Assembly: GCA_937128505.1 (NCBI GenBank)
Contig: CAKZMM010000108.1
Location: 1 to 64,000, forward strand
Direction of reading: 5' to 3'
From: an uncultured Thermogutta sp.
Lineage (GTDB): Bacteria; Planctomycetota; Planctomycetia; Pirellulales; Thermoguttaceae
Length of the DNA: 64,000 bases
How positions within the stretch are numbered: the stretch's first letter is position 1; every line of letters begins with the position of its first letter. Of this stretch, positions 1 to 64,000 are shown piece by piece. Below the pieces are notes generated by a model that saw only the letters and a program-made list of their open reading frames with translations, searched no databases and was not told the DNA's origin. Made by a program: the position numbers and the translations under genes.

Positions 1-96
1 ACGTTACTTGCGTACCTCATCAAGTTAGCTTCAGCGAGTCAAGGACGTCACGCAGCTAGAGTAAATCGGGCCGGTTTGCCGCTCGCGATCCGGTGA
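1..96 (+). CDS. C-terminal end of an unidentified protein (cut by window start)
   Basis: Frame 1 is open from the first base to a TGA at 94-96 and encodes 31 residues that are rich in Ala, Leu and Arg. I cannot assign a family from so short a tail. The support for a real gene end is its position: a strong rho-independent terminator on the same strand follows about 55 bases downstream. The frame could also be open by chance. Confidence 0.4.
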   Translation, partial: TLLAYLIKLASASQGRHAARVNRAGLPLAIR

Positions 97-149
97 GAGG
101 TGCAAGCAACTTGCGGCCCGACCAACCATCCGGGGTTACCTTTTGAACG

Positions 150-187
150 CCCGTCAAGGTGAACTCACCTTCCGACGGGTTTTTTGT
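150..187 (+). terminator. Rho-independent terminator
   Basis: A near-perfect hairpin is formed by cccgtc + aaggtga (150-162) pairing with tcacctt + gacggg (165-179), with a two-base bulge in the 3' arm, followed by a run of six T. It presumably ends transcription of the gene whose tail is at 1-96. Confidence 0.85.
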
Positions 188-413
188 TTGCGCCGAAAGG
201 CAGCCCGGGGTGCCAGCCGACGAAGCATCCTGCCGTGCACTTAATGCGAGTTTCTAGATGCGCGACCTCGCATCTATCGGGCAAAATCTGAACTTTCGTA
301 CATTTGACCAAATTCGCAGCATGACCCATGCAAGACTGGTCAACTACGGGTCGAGCCTACGGGAAAAGTCTTCGAAGGAAAGCAATTGTATACGAAGAGC
401 GTTTCACGCTGCG

Positions 414-502
414 ATAAACTGTGTGCCATAGCAAAACTTTTTGAGGGGTTTTTTAGAGAAGAAGAGGAAACTTTCAGGCCGAAATAAACTGTGTGCCATA
501 GC
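414..502. repeat. Two direct copies of a 19-bp sequence, 70 bp apart
   Basis: The sequence ataaactgtgtgccatagc occurs identically at 414-432 and 484-502. The spacer is unrelated. Two exact 19-mers this close are not expected by chance. They could be solo ends of a lost insertion sequence or a remnant of a repeat array. No transposase is nearby. Confidence 0.6.
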
Positions 503-547
503 GAAAGGGCACTTCATGCGGTCTCGCCCGCTCCGAAAACTGCCATA

Positions 548-2620
548 TTACTCCGCCGTGTATCCCGCCTCCTTCGCCTCTAAGGCAGCCCCAAGCTTTT
601 GAGTAAGCTTTTTGAAGAGAGACCGCTGGTCATCAAACGCCTTTGCATAATTCTGATACCTGGTGGGTGGATTTTCGGCGAGTGCTTCATTGCGAGCTAC
701 CACCCGCTGCAAATCCTCCAATTTTTCATCACCGTCTCCGGAATATGAGGAGTGCCCTGAAGAGCTCGTAGTTTATTCCCAAATTCACGCGACCACACTT
801 CTACCACATCGCGCACTTCCTCGCTTTCCAGCACGCAGATATCCCGTTCTCCATCCTCGTATAAGAGTCTAGTTGCCCGAAATGTTTGCGATCTTTGCAC
901 TCCGAAACTCAACCTGACCTCATCCAGGAAAAAATCGTTCACCCCATGGGCATTGGTTGCGATGATCCTCGCCGCAAGCACAAACCTGGAACCCCCACCC
1001 CCGGGGGTACCGATTAAAGAAACCGAGCTTTTCCGACCCTTGGCCTCCTCGGGGGCTTCAAGCGGCGGCCCCGGGGTGACGGGAGCCGGCACGGAAGTGT
1101 CGAAAGCACTGGATACAGTTCCCGCAGGTGGCCCACCAAAACCGGTGGTCTACCCCGCCCAAACCAAGGTCTGGGCCCCGGTCCTACACCAGGTCCGAAG
1201 CTTGGTGGCGGCGAATCGCTGGCAATTTCGGTTCCCGGAGTCCTTGGCAAATTCGTAAGAAGAACCTGGCTGATCCAGAAACCAGTGTTTGCACTAAAAA
1301 CAGTTAAACTGATTCGGTCACCCGGGATATTTGTCCAGAACCTTTCATCCAACTGAATGCGGCTTGGTGGTCCGGACCATCGAAAAGATATCCGATCAAC
1401 GTAATGAACCGCGATGCTGCTGCCTTCCACACGGCAGACGATGCGCGTCGCCTTTCCAGGGTGAAAGACCTGACCACGCACCGTGGTAGGATGGTTATCG
1501 GCCGTCATTCCGTTTAACAGGTTGATCCCGCAACTTTGATTTCCAAATCTCTCCAGCACGATCATCGCTGGGAATTCAGAGTCCGGAAGCACGACGTTCA
1601 ACCCCTCATTGCCGTGAAGGCGTTCGGGGAGGATCGTCACCTCAAAAGAACCCCGCGGCGTATAAGGGAAGGTGATGCCATTTCGTGGGTGGGCCGGCGA
1701 GACTCAGGCCTGCCCCTCTCGAGTCCTCACGCCGTTGAACGAATTTCCTTGCGGATCGAGGATGGCTAAGAAATTCACAGTTAAAAGCCCCTCGGCACCT
1801 GCCGAATCCGTTGCCGCTCCGTTGCCGCTACCCCAGCATCGGAAACCGGTGCGGTTGCGGGAGGAGTGCTCGTCGTGCCGACGCCAAAAGCCGCAGCCGC
1901 ACTCCCTGCCGCCGGGGGTTCAGCGTTGACTGCCCGTCGGCTTGCCCAGCGTACCCAACCTCACCGACCGATGCGGCCGGCGAAGCAATCGCAGTTGGAG
2001 AACCACTTGATCCGCCGGAAAAAGTGCCCCCCTTTCTTGTGGCAAAACACTTTCGGAGTCCGTAGACGCAACGTTCGAAGCGGCTGGTACCGTATCTGCT
2101 GAACTTGTTTCCACTGCCTCTACAGACTCTCCGGCATCCTGCGAATCGCTCCGTTTTGTGTAGGCAGCACGATCGTAACCATCCCCAGCATTCCCCCGCA
2201 CCCTCCGACAACAAAGCCCACCCCAAGTGCAGATAAAATCAATAAGATTAGAATGCCCCCGAATGGAAGCTCTGTGTTGAAGGAGATCTTTAAGCCAGAA
2301 CGGAGACCGAAGCCGAGATTGATCTTAGCGTTCCTCCGCAAGAGAGATTTAGGACGCCACCCCCTAATTCGGATGATGACGTCCGAGACCACCCGCAAGC
2401 CTAACTACTCAATTAAACAGGCGACCCAAGCTTGTCAAGGCACGCCGCTTGAGTGCGAAATGTCGGCACGGCGCATGGATTCGGTCGCAGCACCGGGGCA
2501 TGACCTGCGAGGAAATGTGTAATTGAGGTGGGGTGTTGCCCCCTTTGGGACACAAAGAGTCTTCCCCCACCGTGACCCACATTTGGGCAAACTTCCCCCG
2601 TTGACGTACGCCTGCCACCA
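548..2620 (-). pseudogene. Degraded membrane protein with lectin-like and trypsin-like protease domains
   Basis: Protein-like sequence runs right to left in changing frames. Near 2585 a zinc-ribbon-like CPxCG pattern appears if one base is restored. A hydrophobic segment (ILILLILSALGVGFVVGG) lies at about 2195-2265. Then come a Pro/Ser-rich linker, a concanavalin/DUF1080-like beta domain (about 1640-1220), and the first half of a trypsin-like protease (about 1020-820, IATNAHG for the catalytic His and ERDICVLE for the Asp region). A charged C-terminal helix ends at the TAA at 548-550. The segment that should carry the catalytic Ser (GDSGG) is missing. This order resembles planctomycete zinc-ribbon/TM/S1 protease proteins. 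Several frameshifts plus a deletion argue for a pseudogene; the outer limits are approximate. Confidence 0.5.
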
Positions 2621-2756
2621 AGATTAGTCGGAAAGTTCGGCCGGAGTTCCAGCTTCCCGACTTTACCTAGGAGGATTTTTAAGGTATGGTGATCGTCGTA
2701 TTTTGCCAGGTTTAGAAACTTTTCTAACCTTCGGCCGAACGTGGGAGCATTAGCGA

Positions 2757-4562
2757 ATGCCAAAACTTCGACAATGTCCGCCGCGGCGTGCGGTTTATCC
2801 TGCGGACTGCTGGGACTTAAGCAGCCTCTTTTCGGATGACGAAGTGTGGGAAAGTGCTTTCCGAAAATGGCAGCGACGTATTCCGGCCTTTGGTCAGTTT
2901 CGAGGGCGATTGGGCAAGGGCCCCGAGGTTTTGGCTGCTTGCTTAAAGCTGGATCTGGAGATGGACCGCCTCGGGGAACGGCTAGGTACATATGCCTACC
3001 TAAAACTCAGCGAAGATACCTCCGCCAGTACCTATGTGCAAATGCATGCCCGCTTCTTAAGCGGCCTGACGCGAGTTTCCGAAGCAAGTAGTTTCATTCG
3101 GCCGGAAATCTTATTGCTTCCGAATGCCGTTATCGACAAATACATGGCGGCTCCGGTGCTAGCCCCTTACCAAGTGATGTTGCGGCGGATTCTCCGGCAC
3201 AAACCCCACACGCTATCGGCGGCTGAGGAACGCCTCCTGGCGATGCAGACTGAAGTAGCGGCAGTTCCACGGCTGGCCTTCGAACAGTTGGATAATGCCG
3301 ATTTGCGATTTGGCAAAGTTAAGGATGCCCGGGGACGGCTCGTCGAATTGACCCACAGCTCGTTTCAATCGCTGCTGCAATCCCCCGATCGATCGGTGCG
3401 CTTCGAGGCCTTCCACTGCTTTTACGATCAATACGAGGCCCATCAGCACACCCTGGCGGCGACGCTTGCCGGTTCGGTGTACACGGATCTGTTTTATGCT
3501 CGTGCTCGGAATTTTCAGAGCTGCCTTGAAGCGGCTCTTTTTCCCGATAATATTCCCACTAGTGTTTACGACAGCCTAATTTCCGCGGTACGCGGAGCCC
3601 TGCCCGCCTTGCACCATTATTTGGAATTAAGACGCCGGAAGCTACGCGTGCCGCAGCTCCGCTGCTACGACCTTTATGTTCCGCTGGTACCCCCGATCCG
3701 CACTCATTACAGTTGGGACCAAGCGGTGGAGTTAATCCTGGCTGCTTTACAGCCGCTGGGAACCCAGTACTGCGCGATCCTCGAGCGAGGGCTACGGGGC
3801 CGCTGGTGCGACCGTTACGAAAATCAGGGTAAACGCAGCGGAGCCTTCAGTGCCGGCACGTACGACGGTGATCCGTACATCTTGATGAATTACCGTCCGG
3901 ATGTGATTGATCATGTATTCACATTGGCGCATGAAGCCGGGCACTCCATGCACTCGCTGCTGGCCGCCCGTAAGCAGCCGTATCAGTACTATCAACCGGT
4001 GACTTTCGTCGCGGAAATTGCCAGCACCTTAAACGAGGAGCTGCTCAGCCGATATATGCTCGAGCATGCCCGGAGCGACGAGCAGAGGGCCTTCATTATC
4101 AACCGCCAATTGGACGCGATTCGCGGCACGATTTTTCGTCAAACCATGTTTGCCGAGTTCGAGAAACGAATTCACGAAGTGGTTGAAAATGGGAATTCGC
4201 TCTCGGTTCAAGTCTTCCGCGATATCTATCACGAGTTGTTAAAGACCTACTTAGGCCCCGGCATGGTCATCGACGAAAAGTTGACCTTAGAGTGTTTGCG
4301 AATCCCACATTTTTACCGGGCTTTTTACGTTTACAAATACGCCACAGGAATGTCGGCAGCCATGGCGTTGGCGGATCAACTGCTCAACGAAGCCGCGGCA
4401 GCTCGGACACGCTATCTCAATTTGTTATCCGCAGGCTGCTCGAAGGATCCTTTGGACCTAGTCCGCGACGCGGGCGTGGACATGACCAAGCCTACGGCTA
4501 TTCAGGCCGCGCTGCATCGCTTTGCGGACTTAGTTTCAGAGCTTGAGCATTTGCTTCGATAA
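2757..4562 (+). CDS. pepF: Oligoendopeptidase F-like M3 family metallopeptidase
   Basis: Cytoplasmic zinc peptidase that cleaves short peptides, of M3B (PepF) type. The 601-residue product has the usual family length. Zinc motif HEAGH lies at residues 392-396, and the third ligand is Glu420 in FVAEIASTLNEELL, the expected spacing for M3 enzymes. The N-terminal half has the all-helical PepF_N look. The ATG at 2757 is preceded by a GGAG about 10 bases upstream. No signal peptide is seen. The gene stands alone, with a decayed pseudogene upstream and 1 kb of gene-free DNA downstream. All key residues are present. Confidence 0.93.
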   Translation: MPKLRQCPPRRAVYPADCWDLSSLFSDDEVWESAFRKWQRRIPAFGQFRGRLGKGPEVLAACLKLDLEMDRLGERLGTYAYLKLSEDTSASTYVQMHARFLSGLTRVSEASSFIRPEILLLPNAVIDKYMAAPVLAPYQVMLRRILRHKPHTLSAAEERLLAMQTEVAAVPRLAFEQLDNADLRFGKVKDARGRLVELTHSSFQSLLQSPDRSVRFEAFHCFYDQYEAHQHTLAATLAGSVYTDLFYARARNFQSCLEAALFPDNIPTSVYDSLISAVRGALPALHHYLELRRRKLRVPQLRCYDLYVPLVPPIRTHYSWDQAVELILAALQPLGTQYCAILERGLRGRWCDRYENQGKRSGAFSAGTYDGDPYILMNYRPDVIDHVFTLAHEAGHSMHSLLAARKQPYQYYQPVTFVAEIASTLNEELLSRYMLEHARSDEQRAFIINRQLDAIRGTIFRQTMFAEFEKRIHEVVENGNSLSVQVFRDIYHELLKTYLGPGMVIDEKLTLECLRIPHFYRAFYVYKYATGMSAAMALADQLLNEAAAARTRYLNLLSAGCSKDPLDLVRDAGVDMTKPTAIQAALHRFADLVSELEHLLR

Positions 4563-5617
4563 GAAGAAGTTGCCGATGCGGATCCTCCGCGCGTCTGGCT
4601 GACAAGAAGAGTTTCAATCACCGATTGCTGAGCGGCAAAAAACACCCATTGCCCCAAAACGCCTATTCCCCGTTTTACAAACTGCGAATGGCTTAACGGA
4701 AAAGCGTCCAAAGCATCCTCACTTAAACTCGTGATCCCCAAAGATGCGGAGGAGACCGGGACGCCTCGGTCAGCACCTCCTCAAAGGACGCAATGATCCC
4801 CGGGAGAGCGAAGAAGCGAGTGACTACAGCAGCGGCGGTACGCCGTTTGAGCCATGATCCCCGTGAAAGCAAGGGAGCTAGGATTTGTACGGAGCTGCTC
4901 GATCCTCTCCACTGATGATCTTCGTGAGTGCGAGGGAACTTGCGAAGAATAACTGATTACAATCATTCATCCTCAAAAGGCGGCGGCATCTCTCCGGAGT
5001 GGACTATTTCCCAAAACTCAATGCTCTTCGCGGAAGGGGGGTTTTGAGAATTCCAAAAAACTAGGGATAATTTCCCAAGCGAGGGGTTTGGCGGAACTTG
5101 GACGTTTTTGACAGAACATTCGAGGTTTCTGACATAACAGTGGAGTACCGGGAAAATGGAAGGGCCTTCCAGAAATCGGTATCCCCTCCGGATTCGATCA
5201 TGTTCGAAAAACGGGATACCCTCCGCCAAAATGGCCGACCTCGATCGCGCCGAATAAGAGAGCCCCCGCAAGGAAACTCAAAAACGCCGCCTTTGAGCCG
5301 ACTTGTTTCGCCCCCGGGAAAGAGCCCTTTTTGGTTGCCTGGACAACAAGCTGCGATTATCTTCAAGGTAAACATGGGAAACCAAATTGCGTTTACAGAG
5401 CAAATGAGGTCTGCGTTTTTGAGTTCGCTTTCTGACCCAGAAATTCCGGGTATTGAGCCGACTGAATTAAAAACGTGGCCGAAGATTACGGGGCCACGCG
5501 ATCTGAGATCTCCGCTCAACCGCACAGAATCGGGTAGCGCAGCGTCTAATAACTTTTAGTATTTGGCAAGGCCAAGTTTAAAAAGGGTTTTTAGGACTTG
5601 AAAGGAGGTTCACAAGT
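4563..5617. other. 1.05-kb intergenic region with no supported gene
   Basis: Apart from the 61-nt periodic array at 4732-4945 I see no coding region. Short open frames on both strands lack ribosome sites and family-like sequence. The last 40 bases hold the ribosome binding site of the following gene. Confidence 0.7.
4732..4945. CRISPR. Degenerate CRISPR-like array, four units
   Basis: Four related segments beginning tgatcccc or tgatcttc start at 4732, 4794, 4855 and 4916, so the spacings are 62, 61 and 61 nt. The conserved part is about 25 nt (approximate consensus tgatccccgtgaaagcgagg plus gagct). Intervening segments are unrelated. On the minus strand the unit ends in CGGGGATCA, which resembles the right arm of type I-E repeats, whose 29+32 nt unit is 61 nt. 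No cas genes are near. The repeats have diverged too far for an active array. Confidence 0.45.
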
Positions 5618-6985
5618 ATGCTGCAAAAAGATGTCCGCTCACAGACGCGTCGGGAATTTCTGAAAAAGTCAAGCCGGGCTGCTGCCGCCTCAGCGTTAGC
5701 ATTTTCCACAATTCCTGCGGTTCATGCTGCCGAGGATAACACGATTCAACTCGCCTTGATCGGTTGCGGGGGTCGTGGTACGGGAGCTGCCGTGGATGCA
5801 ATATCGGTCAAAAATGGCCCCATCAAGCTCGTGGCCATGGCCGATGTTTTCGAAGATCGTGTTAGAAATAGCTATGGCCAACTAAAACAGCGTTTCGAAA
5901 GGCAGGTAGACGTTCCGGAGGACCGGCGATTCGTCGGCCTGGATGCTTACAAGCATGCCATGGATTGCTTGCGCCCGGGCGATGTAGCCATTTTCGCCTC
6001 TCCTCCGGCATTCCGTTGGGTTCATTTCAAGTATGCCATCGCAAAGGGGCTCCACGTGTTCATGGAAAAGCCCGTTACCGTAGATGGCCCCACCACGCGA
6101 AAAATGCTGGAATTGGCCAAAGAATCGGTCGCCAAGAACCTCAAAGTCGGTGTGGGGTTGATGGTGCGGCATTGCCGCGGCAGGCAAGAGCTCCACGAGC
6201 GAATCCGCTCCGGGGAGATCGGCGACATCATTTGCCTACGGGCTTATCGAATGGCAGGCACCTCTGCGGTATGTGGGAAACCCGAGGGGAATGAACTTCT
6301 CTTCCAGATTCGCCGCTTCCACAGCTTCCTTTGGGCAAGCGGAGGTGTCTTCAGCGATTACTACATCCATCAAATCGACGAATGCTCCTGGATGAAGGGC
6401 GCATGGCCCATCTCTGCTCATGCAACTGGCGGTAGGCATTATCGGGAAACCGGCATCGACCAGAATTTCGATAACTACGCGGTGGAATATACCTACCCCG
6501 ACGGAACCAAGCTCTTTTTCGTAGGGCGGAATATGTCGGGTTGCCACAACGAGTTTGCCAGCTATGCTCATGGCACGAAAGGAGCAGCCATCATTTCGAC
6601 CTCGGCTCACACGCCAGGTCGTGTTCGCACTTTCAAGGGTCATCACTTCTCCAAAGAGGAACTCATCTGGGCCTATCCCCAGCCGGAGCAAAGCCCATAT
6701 CAGCTCGAGTGGGACGATTTGATCGACGCGATCCGTCAGGATAAACCCTACAACGAAACTGAGCGCGGGGCGATTGCCAGCTTGGTAACCTCCATGGGCC
6801 GGATGGCGGCACACACAGGCCGGATCATCACTTATGACGAGATGCTCAATTGCCCGCACGAATTCGCCCCGAACGTCGACCAGCTTACCGCGGATAGTCC
6901 GGCCCCAGTACGCCTGAAACCCGACGGCACCTACCCCGTGCCCACGCCCGGGATCGTGACCGACCGCGAGTATCCCGAGGCATAG
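5618..6985 (+). CDS. Secreted Gfo/Idh/MocA family oxidoreductase
   Basis: NAD(P)-dependent dehydrogenase fold, probably exported with its cofactor and acting on sugars or sugar acids. The 455-residue product opens with a twin-arginine signal (RREFLKK at residues 10-16, then an Ala-rich stretch ending PAVHAAE). The nucleotide-binding motif GCGGRG follows near residue 50, and the catalytic-domain EKP motif is at residues 150-152. Start choice is firm because a perfect AAAGGAGG sits 9 bases before the ATG. Planctomycetes encode many such Tat-exported paralogues next to DUF1080 and ThuA proteins. The substrate cannot be told from sequence. Confidence 0.92.
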   Translation: MLQKDVRSQTRREFLKKSSRAAAASALAFSTIPAVHAAEDNTIQLALIGCGGRGTGAAVDAISVKNGPIKLVAMADVFEDRVRNSYGQLKQRFERQVDVPEDRRFVGLDAYKHAMDCLRPGDVAIFASPPAFRWVHFKYAIAKGLHVFMEKPVTVDGPTTRKMLELAKESVAKNLKVGVGLMVRHCRGRQELHERIRSGEIGDIICLRAYRMAGTSAVCGKPEGNELLFQIRRFHSFLWASGGVFSDYYIHQIDECSWMKGAWPISAHATGGRHYRETGIDQNFDNYAVEYTYPDGTKLFFVGRNMSGCHNEFASYAHGTKGAAIISTSAHTPGRVRTFKGHHFSKEELIWAYPQPEQSPYQLEWDDLIDAIRQDKPYNETERGAIASLVTSMGRMAAHTGRIITYDEMLNCPHEFAPNVDQLTADSPAPVRLKPDGTYPVPTPGIVTDREYPEA

Positions 6986-7923
6986 ACCGCGATGCCGAGA
7001 TAGCGTTGTTGCCGAGTACATTCGGTGTTGCCGAGTAGATTCGGTGTTGCCGAGTAGATTCGGCACGATCGGATTTGGCAAGAAACACCGGTTGTTCAAT
7101 CGCAGACGTGCAATGATTGTCGCGATTGCAATTGTCCCTGCGGATGGGATGCCGGAATTGGCGGTTTCTTTTTCCGCGGAAGGCCGCCTATAAAACTCCG
7201 ACGAAAACCGCGAATAAGAAGTAGCTGGCTAAACGGGCGGCGAAACCGGAATGGTTCATCTTGCGTCGGGACAGGCTGCTTCGCTTGTTCGAGCTGACGG
7301 TGCCGGCCGCAATTGAAATTGCTATGGACTTACGGGATGCCCGGCTTTCCCCGTGAGCACCCCGATTGCGAGTTATTAGGCTGCCGTATTGAGTCGACGT
7401 ATTCAATTGCCGACGGGTTCCCAGTACCGGAAGTGCCTTCCGAAATTGGGTAACCCCTCCTTTCGGACTTGCCCATTCCTCCACCAAGGGTTCCCGAGAT
7501 TAGGAACGACGGGAGCTGCTCGCTATGATATTTGGGGAGTTGAAACCCGGAATCAACCCCCCTTTTGCCCGGTCCGCAGCGCGGGAACACCTTTCCCGGC
7601 GGCAACTTTGCTGATTCGATTTTTTACGCGCTACCACCCGCATTGACAAATCTCGACGTGCGCTCGCCGCAAAACTTCAAGCTGAGGTTCCTCAGGTCAA
7701 GTCACATGCGGGTCAACTCACGGATTTAGAGCGTCCAGAAAGCAGTATTCGGGCAGCCCTGAGGACCTTACGACCGCTCGGAAATTCTGCGATCGGCTTG
7801 AAGTCTCAGGTAACTCGGCCTCAAGCTACCTGTTCTTGCGGCCGGGTTCGCTACTTTCATACGGATGGGCCGGTTCACACGCTTGGGCCCGTCCATTTGC
7901 CTGAGCCCGGAATGAACCGCTCG
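6986..7923. other. Intergenic region with no supported gene
   Basis: This lies between the convergent Gfo/Idh/MocA and Hsp70-like genes. Besides the 19-bp tandem repeat near its left end it contains only short open frames without ribosome sites or family-like sequence. Confidence 0.6.
7008..7064. repeat. 19-bp tandem repeat, three copies
   Basis: Units of the form gttgccgagtagattcggt start at 7008, 7027 and 7046. The second and third are nearly identical, and the first has one substitution (c for g). Each unit carries a small inverted element (gccga...tcggt). Confidence 0.8.
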
Positions 7924-9753
7924 TTACACCGATTCAAACGTCGGTTCTGTGGGACTCTCTTCTTCAGTGGAAGAGCGAACACTAAATTCCAGTTTCCACC
8001 GCTTGCCTGAGCGAGTGTGAATACACCACAACTCCAACATTCCTACCTCGGTTAGCCGAGGATGGAATCGCACGGGAATACAGTCCTCACCCACGCCCTC
8101 AGAAGCGGGGAGTTCCGTCTCTAAGGAATCTGTCTCGGTGAGCTGCTCGGAGGTCCAACTCTCGAGGATATCGCCCGGTTTATCCTGCTTTCGCACTGCC
8201 GAGCTGAAGAAGCGAAATACCGCCGGCTCCCCGACGACTAAACCGATTTCTTCGCTCGGGACATCGAGCTCCGTTCCCTCCTCCATTCCGAACGGAACAA
8301 CGCACAATGCCCGAAGCGGGCGCGGAGCTCCGGGAATAGCCGGCCCCGCCGTCTCGATCCCAACATAGTAGGATCGCCCTGTACCGCCACGGATCCTCAC
8401 ACCTCCCCGATGTTTACTCCATCCGTAGTAGGCCGCGCCTCGAGCCACCGCATGATCAAGATCCGCCGGCCCTGGCAGAGCTTGAGCGGGATGCGATCCG
8501 GCAAACCAGTTTTCCAATACTTCGAGAATCCTTTTGCGCAAGGCTGCGGGCTTAAACACACCACCATTAAAAAGCACGTGTGTCGGCCGCAGCGGCCCTG
8601 TGCTGGGAGTGCCATGAGCCGACAAGAACGCCGCTAAGTGCCGCGTAATCGCCGTATCGGTTTCGAACGGTAGCCCTAATTCGCGAAAACCACTCACGCG
8701 CCGCCGAGCCGGGCGATCATTCAGACTGCACACCGGGAAGAAACCCCCCAAGAGAAACTCAAGCACCTGTTCGCGGCTCAACTCCGTGGAGATTGTCCCC
8801 CCAATTACGCGCGAACCACGCCCGAGCATCGTGACGGCATGCTTTTCCGGCCCGCCTTCGCTCAGCAACAGTTCCTTAGCCTCGCGACAAGCATGCCAGA
8901 GGGCTACCGATTGCCAGGGATCGAGTTGAATTTCCCGCTCCGCGAGTTGTCGCGCTGCCAAATGCGCGAGAGCAAGATCCATGTTTTCGCCGCCCACCAG
9001 CAGGTGATTGCCCACCGCAATCCGCTCGAGGTAAAGTTCCCCATCCTGTTCGGCTACCCCCACGAGAGTCAAATCCGTAGTTCCGCCGCCTACATCGCAC
9101 ACAAGCAGTTTGTCGCCGAGACGCAGCAGCTTTCGCCAACGATCTCCTACCGCAACTAGCCAAGCGTACACCGCTGCCTGCGGTTCCTCCACCAAAATCA
9201 ACTCCTCAGGTAGACCGGCGCGCAAGGCTGCCTCACGAGTCAGCTCACGCGCACTTGCATCGAAAGAGGCCGGTACCGTCAAAACGACAATCTGGTTTCC
9301 AAGGGGTTCGTCCGGAAACGCACCCTTCCATGCAGCTGCCAAGTGCTCCAAATATCGTTGGGAAGCAGTCACCGGCGAGATTTTGGGGACATCCGGGGGG
9401 GCATTCCATGGAAGGATCGCATCATGACGATTGACTCGGCTGTGGCAAAGCCACGATTTCGCGGCACCGACCGTCCGATGGGGCATCTCCGCCGCTTGAC
9501 GCCGAGCCAATTCTCCCACCACAAACCCCTGCGGCTCACCCCAAGGCGAATGAAAAAGCCCCGATTCCAACTCCTTTTCCGTCGGCAAATACAAAAAAGA
9601 AGGGAGCAACGTTCGGGATTCCACCGTTCCGGGAGCGACCAATTGGGGAATGGGAAGCAGCCGGATTTCGGGTCGATCCGCGTCTACAAGCGTGTACGCC
9701 AATACACTATTGGTAGTACCTAAGTCGATTCCGATTATATATTTCGCCGACAT
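7924..9753 (-). CDS. Hsp70/DnaK-like ATPase
   Basis: Actin/Hsp70-fold ATPase, 609 residues, but not canonical DnaK. Phosphate-1 motif GIDLGTTNSV is at about residues 8-17. Phosphate-2 LLVCDVGGGTTDLTLV is at about 216-231, and an adenosine-type motif LFNGGVFKP is at about 428-436. The C-terminal part is short and unlike the DnaK substrate-binding domain, with no helical lid or EEVD tail. The gene follows a DUF2760 gene on the same strand about 500 bp upstream. Hsp70-like/DUF2760 neighbours are a recurrent pair in bacteria (recalled, not searched). It probably remodels a specific partner rather than acting as a general chaperone (inference). Confidence 0.9.
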   Translation of the reverse strand: MSAKYIIGIDLGTTNSVLAYTLVDADRPEIRLLPIPQLVAPGTVESRTLLPSFLYLPTEKELESGLFHSPWGEPQGFVVGELARRQAAEMPHRTVGAAKSWLCHSRVNRHDAILPWNAPPDVPKISPVTASQRYLEHLAAAWKGAFPDEPLGNQIVVLTVPASFDASARELTREAALRAGLPEELILVEEPQAAVYAWLVAVGDRWRKLLRLGDKLLVCDVGGGTTDLTLVGVAEQDGELYLERIAVGNHLLVGGENMDLALAHLAARQLAEREIQLDPWQSVALWHACREAKELLLSEGGPEKHAVTMLGRGSRVIGGTISTELSREQVLEFLLGGFFPVCSLNDRPARRRVSGFRELGLPFETDTAITRHLAAFLSAHGTPSTGPLRPTHVLFNGGVFKPAALRKRILEVLENWFAGSHPAQALPGPADLDHAVARGAAYYGWSKHRGGVRIRGGTGRSYYVGIETAGPAIPGAPRPLRALCVVPFGMEEGTELDVPSEEIGLVVGEPAVFRFFSSAVRKQDKPGDILESWTSEQLTETDSLETELPASEGVGEDCIPVRFHPRLTEVGMLELWCIHTRSGKRWKLEFSVRSSTEEESPTEPTFESV

Positions 9754-9907
9754 CGGATTTATTCCTACGGGTTAATTTCAAAAATGGAATTGCGCGAAGA
9801 AACACAAAAAACGTAAGTCCAAAGAGGATTTCCCACTGCAACGCACGAAACATGTTTCCTCTTCTGCGCAGGATGGGCTCCGCCGCATACGGTTGCCTGT
9901 GTCTTCC

Positions 9908-9958
9908 AAAAGGCTCCTTAAACTCTGTGAACCTGCTCCGGAAAGCGGGGGAGCCTTT
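9908..9958. repeat. Inverted repeat between DUF2760 and Hsp70-like genes
   Basis: A 9-bp perfect inverted repeat, aaaggctcc at 9908-9916 and ggagccttt at 9950-9958, spans a 33-nt loop. It lies in the 495-bp gap of the pair on the minus strand. No T-run follows, so it is not a clear terminator; a leader RNA structure for the Hsp70-like gene is possible. The rest of the gap (9754-10248) shows nothing else. Confidence 0.4.
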
Positions 9959-10248
9959 AGCTTTTCGGCATGCAAGTTTCCGCTCCAGTTTCACCCCATT
10001 CTAGAAATTGCAGGCCGGCAAAAGCCGTGCGCAGCCAAGCCAGAGGAAACACCCCACCACCCAAACCTTAAGAGCACAGACTGCAGATTGATGGTCCGGT
10101 TTGCGCAATCCCGAGCACCGCAAACCCAAAGGTCACCATTCTCGTTTTAGGGCTAAGGACCCAGTCTCGGGAGGCTCGAAAAACCTGAGAATTTTGACCG
10201 CCTTTGTAACCGTCTAACGCGCGGGTTTTTCCGAAAATCTTCGTAGGC

Positions 10249-10884
10249 TCATTGCGGCGCTCCGCCCGGCAAGGGGAGCCCCTCACCTGCACGCGGCCAT
10301 GATCCGTGCGCGAGCTCCACCTCCGCGGGGGCAATAACCATGGCAGCCTCCACACTTCCGGACCACGTCGGCAGTTCGCACTTCGTGGCCTCCCATCCTC
10401 GATGGACCAAACGCCCGGTGATGGCGCCGGTGTCGGCCGGCTCTCCTAAGACACGATACCGGGCCGGGTCATAATCGCGATCTAATTCTATCGATGTGCC
10501 CTCGGTCCCAGACGCTATGGGACGTAACCCGAAAATTCGCTCCAAAGTTTGACGGCATCCCCGATGAATATCGCGTACCGCGGCGCCGATCTGCGCATCG
10601 GAGTATCCCTCCAGCGACTCGCTCAAAAAATCAACCAACCGAGCCTCGCGCTGTAGGGTTGCCAGCAAGGTGAGCGCCTCACTACGAGTCGGCAGCGCCC
10701 GTTTTCGCTCCACTGCCTCCCGCAATGCCGGCTGCGATGGTGGAGCCGGTGCCGATACCGAGGGCCCTCGGACTGCTGTGGACGAGCCTGCTTCTTCCGC
10801 CAGAATCTCACAGATTCTCTCTGCGACTGTCCGCCGGGACAAAACCAGCCAAAATATCCGTAATGCCCATAAGAATCGCTTCAT
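10249..10884 (-). CDS. DUF2760 domain protein
   Basis: 211-residue protein of unknown function. I recognise the DUF2760 core from its LLATLQREARLVDFLSE, YSDAQIGAAVRDIHRGCR and C-terminal VIAPAEVEL segments. An N-terminal hydrophobic stretch (FLWALRIFWLVL) may act as a membrane anchor, followed by an Ala/Pro/Ser-rich linker. The ATG at 10884 is chosen over an in-frame upstream start because GAGGA precedes it at a good distance and the family-like sequence begins there. It lies directly upstream of the Hsp70-like gene, which suggests a shared function. Confidence 0.85.
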   Translation of the reverse strand: MKRFLWALRIFWLVLSRRTVAERICEILAEEAGSSTAVRGPSVSAPAPPSQPALREAVERKRALPTRSEALTLLATLQREARLVDFLSESLEGYSDAQIGAAVRDIHRGCRQTLERIFGLRPIASGTEGTSIELDRDYDPARYRVLGEPADTGAITGRLVHRGWEATKCELPTWSGSVEAAMVIAPAEVELAHGSWPRAGEGLPLPGGAPQ

Positions 10885-11186
10885 GGTATTTTCCTCGATC
10901 CATTCCGAGATTGTTGCGCCCCCCGAAAAAAGGGCCGAGGTCCGCGCGCCTTGCGAGCACTCCTTGCCGGCTAATTTTCGCCATCTCAAATTTGTCGGGA
11001 CTCTTGATCCTTACTGCTTGCTTTTTTGCGACCTCAGCGCTTCACGAGCTCACACAGTGCCCCGAACGACTGCCGCAGCGGGACGGGGTTTTGCTCGCTC
11101 CGGCACCGCAATTTCCTCCGCGCCGGGCACCCGGGTTTCCGCAGCACTTCTTCCGGATGAAAGCACGGGCAAGCAACCTCCATGAT

Positions 11187-12566
11187 TCACGGGGCTAAGG
11201 CGGCCGAAACGACCTGGCGACTCGTTTTTTCCTGAACCTTCGCCTTCATATACTCCACGGCTTTCATGAGCTGCGGATCATCGAATAGCTCTGCACTTTC
11301 CGCTAACGCTCCGCTTTCCGCTGCCAAGGTTGAGCCACCAGAGGTGCTTTGCGCATGATACTGCCGGGCCATTTCCTGATTGGCCATGTCCCGGTACATC
11401 CGTAACCGAACGAGCCGCACAAATACTTCGCCTTCTACGGGAACCTCGTAGCCCGGATCTGGCTTCACCCCCCAATCGTCTTCCTCCTTCGCATCGTCGG
11501 CACGATGGATTTGTTTATTGCTTGGCCGCCAATAGGTCGCCGTGGTCACCTTGAGGATTCCGTGTCGAGGCCCCAGCTCGATCAGCTCCTGGACGGTTCC
11601 TTTGCCGAAGGTTCGTTGACCGACGACAACGGCCCGTTTATGGTCCTGCATACAGGCGGCGACAATCTCCGCGGCACTCGCGCTGTACTGATTGACGAGA
11701 ACTGCCATCGGCAGTTCCAAATACTTGCCCTTCCCGCTTGCCGTAAACACCTCGCGAATCTGTCCGCCTTTCCCCCGGATGGTAACAACGACCCCCGACG
11801 GTAAAAACAGATCGCATACCGCGATTGCGGAGCCTAATAGTCCGCCAGGATCGTTTCGCAAATCGAGGATCAAACCCTCCATGCCTTGGCGGAGCAATTC
11901 GTCGATAACCTTCTCCAATTCGGTGTGGGTTTGGCTACCAAAAGAATTTATACGGATATAACCGATCTTTGGGATATTCGGCATGTCGAGAAAATAATCC
12001 CACGTCCCATCCGGCCGACGCCGATCCCCGAGAACCGTATATTCCTGAATAATGCTGCGGATCAGCGTGAGTTCTACTGGATCGCTCTTTCCATAGGGGA
12101 GAAGCTTGAGTCGCACGGACTGCCCCGGTGGACCCCGCAATAACCGTGCGACATCGCCTACGGACATGCCTTTCGTGCTGGTACCGTCGATCTCCACGAT
12201 TTTGTCGCCCGCACGGACCCCTGCCCGATACGCCGGACTATCCACCAACGGACTTGCCACTACGAGTTCTTTTGTCTTCGGATCGAGCAATATTTCCACA
12301 CCGATCCCACCAAACTGCTTATCCAAATCTTCCTTCAGCCGGGACATTCCCGCCGGGTCAAAGTAACTGCTATAGCGGTCTAGATTCCGGGCCAAACCGT
12401 CCAGCGCGGCGTTCACAAGTGTCTGACGTTCCACCGGGCTTACATATCTCAGCTTCACTTGGTTGATAGCGAAGCTCAGAATCTGCTCCTGAGGCCACGC
12501 CCGAAAAGCGCAGGCGCCGCCCACCGAAATAAATAACAGCAATATCCGAAGATTAGTTAATGGCAT
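11187..12566 (-). CDS. CtpA-type S41 carboxyl-terminal processing protease
   Basis: Secreted serine protease that trims C-termini of exported proteins. The 459-residue product has an N-terminal signal peptide (about residues 1-25, ending ACAFRAWPQ), then a helical region and a PDZ domain at about 82-165 (GIGVE, AYRAGVRAGDKIVEIDG). The S41 core follows at about 195-350. The catalytic dyad is Ser297 (YSASAAE) and Lys322 (TFGKG), 25 residues apart as in the family. The C-terminus is variable and helical. It starts with an ATG at 12566. It is not co-directional with a tightly linked partner, and the leftward neighbour DUF2760 is 300 bp away. Confidence 0.93.
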   Translation of the reverse strand: MPLTNLRILLLFISVGGACAFRAWPQEQILSFAINQVKLRYVSPVERQTLVNAALDGLARNLDRYSSYFDPAGMSRLKEDLDKQFGGIGVEILLDPKTKELVVASPLVDSPAYRAGVRAGDKIVEIDGTSTKGMSVGDVARLLRGPPGQSVRLKLLPYGKSDPVELTLIRSIIQEYTVLGDRRRPDGTWDYFLDMPNIPKIGYIRINSFGSQTHTELEKVIDELLRQGMEGLILDLRNDPGGLLGSAIAVCDLFLPSGVVVTIRGKGGQIREVFTASGKGKYLELPMAVLVNQYSASAAEIVAACMQDHKRAVVVGQRTFGKGTVQELIELGPRHGILKVTTATYWRPSNKQIHRADDAKEEDDWGVKPDPGYEVPVEGEVFVRLVRLRMYRDMANQEMARQYHAQSTSGGSTLAAESGALAESAELFDDPQLMKAVEYMKAKVQEKTSRQVVSAALAP

Positions 12567-14172
12567 TTTTGGGGCTCTCCAAATACCGTCCGGTTAGGTT
12601 CCCCAAGGACAAACGACTGGAAGCCTTCTGACAATTTGTCTCACTCATTGTCTCACTCAACTGTCGAGACGTCATCTACCGTTTAAAATCAACGTGACCA
12701 TAGTACTTGCAGCTTCGATATTTGCGTTAACTCTCGGTATAGCTCTGGAATATCTCAACTTTTCTGACGATTGGCATGAATTATCTTGAGCGAGAGGTAA
12801 TACGTCGCAGGATTCATTTAGCCGGAAGTGAAATCAAGCATCTCCACGACATCTCTGGACGCATTAACTTCGCTGAGCTTCTCCATTATTCAAACAGAGA
12901 GGACTCTGGTTTTTTATCCGTTTGATAGTCACGCGAAAGCCAAATTCACTTTACCTATTTTCCCTAATTATGACGAAATACCTCAAGTTGCGTTGCTTCC
13001 CTCCGATACCGTTTTACCGGCACCGGTGAGAAAAAGTTCGAGACATTCATTCTAGCGTTATGGGGCGACTTTTTGACCGATTAACCCCGGCCTCTTCGCT
13101 CGTTTTGATTGGCTTGATGCCCGAAAACAAAGTCTCACGGGGGTGCTTTTCCCCCAGAGATTTTAAGCCGGAATGAACTTGGGGGCTTTTAGCTCTGTGA
13201 TCAGCCCGCTCAGGCTTTCCAACGTCAAGGGCAGCTCAAGCGGACCCCCGAGTAGGTATCAATCCGACAAGACACGCTTTGACTTCCTCAATAGTTTTCG
13301 GAAAACGAGATTGATCGGACGAGATGTGCAGTGCAGATAGATGCGAGCTGAACCCGGAAATCTTTCCCTGCGCATGTAAGAAATCATTGCTCTTTTAATC
13401 CATATAGTTCATACGCCAGGGGCACCGACTAACTTAAGATTCCGTGGGTGTTAGGCTTAAAATGTGATGGGGACGAATCGAATGGCGACTAAATCAGAAC
13501 TAAGGGACTAGTTTTTGGACGATTCAGCCTTCTCCCCGGTTTTTAACTCGTCTTGATGGCCCAGATCTTACGTGCGAAACATCACGACTAATATGGGAAT
13601 CATGATCGAGATACTTCCTGCTAAGACTCAAAGGATTTCTACAACCCCCCGAAAAGCTTTCCAGTTTTTTCGAGATCAAATCGTGATTTTCGTTGAGACT
13701 TTGGTAGAGATTCTCTCTGCAAGGATGCAAGGAGATAGTTCGATGGAGTGCCTTGAATTGGAACGCAATTTCAGGGATTATTTTTCAAATTGTTGGGAAT
13801 AAGTTGCTGGCCACCTCGCAGTTTCGATTTAGGTTTTTCATTTTTTCTAGCTGGGTCTTCGAAGAGTTTGTTGAGTTAAGGAGAAGACCCGGCAATAATG
13901 CGTAACTTGTTTTGACGGGGAAAAGGCTCTTTTGGGCAACGCCGCCTTCAGACGAGATAACGTCTCGAGGCCCTAACTCGATATTTTGGGGACGGAATCT
14001 GGCTTAAGTATTTAGGGACGGAATATCACTTTTGTACCTAGCACACGGAATTTGGCTTAGACCTCCTCCGGGAATAAAAACGTCTCTATGGTCCTTTGAC
14101 GTCCCAAGTTTTTCGTGCAGTCAGAAAAGCAGAACCGATTGAATCATTGCTAAATTGGGAGGAAAAGTTCTG
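12567..14172. other. 1.6-kb gene-free region
   Basis: I find no supported coding region. Two stretches near 13070-13130 and 13508-13566 look distantly alike (both carry a tttttgac/tttttggac...gatt core followed by ttgat(t)ggc), possibly an old duplication. The segment 13985-14060 holds the phrase gacggaat(c/a)t about 40 bp apart. Confidence 0.6.
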
Positions 14173-14400
14173 ATGACGATGGACAAAAGTTTGCGGGTCC
14201 GCCGCACCATGGTGCGCAATCGGAGTGTTTTGACCCGAGCCGAGCGCATCCAGCGACTACTTCAAGCCGACCGGTGGAAAGAGGGCGATTCACCAATCGG
14301 CCTGCCAAAGGTTCGAGTTTATAAGATCACCATGAAAAAGAAAAAGAAGCGCGCAAAGGGCGAGGGTGAGGAAGCCGGTACCAAAAAGACCGGGAAATAG
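14173..14400 (+). CDS. Small basic protein, PVC-superphylum signature family
   Basis: 75-residue, strongly basic protein matching the small basic protein family of Planctomycetes, Verrucomicrobia and Chlamydiae (TIGR04137-like, from memory). The conserved core is RNRSVLTRAERIQRLLQ, then W..GDSPIGLPKVR, with a Lys-rich tail (MKKKKKRAKG). Homologues are thought to bind nucleic acid or ribosomes; this is family knowledge, not shown here. The ATG at 14173 fits the family's N-terminus (MTMDKSLRVR) and has GGGAGG about 10 bases upstream. An in-frame ATG 18 bases earlier would overlap that site. It is isolated between gene-free stretches. Confidence 0.88.
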   Translation: MTMDKSLRVRRTMVRNRSVLTRAERIQRLLQADRWKEGDSPIGLPKVRVYKITMKKKKKRAKGEGEEAGTKKTGK

Positions 14401-15172
14401 AAGCAATTTACTCGGTTTGCTCGACCAATTTCGCAGCCAAAGAAAGTTTAACGGTAGAGATTACGCACCACTGCTTCGGTGTTCACCTTTACCGCTGAGG
14501 AATTTCTGCCTTCATTGCTGCGTAGTAAGGTAAATGATGTTTCCGACTACAAATTGCCAGTGTTTGGCCGCGGACCACTGGACACTCTATTGATATTCTT
14601 GTCGTAGGGGCCTTTTTCGCGTGCAATTGAAACGTTGCCGGCTGCGGTGGTTTCCCCGCGGTGGTTTCTTCGATGCTCTCGATGAGCGATAGGTCTTTTA
14701 ATTCTGCTAATTCTGCCAATTCTGCATTTTCTGCGGTCTGCCCTTCCCTCCGGTGATCTTTCGCATACTGTCAAAGGGGGGTAAGGTGCCTTCGGCAAAG
14801 GGGCGTTCGATCGCGGCTACACATAAAATGCTGCCGAGAAGGCGCGCAATGCCCTTCCGAATAGGGGGGCGCCATCATTCCCGGAAGTTTGTCTAAATGC
14901 TCTAACCCCTCGTCTGGCGTTCGGCAAGCACTATTCAATTAAACTACGTCACTGACCAATTACTTGAGATAAGATTTGCGGCCTGCGGATAGCAAAAGCC
15001 GTTTGCCTATTACTCTTGTGGCTAGAAAAGCCGCGGGTCGTGTGGAAAGGCGGGATTTGCGATACCCAGCGGGCAGTAAGGAAAAACGGCATATTGGTAG
15101 GGATGGGCATCGTGCATTTTTTGCAACAACAACTAAGTTCCCCGAGAAAATCCGGGGAGGCGTACCCTGCGA
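14401..15172. other. Gene-free region with a 9-bp tandem repeat
   Basis: No supported gene. Four 9-bp units (aattctgct, aattctgcc, aattctgca, ttttctgcg) run from 14700 to 14735. The rest is unremarkable. Confidence 0.55.
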
Positions 15173-15316
15173 TTAAAGAAGCCCACCGAGAGGTAATGCC
15201 CAAAATTCGACCGAGGGATCCTCCGCTTGCAAGCTTGCAACCAGCTTCTTGTTGAGTTCAAGAATCCCCCCGCTTAAGGCGTGAACCATTCCTAACATGA
15301 CCCAACCGATAATCAT
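15173..15316 (-). CDS. Possible 47-residue protein downstream of hndA
   Basis: An ATG lies one base after the hndA stop (TGAGATG junction) and opens a 47-residue frame beginning MIIGWVMLGMVHALSGG, hydrophobic at the start, ending at 15173. Translational coupling to hndA is possible. I recognise no family, and it may be the remnant of a longer lost gene or a chance frame. Confidence 0.25.
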   Translation of the reverse strand: MIIGWVMLGMVHALSGGILELNKKLVASLQAEDPSVEFWALPLGGLL

Positions 15317-15317
15317 C

Positions 15318-15860
15318 TCACGCTTTGCCCTTACGAACATATTCCTCCAGCAAGCTGGCAACGCGATCCGGTGTCACTTCCGCCCGGACATCGCCATCGA
15401 CGGTCAACACCGGTGCCAATCCGCACATTCCCAAGCATCGACACCCCTCGAGGCTGAAAAGTCCATCCTTTGTCGTTTCGCCTAGTTGAATGCCCAGTTC
15501 ATCCATTAATTTCTGAGCAACCCGGTCAGCTCCTTTGACGTAACAGGCGGTCCCCAGGCAAATATTGATCATGAACTTGCCGCGCGGATGCAAACGGAAG
15601 TAATGATAAAAGCTTGCAACGCCGGAGACCGTTGCCACCGGTACTTGCAAAAGCTGCGCGACAGCATCCAAGTGCGCCGGGGCCAAATATCCAAATTCCG
15701 CCTGGACCTTGTGGAGGATAGCGATCAAATGACTTTCCGGTCGCTTCAACTGTCGAGCTTGCTCGATGTGTTGGCAAATCTTCTGACCCAACACCTGCCG
15801 TGCTGTCGCCTCGACTTCGGGCCAGTTATCCATGGACTGAACGCTCGGTTCGGTGTTCAT
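15318..15860 (-). CDS. hndA: NADH/NADP-reducing hydrogenase subunit, NuoE/HndA-like
   Basis: 180-residue thioredoxin-fold [2Fe-2S] subunit that relays electrons between the flavin subunit and the [FeFe] subunit of a soluble hydrogenase. Cluster ligands are Cys101 and Cys106 (CLGTACYVKG) and Cys142 and Cys146 (CLGMC). The N-terminal helical region contains the family pattern SHLIAILHKVQAEFGYLA. The start overlaps the stop of hndD by four bases (ATGA), which implies translational coupling. It is the last clear gene of a three-gene cluster that lacks a separate hndB; the extra thioredoxin-like domain of the NuoF-like subunit may cover that role (inference). Confidence 0.93.
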   Translation of the reverse strand: MNTEPSVQSMDNWPEVEATARQVLGQKICQHIEQARQLKRPESHLIAILHKVQAEFGYLAPAHLDAVAQLLQVPVATVSGVASFYHYFRLHPRGKFMINICLGTACYVKGADRVAQKLMDELGIQLGETTKDGLFSLEGCRCLGMCGLAPVLTVDGDVRAEVTPDRVASLLEEYVRKGKA

Positions 15861-17626
15861 CGAATCCCTCGCGGTAAACGTGGTCGATAGCTGGTATGGA
15901 GTAACTCGTGGGCCAAAGGCGAGCCCGGCATTCCGAGGAACGATACATAGAGCTCCTCGATTGCGGGGTTTTCGTAGGATTTTCGCAAGGTCTTGCTCGC
16001 ATCGATCGCATACAGAGCTTTGGCACGCTGCCGCAACAGATCTGGATCAAGAACCTTAACACCCGGCGGCGGATACGGTTGTCCACCGCCTCCAATGCAA
16101 CCACCGGGGCAAGCCATCACCTCAACAATGTGATATTTTTCCTCCCCCTTAACGATCTTGTCTAAGAGGGTTTTCGCATTCGTCAACCCATTGGCGATAG
16201 CCACATGAATACTTTTTTCGCCGAGTGCCACATAAGTCTCGCGGAGTCCTTCCACGCCCCGCACTTCTGTAAAGTCGATGCGTTCCACGCCTTTTCCCGT
16301 GGCCAAGCGGGTGGCTGCCCGTAGCGTCGCCTCCATCACGCCGCCGGTGGTGCCGAAAATATCCCCCGCCCCCGACGCAAGGCCTAGAGGCGCATCAAAC
16401 TGCCCATCTGGTAACAGGGCCAAATTGATCCCGTAGGATTTGATCATCCAGATCAGTTCCCGCGTGGTGAGCACGGCATCCGTGTACGGAGTTCCATCCG
16501 GCATACGATGCTCAGGCCGCCGGGCCTCGAATTTCTTGGCCACACACGGCATGACCGCGACCATGTATATATCTTTAGGGTCGAGCCCCTTCTGCTGAGC
16601 GTAGTAGGTCTTGGCGAGGGTGGAAAGCATGCTCATGGGGGATTTACACGTGGACGCATGCGGAATAAGTGCGGGATAGAACTTCTCCAAAAAATTGATC
16701 CATCCCGGCGAACAAGAAGTGATCATCGGCAACGGACCGTGCCCATCCAAACGTAAAAGGAATTCATGAGCCTCTTCCACAATTGTCAAGTCGGCTCCGA
16801 AATCCGTGTCAAAGACAGCATCAAACCCTAAAAGCCGCAATGCTGTGATCATCTTCCCCGTAGCAGGGGTACCGGGGGGCATTCCAAATCCTTCACCGAT
16901 GGCCGCACGAATCGAAGGCGCCGTCTGCACGACGACGTGCTTGCTCCGGTCCGACAAAGCCTGCCACACCAAATCCGTGCTCGACTTCTCCAAAAAGGCC
17001 GCGGTGGGGCAGACGATAATGCACTGCCCACATTGAATGCAAACGGACTCGTCCATTTTCGCAAAATGTGCCGGCGCGACGACCGTCCGAAAACCCCGTC
17101 CGTGCTGACTGAGGTTATGGACCCCTTGGATCTCCGCACACACGCGTACACATCGGCCGCAAAGCACGCATTTTTCCGGATTGCGAACCACGGAGACGCT
17201 CGAGTCGTCGATGGCGGGCTGTTTTCTTTCTCCGGCAAACAATCGTTCCCGTACACCCAGCGAATAAGCAAGGTTTTGCAACTCGCAGTTTCCGTCGCGT
17301 TCGCAAATCTGGCAATCTTGCGGATGATTGTCTAAGAGAAGCTCCACAATATCGCGGCGCGCTTGGCGGATTTCCGGCGAATTGGTGCGGACCTCCATCC
17401 CTTCCCATACAGGCATACTACAGGCGGCCAAGAAATGATCCATCCCTGCCACCTCAACAATACAAACACGGCAAGAGCCCGCCAGACTGAGGTCCGGATG
17501 ATAGCAAAGCCGCGGGATCCAAACTCCCAATTGCTCAGCCGCCGCCATTATGGTGGTGCCTTCCGGAACCGCGATTTCCGTTCCGTCAATCTTCAAGCGA
17601 ACCTTTTTAGTCGTTTTGGCACTCAT
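15857..17626 (-). CDS. hndD: [FeFe] hydrogenase catalytic subunit, HndD/HydA-like
   Basis: 589-residue catalytic subunit that interconverts H2 and protons. Cluster domains in order: [2Fe-2S] with Cys41, 52, 55, 69; His-Cys3 [4Fe-4S] with His101, Cys105, 108, 114; two ferredoxin-type [4Fe-4S] clusters with Cys153/156/159/206 and Cys196/199/202/163. The H-cluster domain has TSCSPGW (303-309), MPCVAKKFE (359-367) and MACPGGCIGGGGQP (504-517). The first motif has Ser306 where the canonical TSCCPxW has its second Cys. A nearby STCKSP (Cys327) is present. It lies in a cluster with NuoF-like and NuoE-like genes, so it is probably a soluble NAD(P)-linked, possibly electron-bifurcating enzyme. Maturases HydEFG are not in the window. 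Confidence 0.95.
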   Translation of the reverse strand: MSAKTTKKVRLKIDGTEIAVPEGTTIMAAAEQLGVWIPRLCYHPDLSLAGSCRVCIVEVAGMDHFLAACSMPVWEGMEVRTNSPEIRQARRDIVELLLDNHPQDCQICERDGNCELQNLAYSLGVRERLFAGERKQPAIDDSSVSVVRNPEKCVLCGRCVRVCAEIQGVHNLSQHGRGFRTVVAPAHFAKMDESVCIQCGQCIIVCPTAAFLEKSSTDLVWQALSDRSKHVVVQTAPSIRAAIGEGFGMPPGTPATGKMITALRLLGFDAVFDTDFGADLTIVEEAHEFLLRLDGHGPLPMITSCSPGWINFLEKFYPALIPHASTCKSPMSMLSTLAKTYYAQQKGLDPKDIYMVAVMPCVAKKFEARRPEHRMPDGTPYTDAVLTTRELIWMIKSYGINLALLPDGQFDAPLGLASGAGDIFGTTGGVMEATLRAATRLATGKGVERIDFTEVRGVEGLRETYVALGEKSIHVAIANGLTNAKTLLDKIVKGEEKYHIVEVMACPGGCIGGGGQPYPPPGVKVLDPDLLRQRAKALYAIDASKTLRKSYENPAIEELYVSFLGMPGSPLAHELLHTSYRPRLPRGIR

Positions 17627-17874
17627 GAGTCCAATGGAGTCCGCAAGTTACCAGGTTTCCGAATTCTTTTCATTCACGTCCGCTGGCAGATCCGTTTAAT
17701 TAACAACTACATCCGTTTAATCGCTCCGTCCGCAATAACCTGGTGGAGCTTTCGACATGGTTTTCGCACCGATATCGGAAAAATATTTCCGCACAATGCT
17801 GCCAAGCTTACCCATTCTGCCGATCCGCGCTTCAACCCGCGGCAAAAACGGCCTCCTCTAAAGCCCCAATGCCA

Positions 17875-20082
17875 TCAGAGTTTTAAGACGGCATTGAAAC
17901 GGCAAACCTCGAAGCACCTCCCACACTTGACACAACGTGGTTGATCGATCAGGTGCGGCTCCCGTCGTGCTCCCGTGATACAGACCGCAGGGCAATTTTT
18001 CGCACATACCGTGCAACCAACGCATTTTTCCGGATCGATCACATACTGAATCAACGCCACACATTTCTTGGCCGGGCAGCGCCTATCAACCACATGGGCC
18101 GCATATTCTTCCCGAAAATGCTGCAACGTACTGAGGATCGGATTAGGGGCAGCCCGTCCCAGACCACAAAGCGAGGACTTTTTCACTAGCCGTGCCAAAC
18201 GTTCCAATCGCTCGAGATCCTGGAAGGTACCTTGACCACCCGTGATCCGCTCCAGGATTTCCAGCATCCGCTTGGTCCCTTCGCGACACGGCGTGCACTT
18301 GCCACACGATTCGTCGAAGCTGAATTGCATGAAATATTTGGCGATATCCACCATGCAGTCGCTATCGTCTAGGACAATCATGCCGCCCGAACCCATAATG
18401 GACCCCGCCCGCACCAGCGTGTCGAAGTCCACGGGCAGATCGAGCATACTCGCGGGAATACAGCCACCGGCAGGGCCACCGGTTTGAACTGCCTTGAATT
18501 CCCGCCCTTCCGGCATCCCCCCGCCAATCTGAAAAACAATGTCCCGCAGTGTTGTCCCTATGGGAACTTCGACTAGCCCCGTGTGACGAACTTTCCCCGC
18601 CAGTGCAAAAACCTTCGTACCACCACTTCGTTCGCTACCAACCCGAGCAAACCAATCAGGTCCGTAGTTGATGATCGCCGTAATGTTGGCGAAGGTTTCC
18701 ACGTTGTTGATAACCGTCGGTTTTCCCCAAAGTCCTACCTCGGTGGGATAAGGGGGGCGCACCCGGGGCTGCCCTCTTTGCCCTTCGATCGAATGAATCA
18801 AGGCTGTCTCTTCGCCGCAGACAAAAGCACCGGCTCCCAATCGGATTTCGATGTCGAAATCGAATCCGGAACCCAAAATATCCTGTCCCAGTAAACCCCA
18901 CTCGCGGCACTGCGCAATCGCGTTTTCCACCCGCTCGATGGCAAGGGGATATTCTGCCCGGATGTAAACAAACCCCTGATGAGCACCGATCCCAAATGCC
19001 CCAATGATCATTCCTTCGATTACATTGAACGGGTCGCTTTCGAGCATACCACGATCCATGAAGGCGCCTGGATCCCCTTCGTCGGCGTTGCAGATGAGAT
19101 ATCGGACGCGCTCCTTCGAGCTTGCCGCCGCTTGCCACTTGGTGCCGGTCGGATAACCGGCTCCTCCACGCCCACGAAGTTTCGACCGACTCACCTGCTG
19201 GATGACCCACTGCGGATCCTTACGGTTGAGGACCGTCGCGAGGGCTTCAAAACCGCGGTAATGAAAATAGTCATCAATTCGCGTGGGATCGACGATCCCA
19301 TTGTGCCGCAGCGCTACGCGCGTTTGCCGATTGAAAAAAGCCACATCTCCGTAAAGCTCTAAAAACTTTCGCCCCACGGTTTTGCCGGGGACTAAGAGTC
19401 GTTTGACGATTTCCCCTTTACCGATGTGCTTATCCAGAACTTCGTCGAGATCCTCTTTAGTCCTGAGGCGGTAAAGTACCTTATCCGGCCGAACAATTAC
19501 GTGGGCAGTGGTGGGGGTTTCAGAAATGGCACACGCGCCGAAGCAACTGGCCAAAGTAGCGCGGGCCTGCTGCGAAGGAATTCCCCGCTCTTTCAAATAA
19601 GCCCCTGGGTTAGGACCCCAAATCTGCCGCAAGAACTCCTGACATCGTTCGCTTTGGCAACAGAGGAGTTCGTACCGAGCTATCGACTCTACCGGCCCGT
19701 CCAAAATATGCTCCAGGAGGGGACGCCCTTCCATGATGTGCGTCGTAAAAATTTGATGCACGAGTTCCCGATCCACTTGCTGGTACTTGACGGGAAGGGA
19801 ATTGGGCATGATCACGCTGACGATCGGCTCTCGGCTACAGCGGCCCGTGCACCCTGTGCGATGCAAGCGAATATCCGGCCGCCCGGAAGCCGCAATATGC
19901 TTGCGGAATTCCTCGTACACCACCTGGGAGCCTGCTGCATGCTCGCACGTGGCGGAACCCACCTGAATTTGAACTCGGTATTGAGCCGCCGCTTGCTGGC
20001 GGAGGGCTTCCGCCCGCGCTGCCAACTGTTGATATCGCTCTAAAACTGTCGAGCTCACCGTTTCGCTCCGCGTCTTCTCCAA
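17875..20082 (-). CDS. hndC: NuoF/HndC-like flavin subunit of hydrogenase with two thioredoxin-like domains
   Basis: NAD(P)H- and FMN-binding subunit of the [FeFe] hydrogenase, 735 residues from the start chosen here. Order: a first [2Fe-2S] thioredoxin-like domain (GSATCEHAAGS ... TGCTGRC), a second one (LLCCQSERC ... ASCFGAC), the NuoF core with GRGGAGYPTGTKW and NADEGDPGAFMD, a [4Fe-4S] site (ESCGKCTPCREG ... SSLCGLG), and a C-terminal 2[4Fe-4S] ferredoxin domain (CVGCTVCAKNC, CVKCGRCFEVC). HydB/HndC proteins I know have one N-terminal thioredoxin domain and about 600 residues, so the second is an extra. I prefer the TTG at 20082 because GGTGGAGG lies 7 bases before it; a TTG at 20115 would add 11 residues. 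The gap to hndD is 248 bp. Confidence 0.92.
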   Translation of the reverse strand: MEKTRSETVSSTVLERYQQLAARAEALRQQAAAQYRVQIQVGSATCEHAAGSQVVYEEFRKHIAASGRPDIRLHRTGCTGRCSREPIVSVIMPNSLPVKYQQVDRELVHQIFTTHIMEGRPLLEHILDGPVESIARYELLCCQSERCQEFLRQIWGPNPGAYLKERGIPSQQARATLASCFGACAISETPTTAHVIVRPDKVLYRLRTKEDLDEVLDKHIGKGEIVKRLLVPGKTVGRKFLELYGDVAFFNRQTRVALRHNGIVDPTRIDDYFHYRGFEALATVLNRKDPQWVIQQVSRSKLRGRGGAGYPTGTKWQAAASSKERVRYLICNADEGDPGAFMDRGMLESDPFNVIEGMIIGAFGIGAHQGFVYIRAEYPLAIERVENAIAQCREWGLLGQDILGSGFDFDIEIRLGAGAFVCGEETALIHSIEGQRGQPRVRPPYPTEVGLWGKPTVINNVETFANITAIINYGPDWFARVGSERSGGTKVFALAGKVRHTGLVEVPIGTTLRDIVFQIGGGMPEGREFKAVQTGGPAGGCIPASMLDLPVDFDTLVRAGSIMGSGGMIVLDDSDCMVDIAKYFMQFSFDESCGKCTPCREGTKRMLEILERITGGQGTFQDLERLERLARLVKKSSLCGLGRAAPNPILSTLQHFREEYAAHVVDRRCPAKKCVALIQYVIDPEKCVGCTVCAKNCPAVCITGARREPHLIDQPRCVKCGRCFEVCRFNAVLKL

Positions 20083-20144
20083 AAGATTGCCTCCACCTTC
20101 CCGATGAAGCAGCAAAATGCCTCTTTTAGGCGGAATTTATCATT

Positions 20145-20180
20145 ATCTATCAAAAATCCCTAATCTATCGAAAATCCCTA
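20145..20180. repeat. 18-bp tandem duplication
   Basis: atctatcaaaaatcccta (20145-20162) is followed directly by atctatcgaaaatcccta (20163-20180), one difference in 18. It sits about 63 bases upstream of the hndC start, where it could overlap the promoter. Confidence 0.75.
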
Positions 20181-21300
20181 GCGAGATGCTTCGTCAGACA
20201 GATACCCCTCCGACCGAGGATTTCCCACCATACGCGCTCACCCGTGACCAATTACCCACTCAACTGCCTTTCTAGGAGCCGCACACCCTCCGGTTTGGGA
20301 GACTTCCTTGCAACTTACTTATGACGATTTGCCGTAAATGCTTATCACGATTCGCGGACTACTCATCCGAATTTAAATCGAAATACCGCCTCAACAATCG
20401 CGCGATCGCACGCAAATCATTTCGTCCGTTCAGATGATCTGGGCCAAAGCCCCCCAACCGAATTCCAAACCCCGCGATACTGCTACCCCCTCAGAAATTC
20501 AACTAACCCGTCGTAAATCTTCGTAGACCGATCAGGCAGGTTTCATCCCTAGAATTGAGCAATCTTATGCTTACAACCGAAGATTTAACCCGGCACTGCC
20601 GGCACATGATCGGCTTTTGGGCCTGAATCCGCCCAGCATTATCGAGCACTCTCTATCACGCAGATGCAAGCTCCTTCTGCAAGCGCCGTACACAGGCATT
20701 CAAGCACAAGTCGCGAAGGCGGGTACCTCGCGAAAGAACGCCCGCCAATAATGTCGTAATTCTACACCTCCACAACCGGAGGATGTAGGGTAGTGGAAGC
20801 CAGAAGAGCAATGATAGCCGACAATTACGCTCCTTTTTCTCCCAGATTAACAAAAAAGGGATTAGCTACCGCGAGGGAGATGTGCCTTGCTGGGAAAACA
20901 CCCGATTTGAAAGAACCATTAAGTCAACTTGATAGCTCAGATTAGTGCGATATTTCAAGCAGGAGACGATACGTTTCGGAGGCTTAATCAATACTGCCGC
21001 GATTGCCCGGTCTTTGGATTTAAACAGTCTCTGGACACGGCTTCGAGACAAAAGCAGTCTATGGCCCTTTCCAAGGAACAACAACCACTAACCCTCCCCA
21101 GCAAAGAAACTTGCCCGGACAACAGGGGAGAATGTTACGCATTTTGGAAACGACTGACCGCGGATAATCCGCCTGCTTTCCCGGCTGATAATTCCGCGAA
21201 AAATTCTGGTTTACTGTGACATCAGGCAAAAACGATTACGCGATGGCGACGAAACTCCGATTGCCGGTGCCTGACGCAAAACATACGCATCGGCACAAGA

Positions 21301-21342
21301 GAATTCGGGAGACTCACACAGGAAATCGGGAAACTCACACAG
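21301..21342. repeat. 21-bp tandem duplication
   Basis: Two units, gaattcgggagactcacacag and gaaatcgggaaactcacacag shifted by 21 bases, differ at two positions. Confidence 0.75.
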
Positions 21343-21583
21343 GAATAGGAAATAACCTCGGGCTGCACCTACATTCCGTAATGCGCACCTTCACAGTCGG
21401 GGAAGGGGTCATCATTCCCGCACCGAATAACAAACTCTGCTTCGGCGCAAGCCCAGCAAGAATTCCACAGGATGCCCTGCCGGCGCAAAAATCTGCCGAA
21501 ATTACCGAATCAAACCGAATTAACAAGAGAAAACCCCCGAAGAGAGCGTCACCCTCATCACCCCGCCCCAATTAATTCTCAAA

Positions 21584-22408
21584 TTAATTCTCAAATTTAA
21601 TGAGGACCTTAGCGACACCGGCGACCGTAACCTCAAATACGTTTTTTGCCCAGGGATCACTGACGATCAGTTTCCCGCCGGCCCAGACTATGGACACCGG
21701 GCGTGAAAGAGGTGCTCCTGCCAAAAGAGCGGTCGGTTTTTCTGAGCCGCTTACTTTCCAGATGGCCGAAGCGTAAGTGTCGCTCACATAAGCTACCCCT
21801 TTTTCATCCACTGCCACGTCGTTCGGGAACTGAAAAGGTCGACCGGAGACCACCGGCACCACCTCGCCGTTCGGGGAAGCACGCCAAATCTGGTTCTCGC
21901 CATGCGCTATGATCCAAAGATTGTCTTGACGATCGACGGCCAAACCTCTAGGAGCCCGGAGTTGGACAAAGCTTTTGGGCGGCCCCACACCCTGCGGCAA
22001 TTGCCAAATTCTATGGGTGGCCAAATCGGACACAAAAATATTTCCGCGGGAGTCGACCGCCACATCCATCGGGGTCCATAAGCCACCGTCGGTTAGGGGC
22101 TTCGGTTCCCGATCTTCAAACCGGTAGACTGTCGACGTCGCTGTATCGCCCGCTAAAAGCTTTCCTCCATGATCCCAAGCCAGACACCGTACGGCATTTA
22201 GTGGTGTACGGTATTTCTTCGAGGCCTCAAACCATAGGGTGGCTCGGCCCTCCTTGACAAGCCAAATTCCCGGCAAGTGCAAATCCGCAACAAAAAGGCT
22301 CCCGTCCGGTGCCATCACGGCAGAAATCGGGTATTTCATCTCTTGGCAAAATGCCGCCATACTCCCCCACCCGAAGGCAAGCCATGCTAAAAGGATCGCG
22401 CGATTCAT
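21584..22408 (-). CDS. Secreted NHL-repeat beta-propeller protein
   Basis: 274-residue protein with an N-terminal signal peptide (MNRAILLAWLAFGWGSMAAFCQ) and a series of NHL/SMP-30-like propeller repeats, each with a V.D..G..YVSD or similar phrase (VDSRGNIFVSDL, VDRQDNLWIIAH, VDEKGVAYVSDT). Such domains bind ligands or, in SMP-30 relatives, hydrolyse lactones; no catalytic assignment is possible here. It lies 81 bp downstream of the DUF1080 gene on the same strand, so the two are probably co-transcribed and work outside the cytoplasm, perhaps on sugars. Confidence 0.85.
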   Translation of the reverse strand: MNRAILLAWLAFGWGSMAAFCQEMKYPISAVMAPDGSLFVADLHLPGIWLVKEGRATLWFEASKKYRTPLNAVRCLAWDHGGKLLAGDTATSTVYRFEDREPKPLTDGGLWTPMDVAVDSRGNIFVSDLATHRIWQLPQGVGPPKSFVQLRAPRGLAVDRQDNLWIIAHGENQIWRASPNGEVVPVVSGRPFQFPNDVAVDEKGVAYVSDTYASAIWKVSGSEKPTALLAGAPLSRPVSIVWAGGKLIVSDPWAKNVFEVTVAGVAKVLIKFEN

Positions 22409-22489
22409 TCCCCCACCTCTAGAATTTGAATGAAGCTCGGGTCATCACCCCGAGGAACCAAAGCTTTAACGAGCAAGCCCGGCCGCAGT

Positions 22490-23197
22490 TTACTCGGTTA
22501 ATTCCCGGATCTTGACATTTCGAAAATAGATCGGCGCACCGTGATGTTTTCCCTGGAGGCCAATGTGACCCTCCTGCGGCAATTCGGCCAGCGGCCGGTT
22601 CAGCCACGGCGGGATCGCTGAGCCATCCGGATTCGTCTTTGCCGAGGTCCATTTTCGCATATCCATTTGCGTGACCAGTTCGCCGTTAAGAACCACGAAA
22701 ATCATCGGCCCATCACACTTAATCACCATACGATTCCATTCGCCCGGCTTTCGCACCACCGACCGTTTTGGGGCCAGTCGCCCGAAAATAGCCCCACAAT
22801 GCCAGGTGGGTGGCATCTTCGCCCAACGCTCAGCGAAATCATCGCAAATCTGAATTTCCACGGAATTGGGGATCCAATCTTTGATGTCGCTGCAATAAAC
22901 GATGACCCCACTATTGCTCTCGGGGGCATTTTTAAATTCAAGTGAAAGCATGAAGCGACGATACCGGGCCTTGGTCCAGATGCACTGATCCTCGGTCGCC
23001 GTGAGGATTCCATCCTCACAAGACCAAATCCCGGCCGGATAAATCGCATTCGAAAGATCCGGCGCAAACAGGTCCTGCCAACCTGACGTGTCCGGCTCCA
23101 AAGGTGGCGGCGTTGCCTCTTGGGCAAAGCCCTGGGCAAAACCCAGCGTAACTACAAGCATGAGCGACCAAGGACTGAAAAGATTGATTCGCTTCAT
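22490..23197 (-). CDS. Secreted DUF1080 (3-keto-disaccharide hydrolase-like) protein
   Basis: 235-residue concanavalin-like jelly-roll protein of the DUF1080 family, abundant in Planctomycetes. Recognisable segments are the early LFAPDLSNA, FMLSLEFKNAPESNSGV, VEIQICDD, PGEWNRMVIKC and the end GHIGLQGKHHGAPIYFRNVKIREL, the usual DUF1080 closing strand. A signal peptide ends near GFAQGFAQ. The ATG at 23197 is chosen because GGAGG lies about 12 bases upstream; the ATG at 23206 is too close to it. Family members hydrolyse 3-keto-glycosides or bind carbohydrate. It pairs with the downstream NHL protein. Confidence 0.88.
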   Translation of the reverse strand: MKRINLFSPWSLMLVVTLGFAQGFAQEATPPPLEPDTSGWQDLFAPDLSNAIYPAGIWSCEDGILTATEDQCIWTKARYRRFMLSLEFKNAPESNSGVIVYCSDIKDWIPNSVEIQICDDFAERWAKMPPTWHCGAIFGRLAPKRSVVRKPGEWNRMVIKCDGPMIFVVLNGELVTQMDMRKWTSAKTNPDGSAIPPWLNRPLAELPQEGHIGLQGKHHGAPIYFRNVKIRELTE

Positions 23198-23301
23198 CGT
23201 CGGCATCTCCTCCACGCACCTTTCATGATCTAACGCTCTGAGGTCGACCGCACGCGATCCACGCATAGCTCCGCTTCAAAACACCGCGACTGGATTCGAC
23301 C

Positions 23302-23390
23302 CCGCATTCCAGCAGAAAAAACCGTGTTTCGGCACAACAAACCACATTCGGGCAAAAGAAGCCGCATTTCGACAGACCCAACCGCATGGC
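23302..23390. repeat. Degenerate 20-bp tandem repeat, about 4.4 copies
   Basis: Units start at 23302, 23322, 23342, 23362 and 23382 with the pattern ccgcattTCGgCA followed by a variable A-rich 7 nt. Period is exactly 20 although units differ at several positions. Confidence 0.7.
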
Positions 23391-23888
23391 TCAAAAGCAC
23401 AGGGGGTGTAAAGTATCCTCGCCGAAACTGGAAATAAGACCGCGCTAAACACTCCAAAGAAGCCGTTTCAGCAGCTCATCCCCGCGCTAAAAAATTAATT
23501 TATTTTCGTAAATAGCACTACCAAAAATGCTGAAATTGCTTAACCATTGGCAAACCATTAATGTTACCTTTGTTACCTTTACTTCTATGTTGCCAAGTGG
23601 CTTCAGCGCACCGCCTTTTTGTCGGCGCCCCCACAAGCCGGCATAAACCCTACCCTCGTTACTTTCTATACGCGTGAGCGAAAAAACAAAAACTTTAAAC
23701 ACGGCAACGTGTCACCCTTCCCCGGGCGGTTACCAGTTTAACAAAGTTCGTGACCTTTTCCAGCAGTGTCCTAGGCGTAGCGACTTGCAAAAGACAGGGA
23801 AAAAACAGGTAAACATGATAAGCTGAGCAACCTATAGCGCAGAGCGAGAAAAAGGGGTACGAACCCCGGAGAAAGGAAAGCCGGTGAA

Positions 23889-23985
23889 GGAAACTGGGAA
23901 AAGGTGCAAACCCGAGAGTACCCTTGAATTCACCTCGGGCTGCCCCCGCCTGAATATCGGTGCACCTTTTGTCGCCTCAGTTTCC
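23889..23985. ncRNA. Long interrupted hairpin, possible structured RNA
   Basis: Three nested complementary arm pairs: ggaaactg (23889-23896) with cagtttcc (23978-23985), aaaaggtgca (23899-23908) with tgcacctttt (23961-23970), and cccgag (23911-23916) with ctcggg (23934-23939). Total paired length is 24 bp within 97 nt. There is no T-run on either side. It lies between genes on the minus strand. It could be a structured RNA, a folded 3' end of the glycosyltransferase mRNA, or a palindromic mobile remnant. Confidence 0.4.
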
Positions 23986-24071
23986 CAGGGTCCTCGCGGA
24001 GCAGTTGGATCTTTTGCACGCCCAGCAATTCGGTCTATTGCAAATGAATTGATGTGATGCCCGGTTGTGAA

Positions 24072-25139
24072 TTAATGTGATGCGCGGTTATGAAGCCGAC
24101 GCTTGAGCTGCCTCAATGCTCGAAACACGGGGATAACTGCCCGCCACAGCCGCAAGTGCCCGCCCGGCTGCTCGATCCACTCGATCGGTACCTCGGCGAT
24201 TCTGTAACCGCGTTTTTGGGCCAGCCAAAGCACCTCCAAATCGAAAAGAAATCCCGGCTCCTCCACCCTCGAAAATAGGTCCTGCGCACAAGCCGCGCGA
24301 AACATCTTGAAACCGCATTGTGGATCTTTCACAGAGATCCCGAGATACCCCCGGGCAACTTTGGCGAAAAGGATGCCGGCGATTCGTCGGGGCCAAGGCC
24401 GCCGGCACCGGCTTCCGGGCACCAGTCGCGAGCCTGTGGCAATATCGGCCCCTTGTTCCAGGGCTTTCCTCAATCGGTTTTCGTTCTTAATGGGTGCCGC
24501 CCCGTCCGCGTCCGCAAACAAAACCGTTTCCCCTTGAGCGGTCAAAACGCCGCTCCGAACGGCCGCACCTTTTCCCAGATTTGTGGCATGACGTATCCGC
24601 CGGACTTGCGGCCAATCGCGGGCAATCATCGTCAGATGATCCCACGTCGCATCTGTGCTCCCATCGTCCACCACGATGACCTCATAGCCTTGAGCCGGCG
24701 ATTCGCCGTGCGGCGGCACATGGGCCGATTGATCACTCGATTGAAACTCCTCTGACCCGCGGTAAGGCAATGCGATGTCTGCTGCTGCGGAAGCATTTGA
24801 TTCCGGAGGTTCACCTTCTGCCGGCATCAATTCGGCACGCGCTTCTTCACTTGCGCTCCCGAGTTTTGCAATAGTCCTCGAGGCTGCGGAGTACATTGGG
24901 GCGACTTCGAACCCCGGCGACAAAGCCTCCTGGCTTTCCTTGGTCTTTACCCCGTTTTGACAAGTCTGCGATAAGCCTTTTTCATCACTTGCCGGAACCC
25001 CTTTTTGACAAGTCTGCGGTAAACCGGGAAGGTACTTCCCATCTAAATACGCTCGCACCTCGTGAAGAAATCGGGGTAGCCGAAGGGCCTCGTTAAATGC
25101 AGGAATAACCAGCGAGAATCTCACGGGCATCGAGGCCAC
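24072..25139 (-). CDS. Family 2 glycosyltransferase (dolichyl-phosphate glucosyltransferase-like) with a large insert
   Basis: GT-A glycosyltransferase likely to transfer a sugar to a lipid phosphate. The 355-residue product starts with VIPAFNEALRLPRFL, then has VIVVDDGSTDATW, the metal-binding FADADGAAP, and the DPQCGFKMFRA and LFDLEVLWLAQKRGY segments typical of the DPM/ALG5 group. Normal members have about 240-250 residues. Here a low-complexity stretch of about 110 residues (38-150) sits between the first strand-helix unit and VIVVDDGS. It contains two related phrases, LPQTCQKGV and LSQTCQNGV, mirrored by a DNA repeat. The core motifs are intact, so the enzyme may still work, with the insert as a surface loop. 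Confidence 0.87.
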   Translation of the reverse strand: MASMPVRFSLVIPAFNEALRLPRFLHEVRAYLDGKYLPGLPQTCQKGVPASDEKGLSQTCQNGVKTKESQEALSPGFEVAPMYSAASRTIAKLGSASEEARAELMPAEGEPPESNASAAADIALPYRGSEEFQSSDQSAHVPPHGESPAQGYEVIVVDDGSTDATWDHLTMIARDWPQVRRIRHATNLGKGAAVRSGVLTAQGETVLFADADGAAPIKNENRLRKALEQGADIATGSRLVPGSRCRRPWPRRIAGILFAKVARGYLGISVKDPQCGFKMFRAACAQDLFSRVEEPGFLFDLEVLWLAQKRGYRIAEVPIEWIEQPGGHLRLWRAVIPVFRALRQLKRRLHNRASH

Positions 25140-25444
25140 TCCCCACCGCAGGCAATTCCCAAATCCTTTTTTTCTAGAAAATGCAAGTGCAATCAGCGGG
25201 ATTCGGAAACTTCTCCATGAGAGTCATGCCTGGCAACCTTGCGGAAGCTTCAATCTGCCCCACCTTCGAACCATTTTCCCAGTTTTTCGACGAGAATGGT
25301 GCGTTTTTCCTTATACGAGGCACTCAGTTCCCGACAAAGGAAGCACAAGTCGTTCGGGTGGCCACAAAGCGACTGACCGCTCTAACCCCTGCTTTAAAAA
25401 CTGCCCAATTTCCTGAAAACGGAGCGATTTTCGGCCGAAGCTGC
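25140..25444. other. 305-bp intergenic region
   Basis: Gap between two minus-strand genes. No gene, repeat or clear terminator was recognised. Confidence 0.6.
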
Positions 25445-28375
25445 CTACTCCAAGGTGGGATAGACCACTTCCCCGGCAAGTTGTCGCTCACCTCCCTCCT
25501 TTTCATACACCCCGTAAAAAATCGAACACAAATCCAACCACAAAGTCAGCCGACGAAACTCCTCCGGGGTCAGTTCCACGCCGTAATGTCCATTCTCAAG
25601 CAGCGGTAAAAGCTTCGAGGCTCGGGCACCAAACTGCCCCGGTTGAGTCCGATAGGCGTGTTGATAATCCCAGAAACCAAACTTCGTGGCCAAATTCACG
25701 TAAGAGGCGAACCATTTGCGTTCGAGCGGCTCGCGCTCCAAGTTGATCGCCTCATTTGCTTTTTCCGTGTGGCAGGGAACACAGCGGCGATCCAATACCG
25801 GCTGCACCAACCGAGCATAGCTGAAGGGATTGACCCCGTCCGAAAGCTCCGGCTCAAGACGCGAAGCTGGACGGCGTAAAGCCGTCGGAAGTCCCGCGAT
25901 AATCGGCGGGGCTTCGTGCCGAACCTCATGGCAACCTCTGCACACCAAGTGTTCCCCCGGTTTCAGGTAAGTTGCCGACCGCATCGATTGAACGGCTAAG
26001 CCTCGCTCGTCCAAGGCCTGGAAAAATATCTCCTTTTGCGCGGGAACCGTAAAATGTGCGCTTCCGTCCGCTTCCACGGGCACAGTTCCCAGGACATACC
26101 GCGCAAGCATGACGCTATCGGCCGCATGCGGAAGTCGAAGCCCCACCTCGTGCGGCGGAGCACCCGAGGGAACAGTCATGGGGAGGATCTGAATGACCCG
26201 AAGGGCGACGATCCGGGTTCCCGCAGGCCAGGAGTACTTCGAGTCGTACACATTAATCACGCTAATGGTCGCTTCTTGCGGCGGTTCACCGGGCTTTGAC
26301 GGGCTCACGAAAAACTGCGGTGCATCTTGTGCCGGAACTTGCTCGGGCACCAGCAGCGGCAAAGGCCGGGGTTGAAGAGGGATAGGGTTCTGACAGGAGA
26401 TCTCAGGATCTCGGTAGATCAATTCCTTATTGCCGAATGCATCCACCAAATAAATCCCGTAATTCCCCCGGTAATAACCTTCACGCTCGAAGATTTTCCG
26501 ATGTACCATCCCCGGGTCAAAGGCACACAGATAATACTTTTCGCTTAAGGGCCACGCGGTTCCGTAACCCTGACTCCCTCCTTGACTTTCCGGAAAGCCG
26601 ACTTCCGGCGTCAGCCGCCGAATCGGCCCCATCGCGTCGTCGTCAACGAAGCGCGGGTCGATCACGACTAACGAGCCGAAAGCCTGCCCGTGGTGCGGAG
26701 CTGCTGTGGCCACGAATTTAACAGATCCCGGAATTGCTCGGCAATTCAGCTCCATGTCAGGCCGCAAATGCCGGGGGGCAAAGTTGCCGTGAACGGCCCG
26801 GCTGTCCCGCCCGTCCAACGTGGTCACCCAAGGCAGGTGGGCTGTCACTCCGTGACGGTCCACGTAGTCCCAGCGGGTATACAAAATCCTGCCGTCATGA
26901 GTCACGCTCGGGTTCCATTCGTTGGTTTCGTGATAACTCAGGCAGCGCATTTGCGAACCGTCGGCCGCCATGTCGAAGAGTGTATAAGTAGGGCAGACGC
27001 GACCACATCGCAGGTATCCACCCCGGCGCTCCGAGATAAAAGCGATTCGGCCATTTGGCAACCAACAAGGGTCAAAATCGTTCCAAGTGCCATCGGTTAG
27101 TTGGACTAGTCCGGAGCCATCGACGTTAACCACGAAAATGTGGTAGCAGCGACCTTCGTGCCAATGGCCCCGGGAGGGATCGGTGTGGAAGCGGTGCTCC
27201 TTATCGCCGCGGCACTCAACGTAAGCGAAAGCGACGCGGCGGGCATCAAACGACAAATCCGGCGACAAGAAGGCCCCCCCTTCCAACTTTTGTCCCGCCA
27301 ACCGTCCCCGCTCCACGACGGAATTGGAAAGCAAATTTCTCACTCGCGGTTCAGGCCCGAAACAATCCTCGACAATAAAAATTCCGCCCCCCGGCTCCGC
27401 ATTGATCCCATAGTATTGGTCGCACATATGGTTATAATGAGCCAGATGACGCTTAAGGATCACCAGGGAGTTGAAGTCAAGGAGCGGATTAGAAAACGCA
27501 ATCTTGCGACGCAAAGATCGCAGCTCCCGCAGCAAAGCTAACCGGGCGGCCCGGTCCTCGACAGGCGTACTCGTTTCTCGCTGAGCTAATTCGGCAAGCT
27601 TTTGCCCGTACTCTTTCAGTTGAAGCCCGAAGGTGGCTTCCAAATTGGCTAACAAAGCCTGTGTGCGACGTAAAACGATATCTACCGGGTCTCGATCCGT
27701 GGGCCAGACAAGGGACTGCGGGTGAAAAACCTCGGATGCTACTTTTTCGAAATAGGCTCGGCGTCGGAGATCAATTTCAAGTAGCTGAAATTCAATTTCG
27801 GCGTCGTCCATGGGGGAACCGTCTGGCCGAATAAACTCCCGTTCAAACTCAGGTTTAGCCCGGAATGTCACCCCGTCAACCAAAAGCTTCAGTTCGGCGA
27901 TCGAGGTCCAAGGACGTCCGGAAACCTCCGACAGCGCCTTTAGCCGGAAGTATCGTCCGCGTATGGGAGAAGAAAAAAGAACGGTGTTCTCGCCGGCAGA
28001 GTTTGTGAATGATCCGCGGGCCACGGGTGTGGTTAAACTTTCAGGAGTCTCGGCAACGTAGCATTCGTAGTTGACGATCGTTCCGTTACCACCCCCTTGC
28101 CGCGGCAAATATACGAAACCGCGGATCTCAAAGCTTTTGGTCAAATCGACATCAATTTGATGCGGATGCGGCGGCTCCTCCAGAATCCAATCCGTGTGCC
28201 ACATCGTGGCGGGATTGCCGTCCATTGCGCGGTAGCCTTCGAAGCCAGAAGCTTCGCTGTCCACACGTACATATACCGTGATCGTCTCGGCAGCACCCAC
28301 TGCCGGCATGAAGGCTGCGAAGCAGCACCAGAAAAACCCAGCGACTGCGACCACGGCGAAGTTATGACCACCCAT
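25445..28375 (-). CDS. Exported hydrazine-synthase-alpha-like protein with discoidin and c-type haem domains
   Basis: 976-residue exported protein. A signal peptide (VVAVAGFFWCCFAAFMPAVGA) precedes an F5/8 type C (discoidin-like) domain (about residues 30-165). A helical region follows, then a TolB/WD40-like propeller (SPDLSFDARRVAFAYV, IFVVNVDGSGLVQLTDG, PNGRIAFISERRGG). The C-terminal part has two CxxCH haem motifs, CRGCH near residue 812 and CVPCH near 864. This arrangement matches the HzsA-like proteins common in non-anammox planctomycetes; hydrazine synthesis is not implied. The ATG at 28375 has AAGGAGGA 8 bases upstream. A role in periplasmic redox or polysaccharide binding is inference. 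Confidence 0.88.
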   Translation of the reverse strand: MGGHNFAVVAVAGFFWCCFAAFMPAVGAAETITVYVRVDSEASGFEGYRAMDGNPATMWHTDWILEEPPHPHQIDVDLTKSFEIRGFVYLPRQGGGNGTIVNYECYVAETPESLTTPVARGSFTNSAGENTVLFSSPIRGRYFRLKALSEVSGRPWTSIAELKLLVDGVTFRAKPEFEREFIRPDGSPMDDAEIEFQLLEIDLRRRAYFEKVASEVFHPQSLVWPTDRDPVDIVLRRTQALLANLEATFGLQLKEYGQKLAELAQRETSTPVEDRAARLALLRELRSLRRKIAFSNPLLDFNSLVILKRHLAHYNHMCDQYYGINAEPGGGIFIVEDCFGPEPRVRNLLSNSVVERGRLAGQKLEGGAFLSPDLSFDARRVAFAYVECRGDKEHRFHTDPSRGHWHEGRCYHIFVVNVDGSGLVQLTDGTWNDFDPCWLPNGRIAFISERRGGYLRCGRVCPTYTLFDMAADGSQMRCLSYHETNEWNPSVTHDGRILYTRWDYVDRHGVTAHLPWVTTLDGRDSRAVHGNFAPRHLRPDMELNCRAIPGSVKFVATAAPHHGQAFGSLVVIDPRFVDDDAMGPIRRLTPEVGFPESQGGSQGYGTAWPLSEKYYLCAFDPGMVHRKIFEREGYYRGNYGIYLVDAFGNKELIYRDPEISCQNPIPLQPRPLPLLVPEQVPAQDAPQFFVSPSKPGEPPQEATISVINVYDSKYSWPAGTRIVALRVIQILPMTVPSGAPPHEVGLRLPHAADSVMLARYVLGTVPVEADGSAHFTVPAQKEIFFQALDERGLAVQSMRSATYLKPGEHLVCRGCHEVRHEAPPIIAGLPTALRRPASRLEPELSDGVNPFSYARLVQPVLDRRCVPCHTEKANEAINLEREPLERKWFASYVNLATKFGFWDYQHAYRTQPGQFGARASKLLPLLENGHYGVELTPEEFRRLTLWLDLCSIFYGVYEKEGGERQLAGEVVYPTLE

Positions 28376-29272
28376 CGACTCTTCCTCCTTCTTGATGCAT
28401 TTCGAAAAGCACAAAAAATACGGTGAGGGCCATCCTCCGGAAGCTGTTTTGCAGGGATGATCAAATTCCGCAACCCATTCTGGGTCAATTATGACCTCTC
28501 GACTTAGGGAACGCAATTTCCGGGGCCGCCACCCTCGTCGTTCATTACCTGACCCATGGTGGATGAAGCGCCAGGATTTTCTTGGCTCCGCGAGGATCGC
28601 TTAGTAACTTAGTGTGTTCAAGTACTCAATCGGCGCTCATGCGAAAGAGGCGTGCCAGCTTAACATTGATCCTGCGACCGGTCGCAAGGTGTGAACCTTT
28701 GTGCTCTATTCCAGATGAAGCCGGCGGCTATCGATGCAGAAGTAAAATCACCAATAAAGTGCATGACGACTTAGCTGACTGAAGAGCCTTGAAGAGCGGA
28801 AGCCGCGAGTCTAAGCTTGCAAAGGAAAAGGGACACTCGCGAATCGATGGGCAAGACCCTAGGTGTTACCTCAAGCAATCCTTACGAATGCCCCGAACGG
28901 TTTGCCCCGTTTTGTAAAAGATGAGAAATTTTTGTCCCGGATGTTCAGTGACGCTTTCGGTAGCTTATTGGGGATCAAACCCTAAATCTGAAGGCGATTG
29001 ATCAACGATCTGAAGGCGATTGATTAACGATCTGAAGGCAATTGATTAACGGTTAATGACCTTAGCTGCTTGCAAGTTATCGCGTCAATACTTTCGCATA
29101 TCGAGCTTTCTTAGCATGGCCATGCCCATGGAGTACCGATCTCAACTCAAAGTGCCTTTCGATTGCGTGCCGGAGTCAATACGACGCCCATGTTAGCAGT
29201 GCGTTGATGTCAGCCACCCGGAATGTTTGCCGTAGAAGCCGCTCGGTGAAAGCCTTTGGTGGAGTGCAAGAG
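28376..29272. other. Divergent intergenic region
   Basis: 897 bp between divergent genes, so it must hold promoters in both directions; I could not place them. It contains the 22-bp tandem repeat at 28985-29050 and no supported gene. Confidence 0.6.
28985..29050. repeat. 22-bp tandem repeat, three copies
   Basis: Units of the form atctgaaggcgattgat(t/c)aacg start at 28985, 29007 and 29029, with one or two differences each. They lie about 220 bases upstream of the ThuA-like gene. Confidence 0.85.
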
Positions 29273-30298
29273 ATGAAAAAAGTTTCTGTTGTTACTGTCG
29301 TACTGGGGATTTTCGTCATTGGTTTGCAACTCGTGCCCATCGCCGCGGCGAGCGATCCCTGGGTTACCTACGAAGGGAGTTCGGGCCCTGGCGTGGGGAA
29401 ACATGTAGTCTTGATCGCAGGAGATGAGGAGTACCGCTCCGAAGAGGCGATGCCGATGCTGGGCAAGATCCTTGCCGTGCGTCACGGGTTTAAGTGCACT
29501 GTGCTTTTTTCCATCGACCCTGCCACCGGGACAATCGACCCAAATAATCAGACCAATATCCCCGGCCTTGAGGCGCTCGAAACGGCCGATCTCATGGTCA
29601 TTGCCACGCGCTTCCGAGAATTGCCCGACGAACAAATGCGGCAGATCGACGCCTACGTTCACTCCGGAAGGCCCATCATTGGGCTGCGCACCGCAACGCA
29701 TGCATTTGCCTACTCGCGGAATCCGCAGAGCCCTTTCGCGCATTATGATTGGCGAAGCAAAGTGTGGCCTGGTGGTTTCGGGCGGCAGGTTCTGGGGGAA
29801 ACTTGGGTAAGCCATCACGGCCACCACGGGAAGGAAAGTACACGCGGGGTTATCAATCCCGAGTTGGCTTCTCATCCGATTTTACGCGGCGTGAAAGACG
29901 TATGGGGTCCCACCGACGTATACACGGTGCGAGACCTACCCGAGGGAAGCCAGATTCTCCTTTTCGGTCAGGTCCTTCAGGGAATGAGTCCCGATGATCC
30001 CCCCGTATCAGGCCCCAAAAATAATCCGATGATGCCCCTGGCTTGGATCCGCTATTTCACAGGCCGCGAAGGAAAAGCTTCCCGGGTTTTCTGCACCACA
30101 ATGGGTGCTTCCACCGACATGGCGTGCGAGGACCTGCGCCGATTGGTCGTCAATGCCTGTTACTGGTGCGTGGGGTTAGAGGATCGGATTCCCTCCCGGG
30201 GCGATGTTACGATTGTCGGCAGCTATGAACCGACCCCATTTGGCTTTGGGAAGTTCCGGCGGCAAGTCCGGCCGCAGGACCTCATGTTATCCCCGTAG
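29273..30298 (+). CDS. Secreted ThuA-like domain protein
   Basis: 341-residue protein of the ThuA-like class I glutamine amidotransferase-fold group, common next to planctomycete sugar genes. The signal peptide is MKKVSVVTVVLGIFVIGLQ... ending IAAAS. The fold is seen in HVVLIAGDEEYRSEEAMPMLGKIL (first strand and helix), DLMVIATRFRELPDEQM, GRPIIGLRTATHAF (nucleophile-elbow position) and the late ACYWCVGLEDRIP. ThuA relates to trehalose use in rhizobia, but most homologues are uncharacterised. I chose the ATG at 29273 because the residues before it do not look like a signal peptide and MKK begins a clean one. Confidence 0.85.
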   Translation: MKKVSVVTVVLGIFVIGLQLVPIAAASDPWVTYEGSSGPGVGKHVVLIAGDEEYRSEEAMPMLGKILAVRHGFKCTVLFSIDPATGTIDPNNQTNIPGLEALETADLMVIATRFRELPDEQMRQIDAYVHSGRPIIGLRTATHAFAYSRNPQSPFAHYDWRSKVWPGGFGRQVLGETWVSHHGHHGKESTRGVINPELASHPILRGVKDVWGPTDVYTVRDLPEGSQILLFGQVLQGMSPDDPPVSGPKNNPMMPLAWIRYFTGREGKASRVFCTTMGASTDMACEDLRRLVVNACYWCVGLEDRIPSRGDVTIVGSYEPTPFGFGKFRRQVRPQDLMLSP

Positions 30299-30337
30299 TC
30301 GAAGCCCCAAGCCCTTCTAAACCGAGGGTTCTTTCTT

Positions 30338-30386
30338 TGCAATCCTGTTTCGGGATCTCAGGTGCAATCCCGTTTTGGGGTCCTAG
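30338..30386. repeat. 25-bp tandem duplication
   Basis: tgcaatcctgtttcgggatc (from 30338) recurs as tgcaatcccgttttggggtc (from 30363), 25 bases later, with a few differences. It is shortly downstream of the ThuA-like gene. Confidence 0.55.
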
Positions 30387-30531
30387 CGGGGTGATCACGA
30401 AATTAAACCGTAGTTCGCCGCTCGAATCCGAAAGGGATCGCTTCACACGAACGCTTGATCGAGCCCAAAGAGCCGGAGCAATCCCCGCTCCACGGAGGCC
30501 GCGTGCCCCCGCCAGCACTTCGACCCACACA

Positions 30532-31239
30532 TCACGGAGGATCCCAGGTGTGTGGTAAGCTGAGGGAACTGCTGGCTCTTTGACCATCCAACGACGGGAA
30601 AAAACCCGGCGAAATAGGATGGATGGAACCATCCGGGTTTCTCACCCAGGCACCGCCGCCCAACCGGGGGGTCACCCGCCACGATTCCCCGTACGGGCCG
30701 TAGAGTCGGAAAGTCCCGCTCGGGGTACCACTGCCGGCCAAAACATTTCCGGAAGGGGAAATGACCCAAGCGCCCCCAAACCGCGGCACAATCCGCCACG
30801 AGCTTCCATCCAGCAAAAGGGGTCGCTGGGGAACTTGCGCCGCTACCGAGGGCGCTGACACCTGGGCAAGCCCGCCCACAATCCGCCGCACGGAGACAGA
30901 ACCGGTATGAGGATTTGAGGAGCGAATCTCCCCAGCTACGCCAGAGTTACGAGAGGGGGTAAGGTTTCGCTTTTGAGCTTGCCTGACGGTGCCACCGATA
31001 TGAGGCTCTGATTTATTGAATGAGTGGCTCGAGCTTATGTTTGGGCCTTGGGCCGTCGAATCGCCAAGCTGTTCTCCCCCAGCGGTAACCACTGCCGCCA
31101 GCATCAAGCAAGCCGACAGAGCCCAAGCTCCCGTCCCAGCGAGCATAGGGTCACCGGCGTAAGAGAGCCCCGTGATTGCTTTGAAATCGCTGAGTAATTG
31201 CACGGCGTATTCCGGCAGTTTCAGGAAAAATCGTGCCAC
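30532..31239 (-). CDS. Hypothetical protein with a repeated Trp/Gly motif
   Basis: 235 residues if read from the GTG at 31239; an ATG at 31146 gives a 204-residue version that begins with a good signal peptide (AWALSACLMLAAVV). The C-terminal half contains two related segments, SWRIVPRFGGAWVISPSGN and SWRVTPRLGGGAWVRNPDG, about 34 residues apart. No family is recognised. No convincing ribosome site is seen at either start, so it may be a real small exported protein or a decayed one. Confidence 0.4.
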   Translation of the reverse strand: MARFFLKLPEYAVQLLSDFKAITGLSYAGDPMLAGTGAWALSACLMLAAVVTAGGEQLGDSTAQGPNISSSHSFNKSEPHIGGTVRQAQKRNLTPSRNSGVAGEIRSSNPHTGSVSVRRIVGGLAQVSAPSVAAQVPQRPLLLDGSSWRIVPRFGGAWVISPSGNVLAGSGTPSGTFRLYGPYGESWRVTPRLGGGAWVRNPDGSIHPISPGFFPSLDGQRASSSLSLPHTWDPP

Positions 31240-31944
31240 ATATTACGCTGTTGCGCTTACTGCTTTTTTGCGGTCGCGGTTCATCAATCTATTTCGCTTG
31301 TGGTGAGTTAGCCGCTGTAGCTCGAGGAGTGCGCCGAAAGATGCGAAATTTCTCGAAATTCGCCGCCAAGCCGCGATCACAAGCGAAAGTTCTCCATGTT
31401 CAATTTTATGCCTTATATGCGCATTTGCGAATTAGGCACGTTATCCGCAGATCTGCGATTAAGGTCCGAGTAAAGCACGAGCAAGCGAGCGCGTCCTCCT
31501 CGGACTTGGGGATCTCATGGAAGGTCTGCGAATAAAGCAAGAGCAAGCGCCGGGAAGAGTACAGCCAAGCCGGAGGGGTCCGAGAAATCGCCGGTCTTTG
31601 CTACGGAAACTTCGCCCGATTAGCACCCATATCCGCCCAAGTGCTGGTGCGCCTAAGCGTAGGGTTCCGAGGAAACTCTACAGCGGGAAACTACAGAGGG
31701 AATTTGATGATGACAATGGCCTAGTAAACGGACCTTCGAGAACTAACAGACCTTAGGAACACGTGGCATAGTTTAGCCTGAGAGTGTTCACCCAGCACGA
31801 GTGCGGTCGTGAGTGCACGACTTGCTCACCGACCGCCCCGGGAAATAGGCTTTAGACAAGCTCAACAAGTTCTCAAACACTTGAACTATTGAGGCCAAAA
31901 ATCATGAAAAAGGTAATGTTTGGATCAGGCCCTAGCCGAGCAAG
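31240..31944. other. Gene-free region upstream of tRNA-Leu
   Basis: 705 bp with no supported gene; short frames on the plus strand are Arg/Lys-rich and lack family features. Confidence 0.55.
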
Positions 31945-32030
<86 letters not shown>

Positions 32031-32290
32031 TTCGAGGGTTGCGTTCGAATACACGCCTTGCGATCCCAATAATTTTTCCGATCCAAATAATGTTAATGCC
32101 CTCAAGCAATTGGGACGAAATCTCGTGCCTAACTTTAACGCAGGCAGGAATTTCGGCTCGCAAACCCCTCATCAAAACCCTGCACAAATCCTCGCGTCCG
32201 AGAAGCCGGTTCCTTTTCGCCCCATTTCCCATTTCCAAAGATCGCATTAGCCCGAGCAAAAGCTGAGTGTAGCGCCCTTGGGGCCGAATG

Positions 32291-33250
32291 TCAAGGCGCG
32301 GCAAATTGATCCCAAATATTATCAACTTGCTGCCGATCTGGTGTGCCGGCATGCACCCAGATTTGATATTTTAAGATTAACGGACTCTCAGGCTTTACAG
32401 TAACTGGCCCCCGCAGTGTTAGGGAGGGTCCCATCCAACCGTCGTTGCGTAGGTGGAAGGGCGTCGGATGACCGGGATTCGTGGGATGGTCCATTAGGGT
32501 AATACCTCCCGTCTTACCTGGAGCCACCGGGCCACTATAGTCAACCCAGCGGGCTGGCTGGCGGAAAGCGTCTTCCTCGTTCAATTGACCTTCACTATTG
32601 AGGATCCGCCCTCCGCCGTCCTTTACGCCGATTGTCTTGGCCACCCGAACCCCAAGAACGCCGAACGGACTTTGCCCGAACACGACCGGCTCATTTCCGA
32701 CCGGCGTGAATTCCAGTCGCAAGCTCATGAGCCATTCATCCTCCCGCAACGGCCTCACTTGCATCCACCGTTTCTCCGACACGATGGGCTCTCCCGAGGC
32801 GGTTTGCCACAGGTTGATCACCGCCATGGCAGCCGCCTCCGGGCCATCGTGGTAACTTTCGATTCGTTGCTGAACTATCCTCCCGGTGGTCGTATCTGCC
32901 CAAAAATTTACCCCATTGACATTTTCGTGAGAGATCCACAAGGAATTATGGTGGCTGTGGCCGTTGGGGTCGTGCGGATGCCCCATCCGCGTGTAAGAGC
33001 ACCCTTCCGGTCCAACAAGCGGAAACCAGAAGGGCCGGCGCAACCCGCTCCCGAAGTGATACCGGACCAATTCCTTGCCGTTGAGCTGAAAACTAGCCTG
33101 GTCATACGGTAGGGGAATCACTTGCACCACCGGAAACGGCGTTTGCCCGACGATCAAAGGCGGCTCTGCGCCGCGTGACACGGGGCAAAAAACTCCTAAA
33201 ACCAGTGCACCTACGACGGCACCAAGGATACGCCCTTTCGGAAGGCACAT
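32291..33250 (-). CDS. Secreted PmoA-like (DUF6807) protein
   Basis: 319-residue exported protein of the family annotated PmoA/DUF6807, frequent in Planctomycetes and Bacteroidetes sugar loci. A signal peptide (GAVVGALVLGVFCPVSRGAE) precedes a beta-rich domain with the conserved histidine-rich GHPHDPNGHSHHNSLW at about residues 90-105, followed by NGVNFW and, near the end, GWMGPSLTL. The histidines suggest metal binding (inference). The name PmoA comes from database transfer and has nothing to do with methane monooxygenase. It lies downstream of tRNA-Leu on the same strand. Confidence 0.85.
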   Translation of the reverse strand: MCLPKGRILGAVVGALVLGVFCPVSRGAEPPLIVGQTPFPVVQVIPLPYDQASFQLNGKELVRYHFGSGLRRPFWFPLVGPEGCSYTRMGHPHDPNGHSHHNSLWISHENVNGVNFWADTTTGRIVQQRIESYHDGPEAAAMAVINLWQTASGEPIVSEKRWMQVRPLREDEWLMSLRLEFTPVGNEPVVFGQSPFGVLGVRVAKTIGVKDGGGRILNSEGQLNEEDAFRQPARWVDYSGPVAPGKTGGITLMDHPTNPGHPTPFHLRNDGWMGPSLTLRGPVTVKPESPLILKYQIWVHAGTPDRQQVDNIWDQFAAP

Positions 33251-34024
33251 GCTTGCCTCGCACTTCGATTCTCAAAGGGATATGACCGATCTGAACTCTG
33301 GATGATGGCCCCTTTTGGATGTCCCACGTTTTGGCCCAAAAATGGGCTGATTATCTACTCCGCAGCGATACCGCGCGGAGAAACACGAACATTTTTCATG
33401 GTACTGCCGAGTTATCGGCACTAGAACCATGAACATTGGCAAACGTAAATTTTGCAAACGTAAAATAATTAAGAATCAATGAATGAGCGAATCAACGAAG
33501 ATATTTTTTTATTTTGCAGGAAGCTGACGAGGAAGATGCTTTGGCCAGTGGCTGAGGCGGGCAGGCGGGCGGTAATTCCCCCGCTGGTCGAGCCACCATG
33601 CGCCTAAGTTTTTTGCTCTCGTATAATCTTTGATTCCTGAAGTCCATTAGTGCTTGTAGTAGTGCTCATAGTACTTGGTCCAGGGATGCCGGGTTTTCCT
33701 GCTGCCGTCCATTGCCCGAGATCACGCCATCGAGTTATGCGGCGTGCAGGTGATCGAGTTGTGCGGCACTTGCAACAACCTCCGGTTTTTCGGGGGTTAG
33801 TGTCCCCGGGGGCTTCATCACGGCTTCGTAGCGTGCCAGTGGTGGCCGAAGTGTGTAGGAGCCATCGCGTTATGCGCTGGGCAGTTAGGTACTTTTTTTC
33901 ATTCAGATATTGAAGAATCTTTCAGTGAACATTTTTCGATGATGTGCTTCAAGTCCTAGTGGCTCGGAAAAACAAGTCCTAATGGCTCGGAAAAAGCAGT
34001 ACATGCGACGAGAGGAAAATAGTG
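33251..34024. other. Divergent intergenic region before the symporter gene
   Basis: 774 bp, no supported gene. The segment 33728-33880 has loosely repeated phrases (atcgagttatgcggc, atcgagttgtgcggc, atcgcgttatgcgct) without regular spacing. The last 75 bp contain a 23-bp duplication. Confidence 0.55.
33951..33996. repeat. 23-bp tandem duplication upstream of the symporter gene
   Basis: aagtcctagtggctcgg plus aaaaac (33951-33973) is followed by aagtcctaatggctcgg plus aaaaag (33974-33996), two differences in 23. It ends 28 bases before the start codon and thus lies in the promoter or leader. Confidence 0.8.
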
Positions 34025-35548
34025 ATGGGAGAATTGGTTATCACGCCAAATTTAAAGTGGGCTTTAGGGATCACGATCGGCATTTATGTGGTCCTGATCT
34101 ACGCGCTAAGTTTGTGGGCCCGCTATAAGATTCGCAACTCCGAAGATTACGTGGTCGCCGGCAGGAGGCTTCCGTTGTCGTTGGCGTGGGCCACGCTTTT
34201 GGCCACTTGGTTCGGGGCTGGAACCATGCTGGCTGCCGCCGATGAGGTGGCCCGAGGCGGTCTACATCGGGCGGCCCTTGACCCGTTTGGGGCAGGGGTT
34301 TGCCTACTTTTAGCCGGAATTTTCTTCGCCAGTAAACTCTGGCGAATGAAATTGCTTACGCTATGTGACTTCTTTGCGCGGCGGTTTGGGCGTTTTGCCG
34401 AGGTTACCTCTGCTTGCCTGATGGTGCCGAGTTACTTCGGCTGGGTAGCCGCCCAGTTTGTGGCTCTGGCGGGAATGCTCAACCTGTTTTTCGGCCTGCC
34501 TATGACCGCCGGAATTGTCTTGGTGGCTCTTGTAGGCACCGGGTACACGCTCCTTGGCGGGATGTGGTCGGTCACCTTGACGGACGCACTACAAATTCTC
34601 CTCGTGGCAATTGGGTTAGTGGCCCTAGCGTACGAGGCGTTGTTCCAGCTTGGCGGAGGGAGCTTGGGCGCAGGCTGGGACCGATTGATCGGTAGCTTAC
34701 CCCCCGAGAGCCTACAGCCGGTCGACGTACAAAGTCTTGCGGGGTTCTACGTCTGGTTGACGGCTTTTCTGATTGGAGCTCTGGGAAACATCCCCGGGCA
34801 GGATTTGATGCAGCGGATTTTTGCCGCCAAGTCTGCTCGGGTTGCCCGATGGGCGTGTCTTCTGGCAGGAGCGGCATACCTCCTTCTTGCCATGTTTCCG
34901 CTGCTACTAGGCCTCGTGGCGAAATCGCTATTTCTTGAGGATTTTCAACGGGCTGTTTTGCCCGCCCTGGCACATCTTTTCTTGCAGCCGGTATTCGCGA
35001 TCATCTTCGTGGTCGCGCTTCTTTCGGCCGTATTGTCCACGATCGATAGTGCCATCTTATCCCCGGCTGTGGTTCTGGCGCAGAACGTGATTTTGCGAAT
35101 AAAACCAACCCTCCCTCAACTGGCTACCAACCAGGTGGCCGTGGTGGTGATCGCCGCGGCCTCCTTGGGTATGGCTTTAGCGGGGGAAACTGCTTACTCG
35201 CTTTTAGAAGACGCTTATGAACTGACCCTGGTGGGACTATTCGTGCCGTTGGTGTTTGGCCTTTTTAGCGGCTGGGGAGGTTCCTCGGCGGCCATCGCCG
35301 CCATGGTGGTAGGTGGTGGCTTATGGGCCTTACATTATGTGGGCGAACACCTCTGGAACTGGGAATATTTCCTCCAGCCCCTCCTGCCAAGCTGGCTACA
35401 TGTGCCGTCAACGATTCCGATAACCTTGGCGGCTTTAGCATGCTATGCAATCATGGGTTGGATCACCCGGCATACCCGCCACAGGATTACTTCCGATGAG
35501 CAACAGAATTTGGTCACCATAAGCTCCGATGGTTCCGCTCATGCGTAG
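34025..35548 (+). CDS. Sodium:solute symporter (SSS family)
   Basis: 507-residue polytopic membrane protein that imports a solute with sodium. About 13 hydrophobic segments are visible, with the SSS hallmarks SEDYVVAGRRLP after the first segment, TWFGAGTMLAAADEV in the second, and the sodium-site region ALLSAVLSTIDSAILSPAVV near residue 340. I start at the ATG at 34025 (GAGAGGA about 9 bases upstream); a GTG directly before would add one residue. It is followed on the same strand by a Gfo/Idh/MocA gene, so a sugar, inositol or sugar acid is a plausible substrate, but this is inference. Confidence 0.92.
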   Translation: MGELVITPNLKWALGITIGIYVVLIYALSLWARYKIRNSEDYVVAGRRLPLSLAWATLLATWFGAGTMLAAADEVARGGLHRAALDPFGAGVCLLLAGIFFASKLWRMKLLTLCDFFARRFGRFAEVTSACLMVPSYFGWVAAQFVALAGMLNLFFGLPMTAGIVLVALVGTGYTLLGGMWSVTLTDALQILLVAIGLVALAYEALFQLGGGSLGAGWDRLIGSLPPESLQPVDVQSLAGFYVWLTAFLIGALGNIPGQDLMQRIFAAKSARVARWACLLAGAAYLLLAMFPLLLGLVAKSLFLEDFQRAVLPALAHLFLQPVFAIIFVVALLSAVLSTIDSAILSPAVVLAQNVILRIKPTLPQLATNQVAVVVIAAASLGMALAGETAYSLLEDAYELTLVGLFVPLVFGLFSGWGGSSAAIAAMVVGGGLWALHYVGEHLWNWEYFLQPLLPSWLHVPSTIPITLAALACYAIMGWITRHTRHRITSDEQQNLVTISSDGSAHA

Positions 35549-36030
35549 CCTCCGCCGATTTCGAGGTGCCTAAACCATCTATATTGCGGCTATTAATTTT
35601 TGCTTCTTATTTTTCCTCCATCCCGATTTTAAATTTTTGGGATGCCGCTCTCTTTCGCCTTCCTGCGGTATGCATCGCGCTGAGAGATGACCGTGGGAAT
35701 GGCCAGGTGCCGCGGCCGGAGGACCGCTTTCCCTCTTTTGTGGAACCCCATTCCTCTTGTCTTCAAGCCCACCTTCGAAACTCCGCGCTGCGAAGCCGGC
35801 GGCGCCGCAGATCACTCTTAAGAGCGAAAAGGGATTGGTCCGGGCATGACGGGTCTTGCCAGTTCCTTGACCTACGACCGGTTTTTCAGGCTTCCACAGT
35901 TGCTTCAGAACCTGCTTGCCTTTAAGATCGATAACCAAAAAACTCGTCCTGGCCGCTCCCATGCCGTGCGGAACTTCATCGGGAAAACGAAAGAAGACGC
36001 AAAACTTCAAACGCTCAAGGAGATCCAAAG
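35549..36030. other. Intergenic region, possibly holding a gene fragment
   Basis: A 149-codon minus-strand frame (35579-36028) contains the protein-like stretch SFLVIDLKGKQVLKQLWKPE but then becomes low-complexity, and no start signal is seen. I treat it as a possible fragment, not a gene. The right end carries the ribosome site of the next gene. Confidence 0.4.
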
Positions 36031-37281
36031 ATGCAAACGCTACGCTATGGGATCGTGGGCGGTGGGTTCGTGGCCCAGTTTCATTGTCGGGCTTTGGCGC
36101 AAGTTCGGGGAATTGAAGTTGTCGGTTTTGTTTCGAAGGATCCCTTGGATAAGCTGCTCGCTTTTGCCCGGGAGCTTGGCCTGGGAGAACCGCGCGCTTT
36201 TCCCAGCATCCGCGAAATGGTGCCGCACGTCGATGTTGTGGCGATCTTCGCCCCGAATTTCGCGCGGGTCGAAGTCGTCGAAGAGTTAGTGGAAGCGGTC
36301 AAAGCAGGCGCGAAGCTTCGCGGCGTCATCTGCGAGAAGCCCTTCGCGCGCAATGTTGCCGAAGGACGGCGAATCTTGGAGCTGATTCGGCAGATTTCGG
36401 TCCCCACCGCTTATTTCGAAAACCAAATCCATATGAAATGTATTAAGGCCGTTCGCCAGCAATTAGGGCCGGTTATGCAGACGATGGGCCCGCCGCTGCT
36501 GGCTCGATCGGGCGAGGAGCACGCAGGACCGCACAGTGGCTGGTTTTGGGATCCAACCCGGCAAGGCGGCGGGGTAACGAGCGACATGGGCTGCCACTGT
36601 CTCGCCGTGGGCTGGTACGCACTCACGCCGCCTGGCAAATCCCCGCGGTTTTTGCAGCCGCAGCTCGTATCCGCGGACTTATCCTTACTGAAATGGGGCC
36701 AACCGCGGTGGCGCAAGGAATTGCTGGATCGCTACGGGGTGGATTACAGCAGGACTCCGGCAGAAGATTTCGCGACCGGGATGGTGACGTACCGAAATCC
36801 GGACACCGGCCAGCTTGTCAAAGCGCAGTTCACCGTCTCCTGGATGTACGACAAGATGGGACTACGGCTTTCACTCGACGGCATTGGGCCCGGGTATGCC
36901 TTCGAAATGAATACCCTGCGATCACCCCTGGAAGTATTCATCGGGGATGTTGCCGCAGCCGGGTTAGCAGATACTGAGCTTGCGCTTGAAAAAGCTCAGG
37001 CAAGCCGAGGGCTGTTGGCCGTCCAACCCAACGAAGCGGACCTCTATGGCTACACCGATGAGAATGTGGATGCCTACGAAGCCTTCTGCACGGGAAGGCC
37101 GCCTTTGCTGGACTGGGAATATGGCCAGGAAATTACGCGGTTGACCATGGCGGCGTATTTATCGGCTGAACGTCGCGCAACGGTCGATCTGACGGATCCA
37201 AAGACTGCCCAAGAACTCGAAAACTATGTGCCGCTCATTCAACAAGGCCGCGGCGGCGAAGTCCTTCACCTGCCGAGCTAG
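36031..37281 (+). CDS. Cytoplasmic Gfo/Idh/MocA family dehydrogenase
   Basis: 416-residue NAD(P)-dependent sugar or inositol dehydrogenase-like protein. The Rossmann motif IVGGGFVAQFHCRAL lies at residues 6-20 and the conserved EKP at 102-104 (CEKPFAR). The second domain begins near residue 130 and contains the conserved GG.TSDMGCH. Unlike the paralogue at 5618 it has no signal peptide, so it acts in the cytoplasm. AAGGAGA lies 7 bases before the ATG. It is downstream of a sodium/solute symporter, consistent with oxidation of the imported compound. Confidence 0.92.
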   Translation: MQTLRYGIVGGGFVAQFHCRALAQVRGIEVVGFVSKDPLDKLLAFARELGLGEPRAFPSIREMVPHVDVVAIFAPNFARVEVVEELVEAVKAGAKLRGVICEKPFARNVAEGRRILELIRQISVPTAYFENQIHMKCIKAVRQQLGPVMQTMGPPLLARSGEEHAGPHSGWFWDPTRQGGGVTSDMGCHCLAVGWYALTPPGKSPRFLQPQLVSADLSLLKWGQPRWRKELLDRYGVDYSRTPAEDFATGMVTYRNPDTGQLVKAQFTVSWMYDKMGLRLSLDGIGPGYAFEMNTLRSPLEVFIGDVAAAGLADTELALEKAQASRGLLAVQPNEADLYGYTDENVDAYEAFCTGRPPLLDWEYGQEITRLTMAAYLSAERRATVDLTDPKTAQELENYVPLIQQGRGGEVLHLPS

Positions 37282-37689
37282 AAAAATGGCTCAAAAAACG
37301 GCCCACGGAAGGATCTCGAAAAGATACGCAATAAGTGTTTCCGCCCTTGCCCCGTAGATAATGCGGTCAAAATCACCGGAACGGGCTAGCGCCGCGCACT
37401 CCCTGGAAAGTTCCGGGCTTTTTGAAGCACAGACTAATTCACCGGTCAATCTTCGCGCTTTTCCGGTGTTGCAAGTCCCCAGGATTGTGACTGCTGGAAA
37501 AATGAACTCTCGCAAAAACGAAGCGAAAAGCAGGAACCCTAACCTGAAGCAGCCCGCGGACTAATGAATGCGCAGAAGGTACCCCCGTTGACTTGCGGCA
37601 TGAAGAGTTGAACTGCGGCATAAATACAAGGCCCCGAAAAGATAGATGGGCGATAAGCAACCGCTGCCTTTCGGAGCTGCAGACGGCAC
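37282..37689. other. 408-bp convergent intergenic region
   Basis: No gene or convincing terminator. A loose duplication (ttgacttgcggcatga / ttgaactgcggcataa, about 22 bp apart) lies at 37589-37625. Confidence 0.5.
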
Positions 37690-38397
37690 TCATTCTCGGT
37701 GCGCGGCATTGATGCGACGGCGACATTCGTCCAGGATCTCGGCCGTTCTTGTCGCTCCCACTCGGGTCACCCCCAACCGCCGCACCTCCAGCAATTTATC
37801 AAGGGTGCGGATACCGCCGGCCGCCTTAACTTGAACCGACGGGGGACTATGTCGACGCATAAGCTCCAGATCCTCCACCGTGGCCCCAGCTTCTCCGAAC
37901 CCGGTCGAGGTTTTCACAAAGTCGACGCCTAACTCGCCGCAGATCTCGCACAAGGCGATCTTGTGTGAATCCTGCAAATAGCAATTCTCGAAGATGATTT
38001 TGATGATTCGGCCCCGCGCGTGGACCGCCTCGGTAACCGTGGCTATTTCGTTTCGAACATACTCCCAATCGTTGCTCAGCACCTTGCCGATATTCACCAC
38101 CATATCGAGTTCTTCGGCGCCATCGTCCATCACCGACTCGGCCTCCGTCAACTTCACGCTGACGCATTGGCTGCCATGCGGAAACCCCACGGTGGTTGTC
38201 GGCTTCACGTCACTGGGAGCCAAGAGCTCGGCACACCGTCGGACATAGTAAGGCTTGATACAAACGGTCGCCACGTTATAGAGCACCGCGAGCCGACAAC
38301 CTTCCTCCATCTGCTCATCCGTTAAGCCCGGGGCAAGCAACGAATGGTCGATCATTTTCGCGATATCTTCGTACGTATACTCGACAGCCTCAGCCAT
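37690..38397 (-). CDS. deoC: Deoxyribose-phosphate aldolase
   Basis: Class I aldolase that cleaves 2-deoxyribose 5-phosphate to glyceraldehyde 3-phosphate and acetaldehyde. The 235-residue product has the family length. Schiff-base Lys162 is in DFVKTSTGF, the second active-site Lys191 is in VKAAGGIRT, and Asp99 is in ELDMVVNIG. Early IDHSLLAPGLT and TTVGFPHG also match. It lies on the opposite strand to the symporter/dehydrogenase pair and convergent with it. It may serve nucleoside salvage or, in this context, a related sugar-phosphate aldol cleavage. Confidence 0.95.
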   Translation of the reverse strand: MAEAVEYTYEDIAKMIDHSLLAPGLTDEQMEEGCRLAVLYNVATVCIKPYYVRRCAELLAPSDVKPTTTVGFPHGSQCVSVKLTEAESVMDDGAEELDMVVNIGKVLSNDWEYVRNEIATVTEAVHARGRIIKIIFENCYLQDSHKIALCEICGELGVDFVKTSTGFGEAGATVEDLELMRRHSPPSVQVKAAGGIRTLDKLLEVRRLGVTRVGATRTAEILDECRRRINAAHRE

Positions 38398-38754
38398 ATT
38401 TCCCCCTCAACTGTAAAAACTCCAGAGGAATCGGCGACGATAATCTGCAATTTTTCAAAAGCAAATCAAGAAGGCCAAAAAGTTATTACTTTCCGAGCTA
38501 AACCTCGAGTCTCCCTACCCGGAGCACTCGGTCCGAAATCTCAACACCACTATCGGTTTTTGAAATCCCAGATGATCGATCGAGGTGAGGCAAGCTCCGA
38601 GAGCCTCCAGCTCAGTTTGTACTTGCGCTCCAGCCGCTTTTGTCCCCATCAACAGCAAGTTCGCGACCTGCTTGCAAGCACTCGAGAATCCTCCCTGGGA
38701 AATGAATTTCCGACAGAACCATTCAGCCACAAAGAGCGACCAAAGGTGCCCGTC

Positions 38755-39159
38755 CTATTTCCGCAGCTCCCGCCAGGGCGATTCGTGTGCCAGCTCGGTC
38801 ACCGCGTAACCACTTTCCGTCGCCACGGCAGGACTGATAATCGCGAGCAATACCGCGTCCTCGGAAGAAGTGTTGAACGAGGCATGAACACCGCCGGCAG
38901 GAATCGCCACGCAATCGCCCGGACGAAGAATCCGTTTTTCCTCACCCAGCCACTGCTCCACTTCTCCCCGCAAGCAATAGATAACCTCTTCCTGATCGTC
39001 ATGCTTGTGAAAAGCGTGGCCACCGCCGGGACTCAACGTCACCTCGATGACCACGAGCTTCTGAAGCCCGGTATCCGCGGGACGGCAACACCACACCAAT
39101 GAGCCCCAATCCAACTTTTCGGAGACCGCCTCACTTCGGGGGATAAACTTTCCGCTCAT
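38755..39159 (-). CDS. Cupin-domain protein
   Basis: 135-residue single-domain cupin with the two metal-binding motifs: GGHAFHKHDDQEEVIYCLRGE (motif 1) and PGDCVAIPAGGVHASFNTS (motif 2). Function could be a sugar isomerase, dioxygenase or binding protein; nothing in the sequence decides. The ATG at 39159 with AAAGGTGA 8 bases upstream is preferred over an in-frame GTG at 39171. It lies upstream of deoC on the same strand, with a 357-bp gap that shows no gene. Confidence 0.85.
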   Translation of the reverse strand: MSGKFIPRSEAVSEKLDWGSLVWCCRPADTGLQKLVVIEVTLSPGGGHAFHKHDDQEEVIYCLRGEVEQWLGEEKRILRPGDCVAIPAGGVHASFNTSSEDAVLLAIISPAVATESGYAVTELAHESPWRELRK

Positions 39160-41817
39160 GCAAATTCTCACCTTTCTAGAGACCTGCGAATGCTTCTCCG
39201 GAACTTTTTCTGCTTCGACTTAAATCCCACTCTTCTTTTTATTCGAAACTTATGGAACGCGCCGAAGAAACCAGAATCGCTCACCACTCAGGGGTTCAGA
39301 CCCGCTAACTAGCGTAAATATATGCAATATTATGAGGAATCTTTCCGAACCGTCAACTTTCGGTGTGGTTAACCTGTCGGCGCCCGATGCGGATGGTCTA
39401 AGCTCAAGATGCCGATGGTCTTGAGTGTACGAGTCTTCTTCGAGCGATAACCCGGCTAGGTCCCACGGAATTGCACCGCCAGAAAACTCCGCGCGCTGAA
39501 TTACTTCATCGGCATAATTTCATAGCCCTTTGCCGGGGGTGATGCCCACCAGAAAGGCTGTCCCAAAACCGTTTCACTCCGTTGCGGTTACAAAGGACCC
39601 CATCTCTGCGGGGTGTTCCAGCGAAACGAGGCATCCTAATCAAAAGCCGCCTTTAACTGAAAAAGCACGCCTTCTAGGACCTGTCGAAAAGGCATCAATG
39701 GTACAGGGCGAGGCAAGCAATGCAACCGCCTCGATCCCCCTAAATCCCCAAAAGATTTTGAAACAAGTTAGGTACGGTCGGCGATTTTTTAGGTGGACAA
39801 TGGTCCAAAGGTTATCCCCAGTAAAGACACCTGTCGGGATCGCGACGGCAAAGTTCCCACCCCAATGAGACACCTCACCGCGTTTCGAACCGGTGAGGCA
39901 AATGACCCGTTCGTTATATGGGTTAGCCAGACGGGCACAAAGTCACAAGTAGGTAATCCGGTAATACCCGGGTAATTGCCCTGCTTAATAAAAGTTCAAT
40001 TGAGGCGGCCGTAAGGGCGTGAGCGTCTTTCGCCGGGCTATTGGTCGCGGAATCCTCTAAAAAGGTGCCAAAACACTCCGTTCAAGAAGGAATTTTCAGC
40101 CTTTCCAAGCCGTGTAATCAGCGATGTCTGAGAAGCAGATTTCTCAAGATGCCGCGTGCCGCAGCTTACAGGACGACGGAGGACAAGAGCAAAAAGTCAG
40201 GAAAGAAAACGGAGAGGAAGGGGGCGGAGGAATGCAGACCATCAAGATCAGGAAGGGATGTAAACAATCAAGATATCAATCAAGCTAAAGAGAAGAGTTA
40301 CAGGGCGGGAGTGCCCGCTCAAGTAAAACGCAAAGACCAATCCTCGTCAACACGTGATATGCGGCCCAGCTTCACCGCTTCACCCCTAGGAGTTCCCGGT
40401 ACTTGTAAGGCCATTTGAAGGCCCACAAAGTACATCAATCAACTAATGATATTAGCCAATTTAACATCAGCCGAATTTTTACTTTTTTACTTGTTCGTAA
40501 CTTTTTGGCTGACGAATGCTGAACCTGCCAAATATCAGTTTCCATATAACCTTTCTCCAGAACAAGGACGAGGTTAACTCGCAGCTTTCAAAGTCCTTCC
40601 CTCTATGCGGTAGACCGGATATGCCCAATCAAGCTAGATCCACTCTCGAATGTCGGTGATCGTTAAGGAAAAGGGTTCAACCAAAAGATCGCAAAAGTGG
40701 TGTTACAGAAATTCTCATTTAACCTTGGGTTTCTTCAAGCACATACTAAATAATACTCACTTCCTGAATGAACTAATGATTACAAACGTAAACTAAGTTC
40801 GTTTTCGAGGATATCGCTTAGCGGGTTTGTTCTCCCACTGAAGCTAGTATTGCCATTAACATATTTAACACATTCCTATTGCCATTAAGATAATCGCTTA
40901 ACCTGCAAACCCGGTCGTGAGAAACATACCCCCGAGATTTTTATTTCTTGGCGAATTTCTTTTAGGCGTAGGCGTTGATAAAAAGCGAAAGTGCTTTTTT
41001 TGTGACTTTGTGTGATATTCGTCCTGTCGAATCCCCTGACCGATGTCTCGCACACCAATCCAATTAGGGTTCGTCAGGTGAAAGGATTGATGGTAAAACG
41101 CAATTGAAAATCTGACTCTAAGGAAGACAATTCGGCTCTCGGAACTCAAGCGATAAAACGATTAACGTCGGTCTTCTCAGCGCATTTTGTGCCGTTCTAG
41201 CAATCTGATTACCCGGCTAAAAAATTCGTTTAAGTCCCGGCGTTGGCGAATCGAAAGTGATGGTGTACGCGGTGCTGGCTACCTACGGGGCGCGAGCCTT
41301 CGTCGGTAGCTGACAGTAATTTGAAAGAGATGGGCTTGGGCGGGAAAGCTCAAGAAGCAAGTTCGAATATACTTTTAGTCAGAAGTTCGTCGAAACATCA
41401 ACACCTCAATGGGTCATATCGGTGCGGCATATCAATGCGGCACATTCACATTGGTAATCGAAGGAAAGAACGTTCGGCAGCCTTTTCTAGGAGCTGTGCC
41501 GCTCAAGCCCCGTGAGGTAGGATTCGCTTCAGAGACCATCGAAAATAGAGCGTTTGTGGGTTCGCTTCGGTAGAATTGATGAGATTCAGAGCATTCGGGG
41601 AGTGGGGAGCTCAGAAAACCGATTGCAGGACGTTCGAACACAGTTTTTCTCCACCCGACGAAAGACGGTTCACTTTGGAGGGAAGGATGACTGAGTGGCG
41701 AAACGATGTCTTAGAATTTTGAAAAATGCCTAAGAAGTCCAAAAAATTGAGCAACGTTTAAAAAATATTTAACGACGCAAGGACGCCGTAAAAGCATTGT
41801 AAGTTGTCGCCTCTTAA
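39160..41817. other. 2.7-kb gene desert upstream of tRNA-Lys
   Basis: Longest gene-free stretch in the window. Open frames up to about 125 codons exist but lack start signals, conserved motifs and consistent codon use. An imperfect duplication (gatgcggatggtctaagctc / gatgccgatggtcttgagtg) lies at 39388-39435. A and T rise in 40430-40900. Confidence 0.6.
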
Positions 41818-41890
41818 GCCCCCTTAGCTCAGTCGGTAGAGCAACTGACTCTTAATCAGTGGGTCGGAGGTTCGAGTCCTCCAGGGGGCA
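41818..41890 (+). tRNA. tRNA-Lys (anticodon CTT)
   Basis: Complete 73-nt cloverleaf: acceptor GCCCCCT/AGGGGGC, D loop AGCTCAGTCGGTAGAGC, anticodon stem ACTGA/TCAGT with loop CTCTTAA (anticodon CTT), T arm GGAGG-TTCGAGT-CCTCC, discriminator A. CCA is not encoded. It sits directly before a degenerate CRISPR-like array. Confidence 0.97.
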
Positions 41891-42096
41891 TTGCGGAAAC
41901 TGAGGCTTCTTGGCTTCCTGTGGTAAAACTTGGCATAAGTGGTGTGATTTAATCCGGTTCCGCTTATTCGCCCATCGTGTGCTTTTCTGATCGCATGCTC
42001 GTCTGTGTCCCCGTTAATCGTCGGCCTATTTGGAGCGCCGTGTTTACCGCTTTTTGCGCTCCGCCCCCAGTTCTCCGGACATCTGGCATTGGTCAT

Positions 42097-42955
42097 TCAG
42101 GGATCGCTCCCTTTCCCGCGGAAGGTGGTCCTGGGGATGCGTGCGGTTTCCAATGGTTCCTCGCGGATCACCCTCCCCGCGCGCAGTGGTAGTGGCTGAC
42201 GCGAGCGTATACTTTCTTGGTGCAGGAGTCACCCTCCCCGCGCGCAGTGGTAGTGGTGCTGGAAATTATCCGACCCCAAAGGATTTTGATCACCTTCCAC
42301 GCGCGTAGTGCTCGTAGAGCCTTTAAACGCCTCGAAGCAGTGTTAAGGCCTTGCTTTCCCCGCGCGAAGTGGTTATCGCACTATCCTATTAGGAGGAGGT
42401 CGACTTTAAATCGCTTTCGCCGCGCGCTGTGGCCGTTCGTATCGCTACGTGCCTCTTGCGGAGAGACCTAATCGCTTTTCCCGCACGTGGTGGTGACTGC
42501 ATCACCCGGCCCCAATAACACTCTCATCATCGGTCGCCTTCCCGCGGCTAGTGGTGGTTGCAGGCGCGGAATTTAGCGGATAATTTCAAGTTCATAGCAA
42601 GGCCTTGGCCACCCGAAGTTGATTTTTCTCAAATACGGAACCGAGGAGGCCCCGGTAGTTTCCGGATCATGTCTCCTGGTTTTCTGCGTAACCCGGGTAT
42701 GTTATTTTTCGTTACACCAGCAATGGAGGCCCACCCCTGATTCCCCGCGTACTTTGGATGTGCTTGTGTTTGAGGTAGCAGAGCCGGGGGCTGAGACCTA
42801 CCTTCGCGCGCAGCTCGGATATGCGGACGACATCCTAGCCGAGGACCGGCCCAAGGAGCCTGCCTCCCCGCTTACCTGCGATGCCCAGCCGCAGCGGCTG
42901 CGGACGAGCTTGGTGATGCCCTGCCTCCCCGCGTAGCTGGGATGCCCTCAGCTTG
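42097..42955. CRISPR. Degenerate CRISPR-like array, about 12-14 units of 61 nt
   Basis: Two adjoining runs of diverged repeats. Run 1 has its gtgg anchor at 42125, 42186, 42247, 42308 (gtgc), 42369, 42429, 42490 and 42551: spacing 61, once 60. The copies ending at 42193 and 42254 share 28 identical bases (tcaccctccccgcgcgcagt then ggtagtgg). Others keep only the core t-cccc-gcgcg-(n)-gtgg. Run 2 (about 42681-42946) has units such as ttccccgcgtactttggatg and tccccgcgtagctgggatgc with gatg anchors at 42757, 42818 (gata), 42880 and 42941. These resemble the I-E pattern tccccgcgta...cggggatg. A phase slip of about 20 nt lies between the runs. Segments between repeats are unrelated. No cas gene is in the window. 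Confidence 0.6.
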
Positions 42956-43035
42956 TTGTGGTCTTGTTTAATCGAAGGAAGATCGGTTTTTATTTAAGCT
43001 CTCTGAGTCACAAGTATTAGCATGAGAGTTGTGGG

Positions 43036-45414
43036 ATGAACGCTTTTTCTCAAAAAGTTGTAGCGGCGGTTGTGATTTTACTTGTGTGTTCACAACATGC
43101 TCCCTCCGGTCAAGAAGGGGTCCAGATCGATCCTGAGCCGGGCCCCCGGCAAAAACCGTATTCGCCCGCTGATGGTCAAGTAGTTCAGGTAACACCTCCG
43201 CCATTCATTTGGGTACCCTCGGGGAAAAAGAGTGTGTACTGCCTTCAAATTTCGCGAAGCGAGGTGTTTTCGGCCGAGTCGACGCACACCTATCACGGAA
43301 TTAGCCGCTCGGTTTTCGTGCCCTGCGACGTACTGCCGCCTGGTCAATGGTACTGGCGATATGGAATTGAAACCGGGCAAGGAACCGTATGGGGCCGACC
43401 AAGGCCGTTTGTAGTCCCGGAAGACGCCCGCCCATTCCCGTACCCGGATTGGGAGCAAGTGATCCCAGAGATTCCGAAAACTCGGCCACGACTTTTCTTT
43501 CCCGGCGAGCGACTCGAGCAAGCCCGCCACTGGGCAGCCGGTCCTCTAAAGCGGGAAATTGCTCGACTGGTAGCCGCCTGTGAGCGGGAGGTAGGCAAAG
43601 AGCTTGTGGCCGAGCCCGGTTACCCGCCAAAAGGGCCGGAATACGGGCCGTGGGCTGTCAACGTGATGCGGACCACCCGGCCACCGATGGATATGATGGA
43701 ATCTTGCGCGTTGGCTTGGCTTCTTACCGGAAATCGGCGTTTGGGCGAGGAGGCAAAGCGACGTTTGTTGCACTTTTTCGGCTGGGATCCAAACGGACCT
43801 ACAAGCTTTTTCGGCTACGATGAGCCGGCGATGTGGATGATGATGCGGGGAACGCGAGCCTATGACTGGACGTACGACTTATTCACCCCGGAGGAACGAA
43901 CTCAGGTTGAGAAGGTGATGAAGATCCGTGCCGAACAATTCTACCGACATTTGCAGCGACTGCCTTTCGAGAGCTCTCCGTACGAGAGTCATGCGGGCCG
44001 GTTACCCGGGTTTTTGGGAGAGTGTGCGTTGGCATTCATTCACGAATGGCCGGAAGCACCGCAGTGGCTTGATTATGCCACCGTTTTATACTGTACGGCG
44101 TACCCGGCTTGGGGAGGCGATGACGGCGGTTGGCAGGAGGGGCCAGCTTACTGGGCGGCCTACATGCAATTCGCCTTGCATTATGTGGTGGCCTTGCGGC
44201 ATGCCACCGCGATCGACCTTATGCAGAAGCCTTTCTTTCGGAATACTCCGTACTATGCGTTGTACACAGCTACGCCGTACCATCAGCATGTGCCGTTTGG
44301 AGATGGCCAGACCGGCAGCCCAAAGCGTTTAGGCCCAGTTATGTACGCGTTTTCCACGCTTCTGCAAAGCCCGTACTTCCGGTGGTATGCGGAGGAGGCC
44401 CGAGCGAGTGTCCCGTCGGACGTTCTGACTTTGGCCACATACGATCCGCGGTTAGAGCCGCGCTCGCCACGCGAGTTGCCACCGGCTCGGTTTTTCCCGG
44501 CGGTGGGGCTGGCGTCTTTTCATACGGCTTTGGGTGACCGGGAGAACGATATTAGCTTTCTGTTTCGCTCAAGTCCCTATGGGGCGGTAAGCCATGGTCA
44601 TGCGGATCAAAACGCGTATGTGGTCGAGGCCTTCGGGCGAGGGCTGGCAATTGCGACCGGATATTACCCTTGGTATGGTTCTCCCCATCACGATCAGTGG
44701 ACGCGATCCACAAAGGCGGTTAATAGCGTCCTAGTGGATGGACAGGGGCAGGTTAAACGTGAATGGGGCTTCGGGGGACGGCTCACGGCATTTGCCTCCA
44801 TCGAAGGTTATGATTATGTGGAGGGCGAAGCCGCACCGGCTTACGGTGGCCGACTGGAGCGATTCCGCCGGCATGTGCTCCACCTTCGGCCGGGTGTGTT
44901 TGTGGTGTTCGACGATTTGCGGTCGCTTCGGCCCGCGCAGTTTGGTTGGCTGCTCCATGCCTACAATCGCATCCATGTCGATGAAGTAAATCAGATTTTG
45001 CGAATTACCAATTCGTCGGCAGCCATGCAGGTGCATTTGCTTTTGCCCGAGGGGGTCAACTTTTCGCAAACCGATCGATACGAACCGGAACCTGAACTCC
45101 AAGCCGGGGACTGGTCTAATACTTGGCATTTGACGGCTGCTACCCGGGAACCGGATCACCAGGCCTTATTCCTGGCGGTACTTTTACCTTACCGCGAAGG
45201 AAAGTCACACACTCTCCCGCAAGTAAAGCTGCTTCAGGGTGCGGGGGTAGTGGGAGTGGTCTTGGTTCATCGCGAGGGTGATGAGGATCTAGTAGCGTTC
45301 CGAACAGATCCCGGCAAAACGGCGTGGATTGATCAAACGCAGATCCCTAGCCGAGTCTTTGCCCGCGGCAAACGGGCCGATGGGCAAGTATTTCGCACGT
45401 TTTCGCACGAATAA
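43036..45414 (+). CDS. Secreted heparinase II/III-like (DUF4962) polysaccharide lyase
   Basis: 792-residue exported protein with a signal peptide (VVAAVVILLVCSQHAPSG). An N-terminal DUF4962 region of beta type carries fibronectin-like phrases (PADGQVVQVTPPPFIWVP, LPPGQWYWRYGIET). An alpha/alpha toroid follows (about residues 130-430: YDEPAMWMMMRGTRAYDWTYD, YESHAGRLPGFLGECALAF). The heparinase II/III C-terminal domain has the key SHGHADQNAYVVEAFG, then a beta-sandwich end. It should depolymerise a uronic-acid polysaccharide by beta-elimination. It is alone on its strand, starting 80 bp after a decayed CRISPR-like array. An ATG at 43024 is out of frame. Confidence 0.9.
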   Translation: MNAFSQKVVAAVVILLVCSQHAPSGQEGVQIDPEPGPRQKPYSPADGQVVQVTPPPFIWVPSGKKSVYCLQISRSEVFSAESTHTYHGISRSVFVPCDVLPPGQWYWRYGIETGQGTVWGRPRPFVVPEDARPFPYPDWEQVIPEIPKTRPRLFFPGERLEQARHWAAGPLKREIARLVAACEREVGKELVAEPGYPPKGPEYGPWAVNVMRTTRPPMDMMESCALAWLLTGNRRLGEEAKRRLLHFFGWDPNGPTSFFGYDEPAMWMMMRGTRAYDWTYDLFTPEERTQVEKVMKIRAEQFYRHLQRLPFESSPYESHAGRLPGFLGECALAFIHEWPEAPQWLDYATVLYCTAYPAWGGDDGGWQEGPAYWAAYMQFALHYVVALRHATAIDLMQKPFFRNTPYYALYTATPYHQHVPFGDGQTGSPKRLGPVMYAFSTLLQSPYFRWYAEEARASVPSDVLTLATYDPRLEPRSPRELPPARFFPAVGLASFHTALGDRENDISFLFRSSPYGAVSHGHADQNAYVVEAFGRGLAIATGYYPWYGSPHHDQWTRSTKAVNSVLVDGQGQVKREWGFGGRLTAFASIEGYDYVEGEAAPAYGGRLERFRRHVLHLRPGVFVVFDDLRSLRPAQFGWLLHAYNRIHVDEVNQILRITNSSAAMQVHLLLPEGVNFSQTDRYEPEPELQAGDWSNTWHLTAATREPDHQALFLAVLLPYREGKSHTLPQVKLLQGAGVVGVVLVHREGDEDLVAFRTDPGKTAWIDQTQIPSRVFARGKRADGQVFRTFSHE

Positions 45415-45431
45415 GAGAGGGATGGTACGCG

Positions 45432-45480
45432 GTTTTTTTGTGCATCTTTGAACGTATTTTTTGTGCATCTTTGAACACGT
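45432..45480. repeat. 23-bp tandem duplication after the lyase gene
   Basis: The phrase ttttttgtgcatctttgaac occurs twice, with gtgcatctttgaac at 45440-45453 and 45463-45476. It begins 18 bp after the stop codon. Confidence 0.75.
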
Positions 45481-45642
45481 TTTATGCCGACCTTGTATGC
45501 CTTTTAAGTTGAGAGCGAGGCGGATCAATCGGTAGCCGCGAAGGCGCTTTCTACAAATTACGAAGGATTTTTGAGGCTTCAGGGGTTTGCTCTAATTTCG
45601 GACGCTTGGCAGGAAGCAAGTCGCGAAAGGGGGAGTTTTGTC

Positions 45643-46146
45643 ATGCTGGATCCTCTCTCGGGCAGCACCATCAGTTGCCACAAACATAATCCCGGCACGG
45701 TGCCACCGAACCTCCGTTGGCTGTGCTGGCCGCTGATGCGAACACCTCTCTCGGCAAGTTTAGGGATCGCCTTGCTGGTGGGCAGCTTTATTGCGGTGCT
45801 TTTCATCACAGGAAAGTGGTACCTTGCTGCAATAGCCGTCATGTGTTTACTTCTGAGCGTCCGCCGCTTTTTCTTGCCGGAAACGCTCGAGATAGCCATG
45901 GACGGCATCCACCGCTGGTCCTTGGGCAAACATAGCTATATCCCATGGAGCCGAGTCGGCGCGTGGCAAGTATCGGGCGACGTGGTGATCCTTCATCCGC
46001 GCGGCGTACCCGGAAATGAACCTCGTTCCGCCGGGGTGGTCCTTTTCGTTTTCGACCGCCTTCCCCAGGTGGCCGGGGCCCTCGAGTACTACCTCGGCTC
46101 CCAGCAGGGAGGCTGTTCATCCGAAACTGCTGAACCAGGTTTGTAA
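45643..46146 (+). CDS. Small membrane protein of unknown function
   Basis: 167-residue protein with two hydrophobic segments (SLGIALLVGSFIAVLFI and WYLAAIAVMCLLL) followed by a soluble C-terminal part with a PH-like look: LPETLEIAMDGIHRW, YIPWSRVGAWQVSGDVVIL. This resembles small bacterial membrane proteins with a PH-type domain (YcxB/YdbT style), but similarity is only impression. The ATG at 45643 has AAAGGGGGA about 8 bases upstream. A probable terminator lies 190 bp after the stop. Confidence 0.7.
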   Translation: MLDPLSGSTISCHKHNPGTVPPNLRWLCWPLMRTPLSASLGIALLVGSFIAVLFITGKWYLAAIAVMCLLLSVRRFFLPETLEIAMDGIHRWSLGKHSYIPWSRVGAWQVSGDVVILHPRGVPGNEPRSAGVVLFVFDRLPQVAGALEYYLGSQQGGCSSETAEPGL

Positions 46147-46530
46147 CCCGAAGGGCCTCTTTTCGGCATCCAGGAAATGCAATGAAGCTGCCTTCGTCGG
46201 GATTTTGGGATCTTCGCAAAAAGGATTTCAACGGACAATTTGTCGCTTATCGAGCACGGAAGAGTTTATCTTGGCCGGCAGGACTTGGATTCTCAAAACC
46301 TTCGGGAACAAAAACCGAACCAACCCGCGTCTAAAAAAGCCGGCCCAAAGGGGGGCCTTTTTGGGTAAAATACCTATTTTACGATCGTCTCAGCTTAATT
46401 CATCAGCTTAACCCAGAGGAGGTCATCGGCGGCTAACAACTGTCTTGGCCTTGACAATCCAGGTGTCACACTCCTGCGAAAAAGCAGCGTCAGTGACTCA
46501 GGACCGCGGTAATTGTAAAGGACGCTTTAT
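46147..46530. other. Intergenic region containing a probable terminator
   Basis: 384 bp without a gene. The hairpin at 46336-46362 is listed separately; AAAGGA for the next gene is at 46517-46522. Confidence 0.6.
46336..46362 (+). terminator. Probable rho-independent terminator
   Basis: ggccc (46342-46346) pairs with gggcc (46353-46357) around aaaggg; the outer aaaa upstream and ttttt downstream (46358-46362) give a short GC stem with a T tract. Confidence 0.5.
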
Positions 46531-46944
46531 ATGGTGCGAGCTTCAAGATTGTGGCGACGAGATTTACTCTTGTGCCTGTGGACAAATAGTTTGCTGATCT
46601 TGTCCCCCACTTTGCTTATCTTATCCCCCTCCATCGGCGCGGGTAGCGAGATTTCGGAGGAGGAACTCCGGGATCGCATCTTCGGCGGCTGGGTCGGAAT
46701 GCTCATCGGCGGGTTGGAAGGCTTGGCTCACGAATTCAAATATAGGGAAAAGCCGCAGGAGTGTCCCGTGAGTATGCAGGTTAGGGTACTCACGGCGCTG
46801 GCAGAAAAAGCAATACTGTCACAAGGGGGGCAGCAAATTTCGATTGGTGGAAATCGCGGGTACCGAATCGCCCGACAGGAGATTCAGAATCTTGAACCTC
46901 TTCCGCCGGATGCCCCCAAACCGCGTCCGAAAGGCGGTGATTAA
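46531..46944 (+). pseudogene. Internally deleted ADP-ribosylglycohydrolase-like gene
   Basis: 137 residues. A signal-like hydrophobic N-terminus is followed by ISEEELRDRIFGGWVGMLIGGLEGLAHEFKYR, the N-terminal helix of planctomycete ADP-ribosylglycohydrolase-type proteins (normally 400-500 residues). The sequence then jumps to VRVLTALAEKAILSQGGQQISI and RGYRIARQEIQNLEPLP, which looks like the C-terminal strand region of the same family. The central domain with the metal-binding Asp residues is missing, with no frameshift. AAAGGA lies 8 bases before the ATG. It is either an in-frame deletion remnant or a very reduced protein; catalysis is unlikely. Confidence 0.5.
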
Positions 46945-47075
46945 CCGCACGCTCTTCATTGACTCAGCCCGGGGAAATTCCCGGAATATTGGGGGCTTGT
47001 GCCCCCGAATTCATCCAGGTTTTGGGCATATCGAGCCGCGTTATCGCCCATTAAGGCGTGCTGTCCCCACCGGCT

Positions 47076-48809
47076 TCAAGCCGACTCTTCGCCCTTCAAA
47101 CCCGAGGCGATATCCTTCACATAGATAACCTTGCCATCCCCTGGGGCATAAAAGTCGGGCAAGAAACACTCCTGCCGATAGCCGCAGCGTTCGTAAAAGT
47201 AGCGTGTTTTGGCGTAGTCTTCCCGAGCTGAAGTCTCCACGTAGATGCGGGAACCCCCGGCCCTGCGGACCCGCGATTCAACTTCCGCCATCAGTCGGCG
47301 CCCCAGGCCCTGCCCCTGAAACGGCGGCGAGACGACGATCCAATAAAGATCGAAACGGTTTTCCGTCCCACCAATCGGTCCGAAGCATGCGTAGGCTATC
47401 GGTTGGCCATCAAATTCCGCGATCACAAACTCGTATCCGCTCGCTTCTCCGCGCCGCAAACGCTCCTCGGCCAATTCGACGGCAATGGCCTTTTCCGACG
47501 GGCGGAATACACCGGTGGCGTCGACCATTTGCCCGATCCATTGCAGATCACCCGCATCCAGCCGTTCGCGAAAGACTAATTTGTCTCCTACCGCACGGTA
47601 GGTTGTGAGAGAATTTTTCGAAGGCTGCCCGGTTGGCCCCGCGACATGCTCCGGCCCAGTTGGCCCGAAAAACCTCTGCGATAACGAGGGTTCGGAATTG
47701 TTTGCTCGGCGAGTGTTTTGAATTATTCGCGTTCGTTTGCCGCCGACCCCCGGCACCCTCACCCCCTTACGGTGGCAAGACTCGGTTTTACCGAATCGAA
47801 CTAACGCTTCATCCACGATCCACGCTAGAGCATCTGCGTAGTCGATCCCCGCTTCCTCCAGGATGGCGGCAAACCCAGCATCCGGCGCCAAACACGGGTT
47901 AGTGTTGACCTCCAAAATCCAAGGTTGACCACGGTCATCCACCCGGAAATCCACGCGGGCATAACCCGACAGACCGAAAAGGTGCCAACATGCGACCGCC
48001 AGATCGCTCAGGCGGTTAAGCAGAGCTTTATCTTCCGGAGGAAATTGAAACCGCCGCGGCGTAGCATGGTACTCGAAAGCACTTTCTACCCACTTCGCTC
48101 GATAATCGACAACCCGGGGTTTATCCGGCGCAAAATCGCAAAAAAGAATTTCCGAGGGGGGAAGAACCAATAATCCGCCCGGGCTTGCCAGTAATGCTAC
48201 GTTGAATTCTCGTCCCTCGATAAAAGATTCAGCGTACCATGGCTGCTGTGAAGCCTGCTCATTTTCGGTTAGAAGGATCTTAATCTGCTCAACCGGAAAT
48301 ATCTCCACCACGGGACGTAGGTCGAGCCGTTCGGAACCGTGCGACCATGCCCCTTTGAGAATCCACCGCCCCCCCTCCGGGAAACAAGCCCCCGAATCGC
48401 GTCGCCCCCCGTTCGCCATCCACGGTGCATAGCTTCCCGCAAACCACGCTGGGGTCGGCAACTGAGCCTCCTGGAGAGAAGCTTTCACTTGCCGCTTATC
48501 CGCCGTCGCAAGCAATGCAGTACTCGAAGCCCCAGTGTACGGCAGCCCGATACCGTCCCAAAGAACTGGGGCGAGAACCGCCAAGCGGTCACTGCCGCCC
48601 AGCGACTCCACGAGGTTAAATACCACATTTGGGGAGAACTTCTTTAGCGATTCCCACAAGCTTCCTAGGTCCAGGGATGCCGCAAAAATCGCCACTTCAT
48701 AACCCCGATGCCGCAAAGCTTGTTCTATCCCCGCGGCTTGGACGAGCACATCCCGCTCCGACTCCGAAGCTTGCGCGCCGAGTTCGTTGTGCACAATGGC
48801 CACGCGCAT
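47076..48809 (-). CDS. ATP-grasp ligase fused to a GNAT acetyltransferase
   Basis: 577-residue fusion. Residues 1 to about 310 are a D-Ala-D-Ala-ligase-like ATP-grasp domain (VVFNLVESLGGSDR, LPYTGASSTALLATADK, YAESFIEGREFNVALL, WILEVNTNPCLAPDAGFA). After a linker of about 60 residues, a GNAT domain occupies about 400-575 with the acetyl-CoA motif VSPPFQGQGLGRRLMAEVE and a C-terminal YFYERCGYRQE. The ATP-grasp part should join a carboxylate to an amine, and the GNAT part should acetylate an amine. The ATG at 48809 begins the typical MRVAIVHNE strand; an in-frame GTG lies 21 bases upstream. It is 45 bp downstream of a second ATP-grasp gene and near kamA. Confidence 0.9.
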   Translation of the reverse strand: MRVAIVHNELGAQASESERDVLVQAAGIEQALRHRGYEVAIFAASLDLGSLWESLKKFSPNVVFNLVESLGGSDRLAVLAPVLWDGIGLPYTGASSTALLATADKRQVKASLQEAQLPTPAWFAGSYAPWMANGGRRDSGACFPEGGRWILKGAWSHGSERLDLRPVVEIFPVEQIKILLTENEQASQQPWYAESFIEGREFNVALLASPGGLLVLPPSEILFCDFAPDKPRVVDYRAKWVESAFEYHATPRRFQFPPEDKALLNRLSDLAVACWHLFGLSGYARVDFRVDDRGQPWILEVNTNPCLAPDAGFAAILEEAGIDYADALAWIVDEALVRFGKTESCHRKGVRVPGVGGKRTRIIQNTRRANNSEPSLSQRFFGPTGPEHVAGPTGQPSKNSLTTYRAVGDKLVFRERLDAGDLQWIGQMVDATGVFRPSEKAIAVELAEERLRRGEASGYEFVIAEFDGQPIAYACFGPIGGTENRFDLYWIVVSPPFQGQGLGRRLMAEVESRVRRAGGSRIYVETSAREDYAKTRYFYERCGYRQECFLPDFYAPGDGKVIYVKDIASGLKGEESA

Positions 48810-48854
48810 ATTGTTCCGATATTCCACCACCCCGAGAAGCGTTTTTGATTTGTG

Positions 48855-49877
48855 TCATAACCTGGCGACTGCGGGCCCGCATGAGCTAGCGTTTTGAAAC
48901 CCAGTGCGTCGAACTGCTGAGTCGATAATCCGGCCGATGAGATGCACGTAGGGAATTCCCAAAGCCGTAGCCAGCATGGGAAGATCCGAATGTTGCGGAT
49001 GAAGTCCCGGCAGGGGATTGAGCTCCAAGAACTGCGGCTCACCGGCCGGATTGCATCGCAGGTCGACCCGTCCGGCATCCTGCCCCCCAACCGCCTGCCA
49101 GGCCAAAACCGCCAGTTCCTCAGCCAGCCGTACGACCGGGTCAGCTTCAGACGACACCAACCGATACTCGACACATCGGGCATACTCTTGCTTGTTGCGA
49201 TACGAATACGCATAGGCCTCGGCCTCAGGCCGCAGGATGATTTCCAGCGTTCCCAGGACTTCCGTCTCTTTCCCCCCGCCGAGTACGCCAACGGTGAACT
49301 CTCGCCCGGGCAGATACTCTTCCACTAACACCGGTCCAAACCGTTCAAGCAAGACACGGCAAACCCGGTAAAGTGCCCCCCTGTCGAAAACGACAGACTG
49401 AGCTGAAATCCCCTTGCTTGTCCCCTCGGCCAAAGGCTTCAAAAAAAGCGGCCCTTGAAGCTTCACCGATTCGCACTCGGCCAAACTGAAGACTACCGCA
49501 AAGGCCGGGGTAGGTACGCCCGCGGCCGCCACCGTCAATTTGGCCAAGCGCTTATCCAGACCAATGGCCAGTGTCAACGGATCGGCGAAAGTGTACGGTA
49601 TGCAAAACGCATCCAACAAAGCGGGTACCTGGCTTTCCCGAGCGGTCCCGAAACATCCTTCCGCAATATTGAAGACAAGCTCCCAGCGATCCCCCGCCGC
49701 CAATTTCTGTACCAATTGCCGGATATTGCCGATCCGTACCGGTTCATGCCCAAGTTGCCGAATGGCTTCTTCGATCGCCTGGATGGTATCCGGCAAATCG
49801 AACTCGGCCGCTTGCTCGGGCGAAAAGCCCGCTGCCAGATAGTCGTCCCGTAAGTCGTAGGTCAAACCGATTCGCAT
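48855..49877 (-). CDS. D-Ala-D-Ala-ligase-like ATP-grasp enzyme
   Basis: 340-residue ATP-grasp carboxylate-amine ligase. N-terminal MRIGLTYDLRDDY is followed by WELVFNIAEGCFGTARESQVPALLD, IPYTFADPLTLAIGLDK, the ATP-binding FLKPLAEGTSKGI, LVEEYLPGREFTVGVLG, and the metal-binding FLELNPLPGLHPQHSDLPMLA. It is divergent from true Ddl, and the companion genes (ATP-grasp-GNAT fusion downstream, kamA upstream) argue against a cell-wall role. The ATG at 49877 begins the first beta strand; a longer frame to 49925 has no family-like sequence. It is probably co-transcribed with the fusion gene. Confidence 0.88.
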   Translation of the reverse strand: MRIGLTYDLRDDYLAAGFSPEQAAEFDLPDTIQAIEEAIRQLGHEPVRIGNIRQLVQKLAAGDRWELVFNIAEGCFGTARESQVPALLDAFCIPYTFADPLTLAIGLDKRLAKLTVAAAGVPTPAFAVVFSLAECESVKLQGPLFLKPLAEGTSKGISAQSVVFDRGALYRVCRVLLERFGPVLVEEYLPGREFTVGVLGGGKETEVLGTLEIILRPEAEAYAYSYRNKQEYARCVEYRLVSSEADPVVRLAEELAVLAWQAVGGQDAGRVDLRCNPAGEPQFLELNPLPGLHPQHSDLPMLATALGIPYVHLIGRIIDSAVRRTGFQNASSCGPAVARL

Positions 49878-50614
49878 TTCCGTCCTGGCGAAAACTTTCA
49901 ATGACCACCCTAGAAGTTTTAACACACTCCCTTAACCGCCCGTCTGAGCTCGGATACTACCGGCTATAAACCTCCGGTATACCCCAAGCAAAACCAACCC
50001 AAACCCCCGGATTAGCCATTTTGAGCTGCCCCGGAAGGATGTGATGCACTCGGCCGAGGAAGGCTCACTGAAGCCAAACATTATCGCGAGGAAAGAACAA
50101 TGAGCAAATAGGGCTACCGAGGCCGGACACGTCGCCGCGAAAGCTCCCCTCGATCCATCAGGGCGCCGAATGGTTCTCCGATTGCGCCCACCCGAACTCG
50201 GATTCGCTCTAAAGGGGGTTGACGGAACCGACTTCCAAGTGGGTACATGCAGCAATTGCGGCTGACTGATAAATCCGGATCACAAAAAGGGTAAACATAC
50301 CCTAACCCCCTAAAGTGGCCGAGAATGTCGTCCCTCCCGGCAAAAAACTGAAATTTCGAATCTCCGACAGCTTCCCTGCACCGGTTTTAGTGGGAATCCG
50401 GCTGGATTGAACCGCCGATTGCCTTCAAGGTGTCTATCCCGCCGGCCTTTCGCCCCGATTCTGGCGAAACTTTCCTTCGTAACTGCACCCTTTACGCTAG
50501 AGAGTTCACCGACCTTAGCGCGGCATCGTCCCACCAATCGCGCCTTCTTTAGACGGCTTTCAGGGCAGTTTCGGCGAACATCCGCTATGGTTACCGCTCC
50601 CGGAGAGACCGAAA
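49878..50614. other. Gap between kamA and the ATP-grasp gene
   Basis: 737 bp with no supported gene, on the same strand as its neighbours. The gap leaves open whether kamA and the ligases share a transcript. Confidence 0.55.
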
Positions 50615-51937
50615 TCACTCTGAACAATCTGGATAACGGAAGATCCGGCCTTCGAAATTCCGCAGTAGGAGATCGTTTCCGTCTCGACCCACCACATAGT
50701 TGGGCTGGAGGGGAACCTTCCCCCCACCCCCCGGAGCGTCAATGACAAACGTTGGCACGGCATAGCCGCTTGTGTGACCCCGCAAGCCTTCAATGATTTC
50801 TAAACCGCGACTTACCGGGGTCCTAAAATGGGCAGACCCAACAATGGGATCACATTGATACAAATAATAGGGCCGCACCCGCATCCGCATGAGGGCATGC
50901 ACAAGGCGTTTCATGGTCTCCAGATTATCGTTAATTCCCCGGAGCAAAACGGTCTGCGATCCCAGGGGAATCCCCGCATCGGCCAAACGCGTGCAAGCCG
51001 TGAATACCTCGGGCGTGCACTCATCGGGATGGGTAAAGTGGATGCTCATCCAAAGGGGATGGAACCGCTTCAAAAGCCGGCACAATTGGGGGGTAATGCG
51101 TTGAGGCAAGACCACGGGTACTTTTGTGCCGATTCGGATAATCTCTACGTGCGGGATGGACCGAAGCTCGTCTAAAACCCAGGCCAATTTCTCGTTACTG
51201 AGAACCAGGGGGTCGCCACCGGACAGTAGCACATCCCGGACCGAAGGTGTGCGCCGAATGTAGTCGAAGGTCAACTCCAGTCGATCCGGCCGGCTCGGCA
51301 ACTGATTATGACCCACAACCCGGCTTCGCGTGCAATACCGGCAGTAAGTGGAGCAAAAATCGTGAACCAAAAGCAGGACTCGATCCGGATACCGATGGAC
51401 TAAACCCGGTACGGGGCTCTGATTATCTTCATGGAGCGGATCTTCAGCCTCGCCCGGAGAAACGGTGAATTCCGCACCCAACGGGATCACCGTGCGGCGT
51501 AACGGCTGGTCCGAATCCACGGCCGAGATTAAAGCCATGTAATACGGTGTAATAGCCACCGGCAGCTTTTCCCCCACCGTTTCCAGTGCCGCACGTTCAT
51601 CGGTCGAAAGAAGCACAAACCGCTCGATTTCCTTTAAGGTTCGAATCCGATGGGCAACCTGCCATTGCCAATCGTTCCACTGCGAATCCGGCACATTTGG
51701 GAAAAAAGCACGCCGAAAAGCCCGGACCCGTGGGTCCGTTCGCGTCTGTCGCCGCTGAGGAATCCGTTGAAGGCGCTCTGCTGCTGGCCGATCCCGGTTC
51801 GGTGCCAAGCAGCCCGACTCAGCCCCCTTGACTAACGGAAGGTATGAAAAGCACGTAGAAAGGACAGCAACAGAACCCGGAGGTTCTGCCTCGCCCATCA
51901 TAGGCGAGGATCCTTCGTCACCCTCAGTTCCCAACAT
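50615..51937 (-). CDS. kamA: KamA-family lysine 2,3-aminomutase (radical SAM, PLP)
   Basis: 440-residue radical SAM enzyme that moves the alpha-amino group of lysine to the beta carbon. The [4Fe-4S] motif is Cys195, Cys199, Cys202 (FCSTYCRYCTR). The PLP lysine is Lys407 in APGGGGKVPLQPNY. Asp363 (YQCDPIVGSAHFR) and Asp400 (VIDAPGGGG), the pair that binds the substrate ammonium in clostridial lysine 2,3-aminomutase, are both present, which favours lysine over glutamate as substrate. AAAGGGA lies 9 bases before the ATG. The first 60 residues are low in conservation. Two ATP-grasp genes lie downstream. EpmB (EF-P modification) is an alternative role, but EpmB is shorter and no epmA is near. Confidence 0.9.
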   Translation of the reverse strand: MLGTEGDEGSSPMMGEAEPPGSVAVLSTCFSYLPLVKGAESGCLAPNRDRPAAERLQRIPQRRQTRTDPRVRAFRRAFFPNVPDSQWNDWQWQVAHRIRTLKEIERFVLLSTDERAALETVGEKLPVAITPYYMALISAVDSDQPLRRTVIPLGAEFTVSPGEAEDPLHEDNQSPVPGLVHRYPDRVLLLVHDFCSTYCRYCTRSRVVGHNQLPSRPDRLELTFDYIRRTPSVRDVLLSGGDPLVLSNEKLAWVLDELRSIPHVEIIRIGTKVPVVLPQRITPQLCRLLKRFHPLWMSIHFTHPDECTPEVFTACTRLADAGIPLGSQTVLLRGINDNLETMKRLVHALMRMRVRPYYLYQCDPIVGSAHFRTPVSRGLEIIEGLRGHTSGYAVPTFVIDAPGGGGKVPLQPNYVVGRDGNDLLLRNFEGRIFRYPDCSE

Positions 51938-53592
51938 GAGAATCGTCCCTTTACAACATGTGATTGGCTGCGAAATCCGGGGTTGCAGGGTGGGAATTTG
52001 GAGCTTCCAGCCCGAGAGCGTCCACGCTCTCCTAAAACCAATATCGTCAGATGCAGAAAAGTCAATACGAATTTCTTAGTTCAAGTTCATCTCCGTGAAT
52101 TTCTCTACCGATTCCGTCCTCTAGGTAACTCTTGTTGGAGCCAAAGGCACTTTGTTCGAGCTCGCATTCGTGGTCTTCTCCCTCGGGCTACGCCCACACC
52201 AGTCGGTTCGATGACCGGGTTGCCGCGCTGAAATGAAGGGATTATGGAGGTCCTCCAAACCCGCTGCTGTGCGATAGCTCGTGAGGTTCCCCCCCATCGC
52301 GGCATCTGTGGGGGAGATCACTCGATAAACCGCACTGCATCCTCAGCTCTTCAGCTCTTCCGCGCGCAATAGCCCGATCTTTGCCCGCGAAACGCCCCTG
52401 AGATCTTGGCCCTTGCCCCGCCCCCCAAGTGCCGAAAGGCGTTCCCGCCTATCCAACCTACCCGAGGGGATTCCGCGGGATGGCCAATGGCCAGACCTGT
52501 GCCCCGCAGGATCGGCCACTTACCCTCGCGGGTCCGGAGGATAGTTACCGCCGCCTTGCCAGCCCCAAAGCCGAAGAAAAACAGTTTGTTTTTAATCTGC
52601 GCGAGCCTTTCGTGGCCTGACAGATCGCCCGAATCCGCGAGGAAAGCACTCACTAAACGCAACCCTTGGCCGCAACCACTTACGCATACGGCCACCCGAG
52701 GGTCCCCCTCGCATTTCACTTGTTTCCGTCCTCGATACCCATACTTCTTTTTATCTTTCCTTTACCATTTCTTTTTATGTTTCCTTCGTCCTCTTTTTAT
52801 CTCTTTCCTTCGGAGTACCATTTACTCGTTTCTTTTTTTTCTTTTCGTTTCTCATAGCGCCGTCTTCATTTGGGCGTATCTCATAGCGCCATCTACACTT
52901 GGGCGTACCGGCGAGGCACCCGCTTACCAGGAGCACTCCGTGCGGAAATCGATAAGTAGCCACTAACTATATCAAATTGAAAAAGATCAGTCATCAAGGG
53001 GTAAGACTGCCCATTTGGTGTTACCTGCCCGAGGTTTCGTTCCCGATCGATCCCCCGAGCCGATGCTCTCCCTCGTACCGGGGGCTAATCCGGCGGGTTT
53101 TCACCCCTTAAGGCTCCCGGCAGTACTTGCAGATCGAAAAAGCTGATAACAAACTATTAGGCTTAATTCGCGTCTTAGGCGTCGCTTGCGTATGTCAAAC
53201 TGGGTAGCCAGAGTTAATTGGAGAATCGCGGTTACCGGCTTCAACTTGGGAATCCTTCAACAAACCCTCTGAAAGCCGCCTTAGTTTTTACGGGAAACGC
53301 ATTCGCCTCCCTGAGAAAGGACGGTCGCGAATGCCGGTTTAGGGTCGAACCGGCCCCAAAAATGTTTTTCGAGGCAAAAGAACAAATCGGATCGGAAAAT
53401 CGTGAGCTTCCCCTTCGCGTATCAAAATCGCAGCTTCGGACCGAGTAATCGTTAGCCCACGCGGCGGCAGTTGCCGAACCATCGGGGCCGATTGTCGGAG
53501 ATTTCGCGGCTGATCGTCAAAAATTTACCGGGCATTAAAGTTTTTTTGTTTGTTTACGTAGCTTTGTATCCAATATCCGTCAGAGCGAAATT
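51938..53592. other. 1.65-kb gene-free region with a pyrimidine-rich tract
   Basis: No supported gene. Positions 52737-52857 are about 85% C+T on the plus strand, with repeated tttcttttta/ctctttttat phrases. The right end must contain the pntAA promoter. Confidence 0.6.
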
Positions 53593-54744
53593 ATGAAAAT
53601 CGCTGTACCGCAAGAAACCGTTCCAGGCGAAAGACGCGTCGCCTTGGTTCCTGCCTCCGTAGAGGCTTTTAAAAAGGCTGGGCATGAGGTCCTTGTGCAG
53701 GCGAACGCCGGATTAGCGGCCGGTTTCCCCAACTCCGAGTATGTGGCGGCCGGTGCCACAATGGTGCACGGTGCCGAAGAGCTTGCCCAGGCTGAAATTC
53801 TCTTACGGATCCGTTTTGGGGGGGCTCTTGGGCTGCAAATTGGCGCGGATACCTTTCCATTTCATCCCGGCCAAATCGTCATTGGCCTTTGTGACCCGGT
53901 GGGTTCCCCGCAGGTGATCGCGGAGCTGGCGGCTAAACGATTGACGATTTTTTCCCTGGAATTGATGCCGCGGATAACGCGGGCTCAAAGCATGGATGTG
54001 CTCTCGTCAATGGCCACGATCGCCGGCTACCGTGCCGTTCTTTTAGCGGCCGTAAATTTACCTCGGCTTTTTCCCATGTTAATGACGGCAGCCGGCACCA
54101 TTCGGGCCGCCAAGGTGTTTGTGGTGGGGGCGGGAGTAGCTGGCCTCCAGGCGATTGCTACCGCGAAAAGACTCGGAGCGATCGTTTCCGCTTATGACGT
54201 CCGGCCCGCCGTCAAGCAACAGGTAGAAAGCTTGGGGGCCCGATTCGTCGAATTGCCCGTGGCAATTTCCGGCGCCGAAGATACCCGCGGATATGCCAAA
54301 GAATTGGCCGAGGAGACCTTGGCAGCCCAACGACGCCTCATGGAGGAAGTGGTAGCCGAGAGCAATGTTGTCATCACCACGGCTGCGGTCCCCGGGAAAA
54401 AAGCCCCGCTTTTGATCACAACTGGGATGGTGGAGCGAATGCAGCCGGGATCCGTCATCGTTGACGTAGCGGCTGAACGTGGCGGGAACTGCGAATTGAC
54501 GCAGCCTGGGAAGGCCATCGAGCACCGCGGGGTCCTTATCCTGGGACCGGTCAACTTACCGAGCGATGTTCCCTTCCATGCGAGCCAAATGTTTTCTCGA
54601 AATATCACTTCGTTTTTGCTTCACGTGTTAAAGAAGGGAGAAATTGATTTTAATAGTGATGATCCCATCATCCGCGACACCCTCGTGGTTCGGCAGGGGG
54701 AGGTGGTACATCCGGAGGTAAGTAAACTGTTGAGTGCTGCGTAA
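53593..54744 (+). CDS. pntAA: Proton-translocating NAD(P) transhydrogenase, alpha-1 subunit (NAD-binding)
   Basis: 383-residue NAD(H)-binding domain I of transhydrogenase, which transfers hydride between NAD(H) and NADP(H) coupled to proton movement. N-terminal MKIAVPQETVPGERRVALVP is typical of the alanine dehydrogenase/PNT family. The nucleotide motif VVGAGVAGLQA is at 177-187, and the characteristic loop PRITRAQSMDVLSSMATIAGY is at 126-146. Separate alpha-1, alpha-2 and beta genes indicate the Rhodospirillum-type three-subunit enzyme. It starts the pnt set, whose members are separated by about 510 and 546 bp. It may balance NADPH supply with the NAD(P)-linked hydrogenase. Confidence 0.95.
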   Translation: MKIAVPQETVPGERRVALVPASVEAFKKAGHEVLVQANAGLAAGFPNSEYVAAGATMVHGAEELAQAEILLRIRFGGALGLQIGADTFPFHPGQIVIGLCDPVGSPQVIAELAAKRLTIFSLELMPRITRAQSMDVLSSMATIAGYRAVLLAAVNLPRLFPMLMTAAGTIRAAKVFVVGAGVAGLQAIATAKRLGAIVSAYDVRPAVKQQVESLGARFVELPVAISGAEDTRGYAKELAEETLAAQRRLMEEVVAESNVVITTAAVPGKKAPLLITTGMVERMQPGSVIVDVAAERGGNCELTQPGKAIEHRGVLILGPVNLPSDVPFHASQMFSRNITSFLLHVLKKGEIDFNSDDPIIRDTLVVRQGEVVHPEVSKLLSAA

Positions 54745-55253
54745 GAGTGCCTGAAGCCGCCTGCACCAGGACGAGACTTCATCCCCCAGCCGTGATCTTC
54801 AAGTCGAAGCGCACGTCAAAAGCGGATGGGGAGGCGCAGAGGTTGACTCCCGTCCAAAAGTCGAAAACTCAGACTCGGGAGAAACATAAGATCACCAGTA
54901 GGGAACATTTAATCACCAGAAGGGAACATTTAAAACCGCGACGCTGGTACCTGAGCTTGCGGAATGACGTCCTTGAGATCTGCTTCTTGTAAGCCGTCGG
55001 TATCCTGAGGCGTTGTAAACCTGATGCTGGCAATTCTTGCAACCTCGTGATGCGAGTTGTCAAAACCGCGTTGAGGGGTGATTTTTTGAGGTCGCGTTAG
55101 GACAGAGTAGGAGAGAATGGGCGAAGGGAGTATTTTTACTCGGAAATTTCGGCAAGGCACTTCTACAGTTCACGGAACGAAACTTTGTAACGAATGCTAA
55201 CTGGGCTGGCTCGAAAGACAGTCGGAAAGTTTTTTTAAACTGAGGACCGTTCG
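54745..55253. other. Unusual 509-bp gap within the pnt operon
   Basis: No gene is seen between pntAA and pntAB. A 21-bp tandem duplication lies at 54891-54932. Such genes are normally adjacent or overlapping. Confidence 0.6.
54891..54932. repeat. 21-bp tandem duplication in the pntAA-pntAB gap
   Basis: atcaccagtagggaacattt (54891-54911 with a final a) is followed by the same unit with one difference (gta to gaa) at 54912-54932. Confidence 0.85.
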
Positions 55254-55616
55254 ATGCATACTGGCGTATTTTTGCTTGCGGATTCGGCAGCCAAAACCGC
55301 CGAAGCGGTTCAGGCTGCTGGCTCGGTGGACATGACACTGCCCTTGATGGCGGCCTTAACCATCTTTGTGCTTGCCATGTTCGTCGGCTTTGAAATCATC
55401 ACCAAGATTCCACCAACGCTTCATACCCCCCTTATGTCTGGTTCAAATGCGATTTCAGGAATCACCGTTGTGGGGGCGATTTTGGCGGCCGGAGCTGGTG
55501 GGGGCGTGATGGTGACCTTGCTGGGACTTTTGGCGGTGATTTTGGCCATGATCAACGTGGTGGGCGGCTTCTTAGTTACCCATCGCATGTTGGAGATGTT
55601 CCGGCGAAAGAAATAA
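55254..55616 (+). CDS. pntAB: Transhydrogenase alpha-2 subunit (membrane)
   Basis: 120-residue membrane subunit with three or four hydrophobic segments (LMAALTIFVLAMFVGFEII, AISGITVVGAILAAGAGGG, LLGLLAVILAMINVVGGFL) and the conserved IPPTLHTPLMSGSNAISGI-type phrase (KIPPTLHTPLMSGSNAI) and final VTHRMLEMFRRKK. It forms part of the proton channel with PntB. It starts with ATG at 55254. The stop is embedded in an 8-bp tandem repeat (aaagaaat units, 55606-55633). Confidence 0.95.
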   Translation: MHTGVFLLADSAAKTAEAVQAAGSVDMTLPLMAALTIFVLAMFVGFEIITKIPPTLHTPLMSGSNAISGITVVGAILAAGAGGGVMVTLLGLLAVILAMINVVGGFLVTHRMLEMFRRKK

Positions 55617-55744
55617 AGAAATAAAGAAATAAATTCAGGCGAGACAAATAAATCGGAAGTAAATTGAGGCGGCAGAAACTAAGGAGATAAGGAAACCAGA
55701 TCGAAAAGGCATCTTAAGAGCCGCGAAGAAAATGAACAAAGATC

Positions 55745-55960
55745 GGCACAACCAACGTGCACGGGGGAATAAGGCAGGAGGGCGTGGTTCTGAACTCGGG
55801 CCGGCGGAATAACCGACGCGCGCGGGGGAATAGGCCAGAAAAATTTTTGTCAAGCCCCCTTTTTAAAGAATAACCGACGCGCGCGGGGGAATAGGCGGCA
55901 TACGAGAGGACCTCTGGCGGGGCAACCTGAACAACCGACGTGCGCGGGGGAATAGGGCAG
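55745..55960. CRISPR. Degenerate CRISPR-like array inside the pnt operon, four units
   Basis: Four copies of a sequence close to aaccgacgcgcgcgggggaa plus tagg have equivalent bases at 55749, 55810, 55871 and 55932, exactly 61 nt apart each time. Copies 2 and 3 are identical over 28 bases, and copies 1 and 4 differ at a few. Intervening segments of about 33 nt are unrelated. On the minus strand the unit reads cctattcccccgcgcgcgtc then ggtta, similar in layout to I-E repeats. It is the best preserved of the four arrays and lies between pntAB and pntB. Confidence 0.65.
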
Positions 55961-56162
55961 AATTGCAAGAGGCAAGTTTAGGGAAAGAGTTTTCGGGAAT
56001 TCGCTCTCCAAAGATACAGCCAAATGTTCTAGCGGAACATTTTAGGGAACTTTCGACTTAGGCCCCCATTAACCGATGTATTGGGCTTCTGTGCCAATCA
56101 ATTCTAGTGCGCCTTTAAGTCAATCTGAGGGATCAACGTATTAACAGCGTAAGGTTACAGCC

Positions 56163-57563
56163 GTGGATCGAACTAGTTTGATTACGTTAGCGTATCTGGC
56201 AGCATCGGTGCTTTTCATTCTGGCCCTCAAAGGCCTTACGCATCCAAGGACCGCCGTTCGAGGGAACTTGATCGGCGCCTTAGGAATGGCTTTGGCGATC
56301 CTTGCCACCTTGGCCCACGAAGATCTCGTGGGCAAAACCTTGGGCTACTTGCTGGTTTTCATCGGATTTTTAATCGGTGGAATTGCGGGGGCGATTGCTG
56401 CGTTGAAAGTCCCGATGACCGCCATGCCCCAAATGGTGGCATTATTCAATGGGTTTGGAGGCGGGGCATCGGTGCTTGTGGCGGGGGTGGAGCTGGCCAC
56501 CCATGTCCCGGCCCCGGTGGGGATTGATCCGGTCGTGTTGTCCGGCTTGCTTGCGGGCTTGATCGGTGCTGTCACTTTTTGGGGGAGCCTTTTGGCTTTT
56601 GCAAAGCTTGAGGAATACAAGGCCTTCCGAAAACCGTTTCAATACCCATACCAGCAACCCATTAATGCAGTTTTAGGGGCGATTGTCTTACTCTTTGTCG
56701 TGACGGGCGTGGCAAGCCACAACCCGCTGTGGATTTATTGGCTTTTAGTGCTTGTTTCGAGCGTCCTCGGGGTACTTTTGGTCAACCCGATCGGAGGAGC
56801 GGACATGCCCGTTGTGATCGCGCTCCTGAATTCCTACAGTGGTTTGGCGGCATGTGCGACGGGCTTCGTCCTTCAGAATGCCGTTTTGATTATCGCCGGA
56901 TCGTTGGTGGGAGCTTCCGGGTTTATCTTGACTTCAATTATGTGCAAAGCGATGAACCGATCGCTCTGGCACGTGTTATTTGGGGTTCTGGGACCGACGG
57001 AAAGTACCCCCTCTGAAGACGAGGTTTACGGGGGCAAAGTCAAATCCGCTATGGCGGAAGAGTTGGCCCTCCTTTTCGACGGGGCCCGGCGTGTCGTGAT
57101 CGTCCCCGGTTACGGGATGGCTGTCGCGCAGGCTCAACACGCGGTGCGAGACCTGATGAATCTGCTGGAATCCCGCGGCACCACCGTCGAATTTGCAATC
57201 CACCCGGTGGCCGGTCGCATGCCGGGACACATGAATGTCCTTTTGGCCGAAGCGGAAGTCCCCTACGAGAAGCTCAAAGAACTCGAAGAGATCAATCCCG
57301 TCATGGCGGAAACGGACGTCGCTATTGTCATCGGGGCCAACGACGTGGTCAATCCTTTGGCAAAGACTGACCCGAAGTCTCCCATCGCAGGGATGCCGAT
57401 TGTGGAAGTAGATCGGGCTAAGACCGTGGTGGTCATTAAGCGGAGTTTGAGCCCGGGGTTTGCGGGCATTCCGAATCCGCTTTTTGGGGCACCCAATTGC
57501 CTCATGTATTTTGCCGACGGAAAACAAGCCGTCCTGAATCTGGTAAACGCGATTCGTGAATAG
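56163..57563 (+). CDS. pntB: Proton-translocating NAD(P) transhydrogenase, beta subunit
   Basis: 466-residue subunit with about eight membrane segments (residues 1-265) and the NADP(H)-binding domain III at the C-terminus (VVIVPGYGMAVAQAQHAV, GRMPGHMNVLLAEAEVPY, VIGANDVVNPLAKTDP). Membrane motifs NGFGGGASVLVA and NSYSGLAACATGFVL match the family. It starts with GTG at 56163, preceded by a weak TAAGG. It completes the enzyme encoded with pntAA and pntAB. All NADP-binding signatures are intact, so the insertion of array DNA upstream has not damaged the coding region. Confidence 0.95.
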   Translation: MDRTSLITLAYLAASVLFILALKGLTHPRTAVRGNLIGALGMALAILATLAHEDLVGKTLGYLLVFIGFLIGGIAGAIAALKVPMTAMPQMVALFNGFGGGASVLVAGVELATHVPAPVGIDPVVLSGLLAGLIGAVTFWGSLLAFAKLEEYKAFRKPFQYPYQQPINAVLGAIVLLFVVTGVASHNPLWIYWLLVLVSSVLGVLLVNPIGGADMPVVIALLNSYSGLAACATGFVLQNAVLIIAGSLVGASGFILTSIMCKAMNRSLWHVLFGVLGPTESTPSEDEVYGGKVKSAMAEELALLFDGARRVVIVPGYGMAVAQAQHAVRDLMNLLESRGTTVEFAIHPVAGRMPGHMNVLLAEAEVPYEKLKELEEINPVMAETDVAIVIGANDVVNPLAKTDPKSPIAGMPIVEVDRAKTVVVIKRSLSPGFAGIPNPLFGAPNCLMYFADGKQAVLNLVNAIRE

Positions 57564-57610
57564 GCGTGGTTTTCGTGCACAAATCGGCGAACGGGGTGGG
57601 GGACCGATTG

Positions 57611-58417
57611 ATGCTATTTCACACGCCCTATGAAATTTGGGATGCCCACACGCATCTCTCGGGAGTGCCGGGCAAAACCCCGGAGGAGCGGCTGGGCAAT
57701 CTGCTGCGATATGCCGACCGGTTAGGAATATCGCGGCTTTGCGTTTTTATGGGCGTGCGATGGAGTTATGAGCCAACCCCAGAGGATTTCCGCCAGCAAA
57801 ATGACGATGTTCTCCGGGCGATAGCAGCTTATCCTGACCGAGCTTTTGGCTTCGTCTACCTCAACCCGAAACAGCTAGATGCAAGTTTGGAAGAGCTTCA
57901 GCGGTGTGTGGCCCAGGGGCCAATGGTCGGCATTAAACTGTGGGTTGCTGAACATTGTAATGCGCCGAGTTTGGACCCAATTGTGCGTCGGGCCGTCAGT
58001 CTTAATGCAGTCATCCTGCAACACACCTATCTGAAAAAAACGGGGAATCTCCCCTTCGAATCGACCCCGATGGAGCTGGCGGAATTGGCTGCCCGACACC
58101 CAGACGCCACCTTCATTTGTGCTCATTCGGGCGGACAATGGGAGTTGGGAATCCGGGCGATTCGGAAAACCCCGAATGTGTTGATTGATTTATGCGGGTT
58201 CGACCCCACTAATGGGGTAACGGAGATGGCCGTTCGTGAATTGGGGCCGGAACGCATCGTCTTCGGGAGCGATGCAGGGGGCCGAAGTTTCGCGTCTCAA
58301 TTAGCGAAAGTGCTGGGCGCCCAAATATCCGAGGATGCAAAGCGCTTAATTCTGGCGGGAAATCTCAAACGAGTGCTTCAGCCCATCCTAAAAGCAAAGG
58401 GGATCGCCTGTGAGTGA
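57611..58417 (+). CDS. Amidohydrolase 2 family metal-dependent hydrolase
   Basis: 268-residue TIM-barrel hydrolase of the amidohydrolase_2 family. The N-terminal metal motif is intact (IWDAHTHLSG). Other ligand positions appear as His in VILQHTYLKK, His in FICAHSGGQW and Asp in IVFGSDAGG. Possible reactions are decarboxylation or hydrolysis of lactones or amides; the substrate is unknown. The ATG at 57611 has GGTGGGGGA about 8 bases upstream and is preferred to a GTG at 57566. It overlaps the following amidohydrolase gene by 8 bp, so the two are made together and may form a heterodimer. Confidence 0.87.
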   Translation: MLFHTPYEIWDAHTHLSGVPGKTPEERLGNLLRYADRLGISRLCVFMGVRWSYEPTPEDFRQQNDDVLRAIAAYPDRAFGFVYLNPKQLDASLEELQRCVAQGPMVGIKLWVAEHCNAPSLDPIVRRAVSLNAVILQHTYLKKTGNLPFESTPMELAELAARHPDATFICAHSGGQWELGIRAIRKTPNVLIDLCGFDPTNGVTEMAVRELGPERIVFGSDAGGRSFASQLAKVLGAQISEDAKRLILAGNLKRVLQPILKAKGIACE

Positions 58418-59312
58418 GCTTTCGGCCCAGTTTAGCAAGCTTGCCCGCCGGCAATTCCTTGGTTCGATGGCTTTGACCGGCGTCGGCGCCGCGGTGGCAT
58501 GCGAGGAGGCTTTCTGCGGGGCGGGAGTGGACCTTCCGCCGCTAGTCGATGTCAACGTGAACTTATTTCAATGGCCATATCGTCGCGTATCCGGGGATCA
58601 GACCCCAATTTTGGTAGAAACATTGAGACGGCATGGGGTGCGTCAAGCCTGGGTAGGTAGTTTCGAAGCATTGCTCCACCGGGACCTGGGGGCGGTCAAC
58701 CGAAGACTTTTCGAGGAATGCCAACGGTTTCCCGGCGGCTTATTGGTCCCCTTTGGAACGGTCAATCCGAAATTGCCCGATTGGCAGGAGGAGCTCCGCC
58801 GTATCGAAGAACAATATCGGATGCCCGGTGTGCGTTTATTTCCCGACCATCACTCTTACACATTGGACGACCCCGATTTTGTCGAATTGCTTCGCCTCGC
58901 GGCTTCGCGGAAGCTCATTGTTCAGATAGTACTCATGAGCGAAGATGAGCGAACGGTACATCCGATTGTTAATGTTCCGCAGATCGATCCGAAACCCCTC
59001 TTAGCCGTTGTCAGCAAGCTCCCCGAATTGAGATTAGTCCTGCTGAACCCATTCCGGGTTGCTTCGGTATCCCTCCTGGCGGAGTTGGCGTCGGCAGGAA
59101 ACGTATACGTTGATATCGCTGGACTTGAGGGAGTGGGCGGATTGGAGAATCTTGTTAAGGTCTTTCCAGCCGGCAGGGTACTTTTCGGATCCTATTTCCC
59201 GGTCTTTTACTTCGAATCTGCCAAGCTCAAATTGATCGAATCCGTGCTTGGCGCTGAGATTTCGGCCGGTATTTGCGCCGGAAATGCCGATCGGCTTCTA
59301 GGAAAAAGTTAG
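58410..59312 (+). CDS. Amidohydrolase-like protein with Tat-type leader and altered metal motif
   Basis: 300-residue TIM-barrel protein related to the gene before it. The N-terminus resembles a twin-arginine leader (ARRQFLGSMALTGVGAAVACEEAF). Where active family members have DxHxH it reads VDVNVNLFQWP, so both metal-binding histidines are replaced by Asn. The end IVFGS-type strand appears as VLFGSYFP, without the catalytic Asp. It is probably inactive as an enzyme, perhaps a partner or regulatory copy of the upstream protein. The 8-bp overlap supports co-translation. The leader would place it outside the membrane while its partner is cytoplasmic, which needs explaining. Confidence 0.85.
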   Translation: MSELSAQFSKLARRQFLGSMALTGVGAAVACEEAFCGAGVDLPPLVDVNVNLFQWPYRRVSGDQTPILVETLRRHGVRQAWVGSFEALLHRDLGAVNRRLFEECQRFPGGLLVPFGTVNPKLPDWQEELRRIEEQYRMPGVRLFPDHHSYTLDDPDFVELLRLAASRKLIVQIVLMSEDERTVHPIVNVPQIDPKPLLAVVSKLPELRLVLLNPFRVASVSLLAELASAGNVYVDIAGLEGVGGLENLVKVFPAGRVLFGSYFPVFYFESAKLKLIESVLGAEISAGICAGNADRLLGKS

Positions 59313-59330
59313 CAGCGACATAATTTTTGT

Positions 59331-59545
59331 GTCAGAATTCTCATGAACGTTATGCTTTCCACCCTTAGAGTTTCCACATACCGCCGTGGGGGTAGCCTCT
59401 CGATGCGGGGAACGTAAGGGCTGCTGTTACCTACGTGGCTCTACTGGATACGGTAGCCCTTCGATGCTGGGAAGCTTGCCGTCGCGTAGCCAACACGAAA
59501 GCCAAACCACGGGGTAGCACTTCGATACGGGCAAGCTAATGCCGG
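59331..59545. CRISPR. Degenerate CRISPR-like array, three to four units
   Basis: Units starting gtagcctctcgatgcgggga, gtagcccttcgatgctggga and gtagcacttcgatacgggca begin at 59392, 59453 and 59514, exactly 61 nt apart. A weaker unit (gtcagaattctcatgaacg) begins at 59331, also in phase. On the minus strand the first reads ttccccgcatcgagaggcta, I-E-like. It starts 19 bp after the stop codon of the amidohydrolase-like gene. Confidence 0.5.
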
Positions 59546-60239
59546 CTACCGGCGATCGAAGCGGGTACGCCCCTTTGTGGCGGTTTTGCCGGCTGGTTCC
59601 GCCGCTTGCGGCGTCTTACCCGATCGTGGAATTCCCACCTAATTAGGCAGACTTCCTACGAATTACCGGATACGCCTTGTTGACTCCACTACCCTAAACT
59701 CGCCGAAAATGCCTGTTATCCAACCTCCCAGTTTTCCCACTTTTCCAAAGCAGTACCCAATCGTTAGAATCGCACCCTAAACTTGGGCGTGCAAAAAGTT
59801 TCTCCGGGTTTAGGATTTACCCGAACAAGGCGCCATTATGGTCAAAAAAAGAGAGACCTAAGAAGCTTAATAAAGGGAACGCCTTAGCCAAATTACCGGG
59901 TAATGGGGCTTAACTAAGGCTTGAATACCGATCTTCGGTCACCTTACTGGGCCTGTTTTAGCCGCGATCGGCTCACCCTCGAAAGACGGCCGCAAGATGG
60001 GTTTAGTTCTTGGAAAAAAGCCCCTTATTTTCGGCGAAAAGAACCGACAAAACTTTCCCATCCCATCCGGTAAATCAGCATTAACGGTCGAGGAGAGTTC
60101 CACCACAATTTTCAATTGAGCCCGTTCACCCGTCGGGCTTGAGACACCGTTCCGTTGTCGGGAAGTGGGATTTTCAATCAGTACAACTAGAGGTGTGTCG
60201 ACAAACAGGTATTGACCGTGACAGGTTCGGGGACCCCTC
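59546..60239. other. Gene-free region upstream of larC
   Basis: No supported gene. A 6-bp hairpin (agcccg...cgggct, 60119-60139) without a T-run is present. Confidence 0.55.
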
Positions 60240-61460
60240 GTGCGAGTTGCCTACTTTGACTGTCATTCAGGAATAAGCGGGGATATGGTGCTGGGAGCCC
60301 TGCTGGACCTCGGCTTGAAGGAAGAAGGGCTTCAGCGCGCAATTGACTCCCTAGGACTCGATCATTGCCGGTTGGAAGTTCGCGAGGTTAGACGCCGCGG
60401 ATTCCGTGCCAAACACGTGGTAGTGCATACCCCGGCGGAAAAACATCATCGTCATCTCCGCGATATTTTGGGCATGATCGATGGCAGCGCTTTAACGGCC
60501 TCCCAAAAGGAGCTCGCCACACGCATTTTTGAGCGATTGGCGGAAGCGGAGGCTCGCGTGCACGGCATTTCCCGCGAAAAAGTGCACTTTCATGAGGTGG
60601 GGGCCGCAGATTCCATCATTGATATCGTAGGTGCGGCTTTGGGCTGGGATACCCTAGGAATAGCACATGCTTATGCCAGCCCCGTGCCGGTCGGAGGTGG
60701 CACCATCCGGATTTCCCACGGCGAAGTCTCCGTGCCGGCGCCGGCTACGGCGGAACTACTTCGGGGCGTGCCGATTGCCCCCTCCAGCATCCAAGCCGAG
60801 TTGACCACGCCGACCGGAGCAGCCATTCTGACGAGTTTGGTTTCAAGCTTCGGCCCGATTCCGGGGATCGTCCTTGAGGAAATCGGTTGTGGAGCTGGCA
60901 GTCGCGATTTCAAAGAGCAACCGAATATCTTGCGCATTCTCGTGGGGGAAATGCCTGAGCAGCATGCTCGCTGCGCCGAGGAGAAAGACATTTGGGTGGT
61001 GGAAACAAATCTCGACGATTGTCCCGGGGAATGGATCGGCCACTGCTTTAACCGCTTATTGGACTTCGGGGTTCTAGACGTTTACGCTACCTCCATTCAA
61101 ATGAAGAAAAATCGCCCTGGGGTGAAGCTCACGGTTCTGTGCTCGCAAACCCAGATAGCGGGCGTTGAGTCGATCCTATTGACCGAAACAACAAGCCTCG
61201 GCGTGCGTCGCTGGCCTGCGGCAAGGAGAACCTTAGCCCGGTCGATTTGCGAGGTGAACACCCCCTGGGGCCCGGTGGCTGGAAAGATCGCAAAGCTTCC
61301 AGACGGTTCCCCCCGATTTTCGCCGGAATACGAGAGCTGCCGGAAGATCGCCGCCGAGCAGCAACTGCCCCTCTGGCTCGTTTACGAAACGGCGCAAAAA
61401 GCATTCGATCCCAATGCCGCGGGCCAATTGTTAGACTCGGAGAACAAATCACCACGGTAA
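60240..61460 (+). CDS. larC: Nickel insertion protein LarC (pyridinium-3,5-bisthiocarboxylic acid mononucleotide nickel chelatase)
   Basis: 406-residue protein that inserts nickel into the pincer cofactor of lactate racemase and related enzymes. Family signatures are DCHSGISGDMVLGALLDLG at the N-terminus, VHFHEVGAADSIIDIVGAA near residue 118, VPVPAPAT-type SVPAPATAELL and ELTTPTGAAIL near 185-190, and the C-terminal domain with VVETNLDDCPGEWIGH. In Lactobacillus the two halves are joined by programmed frameshifting; here they are one continuous frame. It starts with GTG at 60240, where MRVAYFDCHSG begins. larB, larE and larA are not in the window. Confidence 0.95.
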   Translation: MRVAYFDCHSGISGDMVLGALLDLGLKEEGLQRAIDSLGLDHCRLEVREVRRRGFRAKHVVVHTPAEKHHRHLRDILGMIDGSALTASQKELATRIFERLAEAEARVHGISREKVHFHEVGAADSIIDIVGAALGWDTLGIAHAYASPVPVGGGTIRISHGEVSVPAPATAELLRGVPIAPSSIQAELTTPTGAAILTSLVSSFGPIPGIVLEEIGCGAGSRDFKEQPNILRILVGEMPEQHARCAEEKDIWVVETNLDDCPGEWIGHCFNRLLDFGVLDVYATSIQMKKNRPGVKLTVLCSQTQIAGVESILLTETTSLGVRRWPAARRTLARSICEVNTPWGPVAGKIAKLPDGSPRFSPEYESCRKIAAEQQLPLWLVYETAQKAFDPNAAGQLLDSENKSPR

Positions 61461-61807
61461 ACGCGATTTGATTCGGGTAACCATTCAGTGAGCGGCTCGC
61501 GATGCCACCCACCGAGCGAACGGCGATTTGGTTTTCGATAATGGGGAAATAGTTATCCGTGATCCTTAAAAAACTGGCCCACCGGGTACGATGAATGCAC
61601 GCTACCGTGGGAAAATGCGGCCTGAGCCTAGAGGCTATGTCGCCAAATCCCAGAGAGTAGCGATCTTCGCGAATTATCGCGAAAATTTTTCAGAGCGGTC
61701 GTGAGGTCATAGCGAGACCAAACTTTTCACGCCGTAGCACGAGGCGAAAGATCGAAGGCGTTTCCCGAAAACGCAACGTCAACAAAAACTCGGGGACAAT
61801 CTTGGCC
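61461..61807. other. 347-bp intergenic region
   Basis: No gene, repeat or terminator recognised. Confidence 0.5.
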
Positions 61808-62713
61808 ATGGATAGGCTGAACCAATCCGGCAATGCCGGGTATGTATTTCTGATTTTCGTCGTGCTTTGCATCGCTTTCGTCCTCTGGAATACCCAACGA
61901 GTGTGGTCGCAGAGCCAAGGACGAAAGCGGGAATCGTTTTCCGAGGAACCCCCTGAGCCTCGGATCTTGGCCGAGCGGCTTGAAACCCTTCTAAACCGAT
62001 GCGAAGTGAAATTGCACGAGACGGCACGGGACTTAAGTGCCCAACTCGACACCAAGTTGGCACTCCTCACCGAACTCATTTATCAAGCGAATTTAGCAGC
62101 TAAACGCTTGGAAGCGGCGATTCACGGGCCGTCGCAGCCAAATCCTGCGGGCTCGTTGGATCCTTCAGACTCACCTGATGGAGTTAATTCCCGGGATAAG
62201 CCCCCGGAATTGGAATCGCCTGCGACTCCACACCAAAAAGCGTCCGCCGCGGTTGTGGCCCATAACTCCTTAAGCCCGAAGGTGGGGATTGACCCCGATA
62301 CGGATGGGCTTGAACCGGTAAGATCATCGATCTCTTTCAGCGACCACGGCCAACCGCCCCCAACGGCAGGCCCCAATCACCACCCCAGCGATTACCCGAC
62401 GCAAGCGGCGGGGCTGAAATCCCCGAGCAACTGCAACCACGAAGCGAACAGGCTCGCTGACTTGAGCTGCCCTTCGTCTGATCCGGTTGACACGGTGGCG
62501 GGCACGGGGTCGAAGCATCGGTTTGCTCCCGGCAGCATTCCGGCAAGCAGCGATGCCACGCCGCGCCGGTGCGAAGGCGGTGCCTCCGCGGATTTGATCT
62601 ATCTTTTGGCGGATTATGGCTTTGACGCAAGCGAAATTGCCGTGCGCACCGGGATGCCGGTTGGTGAGGTCGAATTGATTCTGAATTTGCGGCCTTTGCG
62701 GGCACAGAGGTAG
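61808..62713 (+). CDS. Membrane-anchored protein with C-terminal helix-turn-helix-like motif (DUF6115-like)
   Basis: 301-residue protein. One N-terminal membrane segment (AGYVFLIFVVLCIAFVLW) is followed by a helical, probably coiled-coil region (residues 45-105, LAERLETLLNRCEVKLHETARDL). A long Pro/Ser-rich disordered linker precedes a C-terminal ADYGFDASEIAVRTGMPVGEVELILNLR, a helix-turn-helix-like element as found in DUF6115/DUF2802-type proteins, some of which sit near flagellar genes. No function is assigned. The ATG at 61808 is used; an in-frame TTG lies 6 bases upstream. Confidence 0.75.
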   Translation: MDRLNQSGNAGYVFLIFVVLCIAFVLWNTQRVWSQSQGRKRESFSEEPPEPRILAERLETLLNRCEVKLHETARDLSAQLDTKLALLTELIYQANLAAKRLEAAIHGPSQPNPAGSLDPSDSPDGVNSRDKPPELESPATPHQKASAAVVAHNSLSPKVGIDPDTDGLEPVRSSISFSDHGQPPPTAGPNHHPSDYPTQAAGLKSPSNCNHEANRLADLSCPSSDPVDTVAGTGSKHRFAPGSIPASSDATPRRCEGGASADLIYLLADYGFDASEIAVRTGMPVGEVELILNLRPLRAQR

Positions 62714-63670
62714 CGTCCTTCTTACTCTTGGTTTGAGTTTTCTTAAGCCCGGGTCATGGCGTGAGTTTTCTTGAGCCCGGGGAGCCGTCGCCAATGCAAA
62801 TGAGGATGGCCTACCCGGCTCTCGCCCGGTGTCTCCATACGAGCCGTTACCAAGCCGCAGCGGTGCCGTGAGGGTGGCAAAGAGAGGCGTCAGAAGTTCG
62901 GATCGTTCTTTCGCCCGCTTGCTAACCCCCAATTTCGGCGCTTCCATCTGGGCGGCCTTGTCAGAGTAGGGGAGAGAAAACCAGGGGGAGTCAAGGCCCG
63001 GGCTTCCTCGCCCCCATCACTGTTTGTCAAACACCACAACAGGGAAATCTGTTGCCTTTGAGTGATCATAGGCAAAATCAGGGCGGCCCATCCCCTAATA
63101 CCAAGACTTTTCGCGCTGCTTGAACAAATCGCCCAAAATTGCTATTTGCCGTGCTCCAAGGATCGATTACTGTGAGCCCTGCGCTAAAGGTAGCACCCGC
63201 AGGAGGAACTCGCATATGTCGCCCCCCAGGGAGTGAGGCTTCCGCGGAAGATGGCACCGGGGGGACGGCACGGGCAAGCCCTCTTCGATCAGTCCAAATA
63301 GAACAGAAGTCGCAAGGAAGAGAAGTCGCACAACGGAGCGTAAATTGGGTGCCACCTGAGAAAGATTGGCCAATCTGAGGCCTAACTTTTTATTGATGAT
63401 AACAATTTTTATTGATGACAATAAATTTCTTGATGAAAATTTTTTATTGATGACAACAAATATTTTTTATTGATGACAACAGATAAAAACTATAAGCAAA
63501 AGTGATTATTTATATCGGCAAGATTAACATTGAGATTATCTAGGGCGAAAGAAAGGTTTATTTAGGCTTCCTGAGGCTTGACTAAAAAGCGAACCGTTTT
63601 TTGCCCACGGTATTGAAGGCGAAGGACGGGGTTTTCCAAACCTCTCCAGGGAAGGAGGTGCTCGCAGAGC
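62714..63670. other. Intergenic region with two repeat tracts
   Basis: No supported gene. gagttttcttaagcccggg (62735) recurs as gagttttcttgagcccggg (62763), 28 bp apart. An A/T-rich tandem tract at 63387-63486 is listed separately. Confidence 0.6.
63387..63486. repeat. Irregular tandem repeat of tttttattgatgacaaca, about five units
   Basis: Units near 63387, 63406, 63426, 63440 and 63464 share tttttattgatga(c/t)aa; the last two are nearly identical with a 24-bp period. Base composition is far more A/T-rich than the flanks. Confidence 0.8.
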
Positions 63671-64000
63671 ATGGAGGCTCCTGGGTTTAACCGGTCTGTT
63701 GCCCTATTTGGGACGCCGCGATTTTTTGTTGCCAGGCGCCCGATTTATCGGCTGCTCCATCAGTCCACGTGGCTTTTCTGGTGGGTTGGGCTCATCGTAT
63801 TCGGAAATGTTGCCCTATCGGTTGGGGCGGCATCAGCAGCTCGGTTTTCCACCGCCAATTTCACCGTGGAGACCCGGGACCCCACCCTGGCCCGCCAGTT
63901 CGCAGAAACAGCCGAGGAGTGCCGCCACCGTTTGGCCCTCGAATGGTTAGGCCGAACGCTTCCAGACTGGGCCCAGCCGTGTCTTATCACGGCTCATGTC
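63671..64000 (+). CDS. N-terminal part of a planctomycete membrane protein (cut by window end)
   Basis: The frame from the ATG at 63671 is open to the end of the window (110 residues). GGAGGTG lies 10 bases before the ATG. Basic residues lead into a membrane segment (WLFWWVGLIVFGNVALSVGAA), then ARFSTANFTVETRDPTLARQFAETAEECRHRLALEWLG, which matches a conserved N-terminal pattern in uncharacterised planctomycete exported proteins (some with a DUF1570-type peptidase-like domain further on, which cannot be seen here). Confidence 0.75.
   Translation, partial: MEAPGFNRSVALFGTPRFFVARRPIYRLLHQSTWLFWWVGLIVFGNVALSVGAASAARFSTANFTVETRDPTLARQFAETAEECRHRLALEWLGRTLPDWAQPCLITAHV

Follow-up and report, generated by a model that had tools for sequence, protein, structure and literature searches.

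Mini-arrays with a type I-E period in a Thermogutta genome, probable products of off-target Cas1-Cas2 integration

Diverged repeat arrays in the window

The window that we analyzed, a 64,000-nt stretch of DNA from an uncultured Thermogutta sp., holds at 42097-42955 a wholly intergenic tract in which degenerate repeats recur about every 61 nt. The gene content of the DNA suggests a planctomycete. Autocorrelation of this tract is highest at lag 61, where identity reaches 0.388 and exceeds the other lags by 6.2 SD; lags 122 and 183 are likewise elevated, and the tract is the strongest lag-61 stretch in the window. The original prediction had proposed heavily diverged CRISPR-type units spaced on a type I-E ruler (61 nt), and both the autocorrelation and a realignment of the units bear this out. 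It had also counted 12-14 units in a single phased run; the period of ~61 nt stands, whereas the clear units number 12 and fall into two blocks, the second of which is ~19 nt out of phase with the first. Its suggestion that two arrays might be involved was sound, as blocks A and B are separated by ~200 nt in which we found no convincing unit.

41818-41890, plus strand: tRNA-Lys (CTT), upstream neighbor of array A
42107-42561, no strand assigned: array A, 8 diverged ~28-nt repeats with unrelated ~33-nt inserts
42737-42948, no strand assigned: array B, 4 units of a second repeat form, CTGCCTCCCCGCGTAGCTGGGATGCCC

The realigned units of array A start at 42107, 42168, 42229, 42290, 42351, 42411, 42472, and 42534 (spacings of 61, 61, 61, 61, 60, 61, and 62 nt). 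Units 2 and 3 (42168 and 42229) form an exact 28-nt duplication, the remaining units match these two at 13-22 of 28 positions, and the repeats of the array, compared among themselves, are 12-28/28 alike. The units of array B start at 42737, 42798, 42860, and 42921 (spacings of 61, 62, and 61 nt), and the final two agree at 24 of 28 positions. The inserts throughout the tract are mutually unalignable, with ~20% identity, which excludes simple tandem duplication, the outcome that the original prediction had set against its own reading. Three further arrays lie in the window:

4793-4942, no strand assigned: array D, 3 units of approximately ATGATCCCCGTGAGAGCGAGGGAGCTAG, 61-nt period, 19-22/28 alike, intergenic
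55746-55956, no strand assigned: array C, 4 units of GAATAACCGACGCGCGCGGGGGAATAGG with a period of exactly 61 nt, two of them identical, upstream of a 466-aa ORF (56163)
59390-59539, no strand assigned: array E, 3 units of approximately GGGTAGCCCTTCGATGCGGGGAAGCTTA, 61-nt period, 20-21/28 alike, intergenic

Because these other elements do not lie beside tRNA genes, the adjacency of tRNA-Lys to array A is probably incidental. The window also encodes, at 47076-48830, a 584-aa protein in which a D-Ala-D-Ala ligase-like ATP-grasp domain is fused to a GNAT acetyltransferase domain at the C terminus; its gene is followed by a second ATP-grasp-like ORF at 48855-49925. Near-perfect short tandem repeats with units of 19-23 nt or 35 nt occur at 7007-7063, 28986-29051, 33950-33995, and 63389-63485.

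The native type I-E system and its ruler

The tract had originally been taken for an old array preserved without cas function, a view that the rest of the genome contradicts. A search for cas genes and intact arrays recovered both: contig C102 carries on its minus strand a complete type I-E operon (cas3e, cas8e, cas11e, cas6e, cas7e, cas5e, cas1e, and cas2), in which the cas1e and cas2 open reading frames are intact and an RNase_H_2-family gene comes after cas2. An intact native array lies at the contig edge (C102:19-168) and consists of the repeat GGATCATCCCTGCGTGTGCAGGGAGAAC in three perfect copies spaced 61 nt apart. Its 28-nt repeat and 61-nt period set the native ruler at 28 + 33 = 61, and near-identical native repeats are present in the genus-mates G001 and G002. 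The RNase_H_2-family gene, which lies between cas2 and the native array (L006:234-1055), overlaps cas2 and encodes 273 aa; its product may be an exonuclease of the DnaQ type that trims prespacers.

A second CRISPR of another type is found at L005:13101-13285 (C122:31100), with three copies of CGCAATTCGCGGGATCATTTGGATGAGATTGAAAC at ~74-75 nt spacing and a 365-aa cas1 a few kilobases away (C122:27990). We saw no ectopic elements with its ~74-75 nt period, and this CRISPR, whose repeats are longer, was rejected as a source of the mini-arrays because its period is ~72-75.

We compared 20 in-register sites with the native repeat and found 12.05 matches out of 28 on average, against 8.57/28 for GC-matched background (p=2e-8). 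The agreement resides mainly in CCC at positions 7-9, C11, GC at 16-17, and GG at 20-21, and the common positions are the CCC...GGG inverted-repeat arms. The consensus of array A matches the native repeat at 14 of 28 positions, and two elements (L085 and L121) barely resemble it. Hairpin strength at the sites is not higher than background (stem p=0.10, MFE p=0.28), so the signal is a motif and not stem stability. In the two-ruler model of Goren and colleagues, inverted-repeat arms are reportedly the anchors of type I-E Cas1-Cas2. That model (Goren et al. 2016) is drawn on here as it is cited in passages of PMC9456107 and PMC12259127.

Mini-arrays across the genome and its relatives

We scanned lags 46 to 80 over 864 kb including the window, a non-random sample of ~15% of the genome. 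Lag 61 yielded 17 elements, the native array being one of them, whereas the other lags averaged 0.76; for lags not divisible by 3 the mean was 0.35, with a maximum of 3 elements in the same 864 kb, and a Markov-resampled version of the genome sample gave no lag-61 element at all. The sample thus contains at least 16 non-native mini-arrays, 5 of them in the window (A-E) and 11 candidates elsewhere:

C102: 10250 (upstream of cas3), 20471, 32528, and 64592 (element J)
C118: 24387 and 46030
C84: 89092, 97181, and 248449
C10 and C83: C10:2383 and C83:13593

The weakest are B, C83:13593, C118:46030, and C84:89092, and a chance match could be among them. This is a density of ~18 elements per Mb in a natural genome, and by extrapolation from the non-random 864-kb sample we estimate a whole-genome total of roughly 75-100.

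Each element has its own, different repeat, and this lack of a common repeat argues against a single array that dispersed or decayed. The freshest elements are exact 28-nt duplications flanking a 33-nt insert, which equal the native repeat and spacer lengths; C102:20471 and C84:97181 are single-spacer elements with a perfect 28-nt duplication. The duplication is also 28 nt long in A and 28-29 nt long in C, in J, and in G002. Among 21 elements compared with ORFs of at least 150 aa, 16 show no overlap, 2 overlap slightly, and 3 fall on spurious-looking ORFs; such an intergenic bias is expected, because inserting 61 nt puts a gene out of frame. Several elements are located upstream of genes. Two array-like elements with I-E-like repeats and a 60-nt period (28+32), L090:2482-2640 (C144) and L076:14545-14578 (C83), are probably of the same kind but have a shorter spacer.

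No spacer matched phages, plasmids, IMG/VR contigs, or the surveyed DNA of the genome itself; a match of one spacer to a Paracoccus plasmid (E=0.2) was dismissed as chance. The spacers resemble DNA in their neighborhood no more closely than DNA farther away (18.47 vs 18.59 matches of 33, p=0.25). An RNA family search returned a single sub-threshold match.

Among relatives, genus-mates that have a I-E system also harbor such elements: G001 holds five non-native ones in 478 kb, and G002 a single clear one in 421 kb. At lag 61, 600 kb of a family member that lacks cas8e yielded no excess, and two I-E genomes of another genus yielded only their native array in 200 kb. The latter result indicates that a I-E system alone is not sufficient. 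A scan with Cas8e for further relatives returned none. A direct DNA search for the locus of arrays A and B in 60 relatives found no counterpart, and the synteny of the tRNA-Lys neighborhood is not conserved in genus-mates. Genus-mates are ~70% identical in coding DNA and their intergenic regions cannot be aligned, including the region next to array D in G001; accordingly, no empty sites were readable in them.

Origin of the mini-arrays and comparison with known systems

These data make it quite probable that A and B belong to a genome-wide set of neo-CRISPR elements that arose by leaderless, off-target integration by the native type I-E Cas1-Cas2, regrew slowly, and decayed. We suggest that Cas1-Cas2 occasionally puts a 33-nt prespacer into an intergenic, repeat-like site whose CCC...GGG inverted-repeat arms stand at the right distance. 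Staggered integration would duplicate the 28-nt target and produce repeat-spacer-repeat at a 61-nt period; at some sites later integrations might reuse one copy, giving slow leaderless growth with mutations in between, and the repeats would drift because nothing keeps them alike. A perfect 28-nt duplication around 33 nt is the trace expected of one staggered I-E integration. The 28+33 signature, the lag-61 excess, repeats that are specific to their site and resemble the native repeat, the intact I-E operon, the intergenic location, and the absence of an excess in the relative without I-E all point to Cas1-Cas2 as the maker of the mini-arrays.

The units themselves suggest an order of growth. 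A, C, and J each contain two or three identical units next to others that are ~17-26/28 alike. A single burst followed by uniform decay reproduced A in 0 of 2000 simulations and is rejected, as it is, weakly, for J (0.02). Identical pairs beside diverged units, together with the failure of uniform decay, suggest slow growth with mutation between integrations; gene conversion between units may have played a part as well. The youngest units are internal to the arrays, unlike the leader-end growth of ordinary arrays, and a comparison of 18 element flanks, taken within 15 nt of the repeats, revealed no common motif beyond what shuffled sequence gave, a weak test given that orientation is uncertain. 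With the youngest units internal and no common leader, growth is probably not leader-polarized. Most of the mini-arrays are presumably non-functional by-products. An extension of the integration scenario, in which de novo array birth is ongoing and an ordinary route in the genus, with leaderless off-target seeds of which some give putative crRNAs for Cascade, is unlikely but conceivable; were it true, a single lineage would display the whole course from a lone insertion through an array to a fossil.

Improbable, by comparison with off-target integration, is the view that A and B derive from one or several formerly leader-driven I-E arrays of an earlier system with a different repeat, whose cas genes were lost and whose units decayed. 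The 61-nt period and I-E-like repeats would fit, trailer-end decay of arrays is well known, and most units of A are diverged. The single old array that the original prediction had offered as one reading fails on the simulations for A, and its repeat is not recognizable as a worn native copy. Some 16 separate lost systems, each with another repeat, would moreover be needed in 15% of the genome to account for the mini-arrays; perfect-repeat single-spacer elements are unexpected after long decay; and a profile search of 119 family genomes for intact arrays with A's repeat returned, on inspection by eye, only A, a weak pair in G001, and chance matches.

That the mini-arrays are functional regulatory ectopic repeats, CreA-like or producing CRISPR-derived RNA, with repeats that are adaptively degenerate, is very improbable. 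Degeneracy is typical of such repeats (PMC9458426), and the position of several elements upstream of genes would suit them. What is common with the native repeat, however, is only the integrase anchors and not the part expected for Cas6e, the sites are too many and have no common partner gene, and the even matching of spacers to near and far DNA, with no local targets, speaks against a CreTA-type regulatory role. The dispersed, intergenic, G+C-rich character of the elements might recall an unrelated 61-nt repeat family or mobile element (tandem hairpins, iterons, miniature transposons), but this is the least probable reading, as inserts are unrelated within and between elements and repeats vary by site, where a mobile element would have a constant insert and iterons a constant repeat, and the native I-E array has the very same period, duplication length, and site motif.

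If off-target integration is the correct reading, new CRISPR arrays have been caught being born in nature, and the estimated 75-100 scars would make the natural site preference of the integrase, the polarity of growth, and the birth rate of new arrays readable from sequence. A caution also follows: an orphan array that is short and diverged is not necessarily what remains of a lost CRISPR system.

To our knowledge, the evidence on how CRISPR arrays come into being at a distance from cas genes comprises overexpression in the laboratory and a few cases from nature. The work of Nivala, Shipman and Church reportedly concerned E. coli overexpressing Cas1-Cas2, together with a few natural candidates. 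Passages of PMC11788318 and PMC9456107 that cite Nivala, Shipman and Church (2018) treat off-target Cas1-Cas2 integration in vivo and neo-CRISPR loci as known. Our literature search, whose coverage mostly excluded subscription papers, found no description of such elements at this natural density.

With the native I-E array (C102:19-168) the mini-arrays have in common a 28-nt repeat, a 61-nt period, and unrelated spacers, whereas their repeats are diverged and site-specific and they show no common leader and no adjacent cas genes. Like orphan or degenerate CRISPR arrays (PMC8616872) they are short and lie away from cas genes; such arrays, however, usually occur as one or a few with the repeat of a known system, whereas here there are many, each with its own repeat. 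CreTA and other ectopic repeats (PMC9458426) likewise consist of degenerate, CRISPR-like units that stand outside the arrays of a genome whose type I system is intact, but CreA repeats derive from native ones and have lost acquisition features, whereas the mini-arrays keep the acquisition anchors and their spacers have no local target. The neo-CRISPR loci (Nivala 2018) reportedly also have repeat-like sites and a duplicated target around the spacer, and arise by I-E Cas1-Cas2 integration outside an array, as the mini-arrays probably do; the present elements differ in their density of ~18 per Mb, in occurring in a natural genome, and in that many have grown to 3-8 units and then diverged. Given that off-target integration is a known process and that no description at such density was found, we regard the mini-arrays as a large-scale natural variant of it.
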